From Halostagnicola kamekurae (GTDB lineage Archaea; Halobacteriota; Halobacteria; Halobacteriales; Natrialbaceae), in the NCBI RefSeq assembly GCF_900116205.1, contig NZ_FOZS01000001.1, positions 496,001-560,000 of the forward strand: a DNA stretch of 64,000 bases, written 5' to 3'. Position numbers and translations under genes: made by a program. Position 1 is the stretch's first letter, and each line of letters begins with the position of its first letter. Positions 1 through 64,000 of the stretch are shown here, piece by piece. The notes below the pieces were generated by a model, which made no database searches, was not told the origin of the DNA, and saw only the letters and a list, made by a program, of their open reading frames with translations.

Positions 1-2
1 AC

Positions 3-1031
3 GTCGTTGAGAGTCTGGTTACCGGAATCGACTCCGTCCGGTTTCGCATTCTCGCCTCACAGCCCCGCGGACGCCCCAGCGTCGACGAGGTCGACGGAAC
101 GACGGTCGTCCGGGCCGGGAGTCTTGGCGCCGTCGCGTCGACGCCGATCAGCCCGACGTTTCCGTATCTGCTACGGAAACAACTCGAGTGGGCTGACGTC
201 GTTCACTACCACCTGCCGTTTCCGCTCGGTCCAGTCAGTCACCTGCTCAATCGAGCGGCCGTTCCGGTCGTCGTGACGTTTCACGACGACATCATCGACA
301 AGGAGCCGTTCGTCTATCCGTACAACCGGGTGCTCGATCGGTTCCTCCGCGGGGTCGATACTATCATCGTCTCCTCGCCGAACATGCGAGACGAGTGCGC
401 TCGCATTTCGAAATTCTCGGCGAAAACGACGGTGATCCCGCTCGGGATCGACGTCGACGAGACGTCGGTCGAGCCCCGGACCCGCGAGGGAACGAGGCTC
501 CTGTTCGTCGGTCGACTGGTGGAGTTCAAGGGCGTCGAATACCTCATCTCTGCGATGCGGAACCTCGACGCGTCGCTTTCGATCGTCGGAAAAGGTCCCG
601 CTCGAGAGAGTCTCGAGCGACACGCCGAGGCAGAAGGCGTCTCGCAGAAAGTGACGTTCGAGGGCTTCGTCTCAGACGAGCGATTGGAGCAGTTGTACCG
701 CGACGCGGACGTCTTCGTCCTGCCGTCGGCGGGCGAAAACGAATCGTTCGGCATCGTCCAACTCGAGGCGATGAGCCACGGACTGCCGGTCATCAACACG
801 GCGCTTCCGACCGGCGTCCCCTTCGTGAGCGTCGACGGGGAGACCGGCCTCACCGTCGACCCGGGCGAACCAGACCAGATCGCCGACGCCGCCAGAACGC
901 TGTTCGAAGACGACAATCGGTATCGTCGCTATTCGGCCAACGCACAGCGTCGCGTTATCTCGAAGTTCGACGAGCAGGAGATGCTCGAGCAAACCGCCGA
1001 CGTCTATCGAGACGTGCTAGAGCGCGCGTGA
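3..1031 (+). CDS. GT4 family glycosyltransferase (5' end outside window)
   Basis: Retaining glycosyltransferase of the GT4/GT-B type, transferring a sugar from a nucleotide donor during surface glycan or exopolysaccharide assembly at the inner face of the membrane. The frame is open from base 3, so the gene begins upstream; an ATG at 273 is internal because good GT4 sequence (a V-V-H-Y-H-L-P-F stretch, then TFHDD) precedes it. The C-terminal Rossmann half shows LLFVGRLVEFKGVEYL and the donor-site E-x7-E pattern in NESFGIVQLEA. It lies 94 bases upstream of a co-directional membrane protein gene, with two more GT4 genes nearby, so a glycan cluster is likely. The acceptor and sugar cannot be read from sequence. 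Confidence 0.9.
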   Translation, partial: VVESLVTGIDSVRFRILASQPRGRPSVDEVDGTTVVRAGSLGAVASTPISPTFPYLLRKQLEWADVVHYHLPFPLGPVSHLLNRAAVPVVVTFHDDIIDKEPFVYPYNRVLDRFLRGVDTIIVSSPNMRDECARISKFSAKTTVIPLGIDVDETSVEPRTREGTRLLFVGRLVEFKGVEYLISAMRNLDASLSIVGKGPARESLERHAEAEGVSQKVTFEGFVSDERLEQLYRDADVFVLPSAGENESFGIVQLEAMSHGLPVINTALPTGVPFVSVDGETGLTVDPGEPDQIADAARTLFEDDNRYRRYSANAQRRVISKFDEQEMLEQTADVYRDVLERA

Positions 1032-1125
1032 ATCCGGACCGACCACTCGTCTCGAGCGCCCCTCGCTGGTCCTCCTGCCGGGATTCCCCGAGTTATTATA
1101 CGCCACTCACGTAGACACGCCCCGA

Positions 1126-2358
1126 ATGGGAGTGCTGGCGACCGTCGTCGTGGCGTGTCTGTTCGCGCTGGTTAGCCGACACCGTTCGCGGGTCTATCGA
1201 TACGCCGGCGGCGTCGCGCTCGCGGGGCACGTTTTCGTCGCCGTCGCCGTCGTTCCCCGGCTTCCCTACCAGTGGGACGTTCCGCTCTTTCACGAGAACG
1301 CGATGCGAATACTCGCCGGCGGCGAGACGGCGCCGCTGTCGGTCCTCGACGCCTTCGGGACGGTTCAGGCGCTCGTATACGCGCTCTTCGGCGCCGATCC
1401 GACGACGCTCGCGATCGTCAACGGACTGTTCGCGGTGCTCATCCCGCTCCCCGCGTGCTATCTCGCCGATCGGCTCTACGGGTCGCTCGAGTCGACTGAC
1501 GGCCTCCTGCTCGCCTTGCTTTTTCTCCCCGCCCCGTTCGTGTTCAACAGCCTCCCCATGCGCGACGCGCTGTCGACGCTGCTCGCGCTGGCGCTGATCG
1601 CGCTCGTCGTTCGGGTTCTCGTCGACGGCCGGTACTGGTCGGCGCCCGCTCTGCCGCCGCTCTGGGGGATGTTGTTCCTGCTTCGGGAGGAACTCGCCCT
1701 GCTCATCCTCCTAGGGGCCGCCGGGTCGATTCTCGTCGCGGTGGCCACGGAACTCACCGGTGGACGACTCTCGCTCGCGTCGCTCTCGCTGGTCGCGACC
1801 CCGATCGGCCTCGCCGGATTCGCGTTGTTCTCCCGGCTGTTCCCGGTCGACATCCTCAACGCTCGACTGCAGTACCGGTCTGTGGGCGGGGCGGCCTACC
1901 TCGAGCCCATGCACTACGAGTCGTGGTTCGACGTGGTTCTCGCCGCGCCGGTCCGCGCGATCTACTTCCAGTTCGCGCCGTTTCCGCTCCACGTCGATTC
2001 GCTGTTCGATCTGCTCGCGGCCCTCTCGCTCCCGATTTTGATCGTCCTCGTCACGACATCCTTCCTGTCGTTGCGCGCCGCCGAGACGGATCCGGTCGTC
2101 GAGATCTCCCTGCTGATCTTCTATTTCGGCGGGATACTCGGCTACGGGCTGATCGACTCGAACTTCGGAACGACGATTCGCCACCGGATCCTGTTCGTGT
2201 TCCTGCTCGGCGTGTTCAGCGCGCCGGTGTTCGAGTCGTGGCTCCGGTCAGTCCGCCGGCGGGTCGACGACGCGCGTGGCGAGCAGCGACAGTCCGACGA
2301 AAAGGAGCAGGAAACTGAGGAACTTGACGCCGGCACCGAGGTCGGTCGCGAACACTGA
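1126..2358 (+). CDS. Polytopic membrane protein, GT-C-like
   Basis: About 410 residues with roughly ten hydrophobic segments and few charged loops. The layout (an early extracytoplasmic loop with Asp/His, the segment NSLPMRDALSTLLALA, and a late TIRHRILFVFLLG segment) is reminiscent of GT-C glycosyltransferases or polysaccharide polymerases that use polyprenyl-phosphate sugars. That is an inference from shape and neighbours; no diagnostic motif was found. The last 35 residues are hydrophilic and acidic, and the 3' end overlaps the convergent gene at 2248-2511 by 111 bases. It probably follows the upstream GT4 gene in one transcript. Confidence 0.75.
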   Translation: MGVLATVVVACLFALVSRHRSRVYRYAGGVALAGHVFVAVAVVPRLPYQWDVPLFHENAMRILAGGETAPLSVLDAFGTVQALVYALFGADPTTLAIVNGLFAVLIPLPACYLADRLYGSLESTDGLLLALLFLPAPFVFNSLPMRDALSTLLALALIALVVRVLVDGRYWSAPALPPLWGMLFLLREELALLILLGAAGSILVAVATELTGGRLSLASLSLVATPIGLAGFALFSRLFPVDILNARLQYRSVGGAAYLEPMHYESWFDVVLAAPVRAIYFQFAPFPLHVDSLFDLLAALSLPILIVLVTTSFLSLRAAETDPVVEISLLIFYFGGILGYGLIDSNFGTTIRHRILFVFLLGVFSAPVFESWLRSVRRRVDDARGEQRQSDEKEQETEELDAGTEVGREH

Positions 2359-2511
2359 GACGACGCTCGCGAGCGCGAACGCGCTGACGAGTCCGGCCTG
2401 TACCCGCTCCCGGCCGAGCATCGACAGGACAACGCTGTTTGCCGCCCACCGCCGGACCGTCCGCAGCATCCGATACGTTTTCGACTCCGAAACGAACTCG
2501 AGAACTCCCAT
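2248..2511 (-). CDS. Small membrane protein, 87 aa
   Basis: Predicted 87-residue protein beginning MGVLEFVSESKTYRML. A basic amphipathic stretch (RTVRRW, GRERVQ) is followed by two transmembrane helices (about residues 35-55 and 58-78) and a short charged tail. A longer open frame runs upstream to 2667, but those residues are low-complexity and lack coding character, so the ATG at 2511 is preferred. Its 3' part overlaps the convergent gene ending at 2358 tail-to-tail. Function unknown; the setting suggests a part in glycan synthesis or export. Confidence 0.6.
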   Translation of the reverse strand: MGVLEFVSESKTYRMLRTVRRWAANSVVLSMLGRERVQAGLVSAFALASVVSVFATDLGAGVKFLSFLLLFVGLSLLATRVVDPPAD

Positions 2512-2612
2512 ACCCTTCGTGTCCGGAACCAGGGGCGACGGCCACATAAACACCGCCGATGAGCCGCGACGAGTCGGATCGATTGCTCCGCGCGACGAAC
2601 CGAAAACCGGTT

Positions 2613-3833
2613 TCAGGCGCTGATCCGTTCGAACAGCCGCTCGACCCGGTCGGTGACAGCTTCCCACGTGTAGCCCGACTCGAGGACGTACGAGCGGGAC
2701 GCCTCGCCCGCCGCCGCTCGCTCGGAGGGCGGTACCCGCGCCCAGGCGCTCATCAGGGCCGCCATTCGGTCCGCGTCGCCGGGCGGAACGAGCAACGACT
2801 CCGGAACCGCTGGCTCATCCTCGAGGTCCTCCAGTATCTCCGGCGTCGCGCCGGCGGTCGTCCCGATCGCGGGCGTTCCAGCGGACAGCGCCTCGAGCGT
2901 CGCGAGCCCGAACCCCTCGAGCTCGAGCGTCGGGAGGACGAACGCGTCCGCCGCGGCGTAGGCGGCCGCGAGCCGGTCGTCGGGGACGTATCCCAGAAAC
3001 GTCACGGCCGAGTCGATGCCGCGGTCGACAGCGCGCGACTCTAACTCGCTTCGAAGCGGGCCGGAGCCGCCGATGTAGAGGTGGGTGTCGCCGTTCTCCC
3101 GGTGGACCTCGGCGAACGCGTCGAGCAGCGTCTCGAGGCCCATCCGCGGCGTGAGCCGGCGGATGGTGAGAAAGTTGCAGGCGTCCGGGTCGAAGTGGTC
3201 GGTCTCGGACGCCGCTTGGTCGACGCGGTCGACGTCGGATCCCGCTCGCGGAGCGAATCGATCGACGTCGACGCCGCCGGGGATCACGGTGCTCGAGCGT
3301 ACCCGCGGGTGAAAGTCGGCGAGGCGCTTTCGCATGAACTCGCTCAGGACGATCACCGTCTCGCAGTTGCCCATCACGCGGCCTTCGATCCGCTGGCGGA
3401 ACTTGCGGTTGAGCCGATGCCACGGGGCTTCCCACGCGCTCGTCGCGTCCGTCCGCTCTCGGTACTCCACCGCCCAGAGACCGTGGAGGGTGTACGTTCG
3501 CGGGATTCGGTCCGGAAGCGCCCGGTCCACGCCGAACGAGCTCAGCGCGCCGTGGAAACTCGCCAGATCGATCGGCTTGGCCGAGTCGATGGAGGCGACG
3601 CATCGATCGATCGTTCGAAGCGTCATCGGGAGTCGCGGAATCGATGCGTCGTAGCGCCACACGTCCATTCCCGCGACCCGTTCCCGAACCGGTGCGCTAT
3701 CTCGCCGTCTGGTGACGACCGAGACGTCGTGGCCTCGCTCGACCAGCCGTCGACCGACCTCGTAGTTGTACCGCCCGGAGCCGGTGGCGCTCGGTTCCGG
3801 GAAGAGGTTGTTCGTCGCGAGCAGCACGTGCAT
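2613..3833 (-). CDS. GT4 family glycosyltransferase
   Basis: About 406 residues, the usual GT4 length. The N-terminal acceptor-side Rossmann domain starts MHVLLATNNLFPEPSATGSG, with the glycine-rich loop expected of GT4 enzymes; this is why the ATG at 3833 is chosen over a longer frame reaching 4097. The C-terminal half has VIPGGVDVDRF and FLGYVPDDRLAAAY, and the donor-site E-x7-E motif in ELEGFGLATLEALSAG. The gene is divergent from the sulfatase-like gene at 3996. Specific sugar unknown. Confidence 0.9.
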   Translation of the reverse strand: MHVLLATNNLFPEPSATGSGRYNYEVGRRLVERGHDVSVVTRRRDSAPVRERVAGMDVWRYDASIPRLPMTLRTIDRCVASIDSAKPIDLASFHGALSSFGVDRALPDRIPRTYTLHGLWAVEYRERTDATSAWEAPWHRLNRKFRQRIEGRVMGNCETVIVLSEFMRKRLADFHPRVRSSTVIPGGVDVDRFAPRAGSDVDRVDQAASETDHFDPDACNFLTIRRLTPRMGLETLLDAFAEVHRENGDTHLYIGGSGPLRSELESRAVDRGIDSAVTFLGYVPDDRLAAAYAAADAFVLPTLELEGFGLATLEALSAGTPAIGTTAGATPEILEDLEDEPAVPESLLVPPGDADRMAALMSAWARVPPSERAAAGEASRSYVLESGYTWEAVTDRVERLFERISA

Positions 3834-3934
3834 AGGTCGGTGTTTCGGGTGGGCCCCGTAATCGTTTCCGTTCCGACGGGGCCCGTCCCGCGCTGGGGCC
3901 GCGAGTGTAACCGAATCGCGCGGGCGCAAGCGGC

Positions 3935-3970
3935 GCACCGAAACACAGATCGGCACCGAAACACAGATCA
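3935..3970. repeat. Tandem 18-bp direct repeat in divergent promoter region
   Basis: Two adjacent copies of GCACCGAAACACAGATC plus one variable base (3935-3952 and 3953-3970), 17 of 18 identical. They end 25 bases before the sulfatase-like start at 3996, in the intergenic region shared with the leftward GT4 gene. This could be a duplicated regulatory site or simple slippage. Confidence 0.85.
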
Positions 3971-3995
3971 CGGTTCCACACACGATACAGACCAA

Positions 3996-4922
3996 ATGAA
4001 GGCACGTTCCAGGATTCGTCGAGCGATCGACGCTCCGATTCTGTTTCTCAGGCACGCGAATCGCCTGTCCCATCGGCGGTTCGGCCTCCACGAGCACAAC
4101 CCCGAGGGGATCGATCCGTTCGCGGCGGACTGGGACACGCTGGCGATCCTCGACGCCTGCCGGTATGACATGTTCGCGCGCAGGTCGCAGTTGCCCGGCC
4201 GACTCGAGCGCCGCCGATCAAAGGCGTCCGCGACGGTCGAGTTTCTGCGGGCGAACGTCGACGGGCGGGACCTCCGCGACACCGTATACGTGACGGCGAA
4301 CCCGCAACTGTACTGGAACCGCGAGTCGATAGACGCCAGGTTCCACGACGTAATCAATATCTGGCGGGACGACGGCTGGAACGACGAGCACGGGACGGTC
4401 CTCCCGGAGACGGTCACGGAGCGCGCGCTCAGAGCCACAGAGCGGTACCCGCACAAGCGCATCGTCGTCCACTACATGCAACCGCACTACCCGTTTATCG
4501 GCTCGCAGACGGAGTTCGACAAGGACCACCTCGAGACGGCCGAGTGGACCGGCGAAAACGTCTGGAACCAGTTGCTTCAGGGCACGCTCGAGGTCGATCG
4601 CGAGGAGATCTGGCGGATCTACGAGGAGAACCTGACTCGCGCCCTGCCACACGTCGAGACGCTCGTGACCGAACTCGAGGGGAAAACGGTCGTCACGGCC
4701 GACCACGGGAACATGGTCGGCGAGCGGGCGTCCCCGATCCCGATCCGGGAGTGGGGCCATCCGCGCGGGATCTACACTCCGGAGCTAGTCGACGTTCCGT
4801 GGCTCGTCCACGAGAACGGGCCTCGACGTGAGGTTCGCGCGGACGATCCGACCGACCGGGATCGCGGCGCGACCGACGATGTGGTCGTCGACCGGCTCCG
4901 CGGTCTCGGATACGCCGAGTGA
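3996..4922 (+). CDS. Sulfatase-like protein of the alkaline phosphatase superfamily
   Basis: About 308 residues. The N-terminal LAILDACRYDMF resembles the first metal-binding Asp plus nucleophile region of haloarchaeal sulfatase/phosphoglycerol-transferase-like proteins. VVTADHGNMVGE supplies the distal Asp-His metal pair, with a further His in REWGHP. Proteins of this type occur widely in haloarchaeal glycan clusters, where they may modify or trim sugars; the substrate here is unknown. The ATG at 3996 is chosen because upstream in-frame sequence is antisense to the neighbouring GT4 gene. There is no signal peptide, so a cytoplasmic role is possible. The stop overlaps a GTG at 4919 in the next gene's frame. 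Confidence 0.8.
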   Translation: MKARSRIRRAIDAPILFLRHANRLSHRRFGLHEHNPEGIDPFAADWDTLAILDACRYDMFARRSQLPGRLERRRSKASATVEFLRANVDGRDLRDTVYVTANPQLYWNRESIDARFHDVINIWRDDGWNDEHGTVLPETVTERALRATERYPHKRIVVHYMQPHYPFIGSQTEFDKDHLETAEWTGENVWNQLLQGTLEVDREEIWRIYEENLTRALPHVETLVTELEGKTVVTADHGNMVGERASPIPIREWGHPRGIYTPELVDVPWLVHENGPRREVRADDPTDRDRGATDDVVVDRLRGLGYAE

Positions 4923-5044
4923 CGGCGACTCGAGCGAGTGAAACCGATAGAGCAAAGCGGCTCCTGTCGTCAGTTGCCGACGACGACTCGGCCGGACCAT
5001 CGGCTTCCGGTCGCCAGTTGCCGACGAGACGGGACGAGATACGC

Positions 5045-6265
5045 ATGGAAATCGGATTTATCCACCCGAGCTATCCGCAGGGAGAGGGGACGGGAGCGGT
5101 CCAGAGCGCCTCCCGCATCGTCTCCGAGTTAGCGACTCGAGGACACGACGTGACCGTCTACTGTCGGGAATCGCCGCCCGAGACGGGGCGCGATCACCCG
5201 GACCTGTCGATTCGATCCCTCGAGCGCTCGGGCTATCCGTACCACACGGGCCTCCAACTGGATCGAGCGCTCCGGGACCGACGCGCGGAGTTCGAGGCGT
5301 ACGACGTCGTCCACAGCTACGTCATGAACGCGCTCCCGGCGCTGGGAGAGATCGCCGCGGAGACGTCGGCGGCCACCGTCGTGACGTTAAACGCCTACGG
5401 CGGAATCTGCGCGAAGAACGACCTCCGCTACATGGACCGGGAGCCCTGTACCGGAAACGGGCTCGCGAAGTGTGCGACCTGCTCGATCGCGACCAGCGGC
5501 GGCCACGACGAGGACGGCATGCTCTACCGATCGGCGAGCCGACTCGGCTACCTCAAGCTGGTTCGAGACGGCGAGCGAAACGCCGATCGAATCGACGCCT
5601 ACCACGCCCTGTCGCCACACATACGGGAGACGTACGCCGACTTCGGCTTCCCGCGGGATCGACTCGAGGTGATCCCGAACATTCTCGACGACCGGTTTTC
5701 CCGGCCCCACGAGAGCGACTTCGACGAGCCCTACGAACTACTGTACGTCGGCTCGCTCGATAGCCATAAGGGAGTCGAGCGATTGATTCCGATCCTTGCA
5801 GCGTTGTGCCGGCGCTCGTCCGCGCGGTTTCGCCTGACCGTCGTCGGCGACGGCGGGCTCCGGTCCGATCTGGAACGACAGGTGGCGGCGAACGGGCTCG
5901 AAGACGCCGTCTCAATCACTGGCTGGCTCCCGAACGAGGACCTGCCGAGCGTGTTCGCCGCCCACGACATGTTCCTGTACCCCGGCCAGTGGGACGAGCC
6001 GTTCGGGCGGGTGTTCCTCGAGGCGCTGGCGACCGGGACGCCGGTCGTCGCCAGCGATGTCGGGAGCGTCGAATCGATCGTCGCCGACGGCGGGCGAACC
6101 ACCGACGGAACCGTCGACGGGTTCGTCGAAACCGTTCTAAAACTCCTCGCGGCCGACGAACTGGAGTCGATCTCGGCCGCCGCGAAACGGCGGGCCGAAG
6201 CGTATCGAGCCGACGTCGTCGTCCCGCAACTCGTCGAACTGTACGAACGGGCGCTCTCGCGGTGA
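5045..6265 (+). CDS. GT4 family glycosyltransferase with cysteine-rich insert
   Basis: About 406 residues. MEIGFIHPSYPQGEGTGAVQ is a clean GT4 N-terminus with the Gly-rich acceptor loop; a GTG at 4919 would add 42 low-complexity residues and is rejected. The C-terminal half has ELLYVGSLDSHKGVERLI and the donor motif DEPFGRVFLEALATG. A segment around residues 118-148 has several cysteines (GGICAKN, EPCTGNG, CATCSI), suggesting a zinc or disulfide-stabilised loop seen in only some GT4 enzymes. It is the last gene of the glycan cluster before the iron-regulated region. Confidence 0.88.
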   Translation: MEIGFIHPSYPQGEGTGAVQSASRIVSELATRGHDVTVYCRESPPETGRDHPDLSIRSLERSGYPYHTGLQLDRALRDRRAEFEAYDVVHSYVMNALPALGEIAAETSAATVVTLNAYGGICAKNDLRYMDREPCTGNGLAKCATCSIATSGGHDEDGMLYRSASRLGYLKLVRDGERNADRIDAYHALSPHIRETYADFGFPRDRLEVIPNILDDRFSRPHESDFDEPYELLYVGSLDSHKGVERLIPILAALCRRSSARFRLTVVGDGGLRSDLERQVAANGLEDAVSITGWLPNEDLPSVFAAHDMFLYPGQWDEPFGRVFLEALATGTPVVASDVGSVESIVADGGRTTDGTVDGFVETVLKLLAADELESISAAAKRRAEAYRADVVVPQLVELYERALSR

Positions 6266-6327
6266 AACGAAACGACCAAGGCTCGGTGGTTCTGGTCAGC
6301 ACCGCCACGAATTCGGCACGGATTTTG

Positions 6328-6373
6328 TTTTGGTTGGCCTAAAAATCGCAATCGTTTTGAGGATGGCCTAAAA
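6328..6373 (+). promoter_or_regulatory. Two putative iron-responsive (DtxR-like) operators
   Basis: Imperfect inverted repeats TTTTGG-TTGG-CCTAAAA (6328-6344) and TTTTGAGG-ATGG-CCTAAAA (6355-6373), about 28 bp centre to centre, lie upstream of the siderophore-type operon starting at 6461. The same architecture recurs at 14373-14389 before the iron ABC transporter. The half-site CCTAAAA/TTTTAGG resembles DtxR/SirR/Idr-family operators. That they are iron-responsive is inferred from this resemblance and from the genes controlled. Confidence 0.65.
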
Positions 6374-6460
6374 TCACATAGTCAAACGGGGCAGGCGTAT
6401 GGAATCTGTAATTCACACGGAACGACACCCAGATCGGGCGGGAAAGCGATCTATTTACGC

Positions 6461-7051
6461 ATGACTGGGCCACGGGAACGTATCAGTTCGGAGTACAGTT
6501 ATTTCACCACCGAAGCGGCTATCGGGAAATCGATCGGCTTCCGGGAGGTGGACATAGAGCGCGATCTGGGACGACTCCACACCTGGTTGAACAGCGAGCA
6601 CGTACTCCCGTACTGGGAGCAAAACGATCCGCTTCCGGTCGTTCGAGACACGATTCGAGAGCGGGCGACCGATCCCAATCAGACGCTCTACATCGGCTAC
6701 CTCGACCACACGCCGATGAGCTACTGGGAGTCCTACTGGGCGGACGAAGATCGGATCGGGGACTACTACGACGCGCGTCCGGCCGACCAGGGCTTTCACC
6801 TGCTCATCGGCCCCGAAGAATACCTCGGGAAGGGGTACGCAACGCCGTTAGTGCGGGCGATGGTCGCGTTCCAGTTCCGTCACGCCGAAACGGATCGTAT
6901 CGTGACGGAACCGGACGTCCGAAACGACCGCGCTATTCGCGTCTTCGAAAAGAGCGGCTTCGACCCCGTCCGCGAGGTCGACCTGCCCGATAAGACGGGT
7001 CTGCTCATGATCTGCGAACGCGATGGGTTCGAAGCGGGGGCAGACCCGTGA
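6461..7051 (+). CDS. Acyl-CoA N-acyltransferase of siderophore type (IucB/AlcB-like)
   Basis: GNAT-fold protein of 196 residues resembling the hydroxylysine acetyltransferase class (IucB/RhbD) that acylates the N-hydroxyamine of lysine, ornithine or a diamine to make a hydroxamate. Visible features: GFREVDIERDLGRLHTWLN (the AlcB-type start), YWEQND, a central PMSYWESYW, and the acetyl-CoA loop EYLGKGYATPLVRA. The stop overlaps the GTG start of the N-monooxygenase by 4 bases, indicating an operon. It is the first gene behind the two putative iron operators. Acyl donor (acetyl or other) unknown. Confidence 0.85.
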   Translation: MTGPRERISSEYSYFTTEAAIGKSIGFREVDIERDLGRLHTWLNSEHVLPYWEQNDPLPVVRDTIRERATDPNQTLYIGYLDHTPMSYWESYWADEDRIGDYYDARPADQGFHLLIGPEEYLGKGYATPLVRAMVAFQFRHAETDRIVTEPDVRNDRAIRVFEKSGFDPVREVDLPDKTGLLMICERDGFEAGADP

Positions 7052-8412
7052 CCGACGGCTACGACGTCCTCGGAATCGGTGTCGGACCGTTCAATCTGGG
7101 GCTCGCCGCGCTCCTCGAGGACGCCTCGGCCGACCTCGAGGTCTGCTTTCTCGAGCAGGAACCGGAGTTCAACTGGCACGAGGGGATGCTCATCGAGGAG
7201 ACCACGCTCGAAGTCCCGTTCCTCGCGGATCTGGTGACGATGGTGGACCCGTCGAACCCCTACAGCTATCTCAACTACCTCAGCGAACGGAACCGCCTGT
7301 ACGAGTTCTACTTCTACGAGGAGTTTTTCATTCCCCGACGCGAGTACAACGAGTACTGTCGGTGGGTCGCAGATCAACTGCCGACCCTCGAGTTCGATCA
7401 GCGCGTTACCGACGTCAGGGTCGAGGGCGACGCCTTCGCCGTGGAAACGGTCGATCCGACCTCCGGCGAGCGCTCGAGCTACGTCGCCGACGACGTCGTC
7501 ATGGGGATCGGGACGCAGCGACACATCCCCGAGCAGTTCGAGGACCACCTCGGGCGGGACGTGTTCCACTCGGCGTCCTATCTCCACAACCGCGAGCGCT
7601 GTCTCGAGGCGGACTCGATCACGGTCGTCGGCTCCGGCCAGAGCGCCGCGGAGGTGTTTCGCGATCTCCTCGAGCGACAGGCGGACCGCTCGTACAGCCT
7701 CGACTGGCTCACTCGGTCCCGCGGATTCTTCCAGATGACTGACGCCAAGCTGGGTCACATGATCTTCACGCCCGATTACACGGAGTACTTCTACGATCTG
7801 GATCAGGAGACCAAAGACGAACTCCTCGCCGACCAGGGCCTCCTGTACAAGGGCATCGATGAGGCGACGAGCGCGAAGATCTACGACGCGCTGTACCAGC
7901 GTTCTATCGGAGACGACGACCCGGACGTCGGGCTCCTCGCCGCGACGGCGGTCACCGACATCGGACCCGCTCGCGCCGACTCGGACGGCTACCAGTTGAT
8001 CTGCGAACAGTGGCAGGAAGCCGAACAGTTCGTCCACGAGAGCGAGGTGGTCATCCTGGGAACGGGCTACAACCGCACCGACCCGCCGTTTCTCGCGCCC
8101 CTCGAGGATCGGATCCACCGCGATGAGGACGGCCGCCTCGAGATCACGAAAGACTTCCGGCTCGAGACCGACCTGAGTGCCGGCGAGATATTCGTCCAGA
8201 ACGCGGAGTTACACACTCACGGGGTCAACGCCCCCGATCTCGGTCTGGGTCCCTATCGGAACGCGACAATCGTCAACGAGATCGTCGGCGAGGACGTATA
8301 CGACGATACGAGGGCAGACACCTTCCAGAGCTTCACGGTCGACGATTTCGTCGACAGGCGCGGCGCTCGACGGCTCCCGGAAACTCGCTCGCAGATCCCG
8401 ACCGACGATTGA
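7048..8412 (+). CDS. L-lysine/L-ornithine N-monooxygenase (siderophore biosynthesis)
   Basis: Flavin-dependent N-hydroxylating monooxygenase of 454 residues that uses NADPH and O2 to hydroxylate the side-chain amine of lysine or ornithine, the first step to a hydroxamate siderophore. FAD-binding GIGVGPFNLGLA at about residues 8-19, FNWHEGMLIEET, the NADPH-binding VVGSGQSAAEVF near residue 193, and the family C-terminus ELHTHGVNAPDLGLGPYRN near residue 390 are all intact. Overall pattern is nearest to lysine N6-hydroxylase (IucD), but lysine versus ornithine cannot be settled. The start is GTG, translationally coupled to the acyltransferase; the ligase gene follows after one base. Confidence 0.92.
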   Translation: MTDGYDVLGIGVGPFNLGLAALLEDASADLEVCFLEQEPEFNWHEGMLIEETTLEVPFLADLVTMVDPSNPYSYLNYLSERNRLYEFYFYEEFFIPRREYNEYCRWVADQLPTLEFDQRVTDVRVEGDAFAVETVDPTSGERSSYVADDVVMGIGTQRHIPEQFEDHLGRDVFHSASYLHNRERCLEADSITVVGSGQSAAEVFRDLLERQADRSYSLDWLTRSRGFFQMTDAKLGHMIFTPDYTEYFYDLDQETKDELLADQGLLYKGIDEATSAKIYDALYQRSIGDDDPDVGLLAATAVTDIGPARADSDGYQLICEQWQEAEQFVHESEVVILGTGYNRTDPPFLAPLEDRIHRDEDGRLEITKDFRLETDLSAGEIFVQNAELHTHGVNAPDLGLGPYRNATIVNEIVGEDVYDDTRADTFQSFTVDDFVDRRGARRLPETRSQIPTDD

Positions 8413-8413
8413 G

Positions 8414-10243
8414 ATGGTCGGGATCTCTGGCGCGTTCGGCGAGGCCGCCGGCAGTTGCGACGTCGAGACGGTTCCGCCGACGATCGACGGCGGCGAAGTC
8501 ACGGATCGCTACCGCGAGCGAGGCGTGACCATCAGCTCGGCGTTTCACGCTGGCATGGCGACGGACCAGCCCGTCGAGGCCGCAGACGGCGGGCTCGTGT
8601 GGGTCTGGGGAGAAGTCTACAGCGTCACCGACGGTGCCGGCGCTCGGACGACGGTCGACCCAGCCGAGTCCGCGCGTGTCTGTGCGAGGCAGTATTCGGA
8701 ACACGGTCTCGAGTTCATCAGCCGACTCGACGGGGAGTTCGTCGGCTGTATATACGACGCTGACGCCGGTACCGTCTCGTTCTTTCTCGACCGACTCGGC
8801 GCGCGGCCGCTTTACTACTGGAGTGGGGAAGATGGGTTCGCCTTCTCGACGAGCGTCCAGACGGTCCCGCTGGTTCCGGAATTCGAGCCGCGATTCGACG
8901 AGCGGTACCTGGCCGAGTATCTCTACTGTCGGCGGACGCTCGGGACGAAAACGCCGGTCGAGGGGATCGAACAGCTCCCGCCGGCGACGGTGCTGACCTA
9001 CGATCTCGAGTCGAAGACGACCGAGCAACACCGCTACTGGGAGCCGCGATACCGGCCGGTGGACGAACCCCTCTCGTATTTCACGCGGGAACTGGCCGAC
9101 CGGTTCGAACGGGCGGTCGCCGACCGGACGAGCGACGATCGCGAGCATGGCGTCTTGCTGAGCGGCGGCAGCGACTCTCGTGCGGTGCTCGCCGCCGCGG
9201 ACGAGCCGCCGACGGCCTTTCATCTGGGAGACGGGTGGAATCGAGAGGCGCGGATCGCAAAGCGAGCGGCCGACGCCGCGGGAGCGGCGTTTCGCCTCCT
9301 GAACCGCGGCCCGGACTATCACGCGACGCTGTTAGAGCGCGCGGCGCCGATCCAGGAGTTCGTCGGCCCGTTTCACACCGGGCACGCGCTCGGGTTCGCC
9401 GAGGAGATCGACGCGGAGGTCGATACGCTGCTGACGGGCCTGTACAGCGACGACCTCTTCGGCTCGTGGAGCGTCCCGCAAGCGACGCTCCGACTGCCCT
9501 TCGGCGTGCAGTTCTGGCTCCCGTTCGAGCGGCTGCCGTCGACGACGGCCGACTTCGTGGCAAACCAGGTGGCCGCGGGACCGACGCGAAAGCCGGCGTT
9601 TCTCGAGTCGAAGCCGCTGGAGGACGTTCTGGCCGAGAACGTCCGCTCTCGGAACGGCCGCGTCGACTATCACGGCGTCGACTACGAGTCGGTCGAACAG
9701 CTGAGTCTGAGTTCGACGCTGTACCCGATCACCAACGGGATCGGCTTCGACCTCTACAGCGCCCTCCAGATCGCGCCGACGCGGAACCCGTTCCTGGACC
9801 GGCGGCTGGTCGATCTGGCGCTCTCGATGCCGCTGAAGTACCGGCTGCGCCACGACCCGCTCCACCGGGCGATGGCGAAATTCGATAGCTCGCTCGCGGA
9901 ACTCCCCCACGCCTCGAGCCGGCTCCCGATCGAGTACCCGAAGGCGGCACACGTCCTCGGCGCTCGCGTGACGAATCAGCTCGACAAACTCGGCCGGTCG
10001 AACTCCTACCGGACGGACGGCCCGTGGCAGGACCGCGACGAAGTCGTCAGAACCGACGATTTCGTGGGCCGAAGCCTCGAGGCGAACGAAGCCGTCGGCC
10101 GTCGGCTCCCCGGCATCGACATGGACGCAGCCCGCGAGACGTATCGCCGCCATCGCGCGGGTGAGATCGACGCTGCGGAGGAACTGTACCGGCTCGTCAC
10201 CGTGCTCGAGATGCCGCTGACGGAGCGAGTCGTCGGTGAGTGA
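8414..10243 (+). CDS. Asparagine-synthetase-like amide ligase lacking the glutaminase cysteine
   Basis: Two-domain protein of 609 residues. The N-terminal ~200 residues have the fold markers of a class II amidotransferase (SRLDGEFVGCIYD, FLDRLGARPLYYW), but the start is MVGISGAFG: the catalytic Cys expected directly after Met is absent. The C-terminal synthetase domain looks active: ATP-pyrophosphatase loop LLSGGSDSRAV near residue 247, GLYSDDLFGSW, and NPFLDRRLVDLALSMP. AsnB relatives without this Cys (beta-lactam synthetase, CarA, lasso cyclases) adenylate a carboxylate and couple it to an amine. In an operon with an N-hydroxylase and a hydroxamate acyltransferase, it may build the siderophore backbone; this is inference. 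True asparagine synthetase is the alternative. Confidence 0.85.
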   Translation: MVGISGAFGEAAGSCDVETVPPTIDGGEVTDRYRERGVTISSAFHAGMATDQPVEAADGGLVWVWGEVYSVTDGAGARTTVDPAESARVCARQYSEHGLEFISRLDGEFVGCIYDADAGTVSFFLDRLGARPLYYWSGEDGFAFSTSVQTVPLVPEFEPRFDERYLAEYLYCRRTLGTKTPVEGIEQLPPATVLTYDLESKTTEQHRYWEPRYRPVDEPLSYFTRELADRFERAVADRTSDDREHGVLLSGGSDSRAVLAAADEPPTAFHLGDGWNREARIAKRAADAAGAAFRLLNRGPDYHATLLERAAPIQEFVGPFHTGHALGFAEEIDAEVDTLLTGLYSDDLFGSWSVPQATLRLPFGVQFWLPFERLPSTTADFVANQVAAGPTRKPAFLESKPLEDVLAENVRSRNGRVDYHGVDYESVEQLSLSSTLYPITNGIGFDLYSALQIAPTRNPFLDRRLVDLALSMPLKYRLRHDPLHRAMAKFDSSLAELPHASSRLPIEYPKAAHVLGARVTNQLDKLGRSNSYRTDGPWQDRDEVVRTDDFVGRSLEANEAVGRRLPGIDMDAARETYRRHRAGEIDAAEELYRLVTVLEMPLTERVVGE

Positions 10244-10304
10244 GTCCTCGAGAAATGGGTTGTCAGTGCAGTGAGCCGTCGAGAATCGAACTGTCGGGAG
10301 TGCG

Positions 10305-11468
10305 TTACTCGTGAGGATACCACACCAGCGGGTGGTTCGCGACGAGATCGACCCGAACCGTCTCGCCGACGTCGAACACCTCCGTATGGCCGTGGAGACA
10401 CTGCACGGTGTCGCCGCCTTCGGTCTCGACGCGGTAGATAAATGACGGCCCCTGATACTGGCGTCGCGTGATCGTGCCGTCGGCTTCGTTCTCAGTCGTC
10501 GGCGTCACGCGCAGGTCGTCGGGACGGACCAATACGTCAACTGTCGCCTCCTCGAGTAGCGTCCCCCAGTCCGATCGCTCGACTCCGACGAGCGCGTCCG
10601 CGTCGAGCCGACCGACGTCCGTCACGAGCGTGTCGTCTTCGGCCGTCGCGGAGAGGAATCCGGCGCGACCGAGGAAGGAGGCGACGAACCGCGACGCCGG
10701 CCGCTCGAAGACCTTCTCGGGTCGTCCGACCTGCTGGAGGTGGCCGTCGTGCATCACGCCGACGCGGTCGGCGACCGACAGCGCCTCTTCCTGATCGTGG
10801 GTGACCCAGATCGCCGTCACGCCCGTCTCGTCGATGATCCGGCGGATCTCCTCGCGCATCGAGACGCGGAGGCTCACGTCGAGATTCGAGAGCGGTTCGT
10901 CGAGCAGGAGGACGTCGGGTTCGGGCGCGAGCGAGCGAGCGAGCGCGATGCGCTGTTTCTGACCGCCCGAGAGTTCGCTCGGACTGTCGTCGGCGTGGTC
11001 CGCCAGGTCGACGAGCTCTAACAGCTCCTCGACGCGGGCCCGGCGCTCGCTCTCGTTCCACTCCGACAGTCCGAAGCCGACGTTCTCGGCGGCGCTCAGG
11101 TGCGGAAAGAGCGCGAAGTCCTGAAACACCAGCCCGATGCCGCGCTCCTCGGGCGGGACGAACGTCCCGTCGTCGCCGGCGATGACGCGGTCTCCGAGTT
11201 CGATGGTGCCGGCGTCGGGGCGCTCGAGGCCCCCGATCAGCCGCAGGGTCGTGGTCTTCCCACAGCCCGACGGTCCCAGAAGCGTGAGCACTTCCCCGGT
11301 GCCGACCGACAGCGAGAGGTCTTCGACCGCGGTCTCGCTCGTGTACGACCGCACGATGTCCTCGAGTTCGAGCACCGTCGACTGTTCGGGGTCGTCGTCG
11401 AGATCGGCGGACGACATCGCCGACTCTGTCGGTGCGAGCGATCTATCGTAGTGATTGTTTCCTTGCAT
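10305..11468 (-). CDS. Iron(III) ABC transporter ATP-binding protein (FbpC/PotA type)
   Basis: ATPase of 387 residues energising the importer encoded by the next two genes. Walker A GPSGCGKT at residues 65-72, signature LSGGQKQRIALARSL, Walker B DVLLLDEPLSNLD and the H-loop WVTHDQEEAL are all present. A C-terminal TOBE-like extension (about residues 290-387, DVLVRPDDLRV) is typical of FbpC/PotA/MalK-class proteins. A second possible start is the Met at residue 18. It is the last gene of the leftward operon, 4 bases after the permease, and converges on the siderophore-type operon. Confidence 0.9.
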   Translation of the reverse strand: MQGNNHYDRSLAPTESAMSSADLDDDPEQSTVLELEDIVRSYTSETAVEDLSLSVGTGEVLTLLGPSGCGKTTTLRLIGGLERPDAGTIELGDRVIAGDDGTFVPPEERGIGLVFQDFALFPHLSAAENVGFGLSEWNESERRARVEELLELVDLADHADDSPSELSGGQKQRIALARSLAPEPDVLLLDEPLSNLDVSLRVSMREEIRRIIDETGVTAIWVTHDQEEALSVADRVGVMHDGHLQQVGRPEKVFERPASRFVASFLGRAGFLSATAEDDTLVTDVGRLDADALVGVERSDWGTLLEEATVDVLVRPDDLRVTPTTENEADGTITRRQYQGPSFIYRVETEGGDTVQCLHGHTEVFDVGETVRVDLVANHPLVWYPHE

Positions 11469-11472
11469 GAGT

Positions 11473-13122
11473 TCACTCCTCCTGTGAGAGGATGATGACC
11501 ATCGAGAGCGCCGAAACGACGATCAACACCAGCGCGGGGACGGCCGCGAACCCGTAGTATCCGGATTCGCGGACGCTCCAGATGTAGGTGACGAGCGTTT
11601 CGAAGCCGATCGGGTTAAGCATCAATGTCGTGTCCAGCTCCTTCATCGTGGTGAGAAAGACCAGCGCCGCACCGCCGATCACGCCCGGCGCGATCAGCGG
11701 GAGGGTGACTTCTCGGAACGCCCTCGCCGGCGTCCTGCCGAGCGTCCGAGCGGCTTCGGTCAAGCTCTTGTCGACGCGGCGCACGGACGACCGCGTCGAG
11801 CCGACGGCCTGCGGGAGGAATCGGATGGTGTACGCGAAGATCAAAAGCGGCAGCGTCTGGTAGAGCGCCGGAGTGACGTCGACGCCGAAAATCAGCTTGT
11901 TGCCGAGGTTCGCCTCGTAAGACGTGGCGAAGAACACGAGCGCGAGTCCGAGAACGACTCCCGGCATCGCATAGCCCACGTAGGTCGCCCGGTCGAAGAG
12001 TTCGGCCAGCCTGGATCGGTGTCTCGCCGCGAGGTACGCGACCGGAAGCGCGGCGACCGCACAGACCAGCGCCGCCGCCAGCGAGACGGACACAGAGTTG
12101 AGCGCGAACTCCCACTGGAAACGGGCGCCCCGTCTGGCGGTCTGGGTCGGACTCCGGAGCAGCCAGTGGGTCAAGACGGCAAGCGGGACGATTAGACAGA
12201 GCGTGACGACACTCCCACAGAACGCGAGCGCGGGCCCTTTCCACGCCCCCAGCGAGACCGTCGTGTCGCTGCCCGAACTCCCGCCCGCGCCGACGTAGGC
12301 CCCGCTGCTCGAGTCGCCGATCCGGGACTCGATCGCGAGGATAACTACGGTGATCGCCAGCAACAGCACGGAGAGCATGGCGGCCGTCCTGCGACCGAAG
12401 GCGTTGAACTCGACGAAGATGACGCGAGTGAACACGTCCAGGCGCATCAGCGACGGCGTACCGAAATCGGAGAGCGTGTACAGCGCGACCAGAAGCGATC
12501 CCGACGCGATTCCGGGCAGGAGCTGCTTGAGCGTCACGCGCCTGAACGCCTGCCAGCGCGTGGTTCCGAGCGTCCGCGCGGCCTCGACGAGTTGCTGGTC
12601 GAAAGAAAGCAGCGACGCCCGCGTCGTGATGAACACGTAGGGATAGGTATACAGCGTGAGCACGAGCGTCGTCCCCCAGAACCCGTAGATGGAGGGAATC
12701 GATTCGATGCCGATCGGTGCGAGCGCGTCCGAGAGCTGTCCGCTGGGGCCGAACGCCGCGATGAAGGTAAACGCGCCCAGGTAACTCGGGATGACGAGCG
12801 GAAGGGCGACGGCGATGGTCCAGAACCGGCGGAACGGAAGGTCAGTCCGCGCCGTCAAGAACGCGAGGGGCACGCCAAGACAGATCGACGCGCCGGTGAC
12901 GGTGGCGACGAGGCCGAGGCTGGTAAGCAGGATCTCGACGGTCGTCGGGCGCGCGACGATCGACAGCGCGTAGTCGATATCGACCTGCAGCACGCGAAAG
13001 ACGATCCACACGAGCGGCGAGAGCATCGCTACGGCGATCGCACCGCTCAGGAGCGTCAGGCCGACCGGATAGCCGTCGTCCTCGGTCTCGAACTGCCCGA
13101 CCAGCTTGTCGCTCACTGACAT
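11473..13122 (-). CDS. Iron(III) ABC transporter permease (FbpB type, fused double domain)
   Basis: About 549 residues containing two complete permease halves, each with six predicted helices, as in FbpB/SfuB Fe(III) permeases. Each half has an EAA loop for the ATPase: LVEAARTLGTTRWQAFRRVT and LTEAARTLGRTPARAFREVT. It abuts the binding-protein gene (start 13122, previous stop 13123) and is 4 bases from the ATPase gene, so a single transcript is near certain. Substrate is inferred from the family and the upstream iron-box motif. Confidence 0.9.
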   Translation of the reverse strand: MSVSDKLVGQFETEDDGYPVGLTLLSGAIAVAMLSPLVWIVFRVLQVDIDYALSIVARPTTVEILLTSLGLVATVTGASICLGVPLAFLTARTDLPFRRFWTIAVALPLVIPSYLGAFTFIAAFGPSGQLSDALAPIGIESIPSIYGFWGTTLVLTLYTYPYVFITTRASLLSFDQQLVEAARTLGTTRWQAFRRVTLKQLLPGIASGSLLVALYTLSDFGTPSLMRLDVFTRVIFVEFNAFGRRTAAMLSVLLLAITVVILAIESRIGDSSSGAYVGAGGSSGSDTTVSLGAWKGPALAFCGSVVTLCLIVPLAVLTHWLLRSPTQTARRGARFQWEFALNSVSVSLAAALVCAVAALPVAYLAARHRSRLAELFDRATYVGYAMPGVVLGLALVFFATSYEANLGNKLIFGVDVTPALYQTLPLLIFAYTIRFLPQAVGSTRSSVRRVDKSLTEAARTLGRTPARAFREVTLPLIAPGVIGGAALVFLTTMKELDTTLMLNPIGFETLVTYIWSVRESGYYGFAAVPALVLIVVSALSMVIILSQEE

Positions 13123-14361
13123 CTATAGTGCGCCGACATCGCGCAGTAGGTCTAGCGTCGGCTCGAGGTCCGCGAGTTCGGAGAGGTCGAAGTCCGGCGG
13201 GTTTAGCTCGTCGATCGTCGGCAGGTCCCCGACCGGCGGGACGCTGGGGAGCAGCGGGTATTCGTACCCGCGCGTCCCCAGGAACTCCTGGGCCTCGATG
13301 CTTTTCAGGTGGTGGATAAAGTCCACCGCGAGGGTCTCGTTCGGCGTGCCGCGAATGATCTCCGCCCCGGAACAGTTCACGAGTGCGCCCGCATCGCCCT
13401 GCGTGAACGCGAGATCGAGCGGGGCGTCGGGACGCTCTTCGTATACGAGCCGCGAGTAGTAATGATTCGAAAAGCCCGAGCTCAGTTCGCCGTCCGCGAC
13501 CCTGTTCGCGACGACGAGCTCGGTGTCGTACGTGTCGATCCCCTGCTCTTGGACGCCGTTCAACCACTCGCGCGCCTTGCTCTCTCCGTGGATGTGTCGC
13601 ATCGCGGTAACGAACGCCTGAAACGCGCCGTAGGTGGGCGCCCACCCCATCGAGTCGAACCGTGAGTCTTCTGCGAACTCCATGATGTCGGTCGGGATGT
13701 CGGACTCCGAGAAGTCGTTCGTGTTGTAGGGAATGCTCCGAGCGCGCCCCATGATCCCGATCCACTGGTCCGTCGGATGGTACGTATCCGGGATCTCGTC
13801 TACGAGATGCCCCGGGAGTTCGACCGTCGCGTCGTTCTCCGAGACGATCCCGATAGATCCCGCGTCGATCGCCCAGAAGATGTCGGCCGGACTCTGACCG
13901 GCGTTGACCTCCTCGGTAATCGTATTTGCGAGAGACGAGGAGGAGTCTTTGTCGACGTTGACGGTGAAGTCGCGGTAGGTCTGCTCGATTCGCCACATCA
14001 GATTCTCGTACAGACCGCCCTCGCCGCCGCCGAGATAGACCGTCAGTTCCCCCTGCAAGTCCGGCAGATCGAGCATCGAGCGGCCAGTGTACTCCGTGGG
14101 CCGGTCCTCGATGAGCGGCCCGGAGCCGCGCCACTCGTCGAAATTGAAGAGTTCGTCAGTCGTGTACGTCTTCGGATCCGGAATCGGTTCGTCCCGCGAA
14201 TACGTCGACTCCTCGGACTCCTCGCTGATACACCCTGCGAGCGCGAGCGCGCCCGCCGTTGAACTGGCAAGAGTGAGAAACTTCCGTCGTCCGTGTCGCG
14301 TCCCGTATCCCCGCTCGGAACGCCGGCGCGTCTCATCGTCATTGCTCCCGCTTTTGGACAT
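13123..14361 (-). CDS. Iron(III) ABC transporter substrate-binding lipoprotein
   Basis: Periplasmic-binding-protein-type receptor of 412 residues. A Tat signal RRKFLTLASSTAGALALAGC ends in a lipobox cysteine at about residue 39, so the mature protein should be lipid-anchored outside the membrane. A Thr/Ser/Glu/Asp-rich linker follows, then the two-lobed domain (ELTVYLGGGEGGLYENLMWR, LLPSVPPVGDLPTIDEL), matching the FbpA/iron class. The ATG at 14361 is 12 bases from the putative iron operator, so the transcript is probably leaderless or nearly so. Confidence 0.9.
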   Translation of the reverse strand: MSKSGSNDDETRRRSERGYGTRHGRRKFLTLASSTAGALALAGCISEESEESTYSRDEPIPDPKTYTTDELFNFDEWRGSGPLIEDRPTEYTGRSMLDLPDLQGELTVYLGGGEGGLYENLMWRIEQTYRDFTVNVDKDSSSSLANTITEEVNAGQSPADIFWAIDAGSIGIVSENDATVELPGHLVDEIPDTYHPTDQWIGIMGRARSIPYNTNDFSESDIPTDIMEFAEDSRFDSMGWAPTYGAFQAFVTAMRHIHGESKAREWLNGVQEQGIDTYDTELVVANRVADGELSSGFSNHYYSRLVYEERPDAPLDLAFTQGDAGALVNCSGAEIIRGTPNETLAVDFIHHLKSIEAQEFLGTRGYEYPLLPSVPPVGDLPTIDELNPPDFDLSELADLEPTLDLLRDVGAL

Positions 14362-14372
14362 GCTGTCCTATT

Positions 14373-14389
14373 TTTTGGCTTGCCTAAAA
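14373..14389 (-). promoter_or_regulatory. Putative iron-responsive operator of the ABC transporter operon
   Basis: TTTTGG-CTTG-CCTAAAA on the plus strand (ATTTTAGGCAAGCC reading toward the gene), 12-28 bases upstream of the binding-protein ATG. Half-sites and 4-base spacer match the two motifs at 6328-6373. Its position over the expected core promoter fits repression by a metal-bound DtxR-like protein. Confidence 0.65.
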
Positions 14390-14628
14390 TGTCTTTACAT
14401 TCGTCGGAGTATCGGAGTGTTCAGACGTGATAGGACGGGACGTACGGGCCCACCTGTAGCGGATAAGCGGGTCCCCGCGAGTATCCGGATCTAGCGACGC
14501 TCGCGTCTAGTACCTGTCGATCGTTTCGTTCGGCCGTCAGTCCGTGTTCTGGGCGCGGATTCACCACGGCACGGAGTGTTCTCTCCGGACGAACGTGAAC
14601 TGCGTGCCGACTCTCGGATCCCGATCGC

Positions 14629-14700
14629 GTCCCGAGACTGTCGAACGTCCCGCGGCTACCGAACGTCCTGTGACTGCCGGGCGTCCCGCGACTACCGGAC
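14629..14700. repeat. Four tandem 18-bp degenerate repeats
   Basis: Four consecutive 18-base units with consensus near GTCCCGNGACTRCCGRAC at 14629, 14647, 14665 and 14683. The last unit runs through the stop codon of the Asp-box gene (14692-14694). The rest of 14390-14628 shows no gene I can support; it holds the promoter of the leftward ABC operon. Confidence 0.85.
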
Positions 14701-15798
14701 GATCAACCCGCGCGGCGCCTGCGTCTCGAGTCCGTCCGGCCACTCGAGGTCGGCCCGCTCCCACGAGTCGCCGAAGTCCTCGCTCACGAACAGGCCGTGG
14801 TTGTTTAGGCCGTAGACAACGCCGGGGTCGCCGGTCGTCGCGAGGACCGATCGGACGACGCCCTCGCCGGTGGGGAGTCCGCACCCGTCGACTCGCTCCC
14901 ACTCCGTACCGTCCCGTTTTCTATACAGGTGCGAATCGGCCCGGTGGGCGGCGTGGGCCGTCGACGCCCCGCTCGCGCTCGAGACGAGCACCGACTCGGG
15001 GTCGGCCGGATCGACGGCCAGCCCCCAGCAGTAGCGGTGCTCGAGGCCCGTCTGCGGCTGAGTCCACGACCGGCCGCCGTCGTCGCTTTCAGCGTAGCCG
15101 TCGCCCGCAGCGGTGTAGACTCGCCCCTCCGTTTCGGCGTGGGTCGCCAGCGTGTGGTTGTCCCGCCGCGACCCCTCCGGTCGCTCGCGCCACGTCTCGC
15201 CGCCGTCCGTGCTGTAGACGAACGCGCCCGCTTCGATTCCCACGTAGAGGCGGTCGGGATCGAACGGGTCGACCTCGAGCCAGCGGACGTGGTGGGTGCT
15301 CGGTCGCGGCGGGAAAAACCACTGCGGCTCGGAGGGCAGGTCGTCGACACCCTCGAGTTCGGTCCAGCTATCGCCGCCGTCTTCCGATCGGTAGACGCGG
15401 CTGGGTTCGGCCCCCGCGTAGATCACGCTCGAGTCGTGGGGGCTGATCGCGAGCGACATGACGGCTTCGTGGCCCGTAGTTTCCCGACCATCCTCGGGTT
15501 CGTTCCCGTCGTGCCTGACGAATCCCGTCTCGAGGCGGTCGAACGACTCGCCGCCGTCGGTGCTGCGAAAGAGCCCGTTCTCGAAGGTTCCGACGAAGAC
15601 GCGGTCGGGTTCGTCGGCCGACGCAGCGACGCACTCGAGGTCGAACCCCTCGAGTCGGTCGGTGCGTCGCCATCCGTCGGTCGCGCTCTCGACGGGTTCG
15701 CTTCCGCCGCCTTCGCTCCTGCCGTCGGTACTGATCTCGTCGCTGGCCCGCTTGCAGACGAGCAGTCGGTCCTGCATCGCCGCGTACGCTCGAGTCAT
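14692..15798 (-). CDS. Asp-box (BNR) beta-propeller protein, sortilin/Ycf48-like
   Basis: About 368 residues made of repeated propeller blades, each with an Asp-box: STDGGESFDRL, SEDGGDSWTEL, STDGGETWRER, SDDGGRSWTQP and SEDFGDSWERA. Such proteins appear in haloarchaea as 'glycosyl hydrolase' or 'WD40/YVTN-like' proteins of unknown activity; no sialidase Arg triad is evident. The start could be the ATG at 15798 (MTRAYAAM) or 15777; the frame remains open further upstream but overlaps uvrA. No signal peptide is seen, so it is probably cytoplasmic. Confidence 0.8.
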   Translation of the reverse strand: MTRAYAAMQDRLLVCKRASDEISTDGRSEGGGSEPVESATDGWRRTDRLEGFDLECVAASADEPDRVFVGTFENGLFRSTDGGESFDRLETGFVRHDGNEPEDGRETTGHEAVMSLAISPHDSSVIYAGAEPSRVYRSEDGGDSWTELEGVDDLPSEPQWFFPPRPSTHHVRWLEVDPFDPDRLYVGIEAGAFVYSTDGGETWRERPEGSRRDNHTLATHAETEGRVYTAAGDGYAESDDGGRSWTQPQTGLEHRYCWGLAVDPADPESVLVSSASGASTAHAAHRADSHLYRKRDGTEWERVDGCGLPTGEGVVRSVLATTGDPGVVYGLNNHGLFVSEDFGDSWERADLEWPDGLETQAPRGLIVR

Positions 15799-15934
15799 GT
15801 GGACGGCTACGGCGGCGAGCGTGAGAAGTGTTCGCCCCTCGTCGGTCGAATCGTTCGTTCGATTCGCCTCGATGAACCGATCGGAGACGACGACCCGGTG
15901 AATCGGTACCTCACTCGAAAACAGTGCCACTGAT

Positions 15935-18895
<2,961 letters not shown>

Positions 18896-19030
18896 CTAGA
18901 GGGTGGCAACCGCCCCAGAAATGAAGGGTTGTCGGTTGCGATATCGCCCGGGGTGAAAGTGAACCTCAGTCCGATCGATTCGATGCCGTTTGCTCGAGTC
19001 GGCCGTCGGTCTCGCCGTTCGCGGTTCGAC

Positions 19031-19471
19031 TTACTCGCCCTTCGACTCCGGCGGGGGAACGATCGTCATCGGCGTCGTCGTCCGCTGGGAGAGGCGCTCG
19101 GCCGTGCTTCCGAGCAGCGTCTCCGCAATCCCGTCCGCGCTTCCCTGGCCGACGACGAGCAGTTCCGCGTCGATCTCCGCGGCGTACTCGAGAATCGCGT
19201 CGCTCGGTTCCCCTCGGAGCACGTCGACGCGGACCTCGAGGTCGTCGGCACCGGCGGCGGCCTCGCGTGTCTCTTCGACCAGGCGACTCGCGGCCTCGTT
19301 GAGTTCGTCGACTTCCTCGACGCCGAACGATAGCGGCGAGGACGGTTCGACGACGGTGAGCGCGAAGACGGTCGCGTCGACTGACGTCGCGAGGTCGATC
19401 GCGTGCGCTAAGGCGGTCGCCGCGTGGTCGCTGTCGTCGATCGCGACGAGGATGCGGTCGTACATGGTCAT
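19031..19471 (-). CDS. Universal stress protein (UspA family)
   Basis: About 146 residues, one Usp domain. The start MTMYDRILVAIDDSDHA is the family N-terminus; a second ATG two codons later (19465) is possible, while the longer open frame to 19777 crosses a tandem DNA repeat and looks non-coding. The ATP-binding pattern G-x2-G-x9-G-S/T is present (GQGSADGIAETLLGSTAE), so it is likely an ATP-binding Usp. Role beyond general stress tolerance unknown. Confidence 0.9.
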   Translation of the reverse strand: MTMYDRILVAIDDSDHAATALAHAIDLATSVDATVFALTVVEPSSPLSFGVEEVDELNEAASRLVEETREAAAGADDLEVRVDVLRGEPSDAILEYAAEIDAELLVVGQGSADGIAETLLGSTAERLSQRTTTPMTIVPPPESKGE

Positions 19472-19500
19472 GGGAGGTTCGTGGCTGTATCGTTTCCGCC

Positions 19501-19570
19501 GATCGACATAACGGTGCTGCTCGGACGCGGACGAGGATCGACATAACGGTGCTGCTCGGACGCGGACGAG
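19501..19570. repeat. Perfect 35-bp tandem duplication upstream of a uspA gene
   Basis: The 35-base unit beginning GATCGACATAACGGTGCTGC occupies 19501-19535 and is repeated without change at 19536-19570; a degraded partial third copy (TGTTCGAACGCGCACGAG) follows. It sits 30 bases upstream of the leftward UspA start at 19471, inside the likely promoter region. Confidence 0.95.
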
Positions 19571-19806
19571 ACTACTGTTCGAACGCGCACGAGACTGCTC
19601 GCCTCGCGCGACTCCGCGTCTCGCGCCGCACCGGGATGTGCATTCGAATCTGTTCGCCGCCCGCTCACAGCCATTGCAGGCAACGAACCGAAGCGGATAG
19701 CGGCCGTTTACCCCCGCAAAATGAGCGTCCAGCCGCGAGTGCGATCGTGTGACGTACCGATCCCGGACAAGGTACACTCTTTAGCGTTCAGGATAGTCGG
19801 GGTAAC

Positions 19807-21042
19807 ATGAACGACGAGTACGATGTGGTGATCGCCGGTGCAGGGCCCGCTGGGGGCCAGTGTGCGCGCGATCTCGCGACGCGGGGATACGACGTCGTCG
19901 TCCTCGAGACCGAGGCCGAAGACGAGTTCCCGCGTCAGTCGAACAAATCGACCGCGGGAACCTTCCCGTCGATGATGTCCGCGTTCGGCGTTCCGGACGA
20001 CGTCGTAATGAACTACACCGAGAACGTCGTCCTCGAGTCGCCGACCGACTACTACGTCCGACGACAGCCCGGTGCCGTCCTCGAGTTCGCCGACTTCAAG
20101 CGGTTCCTGGTCGCGGACAGCCGCGAGGACGGTGCGGAGTACGTCTTCGACGCCCACGTCACGGAACCGATCATGGAAGACGGCGAGCCGATCGGCGTCC
20201 GGTACAACGGCTCCGAAGAGGTCTACGCCGATATCGTGATCGACGCGACGGGCCCGAGCGCGCCCATCGCGAAGAAACTCGGCGTCAGCGACCTAGAGCG
20301 GACGAACCACGCGATCGGGATCGAGTACGAACTCGAGGGGATCGAGATCGACCGGCAGGGTTACGCCGACCTGACCGACGCGATGATGCTCCGTCTCGAC
20401 CACGACCTCGCGCCCGGCGGCTACTCGTGGATCTTCCACACGGGCGCGGACACGGCGAAAGTCGGCATCTGTTACATCCAAAACGAGAGTCACCAGAACT
20501 ACGCGCGCGACGACTTCAGCGTCGACGACTACCTCCAGCACTGGCTCGAGACCGATCCCCGATTCGCAGACGCCTCGCGCATCGAGGGCAAACAACACCG
20601 CGGCTCCGCGCACATCCAGATGCCGGGCCAGCTGTATACGGATCGGTTCATGGCCATCGGCGACACCGTCCCGTCGGTCGACCCACTCTGGGGCGAGGGG
20701 ATCAACAAGTGCATGCGCTCGGGTCGGGCCGCCGCGACCACGGCCGACGCCTGTCTCAAACACGGCGGTCTCGAACCGACCGCCGAGAACCTCGAGGTCT
20801 ACGAAACCCTCTGGCACCGGGACGTCGCGCCGAACATGGATTCGCGTCTGTTGATGACCGAACTGCTGTATCTCGCCTCGAACGAGCGGTACGATCGGCT
20901 GATGGCCGACCTCTCGCGTCTGGACGACGATACCCTGGCGAGGGCGAACAAGGGAGACAAACGCGCGATCCTCCGACTGCTCGAGCCCGGCGACCTCCCG
21001 CTGTTGGCGAAGTTCGCCCGCCAGCGGCTCACCTCGCGCTGA
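19807..21042 (+). CDS. Geranylgeranyl-reductase-family FAD-dependent oxidoreductase
   Basis: 411 residues. N-terminal FAD-binding VVIAGAGPAGGQCARDLATR with the following acidic strand end (VVVLETEAE) is a glutathione-reductase-type Rossmann fold. DIVIDATGPSAPIAKKLG and FMAIGDTVPSVDPLWGEGI are the second and third FAD contacts of this family. Relatives saturate the double bonds of archaeal isoprenoid lipids or act on menaquinone or other prenyl chains; the exact substrate is open because haloarchaea carry several paralogs. Monocistronic; promoter region at about 19760-19800. Confidence 0.85.
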   Translation: MNDEYDVVIAGAGPAGGQCARDLATRGYDVVVLETEAEDEFPRQSNKSTAGTFPSMMSAFGVPDDVVMNYTENVVLESPTDYYVRRQPGAVLEFADFKRFLVADSREDGAEYVFDAHVTEPIMEDGEPIGVRYNGSEEVYADIVIDATGPSAPIAKKLGVSDLERTNHAIGIEYELEGIEIDRQGYADLTDAMMLRLDHDLAPGGYSWIFHTGADTAKVGICYIQNESHQNYARDDFSVDDYLQHWLETDPRFADASRIEGKQHRGSAHIQMPGQLYTDRFMAIGDTVPSVDPLWGEGINKCMRSGRAAATTADACLKHGGLEPTAENLEVYETLWHRDVAPNMDSRLLMTELLYLASNERYDRLMADLSRLDDDTLARANKGDKRAILRLLEPGDLPLLAKFARQRLTSR

Positions 21043-21148
21043 GGGGACTGACAGTCCCGCTCCTTGTAGTTCGATTCACCCGTTCGTTGCGGTTCGATTT
21101 ATTCGCGCGCTCGAGCGCTCGCTCAAATCCGCTTCGAGTCTCGAGTGC

Positions 21149-21889
21149 TCACACGTCCTCGGGGAGCCACCCGCCGTCGACTTCGATGTTTTCGCCGCTC
21201 ACGTACTCGTTTTCGGGATCGAGGAAGAAGTAAAGCGGGCGGATCAGGTCCTCGAAACTCGCCGGTCTCCCCCGCGGTAACTCCTCGGGGAACTCCGCGG
21301 AGTTCTCGACGACGTACGGCGAGATGGCGTTGACGGTGATCCCGTCGTCTTGCGTGTCGGCCGCAAGCATCCGGGTGAACTGCAGGACGCCGGTTTTGGC
21401 GACGAAGTACGGGAAGTTCTTGGGGTCGACCATCGCCCGATCGCTCGAGGCGTAGCCGAGGTTGACGATGCGGCCGTACCCCGCTTCGCGCATCCCGGGG
21501 AGCACGCGCTTCGAACAGAGTGCGGTCCCGTTGAGGTTCGTCTCGAGCACCCGATTCCACGTCTCGAGGTCGATCGATTCCCAGTGTTCCGGCGCGAAGT
21601 CGCCGACGTTGTTGACGAGCACGTCGACGGTGCCGAGTTCGGATTCGACCGCTGATACCAGGTCGTCGACCGAGTCGGGGTCGGTAACGTCGCCCTGCAC
21701 CGTCGTCGAGTCGGGCGCGCCGCGTTCGCGGGCGGCGGCCGCGACCTCGCGAGCCTCCTCGGCGCTCGTGTGGTAGTGAACGGCGACTCTGGCACCGCAC
21801 TCGGCCGTCGAAAGCAGGAGTTCTCGCCCGATGCCGCGCCCGCTCCCGGTGACGAGAACCACCTGCCCCGTGAGGTCTGGTCCGTCCAT
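21149..21889 (-). CDS. Short-chain dehydrogenase/reductase, FabG-like
   Basis: 246 residues, classical SDR. The cofactor loop TGSGRGIGRE near residue 15, NNVGDFAPEHW, and the catalytic Y-x3-K in PYFVAKTGVLQF are visible. A C-terminal FFLDPENEYVSGENIEVDGG is typical of FabG-like reductases. Substrate unknown; it stands alone between two genes on the other strand. Confidence 0.88.
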   Translation of the reverse strand: MDGPDLTGQVVLVTGSGRGIGRELLLSTAECGARVAVHYHTSAEEAREVAAAARERGAPDSTTVQGDVTDPDSVDDLVSAVESELGTVDVLVNNVGDFAPEHWESIDLETWNRVLETNLNGTALCSKRVLPGMREAGYGRIVNLGYASSDRAMVDPKNFPYFVAKTGVLQFTRMLAADTQDDGITVNAISPYVVENSAEFPEELPRGRPASFEDLIRPLYFFLDPENEYVSGENIEVDGGWLPEDV

Positions 21890-22066
21890 ACGCTCCGTCT
21901 GGGCCCCGCGGGGTTATGTGTATTGAACGTCAGTTCGTCGATCACCGGCGCTCTCGAGCGGTTCGGGACTCGCGGATAGTTCGGTACTTACGGGTGGTTC
22001 GGTACCGAGCGGTTGGTACTCGAGGTTCAGTTAACGTTTAAGCGGGTGGGGTGAGTTGTCGGTGGT

Positions 22067-22522
22067 ATGTCGCTCGATACGATTTTACTGGCCGTCGGAC
22101 CGACCGACTCTGACCGAATCGACGCCCTCGCGCAGGCAGTCGTCGAGGTTGCCGCGCCGACGGGCGCGACCGTCGTGCTCGCTCACGTCTTCACGTCCGA
22201 CGAGTACGCGGAGGTCTGCGATCGGCTCGACTTCGACCAGCAACGCGACGACTTCCACGCGAACGACGTCGCGAACCACCACGCGACGATCCGCGAACTC
22301 GAGAAGGCGCTCGACGAACACGACGTTTCCTACGATATTCGCGGAGCAGTCGGCGATCACGGCGAGACGATCGTCGATCTCGCGGAGACGACCGACGCCG
22401 ACCGGGTCGTCGTCGGTGGGCGAAAGCGGTCGCCGGCGGGCAAGGCGGTGTTCGGCTCGACCGCACAGGACATCCTGCTGTCGTCGCCCGCGCCCGTCAC
22501 GTTCGTCCGGAACGATAGCTAA
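22067..22522 (+). CDS. Universal stress protein (UspA family)
   Basis: 151 residues beginning MSLDTILLAVGPTDSDRIDA. The C-terminal VVGGRKRSPAGKAVFGSTAQDILL fits the G-x2-G-x9-G-S/T nucleotide-binding motif with a basic loop. A second Usp gene lies 2.6 kb upstream on the other strand, but the two are not close copies. Confidence 0.88.
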   Translation: MSLDTILLAVGPTDSDRIDALAQAVVEVAAPTGATVVLAHVFTSDEYAEVCDRLDFDQQRDDFHANDVANHHATIRELEKALDEHDVSYDIRGAVGDHGETIVDLAETTDADRVVVGGRKRSPAGKAVFGSTAQDILLSSPAPVTFVRNDS

Positions 22523-22673
22523 CCGCTCGAGCGAGTAGTCTCCGTTTCCGAGACTATCCGTGAGAGGTCGCTTCGCCGCGACTCGGGTACTGTCACAGAA
22601 CCGTGTCACGTGTTAACTCCAATTCGAGTAAACTGGCAACTTAAGTAACGCCGCGGTCGTCCTTACGATAGGA

Positions 22674-23651
22674 ATGGTCTACTACGCGGGCGTCGATCTC
22701 GGCGCGACGAACGTGCGCGCGGTCGTCGCTACGGATGACGGGACGATCATCGGTCGGAGCGAAAACGGGACCCCACGGGGCCCGACCGGGATCGACGTCA
22801 CCGAAGGTATCCTTGCGACTGTCCGAACGGCGTGTGACGAGGCGGGAATCGGTCCGGAACAGGTCGTGGCCGCCGGCATCGGCTCGATCGGGCCGTTCGA
22901 CCTCGCGGAGGGGGCGGTCATCGATCCGGCGAACCTCCCGGATACCATCGATCGCATCCCCCTGACGGGCCCGATCTCAAAGCTCCTCGAGACGGACGAG
23001 GTCCACCTCCACAACGACACCGCGGCGGGGGTCATCGGCGAGCGCTTCCACGCGGATCGCAACCCCGACGACATGGTCTACATCACTATTTCGTCGGGGA
23101 TCGGAGCCGGCGTCTGCTGCGACGGCGAAATACTGCAGGGGTGGGACGGCAACGTCGGCGAGATCGGCCACTGCGTCGTCGACCCGCGAGAGCGACTCAC
23201 CTGCGGGTGCGGTCACGACGGCCACTGGGAGGCCTACTGTTCGGGGAACGCGATCCCGCAGTTCACGCGGCTGCTCGCCGAAGACGATCCGACGATTTCG
23301 ACCGACCTGCCGCTTGAGGACCCCGACTTCTCCGCGAAAGACGTCTTCGATCTGGCCGGCGAGGACGAACTGGCCGACTACGCCATCGACCAGATGGCCC
23401 ACTGGAACGCCCTGGGCGTGACGAACATCATCCACTCGTTCGCGCCACTGCTGGTCTCCTTCGGCGGCGCGGTCGCGTTGCACAACGAGGAACTGGTGGT
23501 CGACCCGATCCGCGAGCGGGTCTCGGAGATGGTAATGACGAACGTCCCCGAGATTCGCGTCACCGACCACGGCGACGACGTGGTCGTCGAGGGAGCGATC
23601 GCGAGCGCGCTCACGGGCGGCACCGGCGACCGGCGACGCCTCGAGAACTAG
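22674..23651 (+). CDS. ROK-family sugar kinase (glucokinase-like)
   Basis: 325 residues. The phosphate-binding DLGATNVRAVVATDDG near the N-terminus, catalytic-region LHNDTAAGVIGE, and the ROK zinc motif CGCGHDGHWEAYCSG near residue 180 mark an ATP-dependent hexose or N-acetylhexosamine kinase. The motif's second-cysteine position is Trp-flanked His, as in several archaeal glucokinases. It is probably cytoplasmic and monocistronic, with an AT-rich promoter near 22610-22650. The exact sugar is not determinable. Confidence 0.9.
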   Translation: MVYYAGVDLGATNVRAVVATDDGTIIGRSENGTPRGPTGIDVTEGILATVRTACDEAGIGPEQVVAAGIGSIGPFDLAEGAVIDPANLPDTIDRIPLTGPISKLLETDEVHLHNDTAAGVIGERFHADRNPDDMVYITISSGIGAGVCCDGEILQGWDGNVGEIGHCVVDPRERLTCGCGHDGHWEAYCSGNAIPQFTRLLAEDDPTISTDLPLEDPDFSAKDVFDLAGEDELADYAIDQMAHWNALGVTNIIHSFAPLLVSFGGAVALHNEELVVDPIRERVSEMVMTNVPEIRVTDHGDDVVVEGAIASALTGGTGDRRRLEN

Positions 23652-23724
23652 CTCGCCAGTACGACTCCAACCCAGCGGGCGGCGAGACGCTGCATTATTG
23701 GTCGCTGCGGTCACAGATACGATC

Positions 23725-25110
23725 ATGCGACGACGAGCCGTTCTCCGGGCGACCGGGGGAGCGTCCCTCTCGCTGGGTGTCGCCGGCTGTTTGTTCGATT
23801 CCGACTCCGAGGAGCCCACGGGTTCCTACGAGCCGCTGGACCGGGTTTCGCTCGAGGGAGCCGCGGAAGCGGTCGTCGGCGACGACGGCGAGACGGCGTA
23901 CGTGGCCGGCGTCGACGGCTTCGCTGCCGTGGACGTGTCCGATCCCGAGGAACTGTCGGTGCTGGCCGAGCCGAAGAACTTACTCGAGGACGAGGGCGCG
24001 GGCGACGCCGCGGGCGAACGGTTTCTCGACATCCTCGACGTGAAAGTGAGCGACGATCGGCTGGTCGTTGCAGGACCGGCCAACGACCTCAGCGGGGTGT
24101 TTCACGGATTCTTAGTGTACGACGTGAGCGACCCCGCCGAACCAGTTCTGGCTGCCGAGCCGTACGAGACGGACTATCATATCCACAACTGCTTTCTCGA
24201 CGGCGACGTGCTCTACGTGGCCGCGAACGACGTTACGAGCGATACCGGAGCGGCCGATACAGACGGCACCGCGACCGACGCAGACGCCGGTTCGACCGCA
24301 GCGGCGCCGGCAAACCCGCTCGTCGTCTTCGATATCTCGGGCGGCGAAATAGAGGAACTCACCCGGTGGTCGCTGCTCGAGTACGAACCCGCGTGGGCGG
24401 ACGTCGACTGGCTGTTGCGGTATCTCCACGACGTTACCGTCACCGACGATATCGCGGCACTTTCGTACTGGAACGCGGGCACCTACCTGCTCGACGTGAG
24501 CGATCCGTCCGATCCGCGAGTGCTCACGCGCTTCCTCGAAACCGACCTCGAGACCCAACGCGAGTACGAGACGGATTTCGAGGTTCGGGACGCGCAGTTC
24601 GGCCTGCCAGGCAACGACCACTTCGCCGCGCTCGACGACGCCGGCGACGTCCTCGCGATCGGCCGCGAGAGCTGGGAGACCGACCTCGAGACGGCGACCG
24701 GCCCCGGCGGCATCGAGCTCTACGATTTCACCGATCCGACCGAGCCGGTCCACCGGTCGACGATCGACGCCCCGGCGGGCTACGACGGCACGTACGACGG
24801 CGAACTCTGGACGACGTCGCACAACTTCGAGCTTCGAGACGGCAACCTCTACTCGTCGTGGTACGGGGGCGGCGTGAAGGTCCACGACATCTCGGACCTC
24901 GAGTCGCCGACGGAACTCGCCTGGTGGCGCGAGCCGACGACCGCGTCGTTCTGGACGGCGCGCGTGATCGACCCCAGAGAGGCGTTCCTCGCGAGTAGCA
25001 CGGCCTACACGAGTGCGGCCGAGCCGGAAAACGCGCTGTATACGTTCCCGATCGAATCCGGCGAGCAGCCCGACCCGCCGTCGCTGACCAATCCGAGTCT
25101 CTTTCAGTGA
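23725..25110 (+). CDS. Tat-exported LVIVD-repeat lipoprotein
   Basis: 461 residues. MRRRAVLRATGGASLSLGVAGC is a Tat signal with a lipobox cysteine, which fixes the start at 23725 rather than 23698. The mature part is a beta-propeller of LVIVD-type blades: FAAVDVSDPEELSVL, FLVYDVSDPAEPVLA, YLLDVSDPSDPRVL, IELYDFTDPTEPVH and VKVHDISDLESPTEL. An acidic Thr/Ala/Asp-rich insertion sits near residues 175-200. Such proteins are lipid-anchored at the cell surface; activity unknown, ligand binding or scaffolding being the usual guess. Confidence 0.88.
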   Translation: MRRRAVLRATGGASLSLGVAGCLFDSDSEEPTGSYEPLDRVSLEGAAEAVVGDDGETAYVAGVDGFAAVDVSDPEELSVLAEPKNLLEDEGAGDAAGERFLDILDVKVSDDRLVVAGPANDLSGVFHGFLVYDVSDPAEPVLAAEPYETDYHIHNCFLDGDVLYVAANDVTSDTGAADTDGTATDADAGSTAAAPANPLVVFDISGGEIEELTRWSLLEYEPAWADVDWLLRYLHDVTVTDDIAALSYWNAGTYLLDVSDPSDPRVLTRFLETDLETQREYETDFEVRDAQFGLPGNDHFAALDDAGDVLAIGRESWETDLETATGPGGIELYDFTDPTEPVHRSTIDAPAGYDGTYDGELWTTSHNFELRDGNLYSSWYGGGVKVHDISDLESPTELAWWREPTTASFWTARVIDPREAFLASSTAYTSAAEPENALYTFPIESGEQPDPPSLTNPSLFQ

Positions 25111-25192
25111 GCCGACCCGTCGCTTCTCGAAACCCTCACGATCGTTCGGACGCAGCGGAACGTATTCTTTCCTCGAGACGCTAGATGCGCCA

Positions 25193-25558
25193 ATGAGTGA
25201 CTCCCAGACGGAACAGCCGCTCCGCGAGCGCGTCGAACGGTGGCTCGCACGCGAGATGCCGATCATCCAGATGCACGGCGGTACCAGCGCGGTTCGGACC
25301 GCGGACCCGGACACCGGCGAGGTCGTCATCGAACTCGGCGGGGGCTGTAGCGGCTGCTCGGTGAGCGATATCACGACGGGCAACATCGAGGCCGAACTCC
25401 TCACGTGGGACGAGATCGAGGACATCACCGTCCGCGTCCCCGACGCTCGAGACCAGCTCGGCGGTCCCGATCAGGCCGAATCGATCATGGGAATCGACCG
25501 GACCGAAGGCGGCCGGGGCGACTGGGGATCGTCGAACCCCGGAAAAGACCATCTGTAG
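25193..25558 (+). CDS. NifU-like iron-sulfur cluster protein
   Basis: 121 residues with one NifU C-terminal domain. The cluster-binding C-x2-C lies in LGGGCSGCSVSD (Cys52 and Cys55). These proteins bind a transient Fe-S cluster and pass it to apoproteins. The C-terminal 40 residues are acidic and disordered-looking. Monocistronic. Confidence 0.88.
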   Translation: MSDSQTEQPLRERVERWLAREMPIIQMHGGTSAVRTADPDTGEVVIELGGGCSGCSVSDITTGNIEAELLTWDEIEDITVRVPDARDQLGGPDQAESIMGIDRTEGGRGDWGSSNPGKDHL

Positions 25559-25711
25559 CCGCCCGTGTTCGGCTTATCTGGATCGTCCGTACTCGGCACT
25601 TCTGTAGTCTCCCGTATTCGGCGTTCGATCGCGTGTGGTAGCCGTTGGCGGGGGCGGACAGTTTTGGGAACGACTATACGTTTTTACCCGCCCATTACTC
25701 AGATAGTGACT

Positions 25712-25756
25712 ATGACGACGTGTAGACGCCTGCGGGGAGGTGTCGACCATGGGTGA
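25712..25756 (+). CDS. Possible 14-codon leader ORF upstream of the ACT-hom operon
   Basis: ATG at 25712 encodes MTTCRRLRGGVDHG and stops inside the ACT gene start region. A TATA-like TTTTTA at about 25679-25685 is 27-33 bases upstream, the distance expected for a leaderless start at this ATG. The ACT gene ATG (25749) has its own Shine-Dalgarno-like GGGGAGGTG within this small ORF, so translation could be coupled. The presence of two Thr codons is suggestive only. Confidence 0.3.
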   Translation: MTTCRRLRGGVDHG

Positions 25757-26348
25757 TTCGCCCACCCCCGACGGCGCAGGACCCGGATCCAGCACAGTAG
25801 ACGAAACGCAGTCCAGCGAGCCCAGCTCCGACGGCGGGCTTCGCGCGTACACCGTCCGCCTCGAGCTCGTCGACGAGCCCGGCGAGTTGCTCCGCGCGCT
25901 CGCGCCGATCTCCGAAAACGGCGGCAACCTCCTGAGTATTCACCACGAGCGCGGGAACATAACCCCGCGCGGACACATTCCCGTCGAAGTCGACCTCGAG
26001 TGTCCGCCGGACCGGTTCGCTGACATCGTCGAATCCCTCCGCGAGGGCGGCGTCAACGTCATCCAGGCCGGAGCGGAACGGTACGGCGGCGAGGTGTCGG
26101 TCGTCCTCGTCGGCCACGTCGTCGATACCGACCTCTCCGAGACGCTCTCTGCAATCGAAACCGAAGCGAACGCCGTCGTTCTCGACCTCTCGCTGGCCGC
26201 CCCGGACGGAACGAAGGGGATCGCCAGCGCGCGCCTTCGACTCGCTATCGACACCGGCCGCGCCGAGGAGGTACTCGCGTCGATCCGATCGATCGGCGCG
26301 GAGAAGGATCTCACCGTCGTCGAACCGCTCCCCGGAGGTGAGGCCTGA
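25749..26348 (+). CDS. ACT-domain regulatory protein of the homoserine dehydrogenase operon
   Basis: About 199 residues. After an acidic N-terminal tail, an ACT domain starts at YTVRLELVDEPGELLRALAP with ENGGNLLSIHHERGN; a second alpha-beta domain follows from about residue 110. ACT domains bind amino acids, so it probably senses threonine or another aspartate-family product for the enzyme encoded next. The stop shares one base with the hom start (TGATG), implying coupled translation. The ATG at 25749 is favoured by the GGGGAGGTG just upstream over a GTG at 25740. Confidence 0.85.
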   Translation: MGDSPTPDGAGPGSSTVDETQSSEPSSDGGLRAYTVRLELVDEPGELLRALAPISENGGNLLSIHHERGNITPRGHIPVEVDLECPPDRFADIVESLREGGVNVIQAGAERYGGEVSVVLVGHVVDTDLSETLSAIETEANAVVLDLSLAAPDGTKGIASARLRLAIDTGRAEEVLASIRSIGAEKDLTVVEPLPGGEA

Positions 26349-27295
26349 TGCGACTCGCCGTGTTGGGTGCCGGCTCCGTCGGCACCTCCGTCGTGAACCT
26401 CGCGAGCGAGTACGGCCACGAGGTCGTCGCGCTCGCCGACTCGAGCTCCGCGACCGTCGACCCGACGGGTATCGATATTGAGGCCGTCCTCGAGCGCAAG
26501 GCGGGCGACGACCCCGTCGGCGACCGCGAGCCGGACGCCGCGTTCGACGCCGACTACGACGTGCTCGTCGAAGCGACCCCGACGACCCTCGGTGACGCGG
26601 AACCCGGTTTCACGCACGCGAAACGTGCGCTTGAGGCCGACCGACACGTCGTCCTCGCGAACAAGGGTCCGGTCGCCGAACGCTACGAAGAGATTCAGGC
26701 CCTCGCCGCGGACAGTGCGGGATCGATCCGGTTCGAGGCGACCGTCGGCGGCGCGATTCCGGTCCTCTCGACGATCGAGGATTGCACCCCCAACGCGGTC
26801 TCCGCCGTCCGCGGCGTCCTCAACGGCACCGCGAACTTCATCCTCACGCGGATGGCCGCCGAGGGGCTCGACTACGAACACGTCCTGACCGAGGCCCAGG
26901 ATCTGGGCGTCGCCGAAGCCGACCCGACCTTCGACGTCGACGGCACCGACGCGGCGCTCAAGTTCGTCATCCTCGCGAACGTCCTGAACGACGGCGGCTT
27001 CTCGCTCGAGGACGCCGACGTCGACGGAATCCAGAACATCCCCGGCAGCGCGCTGGAACTCGCCGCGGAGGACGGCCGAACCATCCGGCTGATCGGTGAA
27101 GCTTCCCGTGAGAGCGTCCGCGTCGGGCCGCGGCTCGTGCCCGAACACGGCGCGCTCGCCGTGACCGGCACGCAGAACATCGTCGAGATCGAGACGCGCC
27201 ACGCGGGTTCGCTCGCCTCGAGCGGTCGCGGCGCGGGTGGCCCAGAGACGGCGACGGCCGTGCTTTCGGACGTCGGTCGACTCCCCGAACTATAG
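26348..27295 (+). CDS. hom: Homoserine dehydrogenase
   Basis: 315 residues; reduces aspartate semialdehyde to homoserine with NAD(P)H, the branch point to threonine and methionine. NAD(P)-binding LAVLGAGSVGTSVVNLA at the start, VVLANKGPVAE around residue 100, and the family signature with ATVGGAIPVLSTI, LNGTANFILTRM and EADPTFDVDGTDAALK are all intact. The length lacks the C-terminal ACT domain of bacterial enzymes; that regulatory function appears to be supplied in trans by the preceding gene. Confidence 0.95.
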   Translation: MRLAVLGAGSVGTSVVNLASEYGHEVVALADSSSATVDPTGIDIEAVLERKAGDDPVGDREPDAAFDADYDVLVEATPTTLGDAEPGFTHAKRALEADRHVVLANKGPVAERYEEIQALAADSAGSIRFEATVGGAIPVLSTIEDCTPNAVSAVRGVLNGTANFILTRMAAEGLDYEHVLTEAQDLGVAEADPTFDVDGTDAALKFVILANVLNDGGFSLEDADVDGIQNIPGSALELAAEDGRTIRLIGEASRESVRVGPRLVPEHGALAVTGTQNIVEIETRHAGSLASSGRGAGGPETATAVLSDVGRLPEL

Positions 27296-27549
27296 CCGGG
27301 TCGCCGTTTCCGCGGTCTTCGGAACCGCGGTTCTTCGGTTCGGTTCGGTTCGTTTTCGGCGTGTGTTCAGATCGTCAAGCGACGGCGTTGTCGCCGACGG
27401 TTCGGCGTCCGTTCGCCACCGCCGTCTTCGTGTGAACGTAGCGCAAACCGACAGACGGAACGGGGGTGGTTCGAATACGCTTTCGAAATGGTTTTAACCG
27501 CTACTGCCAAAAGAGACCGATATAAGCGCCTTGCGCGTGAGCTACAACA

Positions 27550-28818
27550 ATGAGCGAAGACAAACCGCACCAGAACTTGGCCATCATCGGCCACGTTGAC
27601 CACGGGAAGAGCACGCTCGTGGGACGACTCCTCTACGAGACGGGGAGCGTACCCGAGCACGTCATCGAACAGCACCGCGAAGAAGCCGAAGAGAAGGGCA
27701 AGGGCGGATTCGAGTTCGCCTACGTCATGGACAACCTCGCCGAAGAGCGAGAGCGTGGTGTCACCATCGACATCGCCCACCAGGAGTTCGACACCGATCA
27801 GTACTACTTCACGATCGTCGATACGCCTGGCCACCGGGACTTCGTCAAGAACATGATCACCGGCGCGTCCCAGGCGGACCACGCGGTCCTCGTCGTCGCG
27901 GCAGACGACGGCGTCGCTCCGCAGACCCAGGAGCACGTCTTCCTCTCGCGGACGCTCGGTATCGAGAAACTGATCGTCGGCGTCAACAAGATGGACATCG
28001 TCGACTACTCCGAAGACGACTACAACGACGTGGTCGAGGAAGTCAACAAACTCCTCGATCAGGTCAACTTCGAAGTCGACGACAACTCGTTCATCCCGAT
28101 CTCGGCCTTCGAGGGCGACAACATCGCCGAGACCTCGGACAACACGCCGTGGTACGACGGCCGTTCGCTCCTCGAGACGCTCAACGACCTGCCGGAGTCC
28201 GAGCCGCCGACGGACGCGCCGCTTCGACTCCCGATTCAGGACGTTTACACCATCTCCGGTATCGGTACCGTCCCAGTCGGACGTATCGAGACGGGTGTCA
28301 TGAACGTCGGCGACAACGTCTCCTTCCAGCCCAGCGACGTGGGCGGCGAAGTCAAGACGATCGAGATGCACCACGAAGAGGTGCCAAAAGCCGAGCCCGG
28401 TGACAACGTCGGATTCAACGTCCGCGGCATCGGCAAGGACGACATCCGCCGCGGTGACGTCTGTGGCCCGGCCGACGACCCACCGAGCGTCGCCGAGACG
28501 TTCCAGGCGCAGGTCGTCGTCATGCAACACCCCTCCGTCATTACGGCGGGATACACCCCGGTCTTCCACGCACACACCGCACAGGTCGCGTGTACGATCG
28601 AGTCCATCGACAAGAAAATCGACTCGTCCTCCGGCGAGGTCGCCGACGAAGACCCCGACTTCATCCAGTCGGGCGATGCCGCGATCGTGACGATCCGGCC
28701 ACAGAAGCCACTCAGCATCGAGCCATCGAGCGAGATTCCAGAGCTCGGAAGCTTCGCCATCCGCGACATGGGCCAGACCATCGCGGCAGGAAAGGTTCTC
28801 GAGGTCGACGAGAAGTAA
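27550..28818 (+). CDS. tuf: Translation elongation factor EF-1 alpha
   Basis: GTPase of 422 residues delivering aminoacyl-tRNA to the ribosome. GHVDHGKST (P-loop), RGVTIDIAH (switch I), DTPGHRDF (switch II) and NKMD are intact; the C-terminal beta-barrel domains end at GKVLEVDEK. The upstream 250 bases hold no gene; an AT-rich promoter (GGTTTTAA near 27490 and GATATAAG near 27520) precedes the start. The gene is followed after 5 bases by the uS10 gene, a conserved archaeal pairing. Confidence 0.98.
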
Positions 28819-28823
28819 CATAG

Positions 28824-29132
28824 ATGCAACAGGCACGCGTTCGACTCGCGGGCACGAGTCCAGAAGACCTAGACGACATCTGTGACGACGTCCGCGAGAT
28901 TGCGAACAACACCGGCGTCAACCTCAGTGGACCGATTCCACTGCCGACGAAGACCCTCGAGATCCCGACCCGAAAGTCCCCCGACGGCGAGGGGACCGCG
29001 ACGTGGGAGCACTGGGAGATGCGCGTCCACAAGCGCCTGATCGATCTGGACGCCGACGAACGCGCACTCCGTCAGCTCATGCGCATTCAGGTGCCAAACG
29101 ACGTTTCGATCGAGATCGTCCTCGAAGACTAA
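28824..29132 (+). CDS. rpsJ: 30S ribosomal protein uS10
   Basis: 102 residues, full length for archaeal uS10, which sits in the small-subunit head. [36 protein letters not shown] and [19 protein letters not shown] match the family. It is in one operon with EF-1alpha. A GC-rich stretch then GTTTTTC at about 29150 could be the terminator. Confidence 0.97.
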
Positions 29133-29216
29133 CTCGGAATCGATTCGGGACGCGTTTTTCACCGCCGTCGCACGTTCGGAGTGCACACTTTTGTATTTCG
29201 CTGCCGGAGTACACGT

Positions 29217-29840
29217 ATGTCGACTCGCTCGGGAACCGAGAGTCCGATCCTCGAGTTACTCGTCGTCTTCGTGCTCGTGTTCGTCGTGCAGTTTTTGACC
29301 TCGATTCTCGGCCTAATGGGCGGCCTGTTCGTTCTCGCCGCGCCGCTGTCGAATGACCCGTGGACGATCGTCACCAGCGTCTACGCCCACGACGGCGTCG
29401 GCCACCTGCTCTCGAACTCGATCGCGCTCGTCCTGTTCGGCTGGCCGGTCGCTCGAGCGACGAGTCGCCTGCGATTTCACGCCTTCTTCTTGCTCACGGG
29501 CGCCATCGCCGGCGTCTCACAGGTTCTGGTCCTGTCGGGCTTGGGCTCGGGCGGGGCAACTCCGGGCGTACTTGGGGCGAGCGGTGCCGTGTTCGCTCTG
29601 CTTGGCTATCTCCTGGCCGGCAACCGGCTCTCGAGCGGCGTCGCATCGGTGATCGACGTTCCCGACTGGGTGACCTACGCCGTCTTCTTCGTGGTCGCCG
29701 TCGTCGTCACGCTCACGACGTTCGCACCGGGCGTCGCACTGGTCGCACACTTCACCGGGCTCTTGCTCGGGTTGCTCGCGGGGCGCGCTCGAGTCCTGCA
29801 CGTCGAATCGTCGACCCAGCGCGATCGACCGTCGCTGTAG
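29217..29840 (+). CDS. Rhomboid-family intramembrane serine protease
   Basis: About 207 residues and six predicted helices. The catalytic serine is in GASGAVF (Ser122) and its histidine is in VAHFTGLLLG (His178); HLLSNS provides the conserved His63/Asn67 of TM2. It cleaves transmembrane substrates within the bilayer; the substrate is unknown. The ATG at 29217 (MSTRSG) is preferred over 29181, which would add 12 uncharacteristic residues. A tRNA gene follows. Confidence 0.88.
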   Translation: MSTRSGTESPILELLVVFVLVFVVQFLTSILGLMGGLFVLAAPLSNDPWTIVTSVYAHDGVGHLLSNSIALVLFGWPVARATSRLRFHAFFLLTGAIAGVSQVLVLSGLGSGGATPGVLGASGAVFALLGYLLAGNRLSSGVASVIDVPDWVTYAVFFVVAVVVTLTTFAPGVALVAHFTGLLLGLLAGRARVLHVESSTQRDRPSL

Positions 29841-29903
29841 CCGCGGGCTCGAGCGTCCTCGAAACACAAGCCTCAAATAGAAACCGGAGTTAGGTGTGTT
29901 CGA

Positions 29904-29975
29904 GGGCTCGTAGATCAGTGGTAGATCGCTTCCTTCGCAAGGAAGAGGCCCTGGGTTCAAATCCCAGCGAGTCCA
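29904..29975 (+). tRNA. tRNA-Ala (anticodon CGC)
   Basis: 72-base cloverleaf: acceptor GGGCTCG (29904-29910) pairs with CGAGTCC (29968-29974) with discriminator A at 29975; anticodon stem CTTCC/GGAAG closes the 7-base loop TTCGCAA, giving CGC; T arm CTGGG-TTCAAAT-CCCAG. No intron and no encoded CCA. The last 15 bases are duplicated at 39011-39025, so the 3' end is the attachment site of the adjacent element. Confidence 0.95.
29961..29975 (+). repeat. attL core (tRNA-Ala 3' end)
   Basis: ATCCCAGCGAGTCCA, the 3' end of the tRNA-Ala gene, repeated exactly at 39011-39025. Adjacent bases (TTCAA) also match with a one-base gap. It marks the left end of the integrated element. Confidence 0.85.
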
Positions 29976-30143
29976 TCGGATTGTTGTCACGTTTCGAATT
30001 GTTCCGATAGTCGCTACCTTAGCGGCTAAGTCAGAATTATGCACTTGCCCTTCGAGTGTAGAAACCCCCCTTCAGAATCGAGTGATTGACGGGACGGGAT
30101 TCACCCCCGCGCCGTTTGGCGATTTCACCGAAGGAAATTCGGG

Positions 30144-30443
30144 GTGTTCGGCGTGACGGTCGCACCATGGCCGTCTGTTAACGAATCGACCTGTCAGAAT
30201 TGCGGATCACACGTGACGGATCGGTTCGGCCGGGTGTTCGGCGACGAGAACGACCGAGCCCATCGCTGTGGAAACTGCGATTCTTACCGACGACTGAGCC
30301 GGGGGTCCGCCGCCGGTCTCGAGGTTCGGGTTCCCGATTGCGAAAACGGAGGTCGATTCGAGGTGATGACGATCACAATATTTGGACCGACGGCGGCACA
30401 TCCTCGAACGTTACCGATCATTTGGCGGCTCGGCATCATCTGA
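30144..30443 (+). CDS. Small zinc-finger protein (C-x2-C pair)
   Basis: 99 residues with GTG start; a second GTG at 30153 is possible. STCQNCGSHVTDRFGRVFGD followed by HRCGNCDSYRRLSRG is the paired C-x2-C pattern of small haloarchaeal zinc-finger proteins common in genomes and mobile elements. Family members usually end soon after the second pair; here another 45 residues follow, which may be a read-on tail from decay of the original stop. First gene inside the left end. Confidence 0.5.
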   Translation: MFGVTVAPWPSVNESTCQNCGSHVTDRFGRVFGDENDRAHRCGNCDSYRRLSRGSAAGLEVRVPDCENGGRFEVMTITIFGPTAAHPRTLPIIWRLGII

Positions 30444-30647
30444 GAGAAAGATGCTGTCTTGGTCTGGATCGAAGTAGACTTCCAGCGCCCGTAGAGCGCC
30501 TGCGTAGGCGGAAACCATTACAAATATGAAACCAATTAAGATTAAAAGGGCAACTCCGAATATCCTTCTAATTTAGAAACTCCTCTCAATTAACAAATAA
30601 ATTTCGGTACATTCGTACAGCTACTGGTCGATTTAGGGGTGATCGGG

Positions 30648-30785
30648 ATGTCTGAGCAAGCCTCGCTATTCGACTTCGAGCGCGACGACCTCACCAACGA
30701 GCAGCGCCAGGAGATCGCCGAGACACTCAGCACTCGAGTCGTCAGCTTCGAAGCCGAGCAATCGGTGACCATCGATCGAGATTAG
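30648..30785 (+). CDS. Small acidic hypothetical protein, 45 aa
   Basis: Short ORF beginning MSEQASLFDFERDDLTNEQR. Composition is acidic and haloarchaeal and its start follows an AT-rich segment (30480-30640) that otherwise holds no gene. It may be an N-terminal remnant of a longer element protein. Confidence 0.45.
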   Translation: MSEQASLFDFERDDLTNEQRQEIAETLSTRVVSFEAEQSVTIDRD

Positions 30786-30857
30786 TAGTGTTGGTAATAC
30801 GATTTCTTTATCTATGGATGGCCGTGAAAATCACGGTAAGTATAGAATCTGTTTCGA

Positions 30858-31226
30858 TCACTCGTAGGAATGGCCGTCGCTAATTGGCGGTGCCCCCATA
30901 CCGATTACGACGACTGGATCCTCACTTTCGGCTGGGTTAAAGGCGCGATGTGCGCTCTCAGGCTCTGCGATGAAGAATTGTCCCTGTTTGGCGGCGTACT
31001 CTTTGTCAGGAGTTTCTACGTGCAGTCGGCCGCTGACGACATAGAACGCTTCCTCTTGGCGGTCGTGGTAGTGGAGGCCGCTCAATGGGATCTCCTCGTC
31101 CGGTTGTACACGATACAGTCTTAGTCCCATCTCGTTCATACCTGCGGCCTCACTGACGTAGTGCATCTCTGACGGTCTATCCGGAACAGGGTCTAAGTCG
31201 TCTGGATCAATTACATGGTATCCCAT
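30858..31226 (-). CDS. Cupin-domain protein
   Basis: About 122 residues. A single cupin barrel: LSGLHYHDRQEEAFYVVSGRLHVE carries motif 1 (G-x5-H-x-H-x4-E-x6-G, partly matched) and QGQFFIAEPESAHRAFNP carries motif 2 with its His. The metal ligands are present, so it could be a metal-dependent enzyme or sugar-binding protein. The ATG at 31226 (MGYHVIDPDDLD) is chosen; an ATG at 31286 adds 20 residues. It looks like cargo rather than a structural virus gene. Confidence 0.75.
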   Translation of the reverse strand: MGYHVIDPDDLDPVPDRPSEMHYVSEAAGMNEMGLRLYRVQPDEEIPLSGLHYHDRQEEAFYVVSGRLHVETPDKEYAAKQGQFFIAEPESAHRAFNPAESEDPVVVIGMGAPPISDGHSYE

Positions 31227-31358
31227 GTGTCCCACTATGTAGGTGTTGTTAAATAATTCAATGAGATTATACTGTTCAGTACGCACACGTAGTTACCGAA
31301 TCGCACTTTTCAGTTACACACTCCAAACTGGATGAAAAAACCGCGCTACTATCTACTG

Positions 31359-31754
31359 TCAGAACACGTCTTCGATCGAGATTTTTGTCTGCTTGGTGTC
31401 GCGGTGATCGCCGCCGCCGTGCCAGCGCAACGTGGGAAGCCTGGATGCAGAAATCGACGTCGTTTTCAGAATCTACGTTCCCCGGCCGCGCTTTCGATAG
31501 ACAGCGAAGCCGTACCTCCCGCCGTTCCGCTGTAACTTGCCGTGATATCGCTTGTAGACCTTAAAATTCCCCGACTGCCCGTCAGCGTGTTTGTATTTCG
31601 TGGCCTTGAACTCCCACGGGACGCCGTTCTTGAGACCGTCGTACCAGCTCGTATCGATCCGATTGCCGTTCTCGTCGACGAGATCGACGCGATACTTTTC
31701 CGCCAGGTAGTATTCGCACGCGGTTCCGTACTTGTTGGCCTTGTGCGACGGCAT
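31359..31754 (-). pseudogene. PD-(D/E)XK-like nuclease gene interrupted by an in-frame amber codon
   Basis: The gene starts MPSHKANKYGTACEYYLAEK at 31754 and includes GVPWEFKATKYK, a possible E-x-K active site, and NGGRYGFAVYRKRGRGT. A TAG at 31473-31475 then stops it, but the same frame continues past the TAG for 37 more codons with coding character, including LPTLRWHGGGDHRDTKQTK, to a TGA at 31359-31361. One C-to-T change (CAG to TAG) would explain this. If not repaired by readthrough, the product loses its C-terminal third. Function is inferred as a nuclease or recombination protein and is tentative. Confidence 0.7.
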
Positions 31755-31992
31755 TTCAAGCGATCCCCACAACGCGCGCGCCGCGATTTTTTCGAAATCG
31801 CCTCCCAAAAACTTACATTTTTTGGGTATTCGTACGCGCCTTGAGCGCCGAGATATATAAACCCCGCTGGCACAGAGCCGCTACGCCCACGGTCCGCTTC
31901 GCTCCCGACAGGGAGCAAGCGCGGTGGGCTTTGGGCTTGACAGTCACTAAAGGGGGGTCGGTTGCGCTTTACAGCTTCACAACCCGACGCTC

Positions 31993-33229
31993 TCATGCGA
32001 TCACCTGTTCTACGGTGTCAACCCATTCGCGCTTCTCGCCACCCTCATCGATCTCTTTCCACCAGTTTGAGACGGTAGCGTGACTATACGGCACGAATTC
32101 GGCGGTTTCGCGGGCCGACATTCCCTGTTCCCGACATGCTTCCATCGTCCATGCAGCGACCGTTTTCACGTCCTCCTCGGCGATTGCAGGACCATCTTTC
32201 TCGTCACCGGACGGTGCCCGCCAGGACCAGTCGGCTTCGTCGTTCGTGTGCGGTTCGAAATCCGCCGGAGGAATCCCTTTCAGTGGTCGCGGATCGACAT
32301 CACGAAGCTTTCCGCCGGAAATCCGCTCTGCGACGAGTGCTTTCCCCTTGTCGTTCCGATCGGGCTTTTTCAGGATCGTACCGGCGCCAGAGCAGTGGAT
32401 GAATCGAACTCTCGTCATGGCCGATGTAGATGAGTGCGCCGTTGTACTTGCGGATCTTGAACACCAGCGGTCCCATCAGCTTACGGACTAACTGCCCGTC
32501 CTCGCCGGTCCCGCTCGCGTTCGTCGAGAATTCGTCGCCGATGAACAGCTTCGGCTGTTGTGGGTTTTCAACTGGGTTTCCGTCCTGACCAACCCACTCC
32601 TCGAGCAGCGGGTAGTGCGGAATCCAGCCGTCCTCGAGGTCGCCGTTGTCGCGCACCCAGTCGTCATTTCGCGGGAGCGTGCGAATGTTCGATGCGATTT
32701 TCATGTTGCCGTCGACCCACCGATCACGCAGCTGCGCCAGGAGGCAAGCGAGGTTCGTTTTCCCAGCTCCCATTTCGCCGAGCAGCACGATCACCGGGGC
32801 CGGGCCGGCCACGATCTCCTGTAGCCTGGTAATCGCTTTGATCCCCGAGAGGTCCGCCTCTTGCGCCGGGTCGCCGAGGTAGTGTTTCAGCGTGAGCGTA
32901 TCGCCGTTCTCGAGCGCGGTCCGGGACGTGTCGCTCCCTTCACCTTTCAGGATCTGCCGGTTCTTCCCCACGTCCATGTACGTCGCCGCCGCTTTCGAAT
33001 CCCAGCGGTCGGGATCGTGATGGAGCGCGCGCATGGTCATCTGGCGGTCGATTTGCTCATCACGGACGAATCCGGTGTGCGGTAGCGCCTCGTCCGGGTC
33101 ACGCGCCAGTTTGCCGTCCTGCCACTCCCGAAAGCCGCCGACCGTGTAGTTGTCCTGTTCGTTCGTCCCGCCGTCGGTCATGAGACGCTTCCCGTTCTTC
33201 CGATACTCGTGTCTATCCATGTCGTTCAC
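31993..33229 (-). pseudogene. P-loop ATPase with C-terminal HTH, split by a frameshift (VP8-like)
   Basis: Reading leftward, the first frame (33229 to 32300) has Walker A LLGEMGAGKTN, Walker B KLFIGDEFSTN and IYIGHDESSIHPLLWR, then degenerates into Arg-rich sequence. A second frame (32418 to 31993) carries on at about 32385 with GTILKKPDRNDKGKALVAER and ends in a helix-turn-helix (SARETAEFVPYSHATVSNWW). Joined, they give one protein of about 410 residues. Loss of a GC dinucleotide in CCGGCGCC near 32381-32388 would cause this. The ATPase position resembles VP8 of pleolipoviruses, a putative packaging or assembly NTPase. Programmed frameshifting is less likely. Confidence 0.7.
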
Positions 33230-34025
33230 CTCCGTCTGTCGCCGCCTGTGCAGCCTGCTCTTGGGTCGCAGGCGGGCCGCCAGTTGTGTCGATACCGTGC
33301 CCGTCGGCGTACTCCTCGACGTAGCGAGACACGTCTTGGATGTTCTCTGTCGCGTTGTTCTCCGCGTCCTCTCTCGCAGATTCGAATCGGGACTTCACCG
33401 CCGTTCGTGGGTTCATCAATCCGCGCTCGTCGGCCTCGACTTCCTCGTTCACCACGTCCTTCTGGATCTGCAGTCCCATCTTGCTGATTCGGCCGCGCAT
33501 TCGGTTCGACGCCAGGAACTCTTCAACGAGATCGCCGTGGATGTCCTCGAGCATCGCTTTGATCGTGATGAGTTTCGAATCCGATAGCTGCGAGAAATAG
33601 CAGCCTCGAACCACTAACTGACCGATATCCGTCTGATGTTCGAATTCGCGTACTTCGAACGCCGCGCCGTCGTTCACCGTGAACGGACTCGGACCATCAA
33701 CCTGTTTTTCCTGCCAGACCGACGGCTCGACGTAGTATTTCTCTCTAACATCGGTCACGCCGTTGATGTGGTGGACTGTGACCATCCGTTTCTGCCGAAG
33801 CTTCCGAACGCCGGTCACGAAAATGCCGAACAGCGGCGGGCCGAACAACAGGAGTGCGGCCAGAATCCCCTGCGTGACCGGCGGAACGCTCGGTAACGAC
33901 GGTTGCCAGAGCCACAAGCCCATGCCCAAGGAGAAGAACACTCCTAACGCCAGAATCTGCCCCTCGGCGAGTAGGTACGTGAGTCGGCCGCCCCATCCGT
34001 CGTAGGTGTCGCTCGTGTCGCTCAT
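33213..34025 (-). CDS. Membrane protein with two N-terminal helices (virus block)
   Basis: 270 residues: two transmembrane helices near residues 25-45 and 52-73, a basic stop-transfer VRKLRQKRM, then a long soluble acidic domain (about residues 75-270) ending in a Gln/Ala/Gly-rich tail. The start overlaps the previous gene's stop by 4 bases and its 3' end overlaps the ATPase start by 17 bases, so the genes are tightly co-translated. Equivalent position and topology to the ORF7-type protein of pleolipoviruses; I recognise no enzymatic motif. Confidence 0.75.
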   Translation of the reverse strand: MSDTSDTYDGWGGRLTYLLAEGQILALGVFFSLGMGLWLWQPSLPSVPPVTQGILAALLLFGPPLFGIFVTGVRKLRQKRMVTVHHINGVTDVREKYYVEPSVWQEKQVDGPSPFTVNDGAAFEVREFEHQTDIGQLVVRGCYFSQLSDSKLITIKAMLEDIHGDLVEEFLASNRMRGRISKMGLQIQKDVVNEEVEADERGLMNPRTAVKSRFESAREDAENNATENIQDVSRYVEEYADGHGIDTTGGPPATQEQAAQAATDGGERHG

Positions 34026-34627
34026 GCTTTGACCACTCCGCTATCCTCTCTGTAGACGACGTACGCCGCTGCAGCGCCCGCCAGTCCGGTCGTCATCCCA
34101 ATCCCCCAGAACAACCCAGATATCCCACCGAAGTACTGTAGCGGGTCGTCTGGCTCCTCCTCTTCCATCTTGCTCGAGAGTCGGACCGACGCGCCGTCGA
34201 TGTTGACCGTCACTGAGTGCGCTCCTCTGAACGTCTCCACGGGCATCGTGACGACGTGCGTGCCCGACTCGAGCGATGTTTGGGAGGTCGGGGGCCGAAC
34301 CGCACCTTCCTCGCCGAAGCCGGCCACGGAGTCCACAACGACCACATCAACCGGCCGCTCGGTCGTGATCGCTATCTGCATCGTTCCATCCTCGAAGCCC
34401 CAGCCGATGAGTTCCGTCCACTCGCCGAATTGGATCGTCCGGTTCTGTTCCTGCACGATCGCCGCGCTCTCGATCGCGGCCGATTCGTTCGCGATCGCGG
34501 CGGCCGTCCCCGTCGCGCCGATCCCGCGCAGAACGTTGCGCTGACTCGCTCGCGTTTCCAGCATTTCGTTCAGTGCTCGCTTCTCGATACTCTCCGTTTC
34601 CGTGGGCTGTGGGCTCTCTATTGACAT
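34022..34627 (-). CDS. C-terminally anchored membrane protein (virus block)
   Basis: 201 residues. A charged N-terminal region (TETESIEKRALNEMLETR), an Ala-rich stretch, a beta-rich central domain (TIQFGEWTELIGWGFEDGTM), and one or two C-terminal helices (GGISGLFWGIGMTTGLAGAA) with a short positive tail. It is far shorter than a pleolipovirus spike (about 500 residues), so it is better compared with the ORF6-type protein of that block. Function unknown. Confidence 0.7.
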   Translation of the reverse strand: MSIESPQPTETESIEKRALNEMLETRASQRNVLRGIGATGTAAAIANESAAIESAAIVQEQNRTIQFGEWTELIGWGFEDGTMQIAITTERPVDVVVVDSVAGFGEEGAVRPPTSQTSLESGTHVVTMPVETFRGAHSVTVNIDGASVRLSSKMEEEEPDDPLQYFGGISGLFWGIGMTTGLAGAAAAYVVYREDSGVVKA

Positions 34628-34712
34628 ATCTGCATTCTCCCCCCGACCGCGTGCGTTCGTGGACTGTGCGACTCGTCGGTTTGTTTGTCCGAAAATGTCG
34701 AATTCATGTGTC

Positions 34713-35153
34713 TCAGAACCTATATCGGTAAGCCAGAAGGTAGAATCCCGCGCCGTTCAGCATCACGATGAAGAAACCGAGCCACCAATATGACTCAATC
34801 GCGCTCGAAATCGCCGGCACGAGCGCTGAGAGGATTAGGATGGCCGCCATCGCCGCGACAACAGCCGTTTCCTCGTCGCTGAAGTCGTCGAACTGGTTCT
34901 CGTTCGTCGACCACGCCGTCACCACCACGATCAGCGAAATCACGAACGCCCAGGTGAACTCGGTGCCCTGCGCCGAGTAGATCGCGTCGGACATCGCCCA
35001 CGCGATCGGTGCATCAATCGAGACCGTTCCGAGGCCGCTCAACACGAGTGTTGCAGCAACGAAAACGGGCGCGAGAATCGAGTCTATGAGGTCTATACCG
35101 TGTTTCGATCGAATGTTTGTCGGCATTACACCGGACAGGCCTGAAGTTGCCAT
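34713..35153 (-). CDS. Four-helix small membrane protein (VP3-like)
   Basis: 146 residues with four predicted transmembrane helices: [51 protein letters not shown] and [19 protein letters not shown]. It is the first gene of the leftward block, as VP3, the internal membrane protein, is in pleolipoviruses. Only 86 bases separate it from the next gene, where a spike gene would be expected. Homology is inferred from size, topology and order, not from residue identity. Confidence 0.7.
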
Positions 35154-35227
35154 ACCTCGAAGCCGTCAGCATGGGGGGTCGAAAAGCTACGGAAAACCAA
35201 GGGTTCCCCCAGAGTGTCACCCCCAGT

Positions 35228-35252
35228 TTCCCCTACCTTTATACTAGGGGAA
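35228..35252. promoter_or_regulatory. 8-bp inverted repeat spanning a TATA box
   Basis: TTCCCCTA-CCTTTATAC-TAGGGGAA, a perfect inverted repeat with the TATA-like TTTATAC in its centre. The ATG of the AbrB-like gene (35268) lies about 28 bases from the TATA, so its transcript is leaderless and a repressor bound here would block TBP/TFB. The leftward viral block starts 75 bases away at 35153, so the site could control both directions. Confidence 0.6.
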
Positions 35253-35267
35253 GTTGCGAGCGACGGT

Positions 35268-35450
35268 ATGGCATTGAACAAACTCAGAGAATTAGACGAC
35301 TATTCCTACGGCGTGACCGTGCCAAAAGACGACCTTCGAATTGATGGCATCCTCGACGAAAATAGCAATCTCAAGGATGACCATCACTTTCACGTTCAGC
35401 GTACAGGGGAAGGAAAATGGTCGGTAGAATTGGTAGATGATCTTGGATAA
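35268..35450 (+). CDS. Small AbrB-like protein, 60 aa
   Basis: 60 residues: LRELDDYSYGVTVPKDDLRI resembles the swapped-hairpin AbrB/SpoVT strand, followed by DDHHFHVQRTGEGKWSVEL. Related small proteins are common in haloarchaeal genomes and elements and are thought to bind DNA or act as antitoxin-like partners; no toxin gene is next to it. The start is set by the leaderless promoter inside the inverted repeat at 35228-35252, which makes autoregulation plausible. Confidence 0.7.
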   Translation: MALNKLRELDDYSYGVTVPKDDLRIDGILDENSNLKDDHHFHVQRTGEGKWSVELVDDLG

Positions 35451-35524
35451 CGATCTATTTTAGATACGTCTTTCAAGAAACCGGGGTCACGAAAAATGGA
35501 ACTGTTCCGCGATTCGCTACCGAT

Positions 35525-36760
35525 TTAGAGACTGATCGCGTCGGACGTCAGCGTCGACGGTGCCATCAGCACTTCGGTCGTCTGAGCGTTATCTGCGGTC
35601 ACGATCGAGAACTCTGCGGAGCCACCTGCTGGGATCGGCGTGAAGTCCTCGTTGTTGCCACCGTTCAATTCGAGTTCGATCTGGTAGCGATCGTCCGAGG
35701 TGAGCACGGCGTCGTCGAGTTCGCCCTCAGCGAGACTGTCGCCTTCGAGGTTCTCGATGTCGAGATGCTCGAGGTTGGCAGCCTGGCCGCGCTGCGTCTC
35801 TTCACCGACGTACTCGAACGTCGCTGCCTCGAGGTCGACGGCGTCTGCACCGGGACCGAGCGAGACCATCAGCGAAGCGCTCTCGATGTAGTCACCAGTT
35901 CCGGTGTCAGTGTTGTAGTCTGCACCGTGAACGAGGTCGATGCCACCCTCGCTGTCTTCGACGACATTAATTCCGTTCTGGATGGCACGGGCATCGAGTT
36001 CGATAGTTGCAGTTTCCGTGCTTTCGAAGTCATCCGATTCAACATCCACGGACACTTCGTTATTGCCGGATGATAGGTCATTTCCGGAGAAATCAGCATC
36101 CAGATGAGGCGTACCACTGGCAATGTCATTCGTATCCCAGTTCACGTCAACATCAGTCAGTGATCCAATGTCGTCGTAGAACGTTACTGTGGTGTCAGAA
36201 TTCACGTTGAAATTCAATGGACTAGAGATGGAAAGTGACGAATCAGAGCCAGAATTGAACGTGTATTCATCTTGAATCTCAAGAACACCATCCGCATTCA
36301 CGTAGCTTTCGTGAACGTTAAGAGTATCAGATGGAGAATCTTGAGCGTCATCAACAACGACTTCTAATTGGTCAACATCAGAGAGATCTGTTTCCGTTAA
36401 TTCGCCCTCAAGGGTCGAAATATCACCCGCACTTGCCAGTTCATTGCCGTCAGCAAGTACTGTGATAGTGTTTGCATCTCCCCAATTTGCAGCTCCTTCC
36501 TGGCCAAATGTGATGTCAACACTTGTGAGGACTTCACCGTTGCCACCTACTTGACCCGTCGCGGACTCAATCTCAACGACGTTCGAAACCTGTGCTGTAC
36601 TTTCTTGACCCGTTGCCTCTGCCTGGGACTGCAGAAGACCGGCGGTGTTGATCAGTACACCTGCCGCAATCGCTGCGACAAGCACCATCGCGATGAACAC
36701 GATGAGCGTACCGATACCCACCTGACCGCGCTCTTCTTCGTCTGTAATTCGTTCAAACAT
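35525..36760 (-). CDS. Archaellin (archaeal flagellin) carried by the element
   Basis: 411 residues. [20 protein letters not shown] then [20 protein letters not shown] is an archaellin-type prepilin signal: cleavage by the FlaK/PibD peptidase is expected just before GQVGIGTL, leaving the hydrophobic assembly helix. [19 protein letters not shown] and the C-terminal domain ([17 protein letters not shown]) also match haloarchaeal archaellins. The central region (about residues 70-250, bases 36000-36550) is visibly more AT-rich than the ends and full of Asp/Ser/Thr, the exposed filament part. No arl/fla motor genes are in the window; the host's chromosomal machinery would be needed to assemble it. 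Confidence 0.88.
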
Positions 36761-36785
36761 GTGTGATTACACGCCGAGCACCCAC

Positions 36786-36902
36786 CAGAAACGAAGTTTC
36801 TGTGATATGCCGGACGTGTTTCGGCTTTCCGAGTATTATCTAATAAATATTCTTGCCGATTGATGGGTGGGCATAAGTGTATTGGCCGAACCTATTTCGG
36901 CC
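36786..36902. promoter_or_regulatory. Archaellin upstream region with two perfect hairpins
   Basis: Within the 297-base gap 36761-37057. CAGAAAC-GAA-GTTTCTG (36786-36802) lies 26-42 bases before the archaellin ATG, probably in its 5' leader. GGCCGAA-CCTAT-TTCGGCC (36884-36902) lies further upstream. Between them, TTTATTAGATAATA (reading leftward, about 36838-36851) is a fair TATA element. The rest of the gap shows nothing. Confidence 0.5.
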
Positions 36903-37057
36903 ACAAGACTAATTTGTGGAAGCAGAGAAAAAGTACGTGAAGGCCTCATTCGTCAGTGATCCTTCGAACACATTGTGTCTGGCTGGAAATCCACCCAGTC
37001 CAGTACCACCCACCTAAACTCTTGACACGCAGCAATTGCTATCAAATTGGGTAGAGG

Positions 37058-37333
37058 TTACTTTTCTTCGAGATCGTCCGCATCTAACTCTCCCTCGAGA
37101 TACGCACGACCGCAATCAGTGATCTGATAAAGACCGCGATCCTTGTCATAATATTCTACAAGATCCGATTGCTCTAACGCCCTTAGACGCCGTCTCACGT
37201 GAGATATCTTGTAATCGAGATTCGCCTCTACAGTGGATGGATTAGCAATAATTGAGCGATTCCCCTCGTTCAGCAAAAACTCGAGAATCGCATCGTCTGC
37301 TCTCGTCATCCAATCCACCCGTGGTCGTCGCAT
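37058..37333 (-). CDS. Winged-helix regulator (phage PhiH1 repressor-like)
   Basis: 91 residues, one winged helix: DDAILEFLLNEGN, STVEANLDYKISHVRRRLRA as the recognition part, then YYDKDRGLYQITDCGRAYLEG as the wing. This is the layout of haloarchaeal PhiH1-like repressor proteins. Starting Met could be residue 1 (37333) or residue 9 (MTRADD). A weak inverted repeat TGAGT-N7-ACTCA overlies the start (37335-37350). It lies between the archaellin and integrase modules and might keep the element silent or control the archaellin gene. Confidence 0.8.
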   Translation of the reverse strand: MRRPRVDWMTRADDAILEFLLNEGNRSIIANPSTVEANLDYKISHVRRRLRALEQSDLVEYYDKDRGLYQITDCGRAYLEGELDADDLEEK

Positions 37334-37493
37334 TGAGTCGGAATCACTCAGAACACCATGTTAGAACACTCGGTTCGATGGTATTAGTTCCTTGTTTGGC
37401 TCCTTGTAGAGCGGTGTTTGATGCACTAGTTCTAAGTACCCCCCGTTCATTGGGACCGGATAACGGAAGTCAGACGGACCCGCCGCTGCTCGG

Positions 37494-37605
37494 CCGGGTC
37501 CTCGAGAAAACGCGGACCCGGTGTTTGGGCACCGGCCCGCCTGGCCTCCGTAACCAACCTACGGAAGCATGCAATCGCACAACGCAACGGGGGATAAACC
37601 CCCCG
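37494..37605. repeat. Two perfect hairpins before the recombination module
   Basis: CCGGGTCC-N12-GGACCCGG (37494-37521) and CGGGGG-ATAAAC-CCCCCG (37588-37605), in the 373-base stretch 37334-37706 that otherwise holds no gene I can support. They could be recombinase accessory sites, a terminator pair or an origin structure. Confidence 0.6.
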
Positions 37606-37706
37606 AAAGACCGACGTATCGGATTCAACGAGACTTTGGAATAGTTTCACTTCCAGCCCGCGCTTTTGGCTCCCCGTTTTTATACCCCGGCGAGACGCCC
37701 GAGGTG

Positions 37707-37958
37707 ATGCCTGCCAGCAAAGAAGAGATTCGACTGTCGAACCGGACTGACCGCTGGCGGTTCATGTGCCCGAACGGTCATCGTTCCTGGGAGCCCACGA
37801 ATAACCATTTCTGGTGTCAGCAGTGTGCGCGCTCATACGATGAGGACGTTGAACCGGAGTTCGACGCGCTTCACGATCTGAAGACCGGGGAAGAAATCCA
37901 TCGCGACGAGCTGGTGTTGCGCCAGGGCAACACGCTCGAAGTTCGGGGGAAAGCGTGA
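37707..37958 (+). CDS. Small zinc-binding protein of the recombination module
   Basis: 83 residues: MPASKEEIRLSNRTDRWRF, then MCPNGHRSW and HFWCQQCARS, giving a Cys/His plus C-x2-C zinc site, and an acidic C-terminus. Its stop overlaps the integrase start by 4 bases, so the two are co-translated. In the SNJ2-type system small proteins co-transcribed with the integrase affect excision; a similar role here is inference. The ATG at 37707 is preferred over 37569, which adds uncharacteristic residues across the hairpins. Confidence 0.7.
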   Translation: MPASKEEIRLSNRTDRWRFMCPNGHRSWEPTNNHFWCQQCARSYDEDVEPEFDALHDLKTGEEIHRDELVLRQGNTLEVRGKA

Positions 37959-38968
37959 GCGAGGACCTGCAACCACTTCCCCCGAAAGAGGGTGTCGATC
38001 GGTTCCTCGAGCACCGCGCCCCGAGTATCCGTGAGTCCTCGATGCAGAACGCACGGCACCGTCTGTCGGTGTTCCTCGAGTGGTGTGGTGAGAACGATGT
38101 TGACGACTTGAACGACCTTACTGGCCGTGATCTGTTGGCGTTCGTGGCCTGGCGTCAGGGTGACGTTGCGGCGATCACGTTGCAAAAGCAATTGAGTAGC
38201 GTTCGGATGGCTCTCCGTTGGTGGGCCGATATAGAGGGTGTCGAGGAAGGTCTCGCTGAAAAATTGCACTCACCGGATCTACCGGACGGAGCCGAGTCGA
38301 AGGATGTGTTCCTCGAGGCCGATCGCGCGAAGCGAGCGCTCCGATACTACGATCGCCACCACTACGCGAGCCGGGATCACGCACTGATCGCTTTGATCTG
38401 GCGGACGGGAATGCGACGGGGTGCGGTACGTGGGCTCGATGTTGACGATCTCGATAGTGACGATCAGGCGATTCGAGTCGAGCACCGCCCCCATACGGGA
38501 ACACCGCTCAAAAACGGCGATGGCGGAAACCGCTGGGTCTACCTTGGACCACGTTGGTTCACGATTCTCGATGATTTCGTGGCGAACCCCGATCGGAAAA
38601 ACGTTCGCGACGAGCACGGTCGCCGACCGCTGTTCACGACTCGGCAGGACACCCGCCCTACCGGCCACTCAATCTACAAGTGGGTGATCCGGGCGTTACA
38701 TCCCTGTAAGTACGCGGAATGCCCTCACGATCGAAAGCCGAGCGATTGCGAGGCACTGGATAGCAGTTCGGTTCCATCCAAGTGTCCGTCAGCACGATCG
38801 CCGCATTCGATTCGACGTGGAGCGATCACGAATCACCTGAACGAGGAAACGGCACCAGAGACAGTGAGCGAGCGGATGGATGTCTCGCTCGATGTGCTCT
38901 ACCAGCACTACGACGCGAGAACAGAACGCGAGAAGATGGCGGTCCGTCGTCAGAATTTACCAGAATAA
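37955..38968 (+). CDS. Tyrosine recombinase/integrase
   Basis: 337 residues. A core-binding SAM-like domain (about residues 10-110, HRLSVFLEWCGENDVDDL) is followed by the catalytic domain: Arg in GMRRGAVRGL (around residue 154), H-x-x-R in SPHSIRRGA (His284, Arg287) and the nucleophile in YQHYDARTE (Tyr319 most likely). A Cys/His-containing insertion (HPCKYAECPHDRKPSDCE) lies before the H-x-x-R box, as in many haloarchaeal element integrases. It lies 43 bases from the right att copy. All catalytic residues appear intact, so it could still act. Confidence 0.9.
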   Translation: MSEDLQPLPPKEGVDRFLEHRAPSIRESSMQNARHRLSVFLEWCGENDVDDLNDLTGRDLLAFVAWRQGDVAAITLQKQLSSVRMALRWWADIEGVEEGLAEKLHSPDLPDGAESKDVFLEADRAKRALRYYDRHHYASRDHALIALIWRTGMRRGAVRGLDVDDLDSDDQAIRVEHRPHTGTPLKNGDGGNRWVYLGPRWFTILDDFVANPDRKNVRDEHGRRPLFTTRQDTRPTGHSIYKWVIRALHPCKYAECPHDRKPSDCEALDSSSVPSKCPSARSPHSIRRGAITNHLNEETAPETVSERMDVSLDVLYQHYDARTEREKMAVRRQNLPE

Positions 38969-39010
38969 AACCATGATTTGCAAAACCACGTGACTCAGCG
39001 GGATTTCAAC

Positions 39011-39025
39011 ATCCCAGCGAGTCCA
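39011..39025 (+). repeat. attR core
   Basis: ATCCCAGCGAGTCCA, identical to the tRNA-Ala 3' end at 29961-29975; the bases before it (TTTCAAC) resemble the T loop. It bounds the provirus on the right. Confidence 0.85.
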
Positions 39026-39075
39026 CTATTCTGCGCCGCGAGCAAAGTTGCGAGCGCCGCGAATCGTCTGCCCCA

Positions 39076-39209
39076 ACTGGGATTTGAACCCCTACCAGTC
39101 GCAGCCCGTGAGCGTAGCGAACTGGAACGTCTGGTTTTGGGTTCAAATCCCGGCCTCTGTCGAGTAACAAGAGGGAAGGCTCGAAAGACTTCACATCCCA
39201 GCCAGTCAA
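39076..39209. repeat. tRNA-like and att-like scars right of the provirus
   Basis: Three fragments in the otherwise geneless 38969-39401: CTGGGATTTGAACCCCTAC (39077-39095; a T arm on the minus strand), GGGTTCAAATCCC (39139-39151; a T arm on the plus strand) and ATCCCAGCCAGTCAA (39195-39209; 13 of 15 bases of the att core). None is part of a complete tRNA. They look like remnants of earlier integrations. Confidence 0.6.
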
Positions 39210-39401
39210 CTTCTGTTACTGTCAGAATTCACTAATATATAATGGCACATGGCGGTCCTTCACCTTCCTGAGTTTCATAGTGACAAGTTCATCACTACTT
39301 GGGGGCGGCAAGTCCGTTTGAAGGAATTAAAAATCTCGAAATAGTTGAGCTGGACATCGATTTGCATTGGATCAATCTAATTGATAAATTCTTATCTAAT
39401 T

Positions 39402-39956
39402 TCAGACCATTAGGCATGGTGGGAGGTCTGTTACCCAAAATGCAACTCGAATATTCCAGAATAGATGTGTCAATACTGCCAAAACAACTGCTATAGTGAG
39501 AATAATGTAATCCTGTAGTTGGCCTTCTTTTCCTGCGATTCGAAACACTCCGATCCCAATCAGTAATCCGTTAACTGTATGCATTAGGATTGGTGCCAAT
39601 TCAATAAAACTAAGAGACTGATCACCAAGTGATTTGCTGGCCCATTCAAGTGCGCCAACCGTCAAACCACCAACTAATCCGTATTGGTAGCGTTGAGAAA
39701 TCAAGTTCTCTGTCCATTCGTACCTTCTTGCCAACCAAACGATGAAAACCGCAGGAAGATATTTGGAGATGATTGGTTCTTGGATAGCCGCCAAAACGGG
39801 CTGAATACAGATTCTAAGAGCATTAAAGGATACTGATGGAAATAATATTGGGAGTAAGTATAAGAGTGTTACATTAACCGCTGTCATTCCAACTGCACCG
39901 ACTGCAAACGGCAAAGCAACTTTAGATATAACATCAAACAAATCATCAGGGTCCAT
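39402..39956 (-). CDS. AT-rich polytopic membrane protein
   Basis: About 184 residues with five or six predicted helices. Base composition is strikingly AT-rich compared with host genes. Helices contain GALEWASK, LMHTVNGLLIG and LTHLFWNIR; the Glu plus two His on separate helices faintly recall intramembrane metalloproteases (PrsW/CPBP), but the match is too weak for a name. The start MDPDDLFDVISK at 39956 is preferred to 40007. It lies in a foreign island between the att scars and host DNA. Confidence 0.65.
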   Translation of the reverse strand: MDPDDLFDVISKVALPFAVGAVGMTAVNVTLLYLLPILFPSVSFNALRICIQPVLAAIQEPIISKYLPAVFIVWLARRYEWTENLISQRYQYGLVGGLTVGALEWASKSLGDQSLSFIELAPILMHTVNGLLIGIGVFRIAGKEGQLQDYIILTIAVVLAVLTHLFWNIRVAFWVTDLPPCLMV

Positions 39957-40105
39957 CGTTTGAGTATAACTCCATAAGAGAAAACAAAAGTTAGAACTAC
40001 TTATCATTTGGTCGCTAGTTATTCCATTACGAACGTAGCGAAATCTCGTCTTCTTTTGGCTCCAATCTCTCTATTTTAACAACTTTCTCAAGCATAGCCT
40101 GACAA

Positions 40106-40387
40106 CTACCTATCCACCTTGAGATCCGGGTGCACCCATTCCAAATAGTACTGATGGTGGGAGAGCCAGTCCTCGAGATTCCGGCCGGTCCAGACAGTGC
40201 CGATTTTGGGGAGGCGGCCATCGACGGCGACCTCGTGGATGGCGAGTTCGTTGCCCGAAACCGACGAGCGTCGTTCGTGGAGTAACACCTCGTTCCCGCG
40301 ACGACGGAATTCGACGACCTGATAGCCGGCGTCTGTGTTTTCGCGCGAGTTCCTGAGTGATGCGCTCGGTGTCGCCTCCGGTTGCAT
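40106..40387 (-). CDS. Hypothetical protein, about 93 aa
   Basis: VVEFRRRGNEVLLHERRSSV and IGTVWTGRNLEDWLSHHQYY have coding character; the first 25 residues are weaker. The longer ORF begins at 40435; the ATG at 40387 is chosen. It lies at the border between the AT-rich island and host DNA and could be a genuine small gene or a remnant. No family recognised. The segment 40388-40644 shows nothing else. Confidence 0.45.
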   Translation of the reverse strand: MQPEATPSASLRNSRENTDAGYQVVEFRRRGNEVLLHERRSSVSGNELAIHEVAVDGRLPKIGTVWTGRNLEDWLSHHQYYLEWVHPDLKVDR

Positions 40388-40644
40388 CGCTCGAGGTGTC
40401 GTCGAAGTTCGTTCTAAAGCGACTCGCCGGTACACGCTGGTGTCTGTGCCATGGATGAGGCGACGGATCGAAGGGAGGTATCCTCGAGGGCTCGGTTTCC
40501 GTTTCCGATTCGCCGGCGACGAACGCGGTCGGTTGACGACGGCTCGATAGAGAGGGCATTCGACGACCTTTCGACTGCAGCGTCGATCCTATATCCGATT
40601 CGAACGCGTGGAATCCGACGGGAAAATCCCCGGAGAAACACACA

Positions 40645-41052
40645 ATGGCACACGTCATCAACTGGTTCGAGATTCCGAGTACCGACTTCGACAGGGCGGT
40701 CGACTTTTACGCGACCGTCCTCGATCGCGAGATCGACGTCCACTCGCCGGATGACGAACCCGGCGAACGGGCGGGCATGTTTCACGTCGAGGACGGCGAA
40801 GTCGGCGGAATGATCGTCGAGAGCGGCGAGTATACCGGCGAGAGCGGTGAGTCGATCGCCTACGAACCGAACGACAGCGGGCCGCTCGTCTACCTGACCG
40901 TCGAGGACGATCTGGACGACGTCCTCGATCGAGTCGACTCGAGCGGTGGCGAGACAGTCCTCCCGAAGGAGTCGATTCCGGAGATGCAGAGCCACTTCGC
41001 GGTCATCACCGACTCCGAGGGGAATCGGGTAGGGCTCACTTCCACCGAATAG
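40645..41052 (+). CDS. VOC-superfamily (glyoxalase-like) protein
   Basis: 135 residues. MAHVINWFEIPSTDFDRAVDFYATVLDREI is the start of a VOC fold with its first beta-alpha-beta unit; AVITDSEGNRVGL is the closing strand. It probably dimerises to make a metal site, but the residues (His, Glu) are only partly present and the substrate is unknown. Confidence 0.85.
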   Translation: MAHVINWFEIPSTDFDRAVDFYATVLDREIDVHSPDDEPGERAGMFHVEDGEVGGMIVESGEYTGESGESIAYEPNDSGPLVYLTVEDDLDDVLDRVDSSGGETVLPKESIPEMQSHFAVITDSEGNRVGLTSTE

Positions 41053-41190
41053 GCTCGAGGGGGCTGCGCTCGAACCCGTCTGTAAACCGCCGAATATGGA
41101 GTTTTAGTCGGGTATCGGTCGTCGAAATCGCCGATCCCTCACAGTTCACTGGCCAGAAACCTTCTTGTGGCGATAGACGAACAATCAGGT

Positions 41191-41577
41191 ATGGCGACAG
41201 ATACCGCAGGGCCGCCGCTCGAGAAAATCGGCTACCGACGCTCTATCTTGGCGCTCGGGGCGTTCTGGGGAGCGGTTCCCGCGCTCAGCTTTGGCGTGTC
41301 GGATTTCGTCCCGTCGTCGACGGATGGGACGATGCTCGTCATTGGTGCGCTCATGACCGTCTCGCTCGGGATCTTGTACGAACTGGACAGTCGAACGCTC
41401 GCCCAGTACGGGACGGGCGTCCCGCTCGCGTGGTCCTACGCGCTCGTTGCACCGCTTTCGTTTCTCCTGGTTCCACCGATCGGTGTGCTCGCGATCCTTT
41501 GCGGTCCGCCACTCTCGGCACTGCTCTACGTGTACCAGCGCGGTCGATACGCCTCACGAACGGCTTTCGCTCCGTAA
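41191..41577 (+). CDS. Four-helix membrane protein, unknown function
   Basis: 128 residues with about four transmembrane helices (SILALGAFWGAVPALSFG, MLVIGALMTVSLGILY, WSYALVAPLSFLLV, VLAILCGPPLSALLYVYQ) and short charged ends. The ATG at 41191 (MATDTAG) is preferred to an upstream start at 41167. No family recognised. Confidence 0.7.
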   Translation: MATDTAGPPLEKIGYRRSILALGAFWGAVPALSFGVSDFVPSSTDGTMLVIGALMTVSLGILYELDSRTLAQYGTGVPLAWSYALVAPLSFLLVPPIGVLAILCGPPLSALLYVYQRGRYASRTAFAP

Positions 41578-41687
41578 GGCAACTGTGCCGGCCGCGTTTC
41601 TGGGCAGGCCGCGTAACTGACTCGGTACCGGCCGGAGACGATCGTTGGATGGCTCTCACAGAAAAGCAGATAGGGGGTCGATTCTCG

Positions 41688-41849
41688 CTATAGCGTGCGC
41701 TGGAAATCCGTCGTCTCACACTTGCTGCACTCGTTAGTGCCGTTTTCGACGATTCCGGCGTACGGCGACAGGACCATCATGAGGTCGTCGCCGCAGTTCC
41801 CACAGACGCCCGATATCTTGGTTACCCCTGGATAGAGATCCATGGTCAT
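41688..41849 (-). CDS. Small zinc-ribbon protein, 53 aa
   Basis: Short ORF beginning MTMDLYPGVTKISGVCGNCG. Two C-x2-C pairs (CGNC and CSKC) separated by 22 residues form a rubredoxin-like knuckle pair that should bind one zinc. A second Met two codons in is an alternative start. Many such micro-proteins exist in haloarchaea, with unknown roles. Confidence 0.75.
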   Translation of the reverse strand: MTMDLYPGVTKISGVCGNCGDDLMMVLSPYAGIVENGTNECSKCETTDFQRTL

Positions 41850-41988
41850 GTGGTCTCTTACCATCGTCCATGATAAATCTTCCCACGTCGATCGAGGCGG
41901 TGTGCTCTGAACGAAGCCGGCGCTACAGCGTCCTCATGAATCGAGAATTCGGTTGCCGTCCCCGTTCGCCTCGAGCTCTGTCCCGTGT

Positions 41989-42402
41989 TTAGGCCGCTTC
42001 GCCGGGACTCGGGGTCTCGACGTTCGAGAGATACGCCGCGAGATCGGAGGACGTGATGATCCCGATGACGCCCTCGTCGTCGTTGACCACCGGGACGTGG
42101 TGGAAGCCGTGTTCGACCATGACGTCTGCGACTTCCCGAATGCTGTCCTGAGCAGAGGCCGTGATGACGTCCGTCGTCATGTACCGCGAGACCGACGTTT
42201 CGGCTTTCGGGTAGCTCTCGGCGACGATTGTGATGAAGTCCGTGGAGGTGAGAATCCCCTCGAGTTGGTTCTGGTCGTTGACAACGACGACCGAGCCGAT
42301 CTCGTTCTCGAGCATCTCCTGTCCGGCCTGCTCGACCAGCGTGTCGGGACTGACGGTGTGCAGCGTCGTGGACATCAGTCTCGCGACGAAAATATCGTCC
42401 AT
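41989..42402 (-). CDS. Tandem CBS-domain protein
   Basis: 137 residues, two CBS motifs: LVEQAGQEMLENEIGSVVVV with LEGILTSTDFI, and IREVADVMVEHGFHHVPVV with GVIGIITSSDLAAYL. Such pairs bind adenosine nucleotides and act as energy or stress sensors; the partner is unknown. Divergent from the helicase-nuclease operon starting at 42604; the 200-base gap between them holds promoters only. Confidence 0.9.
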   Translation of the reverse strand: MDDIFVARLMSTTLHTVSPDTLVEQAGQEMLENEIGSVVVVNDQNQLEGILTSTDFITIVAESYPKAETSVSRYMTTDVITASAQDSIREVADVMVEHGFHHVPVVNDDEGVIGIITSSDLAAYLSNVETPSPGEAA

Positions 42403-42603
42403 ACAGGCATGTTATGCGTGAACACTATAATGTGTGTCGGAGCCGGATCGATCCGCCGACGAACCCACGGCGTTCGAAAGTCGTTGCTGGCAGCGCGCAG
42501 ACGGCGACGCTGTCGGTGAGTCCCATCGGGTCAGATCGGACGATAGTCTCGCGTACGTGTGTTTAAGTACGAGACGGCCACATAGTCGAGACTGTACGAA
42601 TCG

Positions 42604-44964
42604 ATGACCGGAACCGCCCACCGCCTCGAGGGGACGCTCAAGGTCCTGCCGACGCTTCGAAGCGACATCCTCGAGATCGTCGCCGCCGAATACGGCGCGC
42701 TCTGTGCGGAGTACGGCGCGGAAAACGTCCTCGTCGTCAAGCGCCACCCCGCCGGACTCGAGCGCGTTCGCGAGGCGCTGGCCGGCGAGGGCGCGGTTGG
42801 TAGCCTAACGACGGATGGGAACGCGACCGATACCCCAACTCCGGATGGGGACGCGACACCCTCGGACGAGAACGCGACGGCCGCCGCTCCTCACTCCCCC
42901 CGTCTCGAATCCCTGCCCGAACACGCCTCGAAAGTGCTCGAGGAGTACGACCCGACGCTCGATCGCCTCGAGTACGAAGAACGGATCGAACTCATCTCGC
43001 TGGTGATCGACGGCGCGAGCCGAGATATTCCCCCGTACCTCGAGCGGGCGGCCGACCACGAGAGCTTCGCCCGCGATGTCGGGCAACTGCTGCTCGAGGC
43101 GACGAGACAGCGACTCTCGCTCGCCGACGGTGCTGAACCCCCTTCTTCCGAGACGGCTCTCCAGTCCGGGGAGCTCCACGACTGTCTCGAGTTCCTCTAC
43201 GCGATGAACGACAGGTTTCACGAGGAACTGGCGGCGCGAGGGTACGTCGAACGAGCGGATGTCGTTCCACAGGCTGTCGATTTGCTCGAGGCCGACGAAG
43301 ACGGCGTTCGGACCCGCGTCACCGCCTCCTTCGACGCGGTGTTGGCCCTCGAGTTCGAGGAGTTCCGCCGTCTCGACCGGCAGTACCTCGCGGCGCTCTC
43401 GGAGGACGCGACGCTGGTCTGTCTGGGCGAACCCCACGCGAGCACCGAGCGAACGCGCGTCGAACCTGGCTCGCTCTCCGATATCGCGGACGGCCTCGCG
43501 ATCGAATCCGTCGATGAGGCCCCGTTCGACGCCGATCCGGATCGTCCGACCGACGCGTTACCTCCGCACCGACGGATAACGGAATTCCTCGCGACCGGAC
43601 GGACGGCGGATTCGGACGCTACCGACGCCGAACCCGGCACCGCGCGACGCATCCGGACCCGAACGCGACGCGAGCAGGTCGAGGCGGTCGCGACGGAGAT
43701 CCAGTCCCTCCTCGATCGTCGCGACGACCTTCGATACGACGACGTGGCGGTCGCCGTCCCCCGCATCGAACGGGTGCCCGAAACGCGGACACGACTTCGG
43801 GAGGCGTCCGTCCCGACCGCCACCCTCGGTGTCCCCTCGCTCGCGGAGGATCCGGCAGTCAACGAACTCTACGCGTTCGTCACCCTCCAGTCGGCCCGCG
43901 AGTCAGGGACCCTTTCCGACATTCGTCGCGGTCCGGACTCGGCCCGGGCACGCGACGCTCGAGCGAACGACCCGAAAGCCGTCGCGTCCGATCGTCTCGA
44001 GGCCCGAGTCGACGACTTTTCTATCGAACTCCTCGAGGCGTGTGACGGGCCGAGCGTCGCGCGCTCGATCGAACGCTGGCTCACCCGGACGGACCTGAAA
44101 GGCCGAATCGCTCGCGATGAGGAGTGGGTCGACGCCAGAGAGCAGTTCGCCGGCGTTCGTCGCGTGCGCGAGATCGCCCGCTTCGTCGAGACGACCGACC
44201 TCGTCGGGCCGGACTGGGCGGGAGTCCGTCGCATGCTCGAGCGGACCATCAGGTACGACGCGCCACACGTCCACACGGTCGACGCCCAGGCGCCGACCGG
44301 CGGGGTGACGGTCTGTGCGATCGACGACCTCGCCTACGACCCACACGCCGTCGTCTTCGTGCTCGATCTGATCGAGCGAAACTACCCCGGCGACCCCTCG
44401 CTCACGAACCTGTTTCCGACGGCCTGGCTCCGGGAGATGACCCACTATCCGGCGGTCACGGATCCCGATCCGGCGGCGCTCGAGCGGACCTTCGAACCGA
44501 TAACCGACGGCGAGTCCGTCGCGGACCCTTTCGAGACGTATCACGCCCAGCGCGCCCGGCGACGGCTGGCGGTCGGCACCCGCGCGGCGACCGAGCGACT
44601 GTACTGCTGTTCGTACGAACGCGATTCGGGCGGACTCCGCCGAACCCACGAGCAATCGCGGTACCTGCAGTTCCTCGAGCAGGCCCCCAACTGTTCGCTC
44701 GAGGACGTCGACGTAACGGGCCGGAACGCGGAAATCTACGGCGAATCGAACGCGCTCGAGGCGGTGCTCGAACAGCCCCACGGCGAACTGGATCGCATTC
44801 TCAGGGAGGCGAGCACCGGCGGCGGCGCGGACCTCGCCGAAACCGAGGCGCTGTTCGAAGAGATCGCCGTCCTCCTCGAGGAAGGCGAGGTCGACGAGGA
44901 ACTCGCCGAGGCGGTCGTCTCCCAGTTCGAGTTCGCCGCGGGGGAGGTGAGCCGGCGTGAGTGA
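42604..44964 (+). CDS. AddB/RexB-like helicase-fold subunit without Walker A
   Basis: 786 residues. It starts with the strand LKVLPTLRSDILEIVAAEYG and NVLVVKRHPAG but has no P-loop, so ATP hydrolysis is unlikely. Later segments (DVAVAVPRIERVPETRTRL, TGGVTVCAIDDLAYDPHAVV, FVLDLIERNYPGD, TERLYCCSYERDSG) have the layout of the UvrD-like domains of AddB/RexB subunits. Its 3' end overlaps the next gene by 8 bases. I infer it is the helicase-like part of a split AddB that scaffolds the dsDNA-end-processing complex with the genes at 44957 and 45975. Confidence 0.7.
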   Translation: MTGTAHRLEGTLKVLPTLRSDILEIVAAEYGALCAEYGAENVLVVKRHPAGLERVREALAGEGAVGSLTTDGNATDTPTPDGDATPSDENATAAAPHSPRLESLPEHASKVLEEYDPTLDRLEYEERIELISLVIDGASRDIPPYLERAADHESFARDVGQLLLEATRQRLSLADGAEPPSSETALQSGELHDCLEFLYAMNDRFHEELAARGYVERADVVPQAVDLLEADEDGVRTRVTASFDAVLALEFEEFRRLDRQYLAALSEDATLVCLGEPHASTERTRVEPGSLSDIADGLAIESVDEAPFDADPDRPTDALPPHRRITEFLATGRTADSDATDAEPGTARRIRTRTRREQVEAVATEIQSLLDRRDDLRYDDVAVAVPRIERVPETRTRLREASVPTATLGVPSLAEDPAVNELYAFVTLQSARESGTLSDIRRGPDSARARDARANDPKAVASDRLEARVDDFSIELLEACDGPSVARSIERWLTRTDLKGRIARDEEWVDAREQFAGVRRVREIARFVETTDLVGPDWAGVRRMLERTIRYDAPHVHTVDAQAPTGGVTVCAIDDLAYDPHAVVFVLDLIERNYPGDPSLTNLFPTAWLREMTHYPAVTDPDPAALERTFEPITDGESVADPFETYHAQRARRRLAVGTRAATERLYCCSYERDSGGLRRTHEQSRYLQFLEQAPNCSLEDVDVTGRNAEIYGESNALEAVLEQPHGELDRILREASTGGGADLAETEALFEEIAVLLEEGEVDEELAEAVVSQFEFAAGEVSRRE

Positions 44965-45982
44965 GCGAACGCTTTCGGTCGACGCGCTCGAGACGTATCT
45001 GCGCTGTCCGCGCCGCTACGCGTTCGCCCACGTCGACGAAGTCCGTCGCCCGACGGCCGATTCCGACTCGAGCGACCGCGTCGATCTGGCTCGCCGCGCG
45101 ATCTGTGACGGCCTGCGAACGGGCGAACTCGAGCGTGACTCCCTCGAGGAAGCAATGTTCGAGCGACTCGCGACGCTCTGGAGCGAACACGACGAGCGCT
45201 TTCACTCGCTGGCACAGCGCCGGTTCGAACGCCGAGTGCTCGAGGCGACCGTCCGGGCGTACGTCGAGGCTGTCGGGACGACCCACGCGGCGGGGATCGA
45301 CGAGCTTCGATCGACGAGCACCGCCGGCGAACTGATCGGCCCGGCGCTCTCGCTGTCGTCGACGGTCTCGATTTCGGCCGACGAGGCGGCGACGACCCGA
45401 TCGATCACCCTCGAGTCCTCGGTCGATTATGTCGTCCCCGACGGCGCCTCGCTCGTCGGCGTTCGGTTCGTCCCAACGGTCGACTCGCTCGGACTCCTGC
45501 GATATCGGTCGGACTGGGAGGGCGACGTCGCCGAACTGTTTGCGGATCACTTCGATCCGGACGACCCGACTTTCGAACCGGGTCCAGTGGGGACGTTGCT
45601 CGAGACCGCCGCCGTTCTCGACGGCCTCCGGGAGCTGTGCGATCGTCTTGGACTCGAGGGCCGAACCTGTCGATACGTCCTGATCCCGCTCGCGGATCGC
45701 TCTCGAAACTCGGTCAATTGGGTCAGCGAAACCGTCGAGACGAGCGTCGAAGCGATCGACCTGACCGACGTCTTTCTCGACCACCACACGTTCGGTATGA
45801 CACACGAACACCGGAACGAAACGGTCGAGCAACGGCTCGCGAGCGTCGTCGCCGATCTCGTTTCCGAGCGCCGCGAGCCCGCGAGCGGGTGGGATCAGAT
45901 CGAAACCAACTCGTGTCCGGACTGCGCCTACGCGGTCTGTTGTCCGCGATATATCTCTCGGAGGGTGGGATTCGATGGCTGA
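44957..45982 (+). CDS. PD-(D/E)XK-like iron-sulfur protein (AddB C-terminal equivalent)
   Basis: 341 residues. An N-terminal Cys in LRCPRRYAFAHV and three near the C-terminus in CPDCAYAVCCPRY form the iron-staple pattern of Cas4/AddB nucleases (4Fe-4S). The expected D...(D/E)-x-K catalytic core is not intact: after SSVDYVVPDGASLVG the strand reads VRFVPTVDS without the catalytic Lys. It is probably a structural or DNA-binding module rather than an active nuclease. It overlaps both neighbours by 8 bases, so all three are co-translated. Confidence 0.75.
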   Translation: MSERTLSVDALETYLRCPRRYAFAHVDEVRRPTADSDSSDRVDLARRAICDGLRTGELERDSLEEAMFERLATLWSEHDERFHSLAQRRFERRVLEATVRAYVEAVGTTHAAGIDELRSTSTAGELIGPALSLSSTVSISADEAATTRSITLESSVDYVVPDGASLVGVRFVPTVDSLGLLRYRSDWEGDVAELFADHFDPDDPTFEPGPVGTLLETAAVLDGLRELCDRLGLEGRTCRYVLIPLADRSRNSVNWVSETVETSVEAIDLTDVFLDHHTFGMTHEHRNETVEQRLASVVADLVSERREPASGWDQIETNSCPDCAYAVCCPRYISRRVGFDG

Positions 45983-48900
45983 TCGATCCGACTCGGCGAG
46001 AGACGAACCGCTCGAGCCGAAGGGCAATCAGCGGCGGGTCATCGAGAGCGAGAGCGCGTCGATCTCCGTCGACGCGGGCGCCGGAACCGGGAAGACGACG
46101 ACGATGCTCATGCGGATCGAGCGGGCGATCGATACCGGGGCGGTCGACCCCGAGGACGTGTTGGTGCTCACCTTCGCGAACGAGGCCGCCTCGAGCATTC
46201 GCGAAGCGGTCTCAGAACGGCTCGACCCGGACGCTGCGGCGGCGATCGACGTCTACACCTACCACTCGTTCTGTTACGAGTTGGTCCGGGAGTACGCCTA
46301 CTATCTCGGGCTCTCACCGGAGTTCGAGGTCGTGACCGAACGAAAGCGACGGCGGATCGTCGGCCGACTCCTCGCCGAAACGGAGTACGATTTCGCGGCC
46401 GCTCCCGCTCGCGGCGACGGTTCGCCGGCGGACCTCGCGGACGCCATCGACTGGTTCATCGCGACGATGAGCCAGGAGGATATCGACCCCGACGCGCTCG
46501 CGTCGCGACTGCCGTCGGTTCGAACCCTCGAGCTGTGTACCGAGTTCGTCCTCTGGCTCGAGGAGACGGCCTCCGAGGAGTTCTCCTTCGACAACGAGGC
46601 GTTTCGGTACTTCAACGACCCCGAGCACCTCGAGGCCGCCCGCGAGTCGCTGGTCGAGTACGGCAAGCTGGTCGGCTTCTGTCGGGAGAAGATCGCGGAA
46701 GCGCCGAGCGAGTTTCGGACCGACCCGGTCGTCGATACGATCGACGCGTACCTGCGGGCGCTCCAGACGTGCGTGACCAACACGCTCGAAACGATCTCGC
46801 TTGAGGAGCCGACGACGAAACACCTGCCGCGAGCGCTGTTCGGGAACGAGATCTGGGGCGACTCGACGGGTCGACTCGAGCAGACGCCGTTCGGCCGGTT
46901 GAAACACTACGTCGAGTTCCTGCGACTCGCGCGCCACTACACCGACGTCTACGCGGATTACAGGGAGCGGTTAGCGCGCGACGACGCCGTCGACTTCGAC
47001 GAACTCGTTCGGACGGCGACGGGCTTGCTCACCGAAACCGACTCCGTGGCCGACGAGATCGCGAACCGCTGGAACCACGTCTACTGCGACGAGTTCCAGG
47101 ACACCGACGAGACGCAGTTCAGGCTCATTCGAGCGCTCACCGAGGGCGAAAATCGGCCAGATCTGCTCGCTATCGGCGACAAGGATCAGGCGATCTACGG
47201 CTGGCGAGGCACCGACCGCGAGGGCCTCGACCGCCTCGCGAACACCGGCGACGAGTTCGAGTCGATCGAACTCGAGTTGAACTTTCGCTCGCGCCAGGAG
47301 ATCCTCGACCTGACGAACAACTGTTCGTACGGGCCACAGGAGTCGAAGACGCTTCGGGAGAACGACCGGACCCCCGGCGAGTACGACGAGGTAGATCCGC
47401 CCCACCGACTGCTGAAAGTCGAGAGCGACGAACTGCCCTGGTCGACGCCCGAGCAGGTGGCCAAAGCGACCGCCCGGCTGCTCAACGGCCGCCTCGAGAA
47501 CGTCCCGCGGCGCTCGCTCGAGGACGTCGCGATCATCGTTCGGACGAACCGGCAGGCCCAGGCGGTCGCCGACGAACTCGAGAGTCGGCGGATCCCCTTC
47601 GCCGTCTCCGGCTCGCCGCGAGGCGAGATCCACCCCGGGATACAGACCGTGCTCTCGTACCTCCGGGTGCTCGTCGACCGAGAGGCCGATGCCCACCTCT
47701 GGCGCGTGTTGCTCTTCCGCTATCGAGTCCCCGAATCGGACCTCGAGACGCTCGCGCGCCGGAGCGACTCGCTGTACGACGCGCTGTTCGACTGTGACCT
47801 CGAGACCGGTGCGGCGGCCGACCCGACCGGCGACGATGAGCCTCCGGTCGAGGCCGTCGACAGGCTCGCGCGGGCCCGCGACCACCTCGAGGCGCTCGAG
47901 TCGATTCGCGACGTCTATCCGCTCTCGGAGTTCGTTCGACGCTTCCGGGAGCGGACGAACCTCGAGTGGTTCCTGACCGCGGCGGAACGCACCGAACTCG
48001 AGCGACTCGAGCGCTTCGTCGAGGGATACGACGGCGATTCGGTGCTGACGTCGCTCACGTCGCGGTTCGTCGACGCTCTCGAACGCACGCTCCGCGCGAG
48101 CGAGTCGTCGCTCGACCGCGGCGCTCGCTCGAGCGACCGGGTCGACGTGATGACCGTCCACCAGGCGAAGGGCCTCCAGTTCGACACCGTCCTCGTCCCC
48201 TTCCTCTCTGACGAGGAGTGGTGCGTCGACGGCGATTACGCTCGCCGCAACCGGTACCGACTCCTCGAGGCGACGCTCGACGACGAGGTCGACTCGCCGC
48301 TGCTCGCCAACCTCGCTGCGGAACCGCTAGGTGAGGAATGGCGCGTACTCCACGTCGCGCTGACTCGAGCCGAGAACCACCTGCTCGTGTTCGGCTCGGA
48401 GTACGACTACGACGGCGACGAGACGCAGGTGTCGGTCTCGGACGCCGAATCCTGTCTCGCCGACGATATCGAGTGGTCCGCGGCGGGAAAGCGAATGGAC
48501 CTCTGGTCGACGATCACCGAGAGCTTCGATACCGTCCGCGAGCGGTATCCGGAGACCGTCGTCGACTGGACGGACGCGCTCGAGACGAGTGCGCACGCGA
48601 ATCCGGGCACGATCACGTACTATCAGGACTACGACGACCGGCGGGTCGAACCGCTCGAGACGAGGGCGGCGATCGAGCGGGTCCACCACCTCGGTCGACT
48701 GCTCCGCGATGGGCAGTTGCTCCCGGCCGCCGACGCCGCGAGCAGTGCGAGAGTCGGCGACGACTTCGAGGTGCCGACGGCCCGTCAGGCGAGTTCGCTG
48801 ACGACGGAAACGGTCCGGTTCCCCGTCGAGACCCTCTCGTCGCTCTCGGAGCTCGAGGCGACGATGCGTCACAGTTACTCCGCGCTGGCGACCCACGAGA

Positions 48901-49703
48901 CCTGCGCTCGAAAACACTATCTCGATCACGTCGTGCAAGCGCCCGCCGATCCCGTTCGACCGGCCGAGAGCGACCCCGAGACCGCGCCGCCAGATTCACA
49001 GAAAGCAGCGGAGACCCGGGCCGACGGCCGTCTCGTCGGATCGGTCTTCCACGCCGTCGCCGAGGAGGCGTTCCACCGCGGCTACGACACCCGAGAGGAG
49101 TGGCACGACGCGGCCAGCAGGCGGCTCGCGGCGCGAAACGCCCTCGAGCACCGCGAGGCACTCTCGGCGTGTATCGACCGTTATTTCGAGGCCGAAGCCG
49201 CGGCGGTCGAGGAACCGATCGCCGACTGGGAGACGGTCGCTGCCGAACTGCCGTTCGTCCTCGAGGACGTCTCCGGAGTCGCCGGCGACGTCGTCGGTTA
49301 CGTCGATTCGATCAAGCGAACCCCCGCGGGCGGGCTGGTCGTCCTCGATTACAAGGCGACCGCCGACCGGATCGATCCGGCCGAGGCCGTCCAGCTTTCC
49401 GTCTACGCTCGAGCCTGCGAGCGTACGTTCGACGAACCGATCGCTGGAGTCGGGTACGTCTACGTCGGTGACGTGGATGAGCCGCGGGTCGAACTCCTCG
49501 AGCCGGCGGAGCGCCCCGACTGGTCGGCGGTCCGCGAGTCGCTCGCGTCGATCGACGAGCCGACGTTCGCCGAGACGACGCCGGGGCCGCACTGTCAGTA
49601 CTGTCCGCACCGCTCGCTCGGGTGCGGTCCCGACGGGGACGCGACCGCAGAGGGCAAGGACGAGCCCTCGATCGAAGCGGACGGCGGGCAAACCGGGCAG
49701 TGA
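45975..49703 (+). CDS. AddA-like UvrD helicase-nuclease fusion
   Basis: 1,242 residues. Walker A AGAGTGKTTTM near residue 35; helicase motif II in YCDEFQDTDETQ; IGDKDQAIYGWRG (motif III); VHQAKGLQFDTVLVP (motif V); LHVALTRAENHLLVF (motif VI). The C-terminal RecB-type nuclease has GDVVGYVDSI then VLDYKAT (D...D-x-K) near residue 1100, and four cysteines for a 4Fe-4S staple (HETCARKH near 976; CQYCPHRSLGC near 1210). It should unwind and resect DNA double-strand ends, in the RecBCD/AddAB manner. The only subunit of the operon with intact helicase and nuclease sites. Confidence 0.9.
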   Translation: MADRSDSARDEPLEPKGNQRRVIESESASISVDAGAGTGKTTTMLMRIERAIDTGAVDPEDVLVLTFANEAASSIREAVSERLDPDAAAAIDVYTYHSFCYELVREYAYYLGLSPEFEVVTERKRRRIVGRLLAETEYDFAAAPARGDGSPADLADAIDWFIATMSQEDIDPDALASRLPSVRTLELCTEFVLWLEETASEEFSFDNEAFRYFNDPEHLEAARESLVEYGKLVGFCREKIAEAPSEFRTDPVVDTIDAYLRALQTCVTNTLETISLEEPTTKHLPRALFGNEIWGDSTGRLEQTPFGRLKHYVEFLRLARHYTDVYADYRERLARDDAVDFDELVRTATGLLTETDSVADEIANRWNHVYCDEFQDTDETQFRLIRALTEGENRPDLLAIGDKDQAIYGWRGTDREGLDRLANTGDEFESIELELNFRSRQEILDLTNNCSYGPQESKTLRENDRTPGEYDEVDPPHRLLKVESDELPWSTPEQVAKATARLLNGRLENVPRRSLEDVAIIVRTNRQAQAVADELESRRIPFAVSGSPRGEIHPGIQTVLSYLRVLVDREADAHLWRVLLFRYRVPESDLETLARRSDSLYDALFDCDLETGAAADPTGDDEPPVEAVDRLARARDHLEALESIRDVYPLSEFVRRFRERTNLEWFLTAAERTELERLERFVEGYDGDSVLTSLTSRFVDALERTLRASESSLDRGARSSDRVDVMTVHQAKGLQFDTVLVPFLSDEEWCVDGDYARRNRYRLLEATLDDEVDSPLLANLAAEPLGEEWRVLHVALTRAENHLLVFGSEYDYDGDETQVSVSDAESCLADDIEWSAAGKRMDLWSTITESFDTVRERYPETVVDWTDALETSAHANPGTITYYQDYDDRRVEPLETRAAIERVHHLGRLLRDGQLLPAADAASSARVGDDFEVPTARQASSLTTETVRFPVETLSSLSELEATMRHSYSALATHETCARKHYLDHVVQAPADPVRPAESDPETAPPDSQKAAETRADGRLVGSVFHAVAEEAFHRGYDTREEWHDAASRRLAARNALEHREALSACIDRYFEAEAAAVEEPIADWETVAAELPFVLEDVSGVAGDVVGYVDSIKRTPAGGLVVLDYKATADRIDPAEAVQLSVYARACERTFDEPIAGVGYVYVGDVDEPRVELLEPAERPDWSAVRESLASIDEPTFAETTPGPHCQYCPHRSLGCGPDGDATAEGKDEPSIEADGGQTGQ

Positions 49704-49763
49704 ACCGTCGATGGACCGGCGTTCTCACGATAAAAATAGTCTCGAGACGGCGCTCGAGCCTCG

Positions 49764-50735
49764 CTACGGCTTCAGGACGATTTTTCCCGAGCTCTTTCGG
49801 TCCTCGATGTACTGGTGGGCCTCGGCCGCGTCCTCGAGCGCGAACGACTCGCCGAGGACGACCTCGAGCTCGCCGGATTGCAGTCCCTCGGTGAGTTCCG
49901 GGACGGCCTGCATGATCCTGCTCGGATCGTGGGCGGCGGCCTGTCCGAGGTGGAACCCGCGGACGCTCTTGTTCTCGAAGAGGAGTCGTCGGTTCTCCGC
50001 CTCGGCCGGAACGCCGCTCGCCACGCCGTAGGTGACGAGTCGGCCGAAGTGCGCGAGCGCGTCGAGACTGCGGTCGAACACGTCGTCGCCGACGCTCTCG
50101 AGGACGAGGTCGACGCCCTCGTCGTCGGTCGCGTCCGCGATCGGCTCCCGGAAGTCGACCTCCGTGTACTGGATCGGGTGGTCACAGCCCAGGTCCGCCG
50201 CGAGCTCGAGTTTCTCCTGCGTGCTCGCGGTCCCGAAGACCTCGGCACCGGCCCGGGAGGCGAGTTGCACCGCGGCGGTACCGACGCCGCCCGCCGCGGC
50301 CTGTATCAGGACCGATTCGCCCGCCTCCAGGTCGCCCCACTCGAACAGACAGGCGTGGGCGGTGAGAAACTGAACGGGGAACCCGGCGGCTTCCTCGAAG
50401 CTCATTCCATCCGGAATCGGGAACAGCATCTGAGCGTTCGCGATCGCGTACTCGGCGTAGCCGCCGGTTTCGAGCATCGCGACGACGCGGTCGCCCTCCT
50501 CGAGATCGACGCCCTCACCAACCTCGTCGATCGTTCCCGCGGCCTCCATGCCGGGCGTGTACGGCGCGTCCGGTCCGCCGGGGTAGACGCCGCGGCGTTG
50601 CATGATGTCCGCGAAGTTGATCCCGGCGGCTTCGATTTCGATTCGAACCTCGCCCGGACCCGGTTCGGGTGTTTCGACGTCGACGACCTCGAGTGCGTCG
50701 CTCTCTCCGTACGCTGGGACCTCGATAGCTCGCAT
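49764..50735 (-). CDS. Zinc-independent quinone oxidoreductase (MDR family)
   Basis: 323 residues, zeta-crystallin/QOR type. MRAIEVPAYGESDALEVVDV start, substrate-side NFADIMQRRGVYPG, and cofactor-binding AAAGGVGTAAVQLAS near residue 145 are present; the zinc cysteines of alcohol dehydrogenases are absent. It reduces quinones or enones with NAD(P)H. ATG at 50735 is preferred over 50762. Convergent with the AddA gene. Confidence 0.9.
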   Translation of the reverse strand: MRAIEVPAYGESDALEVVDVETPEPGPGEVRIEIEAAGINFADIMQRRGVYPGGPDAPYTPGMEAAGTIDEVGEGVDLEEGDRVVAMLETGGYAEYAIANAQMLFPIPDGMSFEEAAGFPVQFLTAHACLFEWGDLEAGESVLIQAAAGGVGTAAVQLASRAGAEVFGTASTQEKLELAADLGCDHPIQYTEVDFREPIADATDDEGVDLVLESVGDDVFDRSLDALAHFGRLVTYGVASGVPAEAENRRLLFENKSVRGFHLGQAAAHDPSRIMQAVPELTEGLQSGELEVVLGESFALEDAAEAHQYIEDRKSSGKIVLKP

Positions 50736-50893
50736 ACGATCTCGTTCGACACACAACCGCATAAAAGCGCGAGAACCGGGAGGAACCGGTCGACCGTTTT
50801 CGAGAGTCGCGCCGGGCGGTCACCAGTGCGGCCTCGGTCGATCGTCCTCAAGCGAGACCAGCGGTCGCTCGAAGCTGCGATCGGAGCGGTCGA

Positions 50894-52921
50894 TCAGTCG
50901 TCGTCCGCCCAGCCCTGATGGGACGGCTCGAGGTCGGTGTGATCGTGATTGTCGCCGCGCTCCCAGACGTCGCCGGTCTCGCCCGACGGGCCGCGGCGAG
51001 TCTTCCACTCGAACTCGCCGGGATCGGCGATGGTGACTTCCCAGACGTTACCCTCCGACCAGGTGCCTTCGATGCCGCCACCCCAGTCGGTGAGTTCGTC
51101 GGTGCTTCCCGTAAAGTAGACCGACTGGCCGTATCCGACGTCGACCGTCGTCCGAAGCGTCAGGTCGCCGCCGTCGGCTTCGCTTCCGACGAGGAGCGTG
51201 GCGGTGTCGGAGTCGTCGGGGATGGCGACCTTGAGGTCGTATTCGCCGTCGTCGAGATCGGCCGTTCCGAGTTCGAATTCGACTGCTGTCGACGATTCGG
51301 TGTCGAGGTCGACGCTCTGTGTCGCCTCCTCGGTTCCGTCGACTGCGAGCGTCACGTCCGCGGTGAGCGGTTCGTCTCCGGCGCTGGCTGTGACGCCGAT
51401 GTCGACGGATTCGGCCTCGTCGACGGTATACTCGAGCGAGTCGAACGAAACGCCACGCTCTGCGGGGATCGAATCCGCGTCTTCGACGTACATGACGTAT
51501 CCCTCGGCCGGGATTTCGACGGTGATCTTGCCGCTCGAGTCGACCTCGATATCGTCGCCGGTCCCGGTGGCGTCGACGAGGACAGTGTTGGCCCAGGACG
51601 AGTCGACCGCCACCGACCTGGGCTGACCGCCTTTGTTGATCCCAGTGAGGAGGTTCCCCTCCCGTTCGAAGACGTAGTGGTCGATTCCCACGTCGCGGTC
51701 GATGACCTCGCCGTGGGCGAACTCCTTCGAGATCGTAACGAGCGTGGACAGCTCCTCGTCCTCGAGTTCGTGGTACTCCTCGGGACCCGACCGGTAGAGC
51801 ATCGGCATGCCGGCGTACGCGAGGATGAACGCCTCCGCGAGTTCGACCGCGCGACCTTCGGGGACGGTCTGGGCGTCGTCGGTCGGCTGGACCCCCGGAC
51901 CGACGGCGTCGTGGTTCTGGACGAACGTGACCGCGACGCTTGGGTCCCGATGGGCGACGCCCGGGGCGGCGTTCTGGGAGAGGTTCTCCATGCTGCCGTT
52001 CTCGAACGCGTCGGAGATAGCCGCGTGAAGCGGGAAGTCGAAGACTGTCATACCAGTGTCGGCCCACTCGAGCAAACGGTCGATATCGCTTTCTTCCCAG
52101 ACCTCCGCAACGCGCCAGAGGTCGAGGTCGTCTGCCAGCGGATTGACGTTCTCCGCAAAATACCACGGCCAGACGTGTGCGGCCGCGTCGTAGCGCAGGC
52201 CGTCGGCGCCCAGACTCGCGATCTTCTCGATGTAGGCCTCGTGGGCCGACTGGACCTCGGGATGCTCGATGTCCAGCGAGGGGAGGCCGAGCAGATCACA
52301 CTCGTAGTTCGCCGCCTCGCCGTCTACCCGACAGTCGTCGCCGAGCGTTCCGTTGTTATGGAAGTGTTCGTTCTCGTCGAACTGCGGCCAGTCGATCCGT
52401 CCGTCTGGCCCCACCGGATCGGCCATGTGGTTGAGAACGGTGTCGACGATGACCTCGATATCGTGCTCGTGAGCGGTCTCGATCAGCGACTCGAGTTCGT
52501 CTTCCGTTCCGAGCGAGGAGTCGAAGTTCCGCAGATCGACCGGCTGGTAGCCGATCGGTGGGTGAGGATCGCGGTGTCCGTAGGGGCCGACCTCGTCGTA
52601 GAATCCCATCGTCCCGTCGTAGGTGAGGTCGTTCCAGTCCAGTTTCATCTCGGCCGGCTGCTGGACCCAGATGGCGTCGAATCCCGAATCGGCGACATCG
52701 GGGATTCGGGATTCGATTTCGGTCCACTCGCGATGAAACATCTGCAAGGCGACGGTGTCCTCGTCGGCTTCGGGTCCGTCGGGCAGCGCCTTTACGCCCG
52801 TCGCGCCGAACGTGGCTCCCGAGAGCGCGAGCGTTCCGAGCGCCGCGCTCGCTTTCATAACGGTTCGCCGGTCGATACTTGGCTCCTGTGCTACCCTGCT
52901 TTGCCTGTGGTTATTTCCCAT
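50894..52921 (-). CDS. Secreted alpha-amylase (GH13) with C-terminal starch-binding domain
   Basis: 675 residues. A Tat signal (DRRTVMKASAALGTLALSG) directs folded export. The GH13 barrel contains TVLNHMADPVG (region I), GLRYDAAAHV with the nucleophile Asp (region II), WRVAEVWEESD with the acid-base Glu (region III) and FVQNHDAVGPG (region IV). After a beta domain and an acidic linker, the last ~90 residues (VYFTGSTDELTDWGG, EWKTRRG) look like a CBM20 module. It should hydrolyse external starch-like glucans. The ATG at 52921 (MGNNHRQ) is preferred to 52942. Upstream 52925-52990 is AT-rich promoter sequence. Confidence 0.92.
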   Translation of the reverse strand: MGNNHRQSRVAQEPSIDRRTVMKASAALGTLALSGATFGATGVKALPDGPEADEDTVALQMFHREWTEIESRIPDVADSGFDAIWVQQPAEMKLDWNDLTYDGTMGFYDEVGPYGHRDPHPPIGYQPVDLRNFDSSLGTEDELESLIETAHEHDIEVIVDTVLNHMADPVGPDGRIDWPQFDENEHFHNNGTLGDDCRVDGEAANYECDLLGLPSLDIEHPEVQSAHEAYIEKIASLGADGLRYDAAAHVWPWYFAENVNPLADDLDLWRVAEVWEESDIDRLLEWADTGMTVFDFPLHAAISDAFENGSMENLSQNAAPGVAHRDPSVAVTFVQNHDAVGPGVQPTDDAQTVPEGRAVELAEAFILAYAGMPMLYRSGPEEYHELEDEELSTLVTISKEFAHGEVIDRDVGIDHYVFEREGNLLTGINKGGQPRSVAVDSSWANTVLVDATGTGDDIEVDSSGKITVEIPAEGYVMYVEDADSIPAERGVSFDSLEYTVDEAESVDIGVTASAGDEPLTADVTLAVDGTEEATQSVDLDTESSTAVEFELGTADLDDGEYDLKVAIPDDSDTATLLVGSEADGGDLTLRTTVDVGYGQSVYFTGSTDELTDWGGGIEGTWSEGNVWEVTIADPGEFEWKTRRGPSGETGDVWERGDNHDHTDLEPSHQGWADDD

Positions 52922-53155
52922 GGCAACAGACCTCCATAACATGAGAAGTAATAATACATAATGATTTTAACGACAGTTCGAAACGCCATCATTATAGGAA
53001 TTGACATGTCTCGAGCGAATCGAACCGGCGAGTTTTCTAATTTATCGGGAAAAACGTGCGCGTCCCTGGCTAATGGTTAAGTACCGATGGTCAGAACTCG
53101 TGTCTATGCTCCTCCACACACGAAATCAGTTCTCAAAATCGGCAGCAGAAACCGC

Positions 53156-53548
53156 ATGAACGAACGACACAACCGACGACTCAGCGGCGTCGTCGGCGCG
53201 TTTTTGCTTCTCGTTAGCGGCGGCGGCATCGTCCTGCTCGGAACCGGCGGTCTCGAGGAACCGATATTTCTCGTGCAGGTAGCGTTGCTCGGGCTGGCCG
53301 GCGTGTTCGACATCGTGGCAGCGACCGATACGGGCTTGACCGACCGCTGGGCGTGGTATCGGTGGAGCGGTGCCGGAAACGTCCTGCTCGGGCTATCGCT
53401 CCCGCTTGGATTCGCCGGGAGCGACAGCCTCCTTTTCCTTCTCCTGACCGTCGTCGGCGGGGTCTCGCTGGCGGCGATGGGGATCGACATGCTCGCCTTC
53501 CACGGGAAGTACACCCGCGGCGAGCGACTCGACCGCAACTCGAGTTGA
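53156..53548 (+). CDS. Small membrane protein, four helices
   Basis: 130 residues. Four helices (VVGAFLLLVSGGGIVLLG, LVQVALLGLAGVFDIV, GNVLLGLSLPLGFAG, LLFLLLTVVGGVSLAA) with short loops. Start at ATG 53156 (MNERHNRR). Function unknown; no family recognised. Confidence 0.7.
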   Translation: MNERHNRRLSGVVGAFLLLVSGGGIVLLGTGGLEEPIFLVQVALLGLAGVFDIVAATDTGLTDRWAWYRWSGAGNVLLGLSLPLGFAGSDSLLFLLLTVVGGVSLAAMGIDMLAFHGKYTRGERLDRNSS

Positions 53549-53653
53549 CTACCGGCCGTGAACGACCGGTACTCCCGGGCAGTCCGTAGCGGGTCGCGAA
53601 CCGGCGTCCGGCCTTCGCATGGTTTAAGCCCGCGCTACCTGAGAGATGAACCA

Positions 53654-55141
53654 ATGAGCGACGAGAGTCAGGAACTCGGGATCACCGAGTCGAAATCGCA
53701 CAAGCCCGGCGAGTGGTACGCCGAAGTCGTCCAGAAGGCGGGGATCGCAGACTACGCGCCGATGGGCGGCTTCATCGTCACGAAACCGCGAGGCTACGCC
53801 CTCTGGGAACGCCTGCAGGACGAACTCGACGGCCGGTTCAAAGAGACCGGCGTCGACAACGTCTACTTCCCGATGTTCATCCCCGAGTCCTTCCTGGAGC
53901 GGGAGAAAGACATCGTCGAAGGGTTCGATCCCGAAGTCGCGTGGGTCACCCACGGCGGCCACGACGAACTCGAGGAGCGCCTGGCGGTTCGACCGACCAG
54001 CGAGTCGATCATCGCGCCGTTCATGGCCGACTGGACCCGCAGCCACCGCGACCTGCCGCTGCGGCTCAACCAGTGGTGTTCGGTCGTGCGCTGGGAGGCC
54101 ACGGAGACGAAGCCGTTCTTCCGGACGAAGGAGTTCATGTGGCAGGAAGGCCACACAGCACACGCGAGCGACGAGGGCGCGTGGAACGAGGTCTGGACTC
54201 GGCTCGGACAGTACGAAGAACTCTACGAAGATTTCCTCGCGATTCCGGTGCTTCGCGGGAAAAAGCCCGAACACGACAAGTTCCCCGGCGCGGACACGAC
54301 GACGACCGTCGAGGCGCTGATGCCCGACGGCAAGTCGGTTCAGGGCGGCACCAGCCACCACCTCGGCCAGTCGTTCGCGGAGGCCTTCGATATCACCTTC
54401 GTCGACGAGGACGAGGACGAGCAGACGGCCTACACCACGTCGTGGGGGCTCTCTTGGCGCGCACTCGGCGCACTCATCATGACCCACTCGGACGATCAGG
54501 GACTCGTGCTCCCGCCGACGGTCGCACCGACGCAGGCCGTCATCGTCCCGATATGGCAGGAGGACACGAAAGAGAAGGTCCTCGAGTACGCCGAGGAAAT
54601 CGCGGCGGACCTCGAGGAAGCGGGGGTTCGCGTCGAACTCGACGACCGGGACGAACGCAATCCCGGCTTCAAGTTCAACGAACACGAACTCAACGGCGTG
54701 CCGCTACGCCTCGAAATTGGCCCCAACGAGGTCGACGACGAGGAGGTCACGCTGGTGCACCGACCCGACAACGAGAACGTCGTCGCGGACCGCTCGGGGC
54801 TGGTCGAGTCCGTCGAATCGAACCTCGAGACGGTCTACGACAAGCTCTATGCGGCCGCCGAGGAAACGCTCGAGGAAAACGTTCGCGAGGCCGACAGCCC
54901 CGAGGAGATCATGGGGACGATCGGCAAGCACGGCGGTTACGTGCGGGTCCCGTGGTGTGGCGATCAGGCCTGCGAGGAAGCCATCAAGGAGAAAGTCTCC
55001 GCAGAGATCGTAATGCAGCCGTTAGCCGAGGAGGGCGGGGAGACGACGGGCGTTCCCGAAGCGCCCAACGACGATGACGCCGAGTGTGCCGTCTGTGGCG
55101 AACCGGCGGACGAAATCGCCTACTTCGCGAAGTCGTACTAG
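53654..55141 (+). CDS. proS: Prolyl-tRNA synthetase
   Basis: 495 residues; class II synthetase of the archaeal/eukaryotic type. GWYAE-like start HKPGEWYAEVVQKAGI, class II motif 2 in QWCSVVRWEATETKPFFRTKE (shown in part), GTSHHLGQSFAEAFDI, and motif 3 region in TSWGLSWRALGALIM are present. The C-terminal zinc-binding part includes CGDQACEEAIKE and CAVCGEPADE, and the protein ends with Tyr as usual. Start at 53654 is fixed by MSDESQELGITESKSH. Confidence 0.95.
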   Translation: MSDESQELGITESKSHKPGEWYAEVVQKAGIADYAPMGGFIVTKPRGYALWERLQDELDGRFKETGVDNVYFPMFIPESFLEREKDIVEGFDPEVAWVTHGGHDELEERLAVRPTSESIIAPFMADWTRSHRDLPLRLNQWCSVVRWEATETKPFFRTKEFMWQEGHTAHASDEGAWNEVWTRLGQYEELYEDFLAIPVLRGKKPEHDKFPGADTTTTVEALMPDGKSVQGGTSHHLGQSFAEAFDITFVDEDEDEQTAYTTSWGLSWRALGALIMTHSDDQGLVLPPTVAPTQAVIVPIWQEDTKEKVLEYAEEIAADLEEAGVRVELDDRDERNPGFKFNEHELNGVPLRLEIGPNEVDDEEVTLVHRPDNENVVADRSGLVESVESNLETVYDKLYAAAEETLEENVREADSPEEIMGTIGKHGGYVRVPWCGDQACEEAIKEKVSAEIVMQPLAEEGGETTGVPEAPNDDDAECAVCGEPADEIAYFAKSY

Positions 55142-55256
55142 CTGACGCCGTTTCGGGAAGCGCTTTGAAGCGCGCCAGGGCGACCATCGATTCTATCTGC
55201 CATCAATTACCGGACCTAATGGATTAGCCCCCACATCCTTATCGGTGGCAACTAAT

Positions 55257-55297
55257 CACGTATCGTGGTGTTCGCTCTCCCGAGCGACCACTACGTG
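55257..55297. other. Long bulged hairpin between proS and gltB
   Basis: CACGTA-tc-GTGG-tgt-TCGCTC-tccc-GAGCGA-CCAC-TACGTG: three paired blocks (16 base pairs) with two one-sided bulges and a 4-base loop. It is 116 bases beyond proS and about 75 bases before the TATA-like TTTATAATA (55369-55377) of gltB, so it may end proS transcription or bind a regulator. The rest of 55142-55430 holds only that promoter. Confidence 0.6.
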
Positions 55298-55430
55298 CCT
55301 CTGACACTTCTGTGCCTGATTGCCGTGATTAACCGCTAGAAAATAACACCTTATATTCCCTTGTATGGGTTTATAATACATTTAGTCATTATGGGTCAGC
55401 CTCTTATGGACGACGCTCACAAGGGAAGCT

Positions 55431-58400
55431 ATGCCACAGCCACACGACTTATCTTCCTCCGGTCGTTCACAGGGGCTCGCAGACCCCGCGGACGAGCGGT
55501 CGAACTGCGGTGTCGGCGTCGTAATGGACCTCGACGGGGCTGTCGACCACGACGTCGTCGCCGACGGACTCGAACTACTCGTCAACCTCGAACATCGCGG
55601 AACCACCGGCGCTGAGGAAAACACCGGTGACGGGGCCGGTATCATGCTGCAGCGGCCGGACGCGTTTTTCGACGCCGTTCTCGACGCGGATCTCCCGGAT
55701 ACCTACGCCGTCGGCTCGCTCTTTTTGCCCCAGGACGACGACGCTCGAGCGTCCCTGATCGACCTTGCCGAATCGATCGTTGCCGACTACGACCTTGAGG
55801 TCCTCGAGTGGCGGTCGGTTCCGACGAACAACGATGGACTTGGCGAAACGGCCGTGGAATCGGAGCCGGACGTCTGGCAGGTCGCCGTTGCTCCGAAGGA
55901 CGATATTTCCGACGAGGACTTCGATCGGCGACTCTACGTCGCGCGACGCGCCCTCGAGAACTCCGTCGAAGCGGCCGACATCGAGAACAAAGAACGCTTC
56001 TACGTCTGCTCGCTCGACTCGGACACCATCGTCTACAAGGGGCTGTTGAAGGGCGAACAGGTCGAATCGTACTACCCGGATCTTTCCGACGAACGCGTTA
56101 AATCGAACTTCGCGATGGTCCACGAGCGGTTCTCGACGAACACGCTCGGCGCGTGGCACCTCGCCCACCCCTACCGGAACATCATCCACAACGGGGAGTT
56201 CAACACGATCCAGGGCAACATCAACTGGATGCGAGCCCGCGAGACCGACATCGAGAGCGAGGTTCTGGAGGATCTCGAGGCGGTCAAACCCATCATCGAC
56301 GACCCCGAGCAATCGGACACGGCGAGCGTCGACAACGCGCTGGAGCTTCTCATGCAGGGCGGGCGCGACCTCGAGCATGCACTCCGGATGCTCGTTCCCG
56401 AAGCCTGGCGCGGCGACGAACACATGGACGACGACCGCAAGGACTTCTACGACTTCCACGCCTCGCTCGTCGAACCGTGGGACGGGCCCGCGCTCGTCGC
56501 CGCGACCGACGGCGAACGCGTCGGCGCAGTTCTCGACCGAAACGGCCTCCGCCCGTGTCGGTACGACGTGACCACCGACAATCGCCTGATCATGGCCAGC
56601 GAGGCCGGCGCGCTCGAGACCAATCCGGACGAAATCGCCGAACGCGGCCGCCTCCAGCCTGGACAGCTGTTCCTCGCCGACCCAGAAGAAGGGCGAGTCA
56701 TCCCCGACGAGGAGGTATTCGACGACCTCGTCGACGACCGCTACGGCGAGTGGGTCGACCGGGAGCAGGTCTCACTCGAGGACATCGTCTCGACGAACGA
56801 CCGGACCCCACAACAGCGCGTTTCGAACCTGCGAGACTTTCAGGCGGCCTTCGGTTACACCCACGACGAACTCGAGAACCTGATCGAGCCGATGACCAAG
56901 AAGGGCAAGGATCCGGTCGGTTCGATGGGCGACGACACGCCGCTATCGGTGCTCACCGAGTTCAACCGACCGCTGTTTTCGTACTTCAAACAGCTCTTCG
57001 CACAGGTCACGAACCCGCCGCTTGACTACATCCGCGAGGAACTCGTGACGAGTCTGGAGAGTCGACTCGGCTTCCAGCGGAACCTGCTCGACGAGTCGCC
57101 CGAGCACGCCCGCCAGCTCGTGCTCGACTCGCCGATCCTGACCGACGCCGAACTCGAGTCGGTCCGAACGTGCGGGGCGAACGGCCTCTCGGCGACGACG
57201 ATCGACATCACCTACGAACCCGACGGCGACGAGTCGGGGGCGGCCCTCGAGGCCGCGATCGAACGCGTTCGCGCCGATACCGTCGAAGCGATCGAGGACG
57301 GTGCGGACATTGTCGTCCTCTCCGACCGCGACGTCGACGCCGATTCGGCCGCGATCCCGAGCCTGCTCGCGACGGGCGCGGTTCACCACCACCTCGTGCG
57401 AAACGGCCTGCGCAACCACGTCGGACTCGTCGTCGAGTCCGCGGACCCCCGCACCGTCCACCACTTCGCGACGCTGGTCGGCTACGGCGCGGGCGCGGTC
57501 AACCCGTATCTCGCCTACCAGACCATCGAGGACATTACGGCCGGTCCCGACGGCGCGGACACCGACGTGGCGATCGACGCCTACGTCGGGGCGCTCGAGG
57601 ACGGCCTGTTGAAGATCATGGCCAAGATGGGCATCTCGACCGTCGAGAGCTACCAGGGGGCCCAGATCTTCGAAGCGGTCGGCCTCGACTCGGACCTCGT
57701 CGCGGAGTACTTCGAGGGCACCGAGAACCGCACGGAGGGGATCGGCCTCGCCGAAATCGAAGCCGACGTTCGCGAACGCCACGAGACGGCCTTCGGCGAC
57801 GACGAGGAATCGAAACTCGACCGCCAAGGTGAGTTCGAGCACCGCTCGAACGGCATCCACCACCAGTGGAACCCAGAAACCGTCGGCGCGCTCCAGCAGT
57901 CGGTCCGCTCGAACGACTACGAGCGGTATCAGGACTTCGCCGAGCTGATCAACGACCAGCAGACCGAACTCCAGACGCTTCGTGGCCTGCTCGAGTTCGA
58001 CTCCGATCGCGACCCCGTTCCGATCGAAGACGTCGAACCGATCAAGGACATCGTCGAGCGGTTCTCGACGGCCGCGATGAGCCTCGGCAGCCTCTCGCCG
58101 GAGGCCCACGAAAACAACTCAATCGCGATGAATCGGATCGGCGGCAAGTCGAACTCAGGCGAGGGCGGCGAACCGCCTGAACGGTTCGGCACCGAACGCG
58201 AGTGCAACGTAAAGCAGGTCGCGTCCGGCCGGTTCGGCGTCACCTCGACGTACCTCTCGAGTGCGGACGAACTCCAGATCAAGATGGCCCAGGGCTCGAA
58301 ACCCGGCGAGGGCGGGCACCTCCCCGGCGCAAAGGTCAACGAGATGATCGCCCACGTCCGCAAGTCGACGCCCGGCGTTGGGCTCATCTCCCCGCCGCCG

Positions 58401-59984
58401 CTACACGACATCTACTCGATCGAGGACCTGAAACAGCTCATCTTCGATCTGAAAGCCGCCAACGAGGACGCCGACATCAACGTCAAACTCGTCTCCGAAG
58501 CGGGGATCGGCACGGTCGCCGCCGGCGTCGCGAAGGCGAACGCCGACGTGGTCCACATTTCGGGTCACTCGGGCGGCACCGGAGCGTCGCCGCGAACGTC
58601 GATCAAGAGCGCCGGGCTCCCCTGGGAACTCGGCCTCGCCGAAGCCAACCAGATGCTCCGCGAGACGGGACTGCGCGATCGGATTCGCGTCTCGACCGAC
58701 GGCGGGATGAAGACCGGCCGCGACGTCGCCGTCGCCGCGCTGTTGGGCGCCGAGGAGTACATCTTCGGCACCGGGTCGCTGGTCACCAGCGGCTGCGTGA
58801 TGGCCCGCCAGTGTCACAAGAACACCTGCCCGGTCGGCGTCGCCACCCAGCGCGAGGACCTTCGGAAGCGCTTCCCCGGCGAACCCGAGCACGTCATCAA
58901 CTACATGACGTTCATCGCCCAGGAGCTACGCGAGATCATGGCCGAACTCGGCTTCGAGACGGTCGACGAGATGATTGGCCGCGTCGAGGTACTCGAGCAA
59001 CGAACCGACGTCGAGCACCCGAAAGCCCGAAACCTCGACCTCTCGGCCGTCCTCGCGAACCCGGACGGCGACGTTCGCCGAAAGATCCGCGAGCAGGACC
59101 ACGAACTCGAGGAGCAACTCGATCGCAAACTCATCGACGCGGGCGAGCAGGCGATCGAGGAGCAGACCCCGGTGACGCTGTCGACCGACGTGTCGAACGT
59201 CGACCGGGCCGTCGGCGCGATGCTCTCGAACCGGGTTACCGACCGCTACGGTGAGGCGGGACTACCCGAAGACACACTGACCGTAGACCTCGAGGGAACA
59301 GCCGGACAGAGCTTCGGCGCCTTCCTCGCCAGCGGCGTCTCGATGCACCTCCACGGCGGCGCGAACGATTACGTCGGAAAGGGCCTCTCCGGCGGGAAGC
59401 TGACGATCCGGACCCCCGAATCCGCGGCCTACGATCCGGCCGAGAACGTCGCCATCGGCAACGTCGCGCTGTACGGCGCGACCGGCGGCGAACTCTACGT
59501 CAACGGCGTCGCGGGCGAGCGATTCGCCGTGCGAAACTCCGCGGCCAAGGCGGTCGTCGAAGGCGTCGGCGACCACGGCTGCGAGTACATGACCGGCGGC
59601 GTCGTCGCCGTGTTAGGCGAGACGGGCACGAACTTCGCCGCGGGGATGTCCGGCGGCGTCGCCTACGTCTACGACCCTGATGAGGAGTTCGACGACCGCG
59701 TGAACACCGGCATGGTGACCCTCCACGACGATCTCGAGGAGAAAGACGAGGCCATGCTCCGCCGCCTCGTCGAGAACCACGTCGCCTACACCGGCTCCGA
59801 TCGCGGCCAGGAACTGCTCGACGAGTGGGAGCGCGCCCTCGAGTCGTTCGTGAAGGTCATGCCCGACGCCTACCACGAGGCGATCACCGAGGACGGCCGC
59901 GACGACGTTCGCGCCGAACTCCCGGCCACGCCCGAGAGTCCCGCCGAAGCGGAGTCGCCGGGCTACGCGGCCAGCGACGACTGA
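55431..59984 (+). CDS. gltB: Glutamate synthase large subunit
   Basis: 1,517 residues, full length. Glutaminase domain with the nucleophile Cys in ERSNCGVGVVMDL (residue 26), implying removal of a short propeptide. Then the central domain, the FMN/synthase domain (HISGHSGGTGASPRTSIKSA), and the 3Fe-4S cysteines in SGCVMARQCHKNTCPVGVAT near residue 1122. The C-terminal beta-helix GXGXG domain ends at LHDDLEEKDEAM. It makes two glutamates from glutamine and 2-oxoglutarate; no small NAD(P)H subunit is adjacent, so ferredoxin may be the donor. An ATG at 55406 is out of frame. Confidence 0.95.
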   Translation: MPQPHDLSSSGRSQGLADPADERSNCGVGVVMDLDGAVDHDVVADGLELLVNLEHRGTTGAEENTGDGAGIMLQRPDAFFDAVLDADLPDTYAVGSLFLPQDDDARASLIDLAESIVADYDLEVLEWRSVPTNNDGLGETAVESEPDVWQVAVAPKDDISDEDFDRRLYVARRALENSVEAADIENKERFYVCSLDSDTIVYKGLLKGEQVESYYPDLSDERVKSNFAMVHERFSTNTLGAWHLAHPYRNIIHNGEFNTIQGNINWMRARETDIESEVLEDLEAVKPIIDDPEQSDTASVDNALELLMQGGRDLEHALRMLVPEAWRGDEHMDDDRKDFYDFHASLVEPWDGPALVAATDGERVGAVLDRNGLRPCRYDVTTDNRLIMASEAGALETNPDEIAERGRLQPGQLFLADPEEGRVIPDEEVFDDLVDDRYGEWVDREQVSLEDIVSTNDRTPQQRVSNLRDFQAAFGYTHDELENLIEPMTKKGKDPVGSMGDDTPLSVLTEFNRPLFSYFKQLFAQVTNPPLDYIREELVTSLESRLGFQRNLLDESPEHARQLVLDSPILTDAELESVRTCGANGLSATTIDITYEPDGDESGAALEAAIERVRADTVEAIEDGADIVVLSDRDVDADSAAIPSLLATGAVHHHLVRNGLRNHVGLVVESADPRTVHHFATLVGYGAGAVNPYLAYQTIEDITAGPDGADTDVAIDAYVGALEDGLLKIMAKMGISTVESYQGAQIFEAVGLDSDLVAEYFEGTENRTEGIGLAEIEADVRERHETAFGDDEESKLDRQGEFEHRSNGIHHQWNPETVGALQQSVRSNDYERYQDFAELINDQQTELQTLRGLLEFDSDRDPVPIEDVEPIKDIVERFSTAAMSLGSLSPEAHENNSIAMNRIGGKSNSGEGGEPPERFGTERECNVKQVASGRFGVTSTYLSSADELQIKMAQGSKPGEGGHLPGAKVNEMIAHVRKSTPGVGLISPPPLHDIYSIEDLKQLIFDLKAANEDADINVKLVSEAGIGTVAAGVAKANADVVHISGHSGGTGASPRTSIKSAGLPWELGLAEANQMLRETGLRDRIRVSTDGGMKTGRDVAVAALLGAEEYIFGTGSLVTSGCVMARQCHKNTCPVGVATQREDLRKRFPGEPEHVINYMTFIAQELREIMAELGFETVDEMIGRVEVLEQRTDVEHPKARNLDLSAVLANPDGDVRRKIREQDHELEEQLDRKLIDAGEQAIEEQTPVTLSTDVSNVDRAVGAMLSNRVTDRYGEAGLPEDTLTVDLEGTAGQSFGAFLASGVSMHLHGGANDYVGKGLSGGKLTIRTPESAAYDPAENVAIGNVALYGATGGELYVNGVAGERFAVRNSAAKAVVEGVGDHGCEYMTGGVVAVLGETGTNFAAGMSGGVAYVYDPDEEFDDRVNTGMVTLHDDLEEKDEAMLRRLVENHVAYTGSDRGQELLDEWERALESFVKVMPDAYHEAITEDGRDDVRAELPATPESPAEAESPGYAASDD

Positions 59985-60386
59985 GGATCGTTCGACTCGT
60001 CTCGAGACGCACGCTCGTACAACTCGTTGCTCGTTATTTGTTCGTCGTACTGCTCGCTCGTTCGTCGGTTAAACGCTCGAGAGCAGCCCGATCGCTCGTC
60101 GGACCACTCGAGTCGCCGAACGTCTTGTCTCGATCCCTCGTTCGTGCACTCGCGTATCCAACTTCGCGTATTCGACTAGCCGGGGAAGATACTGACGGTG
60201 TCCCGCTCGCACGAAACACGAGGAGACCTCGCCCTCCCCAGCCGCTTCGTTCGCTCACTCTGTCGCTCACTCATCCCTCGCGCGATTTCGAGCCGCGATT
60301 CACGTTCGTTCATCGCGGCTCAGCGCACGCCGCCGCAGGTAATCTCTGTTTCCGTACGACAGCGCGTCGATGTCCGCCGGGGAGGG
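59985..60386. other. Geneless low-complexity intergenic region
   Basis: About 400 bases rich in CTCG/TTCG words with no supportable gene. A stretch at 60225-60290 (GCCCTCCCCAGCCGCTTCGT, then alternating GCTCACT/GTCGCTCACTC) looks like a dispersed haloarchaeal intergenic repeat; ORFs through it give Arg/Ser-rich translations without coding character. Confidence 0.5.
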
Positions 60387-61250
60387 TTACGCCGATCGAG
60401 TGAACTCGGGATCGAACATCTGCGCCGACATCGGCGCTGGATCACCCTCGGTGAGGTTGTACTCCGAAAAGTCCTCGAGGCCGGCCTCCCGAAGCAACTC
60501 CTCGTCGTAGACGGCGTTGCCGGTGTACTCGGCGGGATCTCGAGCGAGGATCTCGAGGACGGTGTCGGCGACGATGTCGGGCGTCCGCCAGTCGTCTTCG
60601 GTGCCGAGTCCGAAGTACCGCGTCGCTCGGGTGTCGATCGCGGTGACCGGCCAGAAGGCGTTACAGCCGACGTCGTGGTTTCCGAGTTCGCTCGCCAGCG
60701 AGAGCGTCAGGAAGGTCATGCCGAGTTTCGACCAGGCGTACGGTGCCTCGCCCGGTGCTCGGTCCACCGTAACGGGCGGCGCGTTGGTCAACAGCCACGA
60801 GTCCTCGACCTCCTTCAGATGATCGAGGAAGGCTCGGGAGGTGAGGTGGGTCCCGCGGACGTTCACGTCGGTCAGCAGGTCGAAGCGGTTCGCGGGGAGG
60901 TCCTCGACGTTCGCGATCTGGATCGCGCTCGCGTTGTTGATGACGATGTTGACCTCGCCGAACTCGTCGATGGCGCGCTCGGCGGCGGCCTCGACTTCGC
61001 GTTCCTCGCGGACGTTCACCTGAATCGGCAGGGCGTCGACGCCTCGGTCTCGAGCCTCGCGGGCGGTTTGCTCGATGGTGCCCTCGAGGTCGCGGTCGTC
61101 TGCGTCGTCGTCTTCCTCGCTCGTCTTGCCGGTCGAGACGACGTTACACCCTTGCTCGGCGAGCGCGAGCGCGATCGCCTTGCCGATTCCGCGCGTCGTT
61201 CCCGTGATAAACGCCGTCTGTCCCGATAGGTCGGGTTTCTCGAGTGCCAT
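60387..61250 (-). CDS. Short-chain dehydrogenase/reductase
   Basis: 287 residues. N-terminal TAFITGTTRGIGKAIALALAEQ is the cofactor loop; NIVINNASAIQIANVEDL is the NNAG-type strand; catalytic Tyr-x3-Lys is in APYAWSKLGMTFLTL. A longer N-terminal acidic insertion (STGKTSEEDDDADDRDLEG) and C-terminal extension give it an HSDL2-like look. Reaction unknown. Confidence 0.87.
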   Translation of the reverse strand: MALEKPDLSGQTAFITGTTRGIGKAIALALAEQGCNVVSTGKTSEEDDDADDRDLEGTIEQTAREARDRGVDALPIQVNVREEREVEAAAERAIDEFGEVNIVINNASAIQIANVEDLPANRFDLLTDVNVRGTHLTSRAFLDHLKEVEDSWLLTNAPPVTVDRAPGEAPYAWSKLGMTFLTLSLASELGNHDVGCNAFWPVTAIDTRATRYFGLGTEDDWRTPDIVADTVLEILARDPAEYTGNAVYDEELLREAGLEDFSEYNLTEGDPAPMSAQMFDPEFTRSA

Positions 61251-61366
61251 GGCCGACTATTCGGCCCCGCGGCAATAAAACTTCAACCCGGTGGAAAATT
61301 GTCACGGGGTGGCCGGTGCGGAAGCACCCCCCCGAGGTGATCGGCGCTGCGTGCCGGGCCGCCGAC

Positions 61367-61978
61367 TCAGATCCCCGCGCCCGTCGGCGCGTCCGGCAGG
61401 TCCGCGGGTTCGGCGTCGAGGCCCAGTTCCTCGAGCGCGGCGGCGAGGTGCCTGTCTTCGGCGAACTCCGAGCCGTCTTCCTCGCGGATTCGCTGGGTCG
61501 TCGCGAGCACTTCCCCGCGGCGGTCGTCCGGGATCTCGTACTTGTCCGCCGAAAGCTCGATGGTGAGGCCGTTGTGATCGCGGGTGTACAGCGAGTGGAA
61601 GATGCCCCGGTCGAACTCGTTGTAGCCGTATCGCGACTCCTCTAGGGCGTCGCGGATCTCGACGAACTCCTCGGCGTCGATCGAAAACGAGAGGTGATGA
61701 ACCGAGCCGACCTGATTGCGCAGCGGGCGGTGGTCCGACTGGCGGTCGTCGGTCACGAAGAAGGTGATGATCCGACCGTCGCCCGTATCGAAAAAGAGGT
61801 GCGTGGAGTTCGGATCGTCGAGGTTCGGTTGTCTGAGCACCAGCGGCATGCCCAGCAGGTCCCGGTAGTACTCGATGGTGTCCTCCTCGTTGCTTCCGAT
61901 GAGCGTGATGTGGTCGGTGCCGGTGACGCTGATCGGGCTATCCGGCGGCGTCGCGGTAATTTCGGGTTCGTCGGTCAT
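61367..61978 (-). CDS. VOC-superfamily dioxygenase/glyoxalase-like protein
   Basis: 203 residues: ISVTGTDHITLIGSNEEDT with the first His, VGSVHHLSFSIDAEE with the second, and HNGLTIELSADKYEIPDD with the Glu, an intact 2-His-1-Glu metal pattern like extradiol dioxygenases and glyoxalases. The C-terminal 50 residues are acidic and extra. The ATG at 61978 (MTDEPEIT) is preferred to 62023. Confidence 0.85.
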   Translation of the reverse strand: MTDEPEITATPPDSPISVTGTDHITLIGSNEEDTIEYYRDLLGMPLVLRQPNLDDPNSTHLFFDTGDGRIITFFVTDDRQSDHRPLRNQVGSVHHLSFSIDAEEFVEIRDALEESRYGYNEFDRGIFHSLYTRDHNGLTIELSADKYEIPDDRRGEVLATTQRIREEDGSEFAEDRHLAAALEELGLDAEPADLPDAPTGAGI

Positions 61979-62040
61979 CGTTCGGTCGTACCTACGGGTG
62001 CCATCCGTATACCTGTGGCCCAAACGGCAGTCCGGGCACC

Positions 62041-62091
62041 GCGTTCTGTCCCACCGCGTTCAGCCCCGACGCGTTCTGGCCCACCGCGTTC
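62041..62091. repeat. Imperfect 30-bp-period direct repeat
   Basis: GCGTTCTG(T/G)CCCACCGCGTTC occurs at 62041-62061 and 62071-62091, one base different, between the VOC gene and the E1-alpha gene. It gives a 30-base periodicity in an otherwise ordinary promoter region. Confidence 0.7.
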
Positions 62092-62172
62092 GAGCGAACG
62101 TGTTCGAGACGGCGACGGTCACGCTCGCGCACTCGATTTTAAGGTGATCGGCTCCCTCCGTGGGAGTATCCG

Positions 62173-63327
62173 ATGTCACGCGACGTACTCGACCGGGCAC
62201 CCGACGATCGCGTGCAGATCCTCGACCCGATGGGCGAGGTCGTCGCCCCCGACCTCCTGCCGGACCTCGAGGAGTCGACGCTGCACGCGATGTACCGGGA
62301 TATGAAGTTCTGCCGGCGGTTCGACGAGCGGATGATCAGCCTCCAGCGCCAGGGCCGACTCGGGACCTATGCCTCGCTCGCGGGCCAGGAGGGCTCCCAG
62401 ATCGGGTCGACCTACGCGCTCTCCGACGAGGATATGCTCTCCTTTCAGTACCGCGAGCACGGGGCGGTCGTCTCGAGAGACCTCCCCTGGGAGTACCTGC
62501 TGTACTGGATGGGCCACGAGGACGGCAACGCCGCGCTGGCGGACGTGAACGTCTTCCCGCTGAACATCTCGATCGCCGGGCACATCCCCCACGCGGTCGG
62601 CTGGTCGTGGGCGGCCAAACTCCGGGGCGACGAGCGCGTCGGCGTCGTCCACTTCGGCGACGGTTCGACGAGCGAGGGCGACTTCCACGAGGCGATGAAC
62701 TTCGCGGGGGTCTTCGACACCCCGACGGTCTTCCTGTGTCACAACAACCAGTGGGCGATTTCGGTGCCCCGCGAGCGACAGACTGCGAGCACGACCATTG
62801 CCCAGAAAGCCGACGCCTACGGGTTCACGGGCGTGCAGATCGACGGGATGGACCCCCTCGCGACCTACGTCGTGACGAAGGCCGCTCGAGAGAAGGCCCT
62901 CGACTCGCCCGACGAAGCGTCCGGGGACGGCGACGCCGCAGATTCGGCGGCGAGCGATCGCTTGCGACCCACGCTCATCGAGGCGGTCCAGTACCGCTTC
63001 GGCGCACACACCACCGCGGACGACCCGAGCGTCTACCGAGACGACGAGGAGGTCAAGGAGTGGCGCGAGCGCGACCCCATCGACCGGTTCGAACTCTATC
63101 TCCGGAATCGGGGACTCATCGACAACGGCCACATCGAAGCCGTCGAGTCGGAGGTCGAAGAGACCCTCGAGGACCTGCTCGAGCGGACCTCGGAGTACGA
63201 ACCCGATCCGCGGGAGATGTTCGAGTACACCTATGCGGAGCCGACGGAACGACTCGAGGACCAACGGGCCCACCTCGAGTCGCTGCGCTCGACCCACGGC
63301 GACGACACGTTACTCGAGGACGAGTAG
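62173..63327 (+). CDS. 2-oxoacid dehydrogenase E1 component, alpha subunit
   Basis: 384 residues; alpha subunit of a thiamine-diphosphate-dependent E1 (pyruvate, branched-chain 2-oxoacid or acetoin dehydrogenase). The ThDP motif GDG...NN is in FGDGSTSEGDFHEAMNFAGV and LCHNNQWAISVPRERQ; CRRFDERMISLQRQGRLGTY is the family N-terminus; FGAHTTADDPSVYRDDEEVK is the phosphorylation-loop-like segment. Alpha subunits need a beta subunit, but the gene is followed within 12 bases by the stop of a gene on the opposite strand. The substrate cannot be settled. Confidence 0.93.
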   Translation: MSRDVLDRAPDDRVQILDPMGEVVAPDLLPDLEESTLHAMYRDMKFCRRFDERMISLQRQGRLGTYASLAGQEGSQIGSTYALSDEDMLSFQYREHGAVVSRDLPWEYLLYWMGHEDGNAALADVNVFPLNISIAGHIPHAVGWSWAAKLRGDERVGVVHFGDGSTSEGDFHEAMNFAGVFDTPTVFLCHNNQWAISVPRERQTASTTIAQKADAYGFTGVQIDGMDPLATYVVTKAAREKALDSPDEASGDGDAADSAASDRLRPTLIEAVQYRFGAHTTADDPSVYRDDEEVKEWRERDPIDRFELYLRNRGLIDNGHIEAVESEVEETLEDLLERTSEYEPDPREMFEYTYAEPTERLEDQRAHLESLRSTHGDDTLLEDE

Positions 63328-63338
63328 GGATCGGCGGT

Positions 63339-63773
63339 TTACTTCTGGCTCTCGGTTCGGTCGGGGTCGCTGTCGCGCTCGCTCCAGCGCTGGTAGGCGA
63401 CCGGATCGGGGCCGCGGACGGTCGTGACGCCACCGCCGCGATCGATCAGCATCGGCACGTCGGTATCGGGGCAGTTGCTCGAGGGAGGAGTGCCCTCGCT
63501 CGAGGAGCGCTCGTCCGGTGGCTCGGGGCTCTCCGATTCCGGGTCGCAGAGGAGTCGCTTTGCCCACCGGGCTTCCGCCCGGATCTCGCGGACGTGTCGT
63601 CTCACCGCGCGGGCGCGCTCACCCTCGAGGCTCGCGAGCAGGCGTTCGGCCTGCGCATCGATTCGCTCGAGGCGGTCGCGGGTGGTCGATGAAGTGCCTC
63701 GAGTGTCCGCAATTTCGTTCGGTGCGTTCGGTCTGTCGGGGCTTTCAAGTCCCGATGAGTCGTCGTCGTACAT
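63339..63773 (-). CDS. Hypothetical acidic protein with coiled-coil region
   Basis: 144 residues. A charged helix-rich middle (RDRLERIDAQAERLLASLEG, VRRHVREIRAEARWAKRLL) likely forms a coiled coil, followed by a Ser/Pro/Glu-rich linker and a Gly-rich GGGVTTVRGPDPVAYQRW tail. No family recognised. Its promoter region carries the palindrome at 63909-63922. Confidence 0.6.
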   Translation of the reverse strand: MYDDDSSGLESPDRPNAPNEIADTRGTSSTTRDRLERIDAQAERLLASLEGERARAVRRHVREIRAEARWAKRLLCDPESESPEPPDERSSSEGTPPSSNCPDTDVPMLIDRGGGVTTVRGPDPVAYQRWSERDSDPDRTESQK

Positions 63774-63908
63774 GGCTTCCGTAGTGTGGATACGGGAGCT
63801 ACCACGGATCGGTGGCCAAACACCGATCCACTTCTCGAGCGATTATCTCGGCTCGAGTCCAAACTGTAGCTTCCGCATCACTATCTCCGTGCTATCTCAC
63901 TTAATATC

Positions 63909-63922
63909 TTTGCATATGCAAA
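63909..63922. promoter_or_regulatory. Perfect 14-bp palindrome TTTGCATATGCAAA
   Basis: A fully symmetric site in the AT-rich upstream region of the leftward gene starting at 63773 (and of anything rightward beyond the window). Related half words follow (TTCGCAAATG at 63931, GCGCATATAC at 63963). It looks like a dimeric regulator operator. Confidence 0.6.
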
Positions 63923-64000
63923 TATTTAGATTCGCAAATGATTGTCTAAAAACTTCTAGATGCGCATATACGTGTGTTTTCGTTCGCATGAGAGGGTTCT

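Follow-up and report, generated by a model that had tools for sequence, protein, structure and literature searches.

A candidate AsnB-type amide ligase in a probable iron-regulated hydroxamate cluster of haloarchaea

Introduction

The window analyzed here, a stretch of 64,000 nucleotides from Halostagnicola kamekurae (genome G000, 4.1 Mb), contains an operon for a GNAT acyltransferase, an IucD-like flavin N-hydroxylase and an AsnB-family protein. The first two make hydroxamates, and the window shows neither an NIS synthetase nor an NRPS. Which enzyme, then, forms the amide bond of the product? The initial annotation of this DNA proposed that the AsnB-type protein, which lacks the glutaminase Cys, stands in for the missing synthetase. 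On the evidence below, we consider it fairly probable that the locus encodes an iron-regulated hydroxamate pathway in which this Cys-less ligase forms the amide bond usually made by an NIS synthetase and FbpABC takes up Fe(III).

Materials and Methods

Relatives were sought in 125 family and 391 class genomes, with duplicates merged. G201, G126 and L027 were counted as a single species, as were G293, G127 and L028 (100% identity). The AsnB active site was read from alignment and motif in 12 AsnB rows, which comprise the ten core clusters and two paralogues.

Results

The locus and its hydroxamate enzymes

The operon was located at 6461-10243, as initially annotated, and Pfam confirmed all three products (Table 1). 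The GNAT and IucD-like ORFs overlap by 4 nt, the gap between the IucD-like and AsnB-like ORFs is 1 nt, and FbpC-FbpB-FbpA (10305-14361) is convergent to the AsnB gene. Past the window edge are genes for a PF02397 sugar-phosphate transferase, a Wzy_C protein and an MsbA/HepA-like ABC exporter, the last named from a domain scan of its G120 member.

Table 1. Coordinates of genes and iron-box-like sites at the locus, numbered from the first letter of the window.
Feature	Position	Strand	Remarks
GT4 glycosyltransferase, family F14	1..1031	+	Start upstream of window, C1:495916; Pfam of G120 member
Polytopic membrane protein, F9	1126..2358	+	G070 member has sub-threshold PMT_2 match; window copy has no Pfam match
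GT4 glycosyltransferase, F12	2613..3833	-	Start chosen by likeness to relatives; ORF reaches 4097
Sulfatase/phosphodiesterase-like protein, F8, ~308 aa	3993..4922	+	Start by tblastn; G120 member without Pfam match
GT4 glycosyltransferase, F1	5045..6265	+	
Iron-box-like palindrome, second and weaker	6327..6344	none	2 mismatches
Iron-box-like palindrome	6356..6373	none	TTTGAGG-ATGG-CCTAAAA; upstream of GNAT
Siderophore-type GNAT acyltransferase	6461-7051	+	PF13523; close to 2qml, MbtK, DfoC
Flavin N-hydroxylase	7048-8412	+	DesB/DfoA/putrescine-hydroxylase group; His237 replaces Leu
AsnB-family protein without Cys, 609 aa	8414-10243	+	Proposed ATP-dependent amide ligase
FbpC-type ABC ATPase	10305..11468	-	
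FbpB-type permease	11473..13122	-	
FbpA-type ferric-iron-binding lipoprotein	13123..14361	-	Tat-like signal; NHYY motif
Iron-box-like palindrome	14372..14389	none	11 nt upstream of FbpA

The IucD-like protein matches PF13434 at 2.4e-112 (375.9 bits against a cut-off of 21.3) and is the sole PF13434 match of its genome. It had been taken for a lysine-type N-hydroxylase but bears more resemblance to diamine hydroxylases. Among solved structures it is closest to DesB (6xbb), DfoA (5o8p) and putrescine N-hydroxylase (7us3), and the ornithine and lysine enzymes rank behind these. According to the accessible text of PMC8009421, Asp391 of DesB would likely repel an amino-acid carboxylate, and this residue is retained in 10/10 cluster hydroxylases. 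The position of DesB Leu237, on the other hand, is His in all ten and Leu in 27/27 schizokinen-type rows, and thus the substrate may differ. In the IucD tree, a branch with 100/100 support sets the cluster IucDs apart on one side, and the groupings of the IucD and AsnB trees are broadly alike. The GNAT matches PF13523 at 2.8e-52 (176.6 bits against a cut-off of 27). Its motifs H-L-L-[IV]-G and EPDxRN, the His and Asp of which we take to be the catalytic residues, are present in 8/8 rows tested. Together, the two enzymes should yield a hydroxamate that retains a free amine.

Conservation of the cluster

The order GNAT-IucD-AsnB was found in 10/10 haloarchaeal genomes with this IucD clade (G000, G070, G120, G152, G249, G273, G410, Halosimplex pelagicum, Halorubrum saccharovorum and Halarchaeum rubridurum), with FbpCBA and glycosyltransferases nearby. 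The pairing of AsnB with an N-hydroxylase, initially noted at a single locus, therefore recurs in every genome found with this clade. At E<=1e-175, an IucD of this clade occurs in 7 of the 391 class genomes, and AsnB adjoins it in all seven. The AsnB start is no more than 15 nt past IucD in any of the ten clusters and no more than 2 nt past it in nine. FbpC is the next cluster gene after AsnB in 8/10; the exceptions are H. saccharovorum and G273, where a gene for a family-2 glycosyltransferase separates the two and overlaps the AsnB gene at its end. The exporter, DUF4330, GT2 and sugar-phosphate transferase genes vary in position and are always near the cluster. Since the gene order recurs in ten genomes, it is not due to chance, and this conservation rules out AsnB as a stray neighbor.

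The sulfatase-like gene (F8, named by what we take to be a likeness to sulfatases and phosphodiesterases) was rejected as a cluster marker, having matches in 219/391 genomes. No GNAT-IucD-AsnB triad was seen in the stretches fetched from G283, G183 and G316, which carry close F8 copies.

Iron importer and shared palindromes

Among solved structures, FbpA resembles ferric-binding proteins (7w3w, 1.2e-46). Its NHYY tyrosine pair, presumably the iron-binding residues, is present in 9/9 clusters, the FbpA counts omitting G410, the stretch of which stops before the gene. A palindrome, TTTTAGG-N4-CCTAAAA with at most 2 mismatches, is found upstream of several units and resembles what we take to be the boxes or operators of the DtxR family, to which the haloarchaeal regulators Idr, SirR and TroR belong. 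It lies approximately 100-150 nt ahead of GNAT in 10/10 clusters (using a corrected gene start for G273), 10-13 nt ahead of FbpA in 9/9, and ahead of the sugar-phosphate (glycan-initiating) transferase in 6/6 clusters showing that gene. In some clusters it also precedes GT4c or DUF4330. The same palindrome stands ahead of the operons of an NIS locus on contig C4 of the window's genome, described below, and of classical siderophore operons in N. aibiense and H. jeotgali. It was absent from positions 22-64 kb of the window, from 472,501 bases surrounding 26 distant AsnB homologues (searched at 2 mismatches) and from about 1 Mb of Markov sequence. Judged by these shared sites, the GNAT-IucD-AsnB triad, the importer, glycan initiation and the NIS locus form one probable iron regulon. 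The initial annotation did not include the glycan genes, the ferric importer FbpABC or the iron-box-like operators, which point to a glycan-linked product.

In Halarchaeum rubridurum, an iron-box-like site (L028 19434) also lies directly before the gene for a protein of 476 aa that has a Tat-like start; this protein is a candidate regulon member.

The wider AsnB family and a glycan role

AsnB-like matches at 1e-40 occur in 34/125 family genomes. These wider haloarchaeal homologues, which are common and have 33-43% identity, were sampled in 20 stretches from 19 of the 34 genomes and in six plasmid loci. Cys2 is absent from every intact start seen, and the neighbors are ATP-grasp ligases, polysaccharide genes, sulfatase/phosphodiesterase genes or a YqcI/YcgG protein. 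In the tree, the core AsnB proteins and two paralogues form one group with 100/100 support, separate from 11 wider rows. The family has the look of a reservoir of biosynthetic ligases, one line of which was drawn into the iron cluster. A scan of viral_contigs with the AsnB alignment gave no relative.

Several of these loci are recorded here as observations. The two paralogues, also Cys-less and with 62-64% identity, are located at L091 9101-10927 (window's genome, standing alone) and at L102 (G152, C2:121139-122953, adjoining the cluster), each with its own iron-box-like site about 105 nt ahead. A broken copy of the lone paralogue is present in G019, a genome of the same genus (L093 8632-10511). 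At L112, L117, L118, L119 and L025, distant Cys-less homologues occur in tandem with a ~400-aa protein, which is ATP-grasp-like in both cases tested (L112 and L118); the tandem is a possible separate amide-forming pathway. On a Halomarina plasmid (L024 8001-11409), an AsnB-like gene is near a YqcI/YcgG protein (PF08892), and some YqcI/YcgG proteins are N-oxygenases.

The wider family also lends support to a rival account, in which the glycan is the sole substrate of AsnB (a uronic acid might be converted to its amide, for example), the GNAT-IucD hydroxamate is made separately or for another ligase, and the genes are merely co-regulated. In its favor are the distant Cys-less homologues in polysaccharide loci and beside ATP-grasp or sulfatase-like genes without IucD, and the close paralogues that carry an iron-box-like site and lie away from IucD in one genome and beside the cluster in another. 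We nevertheless judge it rather unlikely. AsnB follows IucD at the short spacing given above in 10/10 clusters, no IucD of the clade was found without AsnB, and eight genomes would be left with no known hydroxamate ligase.

NIS and NRPS synthetases

An IucD homologue is present in 39/125 family genomes. Thirty IucD loci were compared, 9 of the 36 other IucD-bearing family genomes having no locus and being left out of the neighbor count. In the 3/3 cluster loci AsnB is downstream and there is no IucA/IucC within 1.5 kb, whereas in 27/27 of the other loci IucA or IucC is within 1.5 kb (IucC in 24). An annotated example, in N. aibiense, has the order DAT, decarboxylase, IucA, GNAT, IucD, IucC, where the second gene is annotated as aminotransferase-family and is called a decarboxylase after the H. 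volcanii scheme. AsnB thus occupies the IucC slot, and its place in the operon is conserved in ten genomes.

The question of iucA/iucC or NRPS genes elsewhere in the genome had a divided answer. A search of the ten cluster genomes, some of which are drafts, with PF04183 (NIS) found no match in 8/10, with E. coli and Haloferax volcanii controls positive; the Halosimplex genome searched was 5.2 Mb. PF00668 (NRPS condensation) was found in 0/9 distinct cluster genomes, G410 being outside this set, with four controls positive. However, PF04183 proteins were detected in the remaining two genomes: two in G249 and three in the window's own genome (C4:136-149 kb). Both G249 proteins resemble the third of the latter, a rhizoferrin-like NIS enzyme, and are unlike IucA/IucC. 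The C4 locus (L004 5480-16001 and L005 25-4582) is a second siderophore locus, of the kind that the initial annotation named as a possible refutation of its proposal, with an IucA-like enzyme (49% to N. aibiense IucA), an IucC-like enzyme (50%) and the third NIS enzyme. It also encodes DAT, a decarboxylase, an ABC exporter, a BtuF-like binding protein, FecCD and a gamma-glutamylputrescine synthetase that exceeds its NCBIfam cut-off. The C4 locus has no hydroxylase, and it may make a siderophore that is mixed or free of hydroxamate.

Since C4 has no hydroxylase and the window has the only PF13434 protein of the genome, the window GNAT and IucD could also serve C4. In this organism they might then supply the distant IucA/IucC-like locus for an ordinary schizokinen-type siderophore, leaving AsnB a side role, and the palindrome common to both loci agrees with such an exchange. 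This account is improbable in our view, as it would not extend to the eight cluster genomes without an NIS gene or to G249, in which both enzymes are rhizoferrin-like, and the His237 hydroxylase pocket differs from that of all the schizokinen-type rows. The proposal of a new hydroxamate assembly is thus supported in part, by a Cys-less AsnB conserved in the IucC slot of ten genomes, eight of them NIS-free; for the window's genome it is qualified, as the hydroxamate there could also feed the C4 IucA/IucC.

Residues and scores of the AsnB-family protein

The AsnB-like protein matches PF00733 at 3.9e-19 (70 bits against a cut-off of 21) and, more weakly, GATase_7/GATase_6. Residue 2 is Val at the glutaminase Cys position and SGGSDS is at 250, in agreement with the initial annotation; both the Val and the intact PP-loop SGGSDS were present in 12/12 rows. 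The position of E. coli Glu348 is Leu in 12/12, the equivalence being set by motif (SGEGSDE versus TGLY(S/C)D(D/S/V)) because MAFFT misaligned that stretch. The protein is below threshold for TIGR01536, asparagine synthetase B (108.8 bits against 267.1, E 3.4e-31), and for the lasso cyclase model NF033535 (72.6 against 525 bits). Beta-lactam synthetase 1jgt matches at only 1.6e-05, and the top PDB match, using a profile, is 7ylz at 2.4e-12. An AlphaFold2 model of the protein built from four aligned rows reached a pLDDT of 38 and a pTM of 0.24, too low for use. Close relatives are those of Halosimplex pelagicum (75%), H. saccharovorum (63%) and Halarchaeum rubridurum (56%).

An asparagine synthetase, whether functional or decayed, is a very improbable identity for this protein: despite the Asn_synthase and GATase matches and the TIGR01536 E-value, it falls far below the family cut-off with Cys1 and Glu348 replaced in every row, and the 56-75% identity kept between genera argues against decay. 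The natural reading is that it would be an ATP-dependent amide ligase using an external amine.

Discussion

The pathway that we propose has five steps. First, the IucD/DesB-like flavoprotein would N-hydroxylate an alkyl diamine, or an amine of similar kind, at one end, and secondly the GNAT would acylate the hydroxylated amine to a hydroxamate still bearing a free amine; homology argues strongly for both, and no diamine-making gene was found in the cluster. Third, the glutaminase-dead AsnB-family enzyme may adenylate a carboxylate in its synthetase domain and join it to the free amine, thereby forming the bond for which ordinary clusters use IucA/IucC. Fourth, and more speculatively, the carboxylate could be part of a glycan made by the co-regulated sugar transferases, or the product could end on it, with export by the MsbA/HepA-like ABC exporter. 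Lastly, FbpABC, a transporter well assigned by homology, would import Fe(III).

A bolder extension, which we put forward as possible though doubtful, is that hydroxamate metallophores have a third route besides NRPS and NIS. In it, the AsnB-type ligase would put acyl-hydroxylamines on the carboxylates of a lipid-linked or surface glycan, and the resulting polymer would trap iron at the cell surface and pass Fe(III) on to FbpABC. A link to glycan would suggest that archaea can hold iron ligands at the cell surface, and such ligands would fit the presence of a ferric, rather than a ferri-siderophore, importer in the cluster. If the proposed ligase reaction is correct, it would be a new amide-forming step in metallophore chemistry. 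Siderophore mining targets NRPS or IucA/IucC genes, and 8/10 of the cluster genomes would be scored as pathway-free. The palindrome offers a simple handle for mapping haloarchaeal iron regulons. No description of the cluster was found in the open-access literature searched.

Among known systems, the schizokinen-type operon of Haloferax volcanii, dat-bdb-iucA-iucB-iucD-iucC, is iron-responsive and likewise has a GNAT followed by an N-hydroxylase; in contrast, its ligases are NIS synthetases, it has no AsnB, and the accessible text of PMC7407949 mentions no glycan genes. SsDesB, DfoA and putrescine N-hydroxylase are the closest solved hydroxylases; the cluster enzymes keep Asp391 of DesB and have His at the position of its Leu237. 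Beta-lactam synthetase and lasso-peptide cyclase belong to the AsnB family and have likewise lost the glutaminase Cys while retaining the ATP loop, but the window protein is far under the cyclase cut-off and matches the synthetase weakly. The TsnB9-type hydroxyamidotransferase 7ylz, which we take to be the trichostatin enzyme, shares the AsnB family, ATP dependence and hydroxamate chemistry. Enzymes of this type move hydroxylamine onto a carboxylate. The accessible text on SaHAT, a homologue of 7ylz, describes ATP-dependent carboxylate activation (PMC13418202). The present cluster differs from 7ylz in that its hydroxamate would be expected from IucD and GNAT.

Follow-up and report, generated by a model that had tools for sequence, protein, structure and literature searches.

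The window, by which we mean the whole stretch of 64,000 nucleotides of Halostagnicola kamekurae DNA that was analysed, carries an integrated element of 9.05 kb between two att repeats, and a full-length archaellin gene lies inside this element. The features are given below in the order of their coordinates, G000 being the genome to which the window belongs, G018 that of another species of the same genus and G019 a further genome of this genus.

29904..29975, plus strand: tRNA-Ala(CGC), the integration target, intact (ARAGORN)
29961..29975, plus strand: att repeat at the tRNA 3' end (exact 15-bp repeat; G019 empty site)
30858..31286, minus strand: cupin-domain gene at the place of the Rep region in the G018 provirus, with no nucleotide match to that provirus there
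31473..31808, minus strand: SNJ2 gp18 homologue (phrog_2095)
31993..33229, minus strand: NTPase (SNJ2 gp17, phrog_1979), frameshifted into ORFs 32300-33229 and 31993-32418
33213..34025, minus strand: SNJ2 gp15 homologue (phrog_3526), 60.6% identity to SNJ2 and 95-96% to G018
34022..34627, minus strand: fusion ORF joining the signal-peptide end of a lost spike to a gp14 homologue (phrog_1938; junction alignment)
34713..35153, minus strand: 4-TM membrane protein in the position of SNJ2 VP12 (phrog_3232), 88-90% identity in G018
35214..35450, plus strand: SNJ2 gp11 homologue, a 78-aa ORF between the archaellin and 4-TM genes (51% identity, tblastn)
35525..36760, minus strand: proviral archaellin, 411 aa, with a class III signal peptide, a conserved N-terminal part of ~70 aa, a conserved C-terminal part of ~124 aa and a divergent middle (Pfam, alignments, dN/dS)
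36764..36897, minus strand: archaellin promoter and leader, 87% identity to the promoter in the G018 provirus
37058..37333, minus strand: winged-helix regulator (phrog_2440; SNJ2 gp4 position), upstream of the archaellin
37569..37958, plus strand: small CxxC protein beside the integrase, 93% identity in G018, integrase-adjacent in locus L078 too, no Pfam match
37955..38968, plus strand: tyrosine integrase (PF00589, PF02899, phrog_1), 97% identity to the G018 provirus integrase
39011..39025, plus strand: distal att repeat of the element (followed by the sequence of the G019 empty site; boundary shared with G018 at L047:3934)

The exact att repeats and the unoccupied site in G019 establish the boundaries of the element. 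Indeed, the window contains just two copies of the 15-bp repeat ATCCCAGCGAGTCCA (29961-29975 and 39011-39025), where 0 would be expected by chance, and in G019 the tRNA 3' end is directly joined to CTATTCTGCGCCGCG, the sequence that follows position 39025 in the window. This empty site, together with a provirus at the same tRNA in G018, led us to reject a coincidental origin of the repeats. A preliminary description of this DNA had placed a full-length archaellin, with intact prepilin site and C-terminus, inside a tRNA-targeted element at 29961-39025 and had noted the lack of archaellum motor genes alongside; both statements held, since tblastn with six host arl proteins (ArlF, ArlG, two ArlCDE-type proteins, ArlJ and ArlH) detected no motor gene in the window. 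The same description had named host arl genes beside the archaellin, or fortuitous att repeats, as evidence that would speak against its reading. We found the repeats to be real and the motor genes of the host (ArlF, ArlG, ArlCDE-type, ArlJ, ArlH) to be intact on another contig, G000:C2.

Outside the far att repeat, the stretch 39080-39211 contains tRNA T-arm-like fragments (GGGATTTGAACCC, GGGTTCAAATCCC) and, at 39193-39211, a second, imperfect att-like copy, which suggests earlier integrations at tRNA-Ala(CGC); part of this stretch is also found in the G019 empty site. A ~930-bp AT-rich segment at 39153-40097, absent from G018 and from the G019 empty site, contains an ORF for a 201-aa PrsW-like membrane protein (39402-40007, minus strand) and looks like a separate small insertion.

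The 411-aa product of the ORF at 35525-36760 scores 92.5 bits against PF01917 (Arch_flagellin; cut-off, 29.5) and possesses a class III prepilin site, RGQ|VGIGT, as well as an intact C-terminus. Judged by its Pfam match, its class III signal and its polymerising N-terminal helix, the protein is an archaellin, and solved archaellins match it. Its AlphaFold model is poor (pLDDT 50) and lends this reading no structural support.

By its gene content, the element is a decayed provirus of a betapleolipovirus of the SNJ2 group, and it is integrated site-specifically into a tRNA gene with a known empty site, as is characteristic of such a provirus. SNJ2 (OP012469) and related proviruses share with the window and G018 proviruses the block formed by the 4-TM, spike, gp14, gp15, NTPase, gp18 and integrase genes and the DUF7845 Rep (the latter in G018), a rolling-circle initiator family described for SNJ2 as the ORF19 family (PMC13107129). 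They differ between gp4 and gp11, where SNJ2 has genes for replication and other roles (HicBA, Orc1/Cdc6, gp9 and gp10) and the window and G018 proviruses have the archaellin.

The decay is most evident in the spike gene. Compared to the G018 provirus, ~2.7 kb are missing from the window, comprising nearly the whole spike gene, and the Tat-type (twin-arginine-type) N-terminus of the spike is now joined to the gp14 homologue, in agreement with the earlier statement that the element has no spike gene. The frameshift in the NTPase may in principle be a sequencing error, which the spike deletion cannot be, and judging from this deletion the window provirus cannot make a normal spike. No Rep match was found in the window element; its Rep region seems to have lost 3.9 kb and gained the cupin-domain gene at 30858-31286. 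Since the provirus has lost its spike, NTPase and Rep functions, the window archaellin may now be passing to host ownership or to decay.

An orthologous provirus in G018 occupies the same tRNA (L047; ~14.4 kb, flanked by att copies at 3934 and 18299) and is apparently complete, with a full structural block (4-TM, a 930-aa spike at L047:7920-10712, gp14, gp15 and an unbroken NTPase), an integrase and an intact DUF7845 Rep (PF25227, 352.8 bits). The backbones of the two proviruses are mostly 80-97% identical (integrase 97%, gp15 95-96%, 4-TM 88-90%, regulator 80%), with a dS of 0.2-0.5 in most genes. The corresponding slot of the G018 provirus, between the regulator and the gp11/4-TM genes, also holds an archaellin, one of 306 aa (L047:6191-7111). 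As this provirus carries the archaellin alongside a spike, we consider the archaellin to be an old cargo gene of this virus lineage, as the preliminary description had put forward when it proposed cargo of a virus-like element. Its remark that the archaellin adjoins the 4-TM gene was correct as to proximity and has to be amended in that the gp11-like ORF (35214-35450, plus strand) intervenes.

Archaellins are rare in this setting. With an archaellin HMM, we found one in 2 of 133 betapleolipovirus-type loci, namely, in the window and in G018, both from one genus and one provirus lineage; the 133 loci comprise the window and 132 fetched loci with gp15 or gp17, G018 among them, and some end at contig ends, so that 2/133 may be a slight undercount. 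Archaellins are absent from SNJ2, HHPV3 and every other betapleolipovirus-type locus examined, and the corresponding slot of other proviruses holds unrelated genes (e.g., L061, L049 and L059). The cargo there (L061:4729-6125, L049:13520-15173, L059:14048-15565) includes a 400-aa protein, the C-terminus of which resembles by eye a restriction-type nuclease fold, a TFB-like protein and a predicted lipoprotein-like secreted protein. Relatives of the archaellin were found neither in public phages nor in viral contigs, and public plasmids matched only its N-terminus (15-18% of the query). When viral contigs were scanned with gp15, no match was obtained, and an alignment scan with gp17 retrieved only HHPV3/HHPV4-like contigs, all devoid of an archaellin.

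We compared the window archaellin (E0) with the G018 proviral copy (E18) and with the archaellins of both hosts, as the preliminary description had proposed for the host copies. DNA similarity between E0 and arlA of its own host (G000:C2:105443-106678) is confined to the coding sequence, with 93% nucleotide identity over the first 70 codons (98.6% identity over the N-terminal 70 aa), 88% over the last 124 codons (94% at the protein level) and 41% amino acid identity in the middle. Likewise, E18 is closest to one of the G018 host copies, H18_2 (N-terminal part, 95% nucleotide identity; C-terminal part, 94% amino acid identity; middle, 59% amino acid identity), whereas the C-terminal parts of E0 and E18 share only 52% amino acid identity. 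Nearest-neighbor bootstraps for the host affinity of the proviral archaellins gave 1000/1000 and 995/1000. By these alignments, the coding sequence of the proviral archaellin tracks its own host and not the virus backbone.

The promoter has another affinity. Its proximal 130 nt are 90% identical in E0 and E18, and those of E0 are 91-92% identical to the promoters of two tandem G018 host archaellin genes, versus 59% to the promoter of arlA in its own host. This promoter type is found at only four places in 125 genomes of the family, i.e., in both proviruses and in front of the two G018 host arl genes. Given that the backbone (80-97%) and the promoter are common to both proviruses while the C-terminal part resembles that of the respective host (94% versus 52%), at least one exchange of coding sequence with host archaellins, in either direction, is implied by the alignments. 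A dS of 0.25-0.61 indicates that this exchange was not recent with the host alleles sampled. Most simply, these sequences would be explained if an arl gene and its promoter were captured once and a host-type allele later took the place of the coding sequence on one or more occasions. Two independent captures of different archaellins at the same slot are disfavored, since the promoter and the flank are common to both proviral genes.

A comparable pattern is seen in the arl locus itself. The G018 host cluster (L048:5794-10242) contains three tandem long archaellins with conserved ends and unrelated middles, the last two having nearly identical promoters (127/130 nt), so that a similar cassette-like diversification operates there. 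Archaellins also occur elsewhere in these genomes. G021:C5 (L086:9462-11326) has an orphan pair of the long and short types beside surface or sugar-metabolism genes, apart from the arl motor cluster that this genome has on C23 and with no integrated element evident within 10 kb, and lone archaellins are present on contig C19 of G019.

When the proviral archaellins are paired with their nearest host copies, the N-terminal 70 codons give a dN/dS of 0.00-0.02 and the C-terminal part one of 0.05-0.07, dS in these ends being 0.25-0.61; in the middle, dN reaches 0.29-0.58 and dS is high or near saturation. As measured by these ratios, the packing ends of the proviral archaellin are under strong purifying selection and the middle has diverged. 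Processing and filament packing depend on the parts that are kept, and the varying middle is expected to face outward. Such a pattern is consistent with a subunit made for the host filament, and the window copy itself may still be expressed today.

We propose, with a probability of roughly 0.6, that the proviral archaellin is a self-contained cargo, consisting of an arl-type promoter and one coding sequence, by which the lysogenic virus would remodel the archaellum filament of its host. The proposal builds on the identity and boundaries of the provirus, its orthologous counterpart in G018, the capture of the gene with its promoter, the tracking of the host and the constraint on the ends, all of which the comparisons directly support; transcription, assembly and phenotype are predicted from them. 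The common ancestor of the G000 and G018 proviruses would have captured a host arl archaellin gene with ~215-235 bp of upstream sequence into the slot between the regulator and the gp11/4-TM genes. In a lysogen, the proviral subunit would be transcribed from its own promoter, the host prepilin peptidase would cleave it, and the intact archaellum machinery of the host would assemble it; the subunit would then mix into or replace the host filament, changing its exposed surface. Possible benefits include an altered motility, stability or other filament properties, or a filament hidden from viruses or agents that recognize it. By homologous recombination with resident archaellin genes across the near-identical ends, the proviral copy could keep its packing ends matched to the current host. 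Whether a temperate betapleolipovirus thus converts the archaellum, with packing ends re-tailored to each host and an exposed domain kept different, is in our judgment an evenly balanced question. That the element would donate a filament subunit to its host, as had been suggested from the window alone, is plausible from the sequences compared and by analogy with the systems discussed below.

Other explanations have to be weighed against this proposal. The provirus could be a donor or reservoir of alleles, the archaellin converting host arlA or being converted by it, so that the exposed middle is shuffled and expression of the proviral gene is secondary. The chimeric gene, with a G018-type promoter and an own-host-type coding sequence set in the viral backbone, would fit such a role, and an N-terminal nucleotide identity of 93-95% could support recombination. 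The complete promoter is nevertheless retained, the ends are conserved as protein despite a dS of 0.25-0.61, as expected if the subunit itself is under selection, and no recently converted tract is seen; moreover, the middles of provirus and host differ, so that no completed donation of a middle domain is observed. We therefore regard this role as rather unlikely. Passive capture, in which a host archaellin acquired by chance persists through slow decay and confers no benefit, would account for the rarity of the gene (2/133 loci) and agrees with the decay of the rest of the window provirus. However, the gene is intact in both proviruses at a backbone dS of 0.2-0.5 in most genes, the dN/dS of 0.00-0.07 in its ends is far under the expectation for a neutral branch, it survives in the window where spike and NTPase are broken, and the promoter type common to both proviruses is still kept, which makes passive capture unlikely.

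Two further explanations remain to be considered. A virion component or a replacement of the spike, the latter raised in the preliminary description, could be envisaged given that the window provirus has no spike and that its archaellin lies near the 4-TM structural gene. The G018 provirus, however, carries archaellin and spike at different positions, which identifies the archaellin as virus cargo and not as a spike replacement, and what remains of the window spike, an N-terminus fused to gp14, is found at 34022-34627, on the downstream side of the 4-TM gene. We know of no prepilin-peptidase-processed subunit with a polymerising N-terminal helix in pleolipovirus virions, and we consider this explanation very improbable. 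That the gene is an ordinary chromosomal orphan with an element integrated beside it might be entertained, as archaellins away from the motor locus do exist (the G021:C5 pair), yet the gene lies inside the att repeats, the G019 empty site holds nothing between the tRNA and the flank, and the same gene order recurs in the sister provirus of G018; we take this possibility to be refuted and its probability to be negligible.

Remodeling of the filament by a lysogenic virus, the reading that we prefer, has a bacterial parallel. FRphi prophages of Enterobacteriaceae (Enterobacter) encode an alternative flagellin, FliCP, and a repressor of the host gene, TldR, and remodel the flagellum, and their authors call this the first known prophage-encoded flagellin (PMC13418256). 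Both viruses are temperate and lack motor genes, and each encodes an alternative filament subunit whose polymerising core is conserved and whose exposed domain diverges. The two cases differ in the domain of life, the virus family and the filament, the archaellum being a relative of type IV pili. They differ also in that TldR and a guide RNA repress the host subunit gene, whereas we recognized no element-encoded repressor of host archaellins and no TnpB-like ORF among the ORFs listed for the element or the ten proteins scanned with Pfam. Furthermore, FliCP is typically highly divergent from the host FliC (PMC13418256), in contrast to the proviral archaellin, the coding sequence of which tracks the host. 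As no TldR-like repressor was recognized, we would say that the archaellin provirus, whose function is deduced from sequence, works like FRphi, of which it is not a member. Phage resistance was judged unlikely to be the main benefit of FRphi (PMC13418256), and for this reason we do not commit ourselves to superinfection exclusion here.

An archaellin on a replicon of its own is known from Haloarcula marismortui, in which FlaA2, borne on plasmid pNG100, makes up most of the filament, and the chromosomal flaB is strongly repressed in the presence of pNG100 and ∼2^8-fold higher upon loss of the plasmid (PMC6528647). Like the proviral gene, this archaellin lies apart from the motor locus; its separate replicon, pNG100, is a 33-kb plasmid and not an integrated virus. 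In a 31-kb stretch of pNG100 searched with the SNJ2 and window virus proteins, we found no pleolipovirus structural gene and, besides the archaellin, a single weak match to the regulator, and we rejected pNG100 as a pleolipovirus relative. Of note, pNG100 FlaA2 (L223:20001-21392) is near an Orc1/Cdc6 gene and an integrase.

To our knowledge, no archaeal virus has been reported to carry an archaellin, and our search of the open-access literature, which was not exhaustive, found no description of one. Neither archaella nor flagella are mentioned in the text of a survey from 2023 that covered 164 new pleolipovirus genomes (PMC10599561). Virus-borne alternative filament subunits are a known kind of gene, which the sequences described here would extend to archaea. 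The archaellin provirus offers a worked case of a viral cargo gene whose sequence tracks the host and not the virus backbone, and it is directly testable since the provirus of G018 is apparently complete and the corresponding site in G019, naturally uninfected, allows a comparison. How viruses shape archaeal surface filaments is an open question (PMC7911016), on which this provirus bears. By analogy, it looks like the archaeal counterpart of bacterial viruses that re-dress the flagella of their hosts and, if expressed, would represent filament remodeling by a virus in archaea, independent of the bacterial case and on a structurally unrelated organelle.
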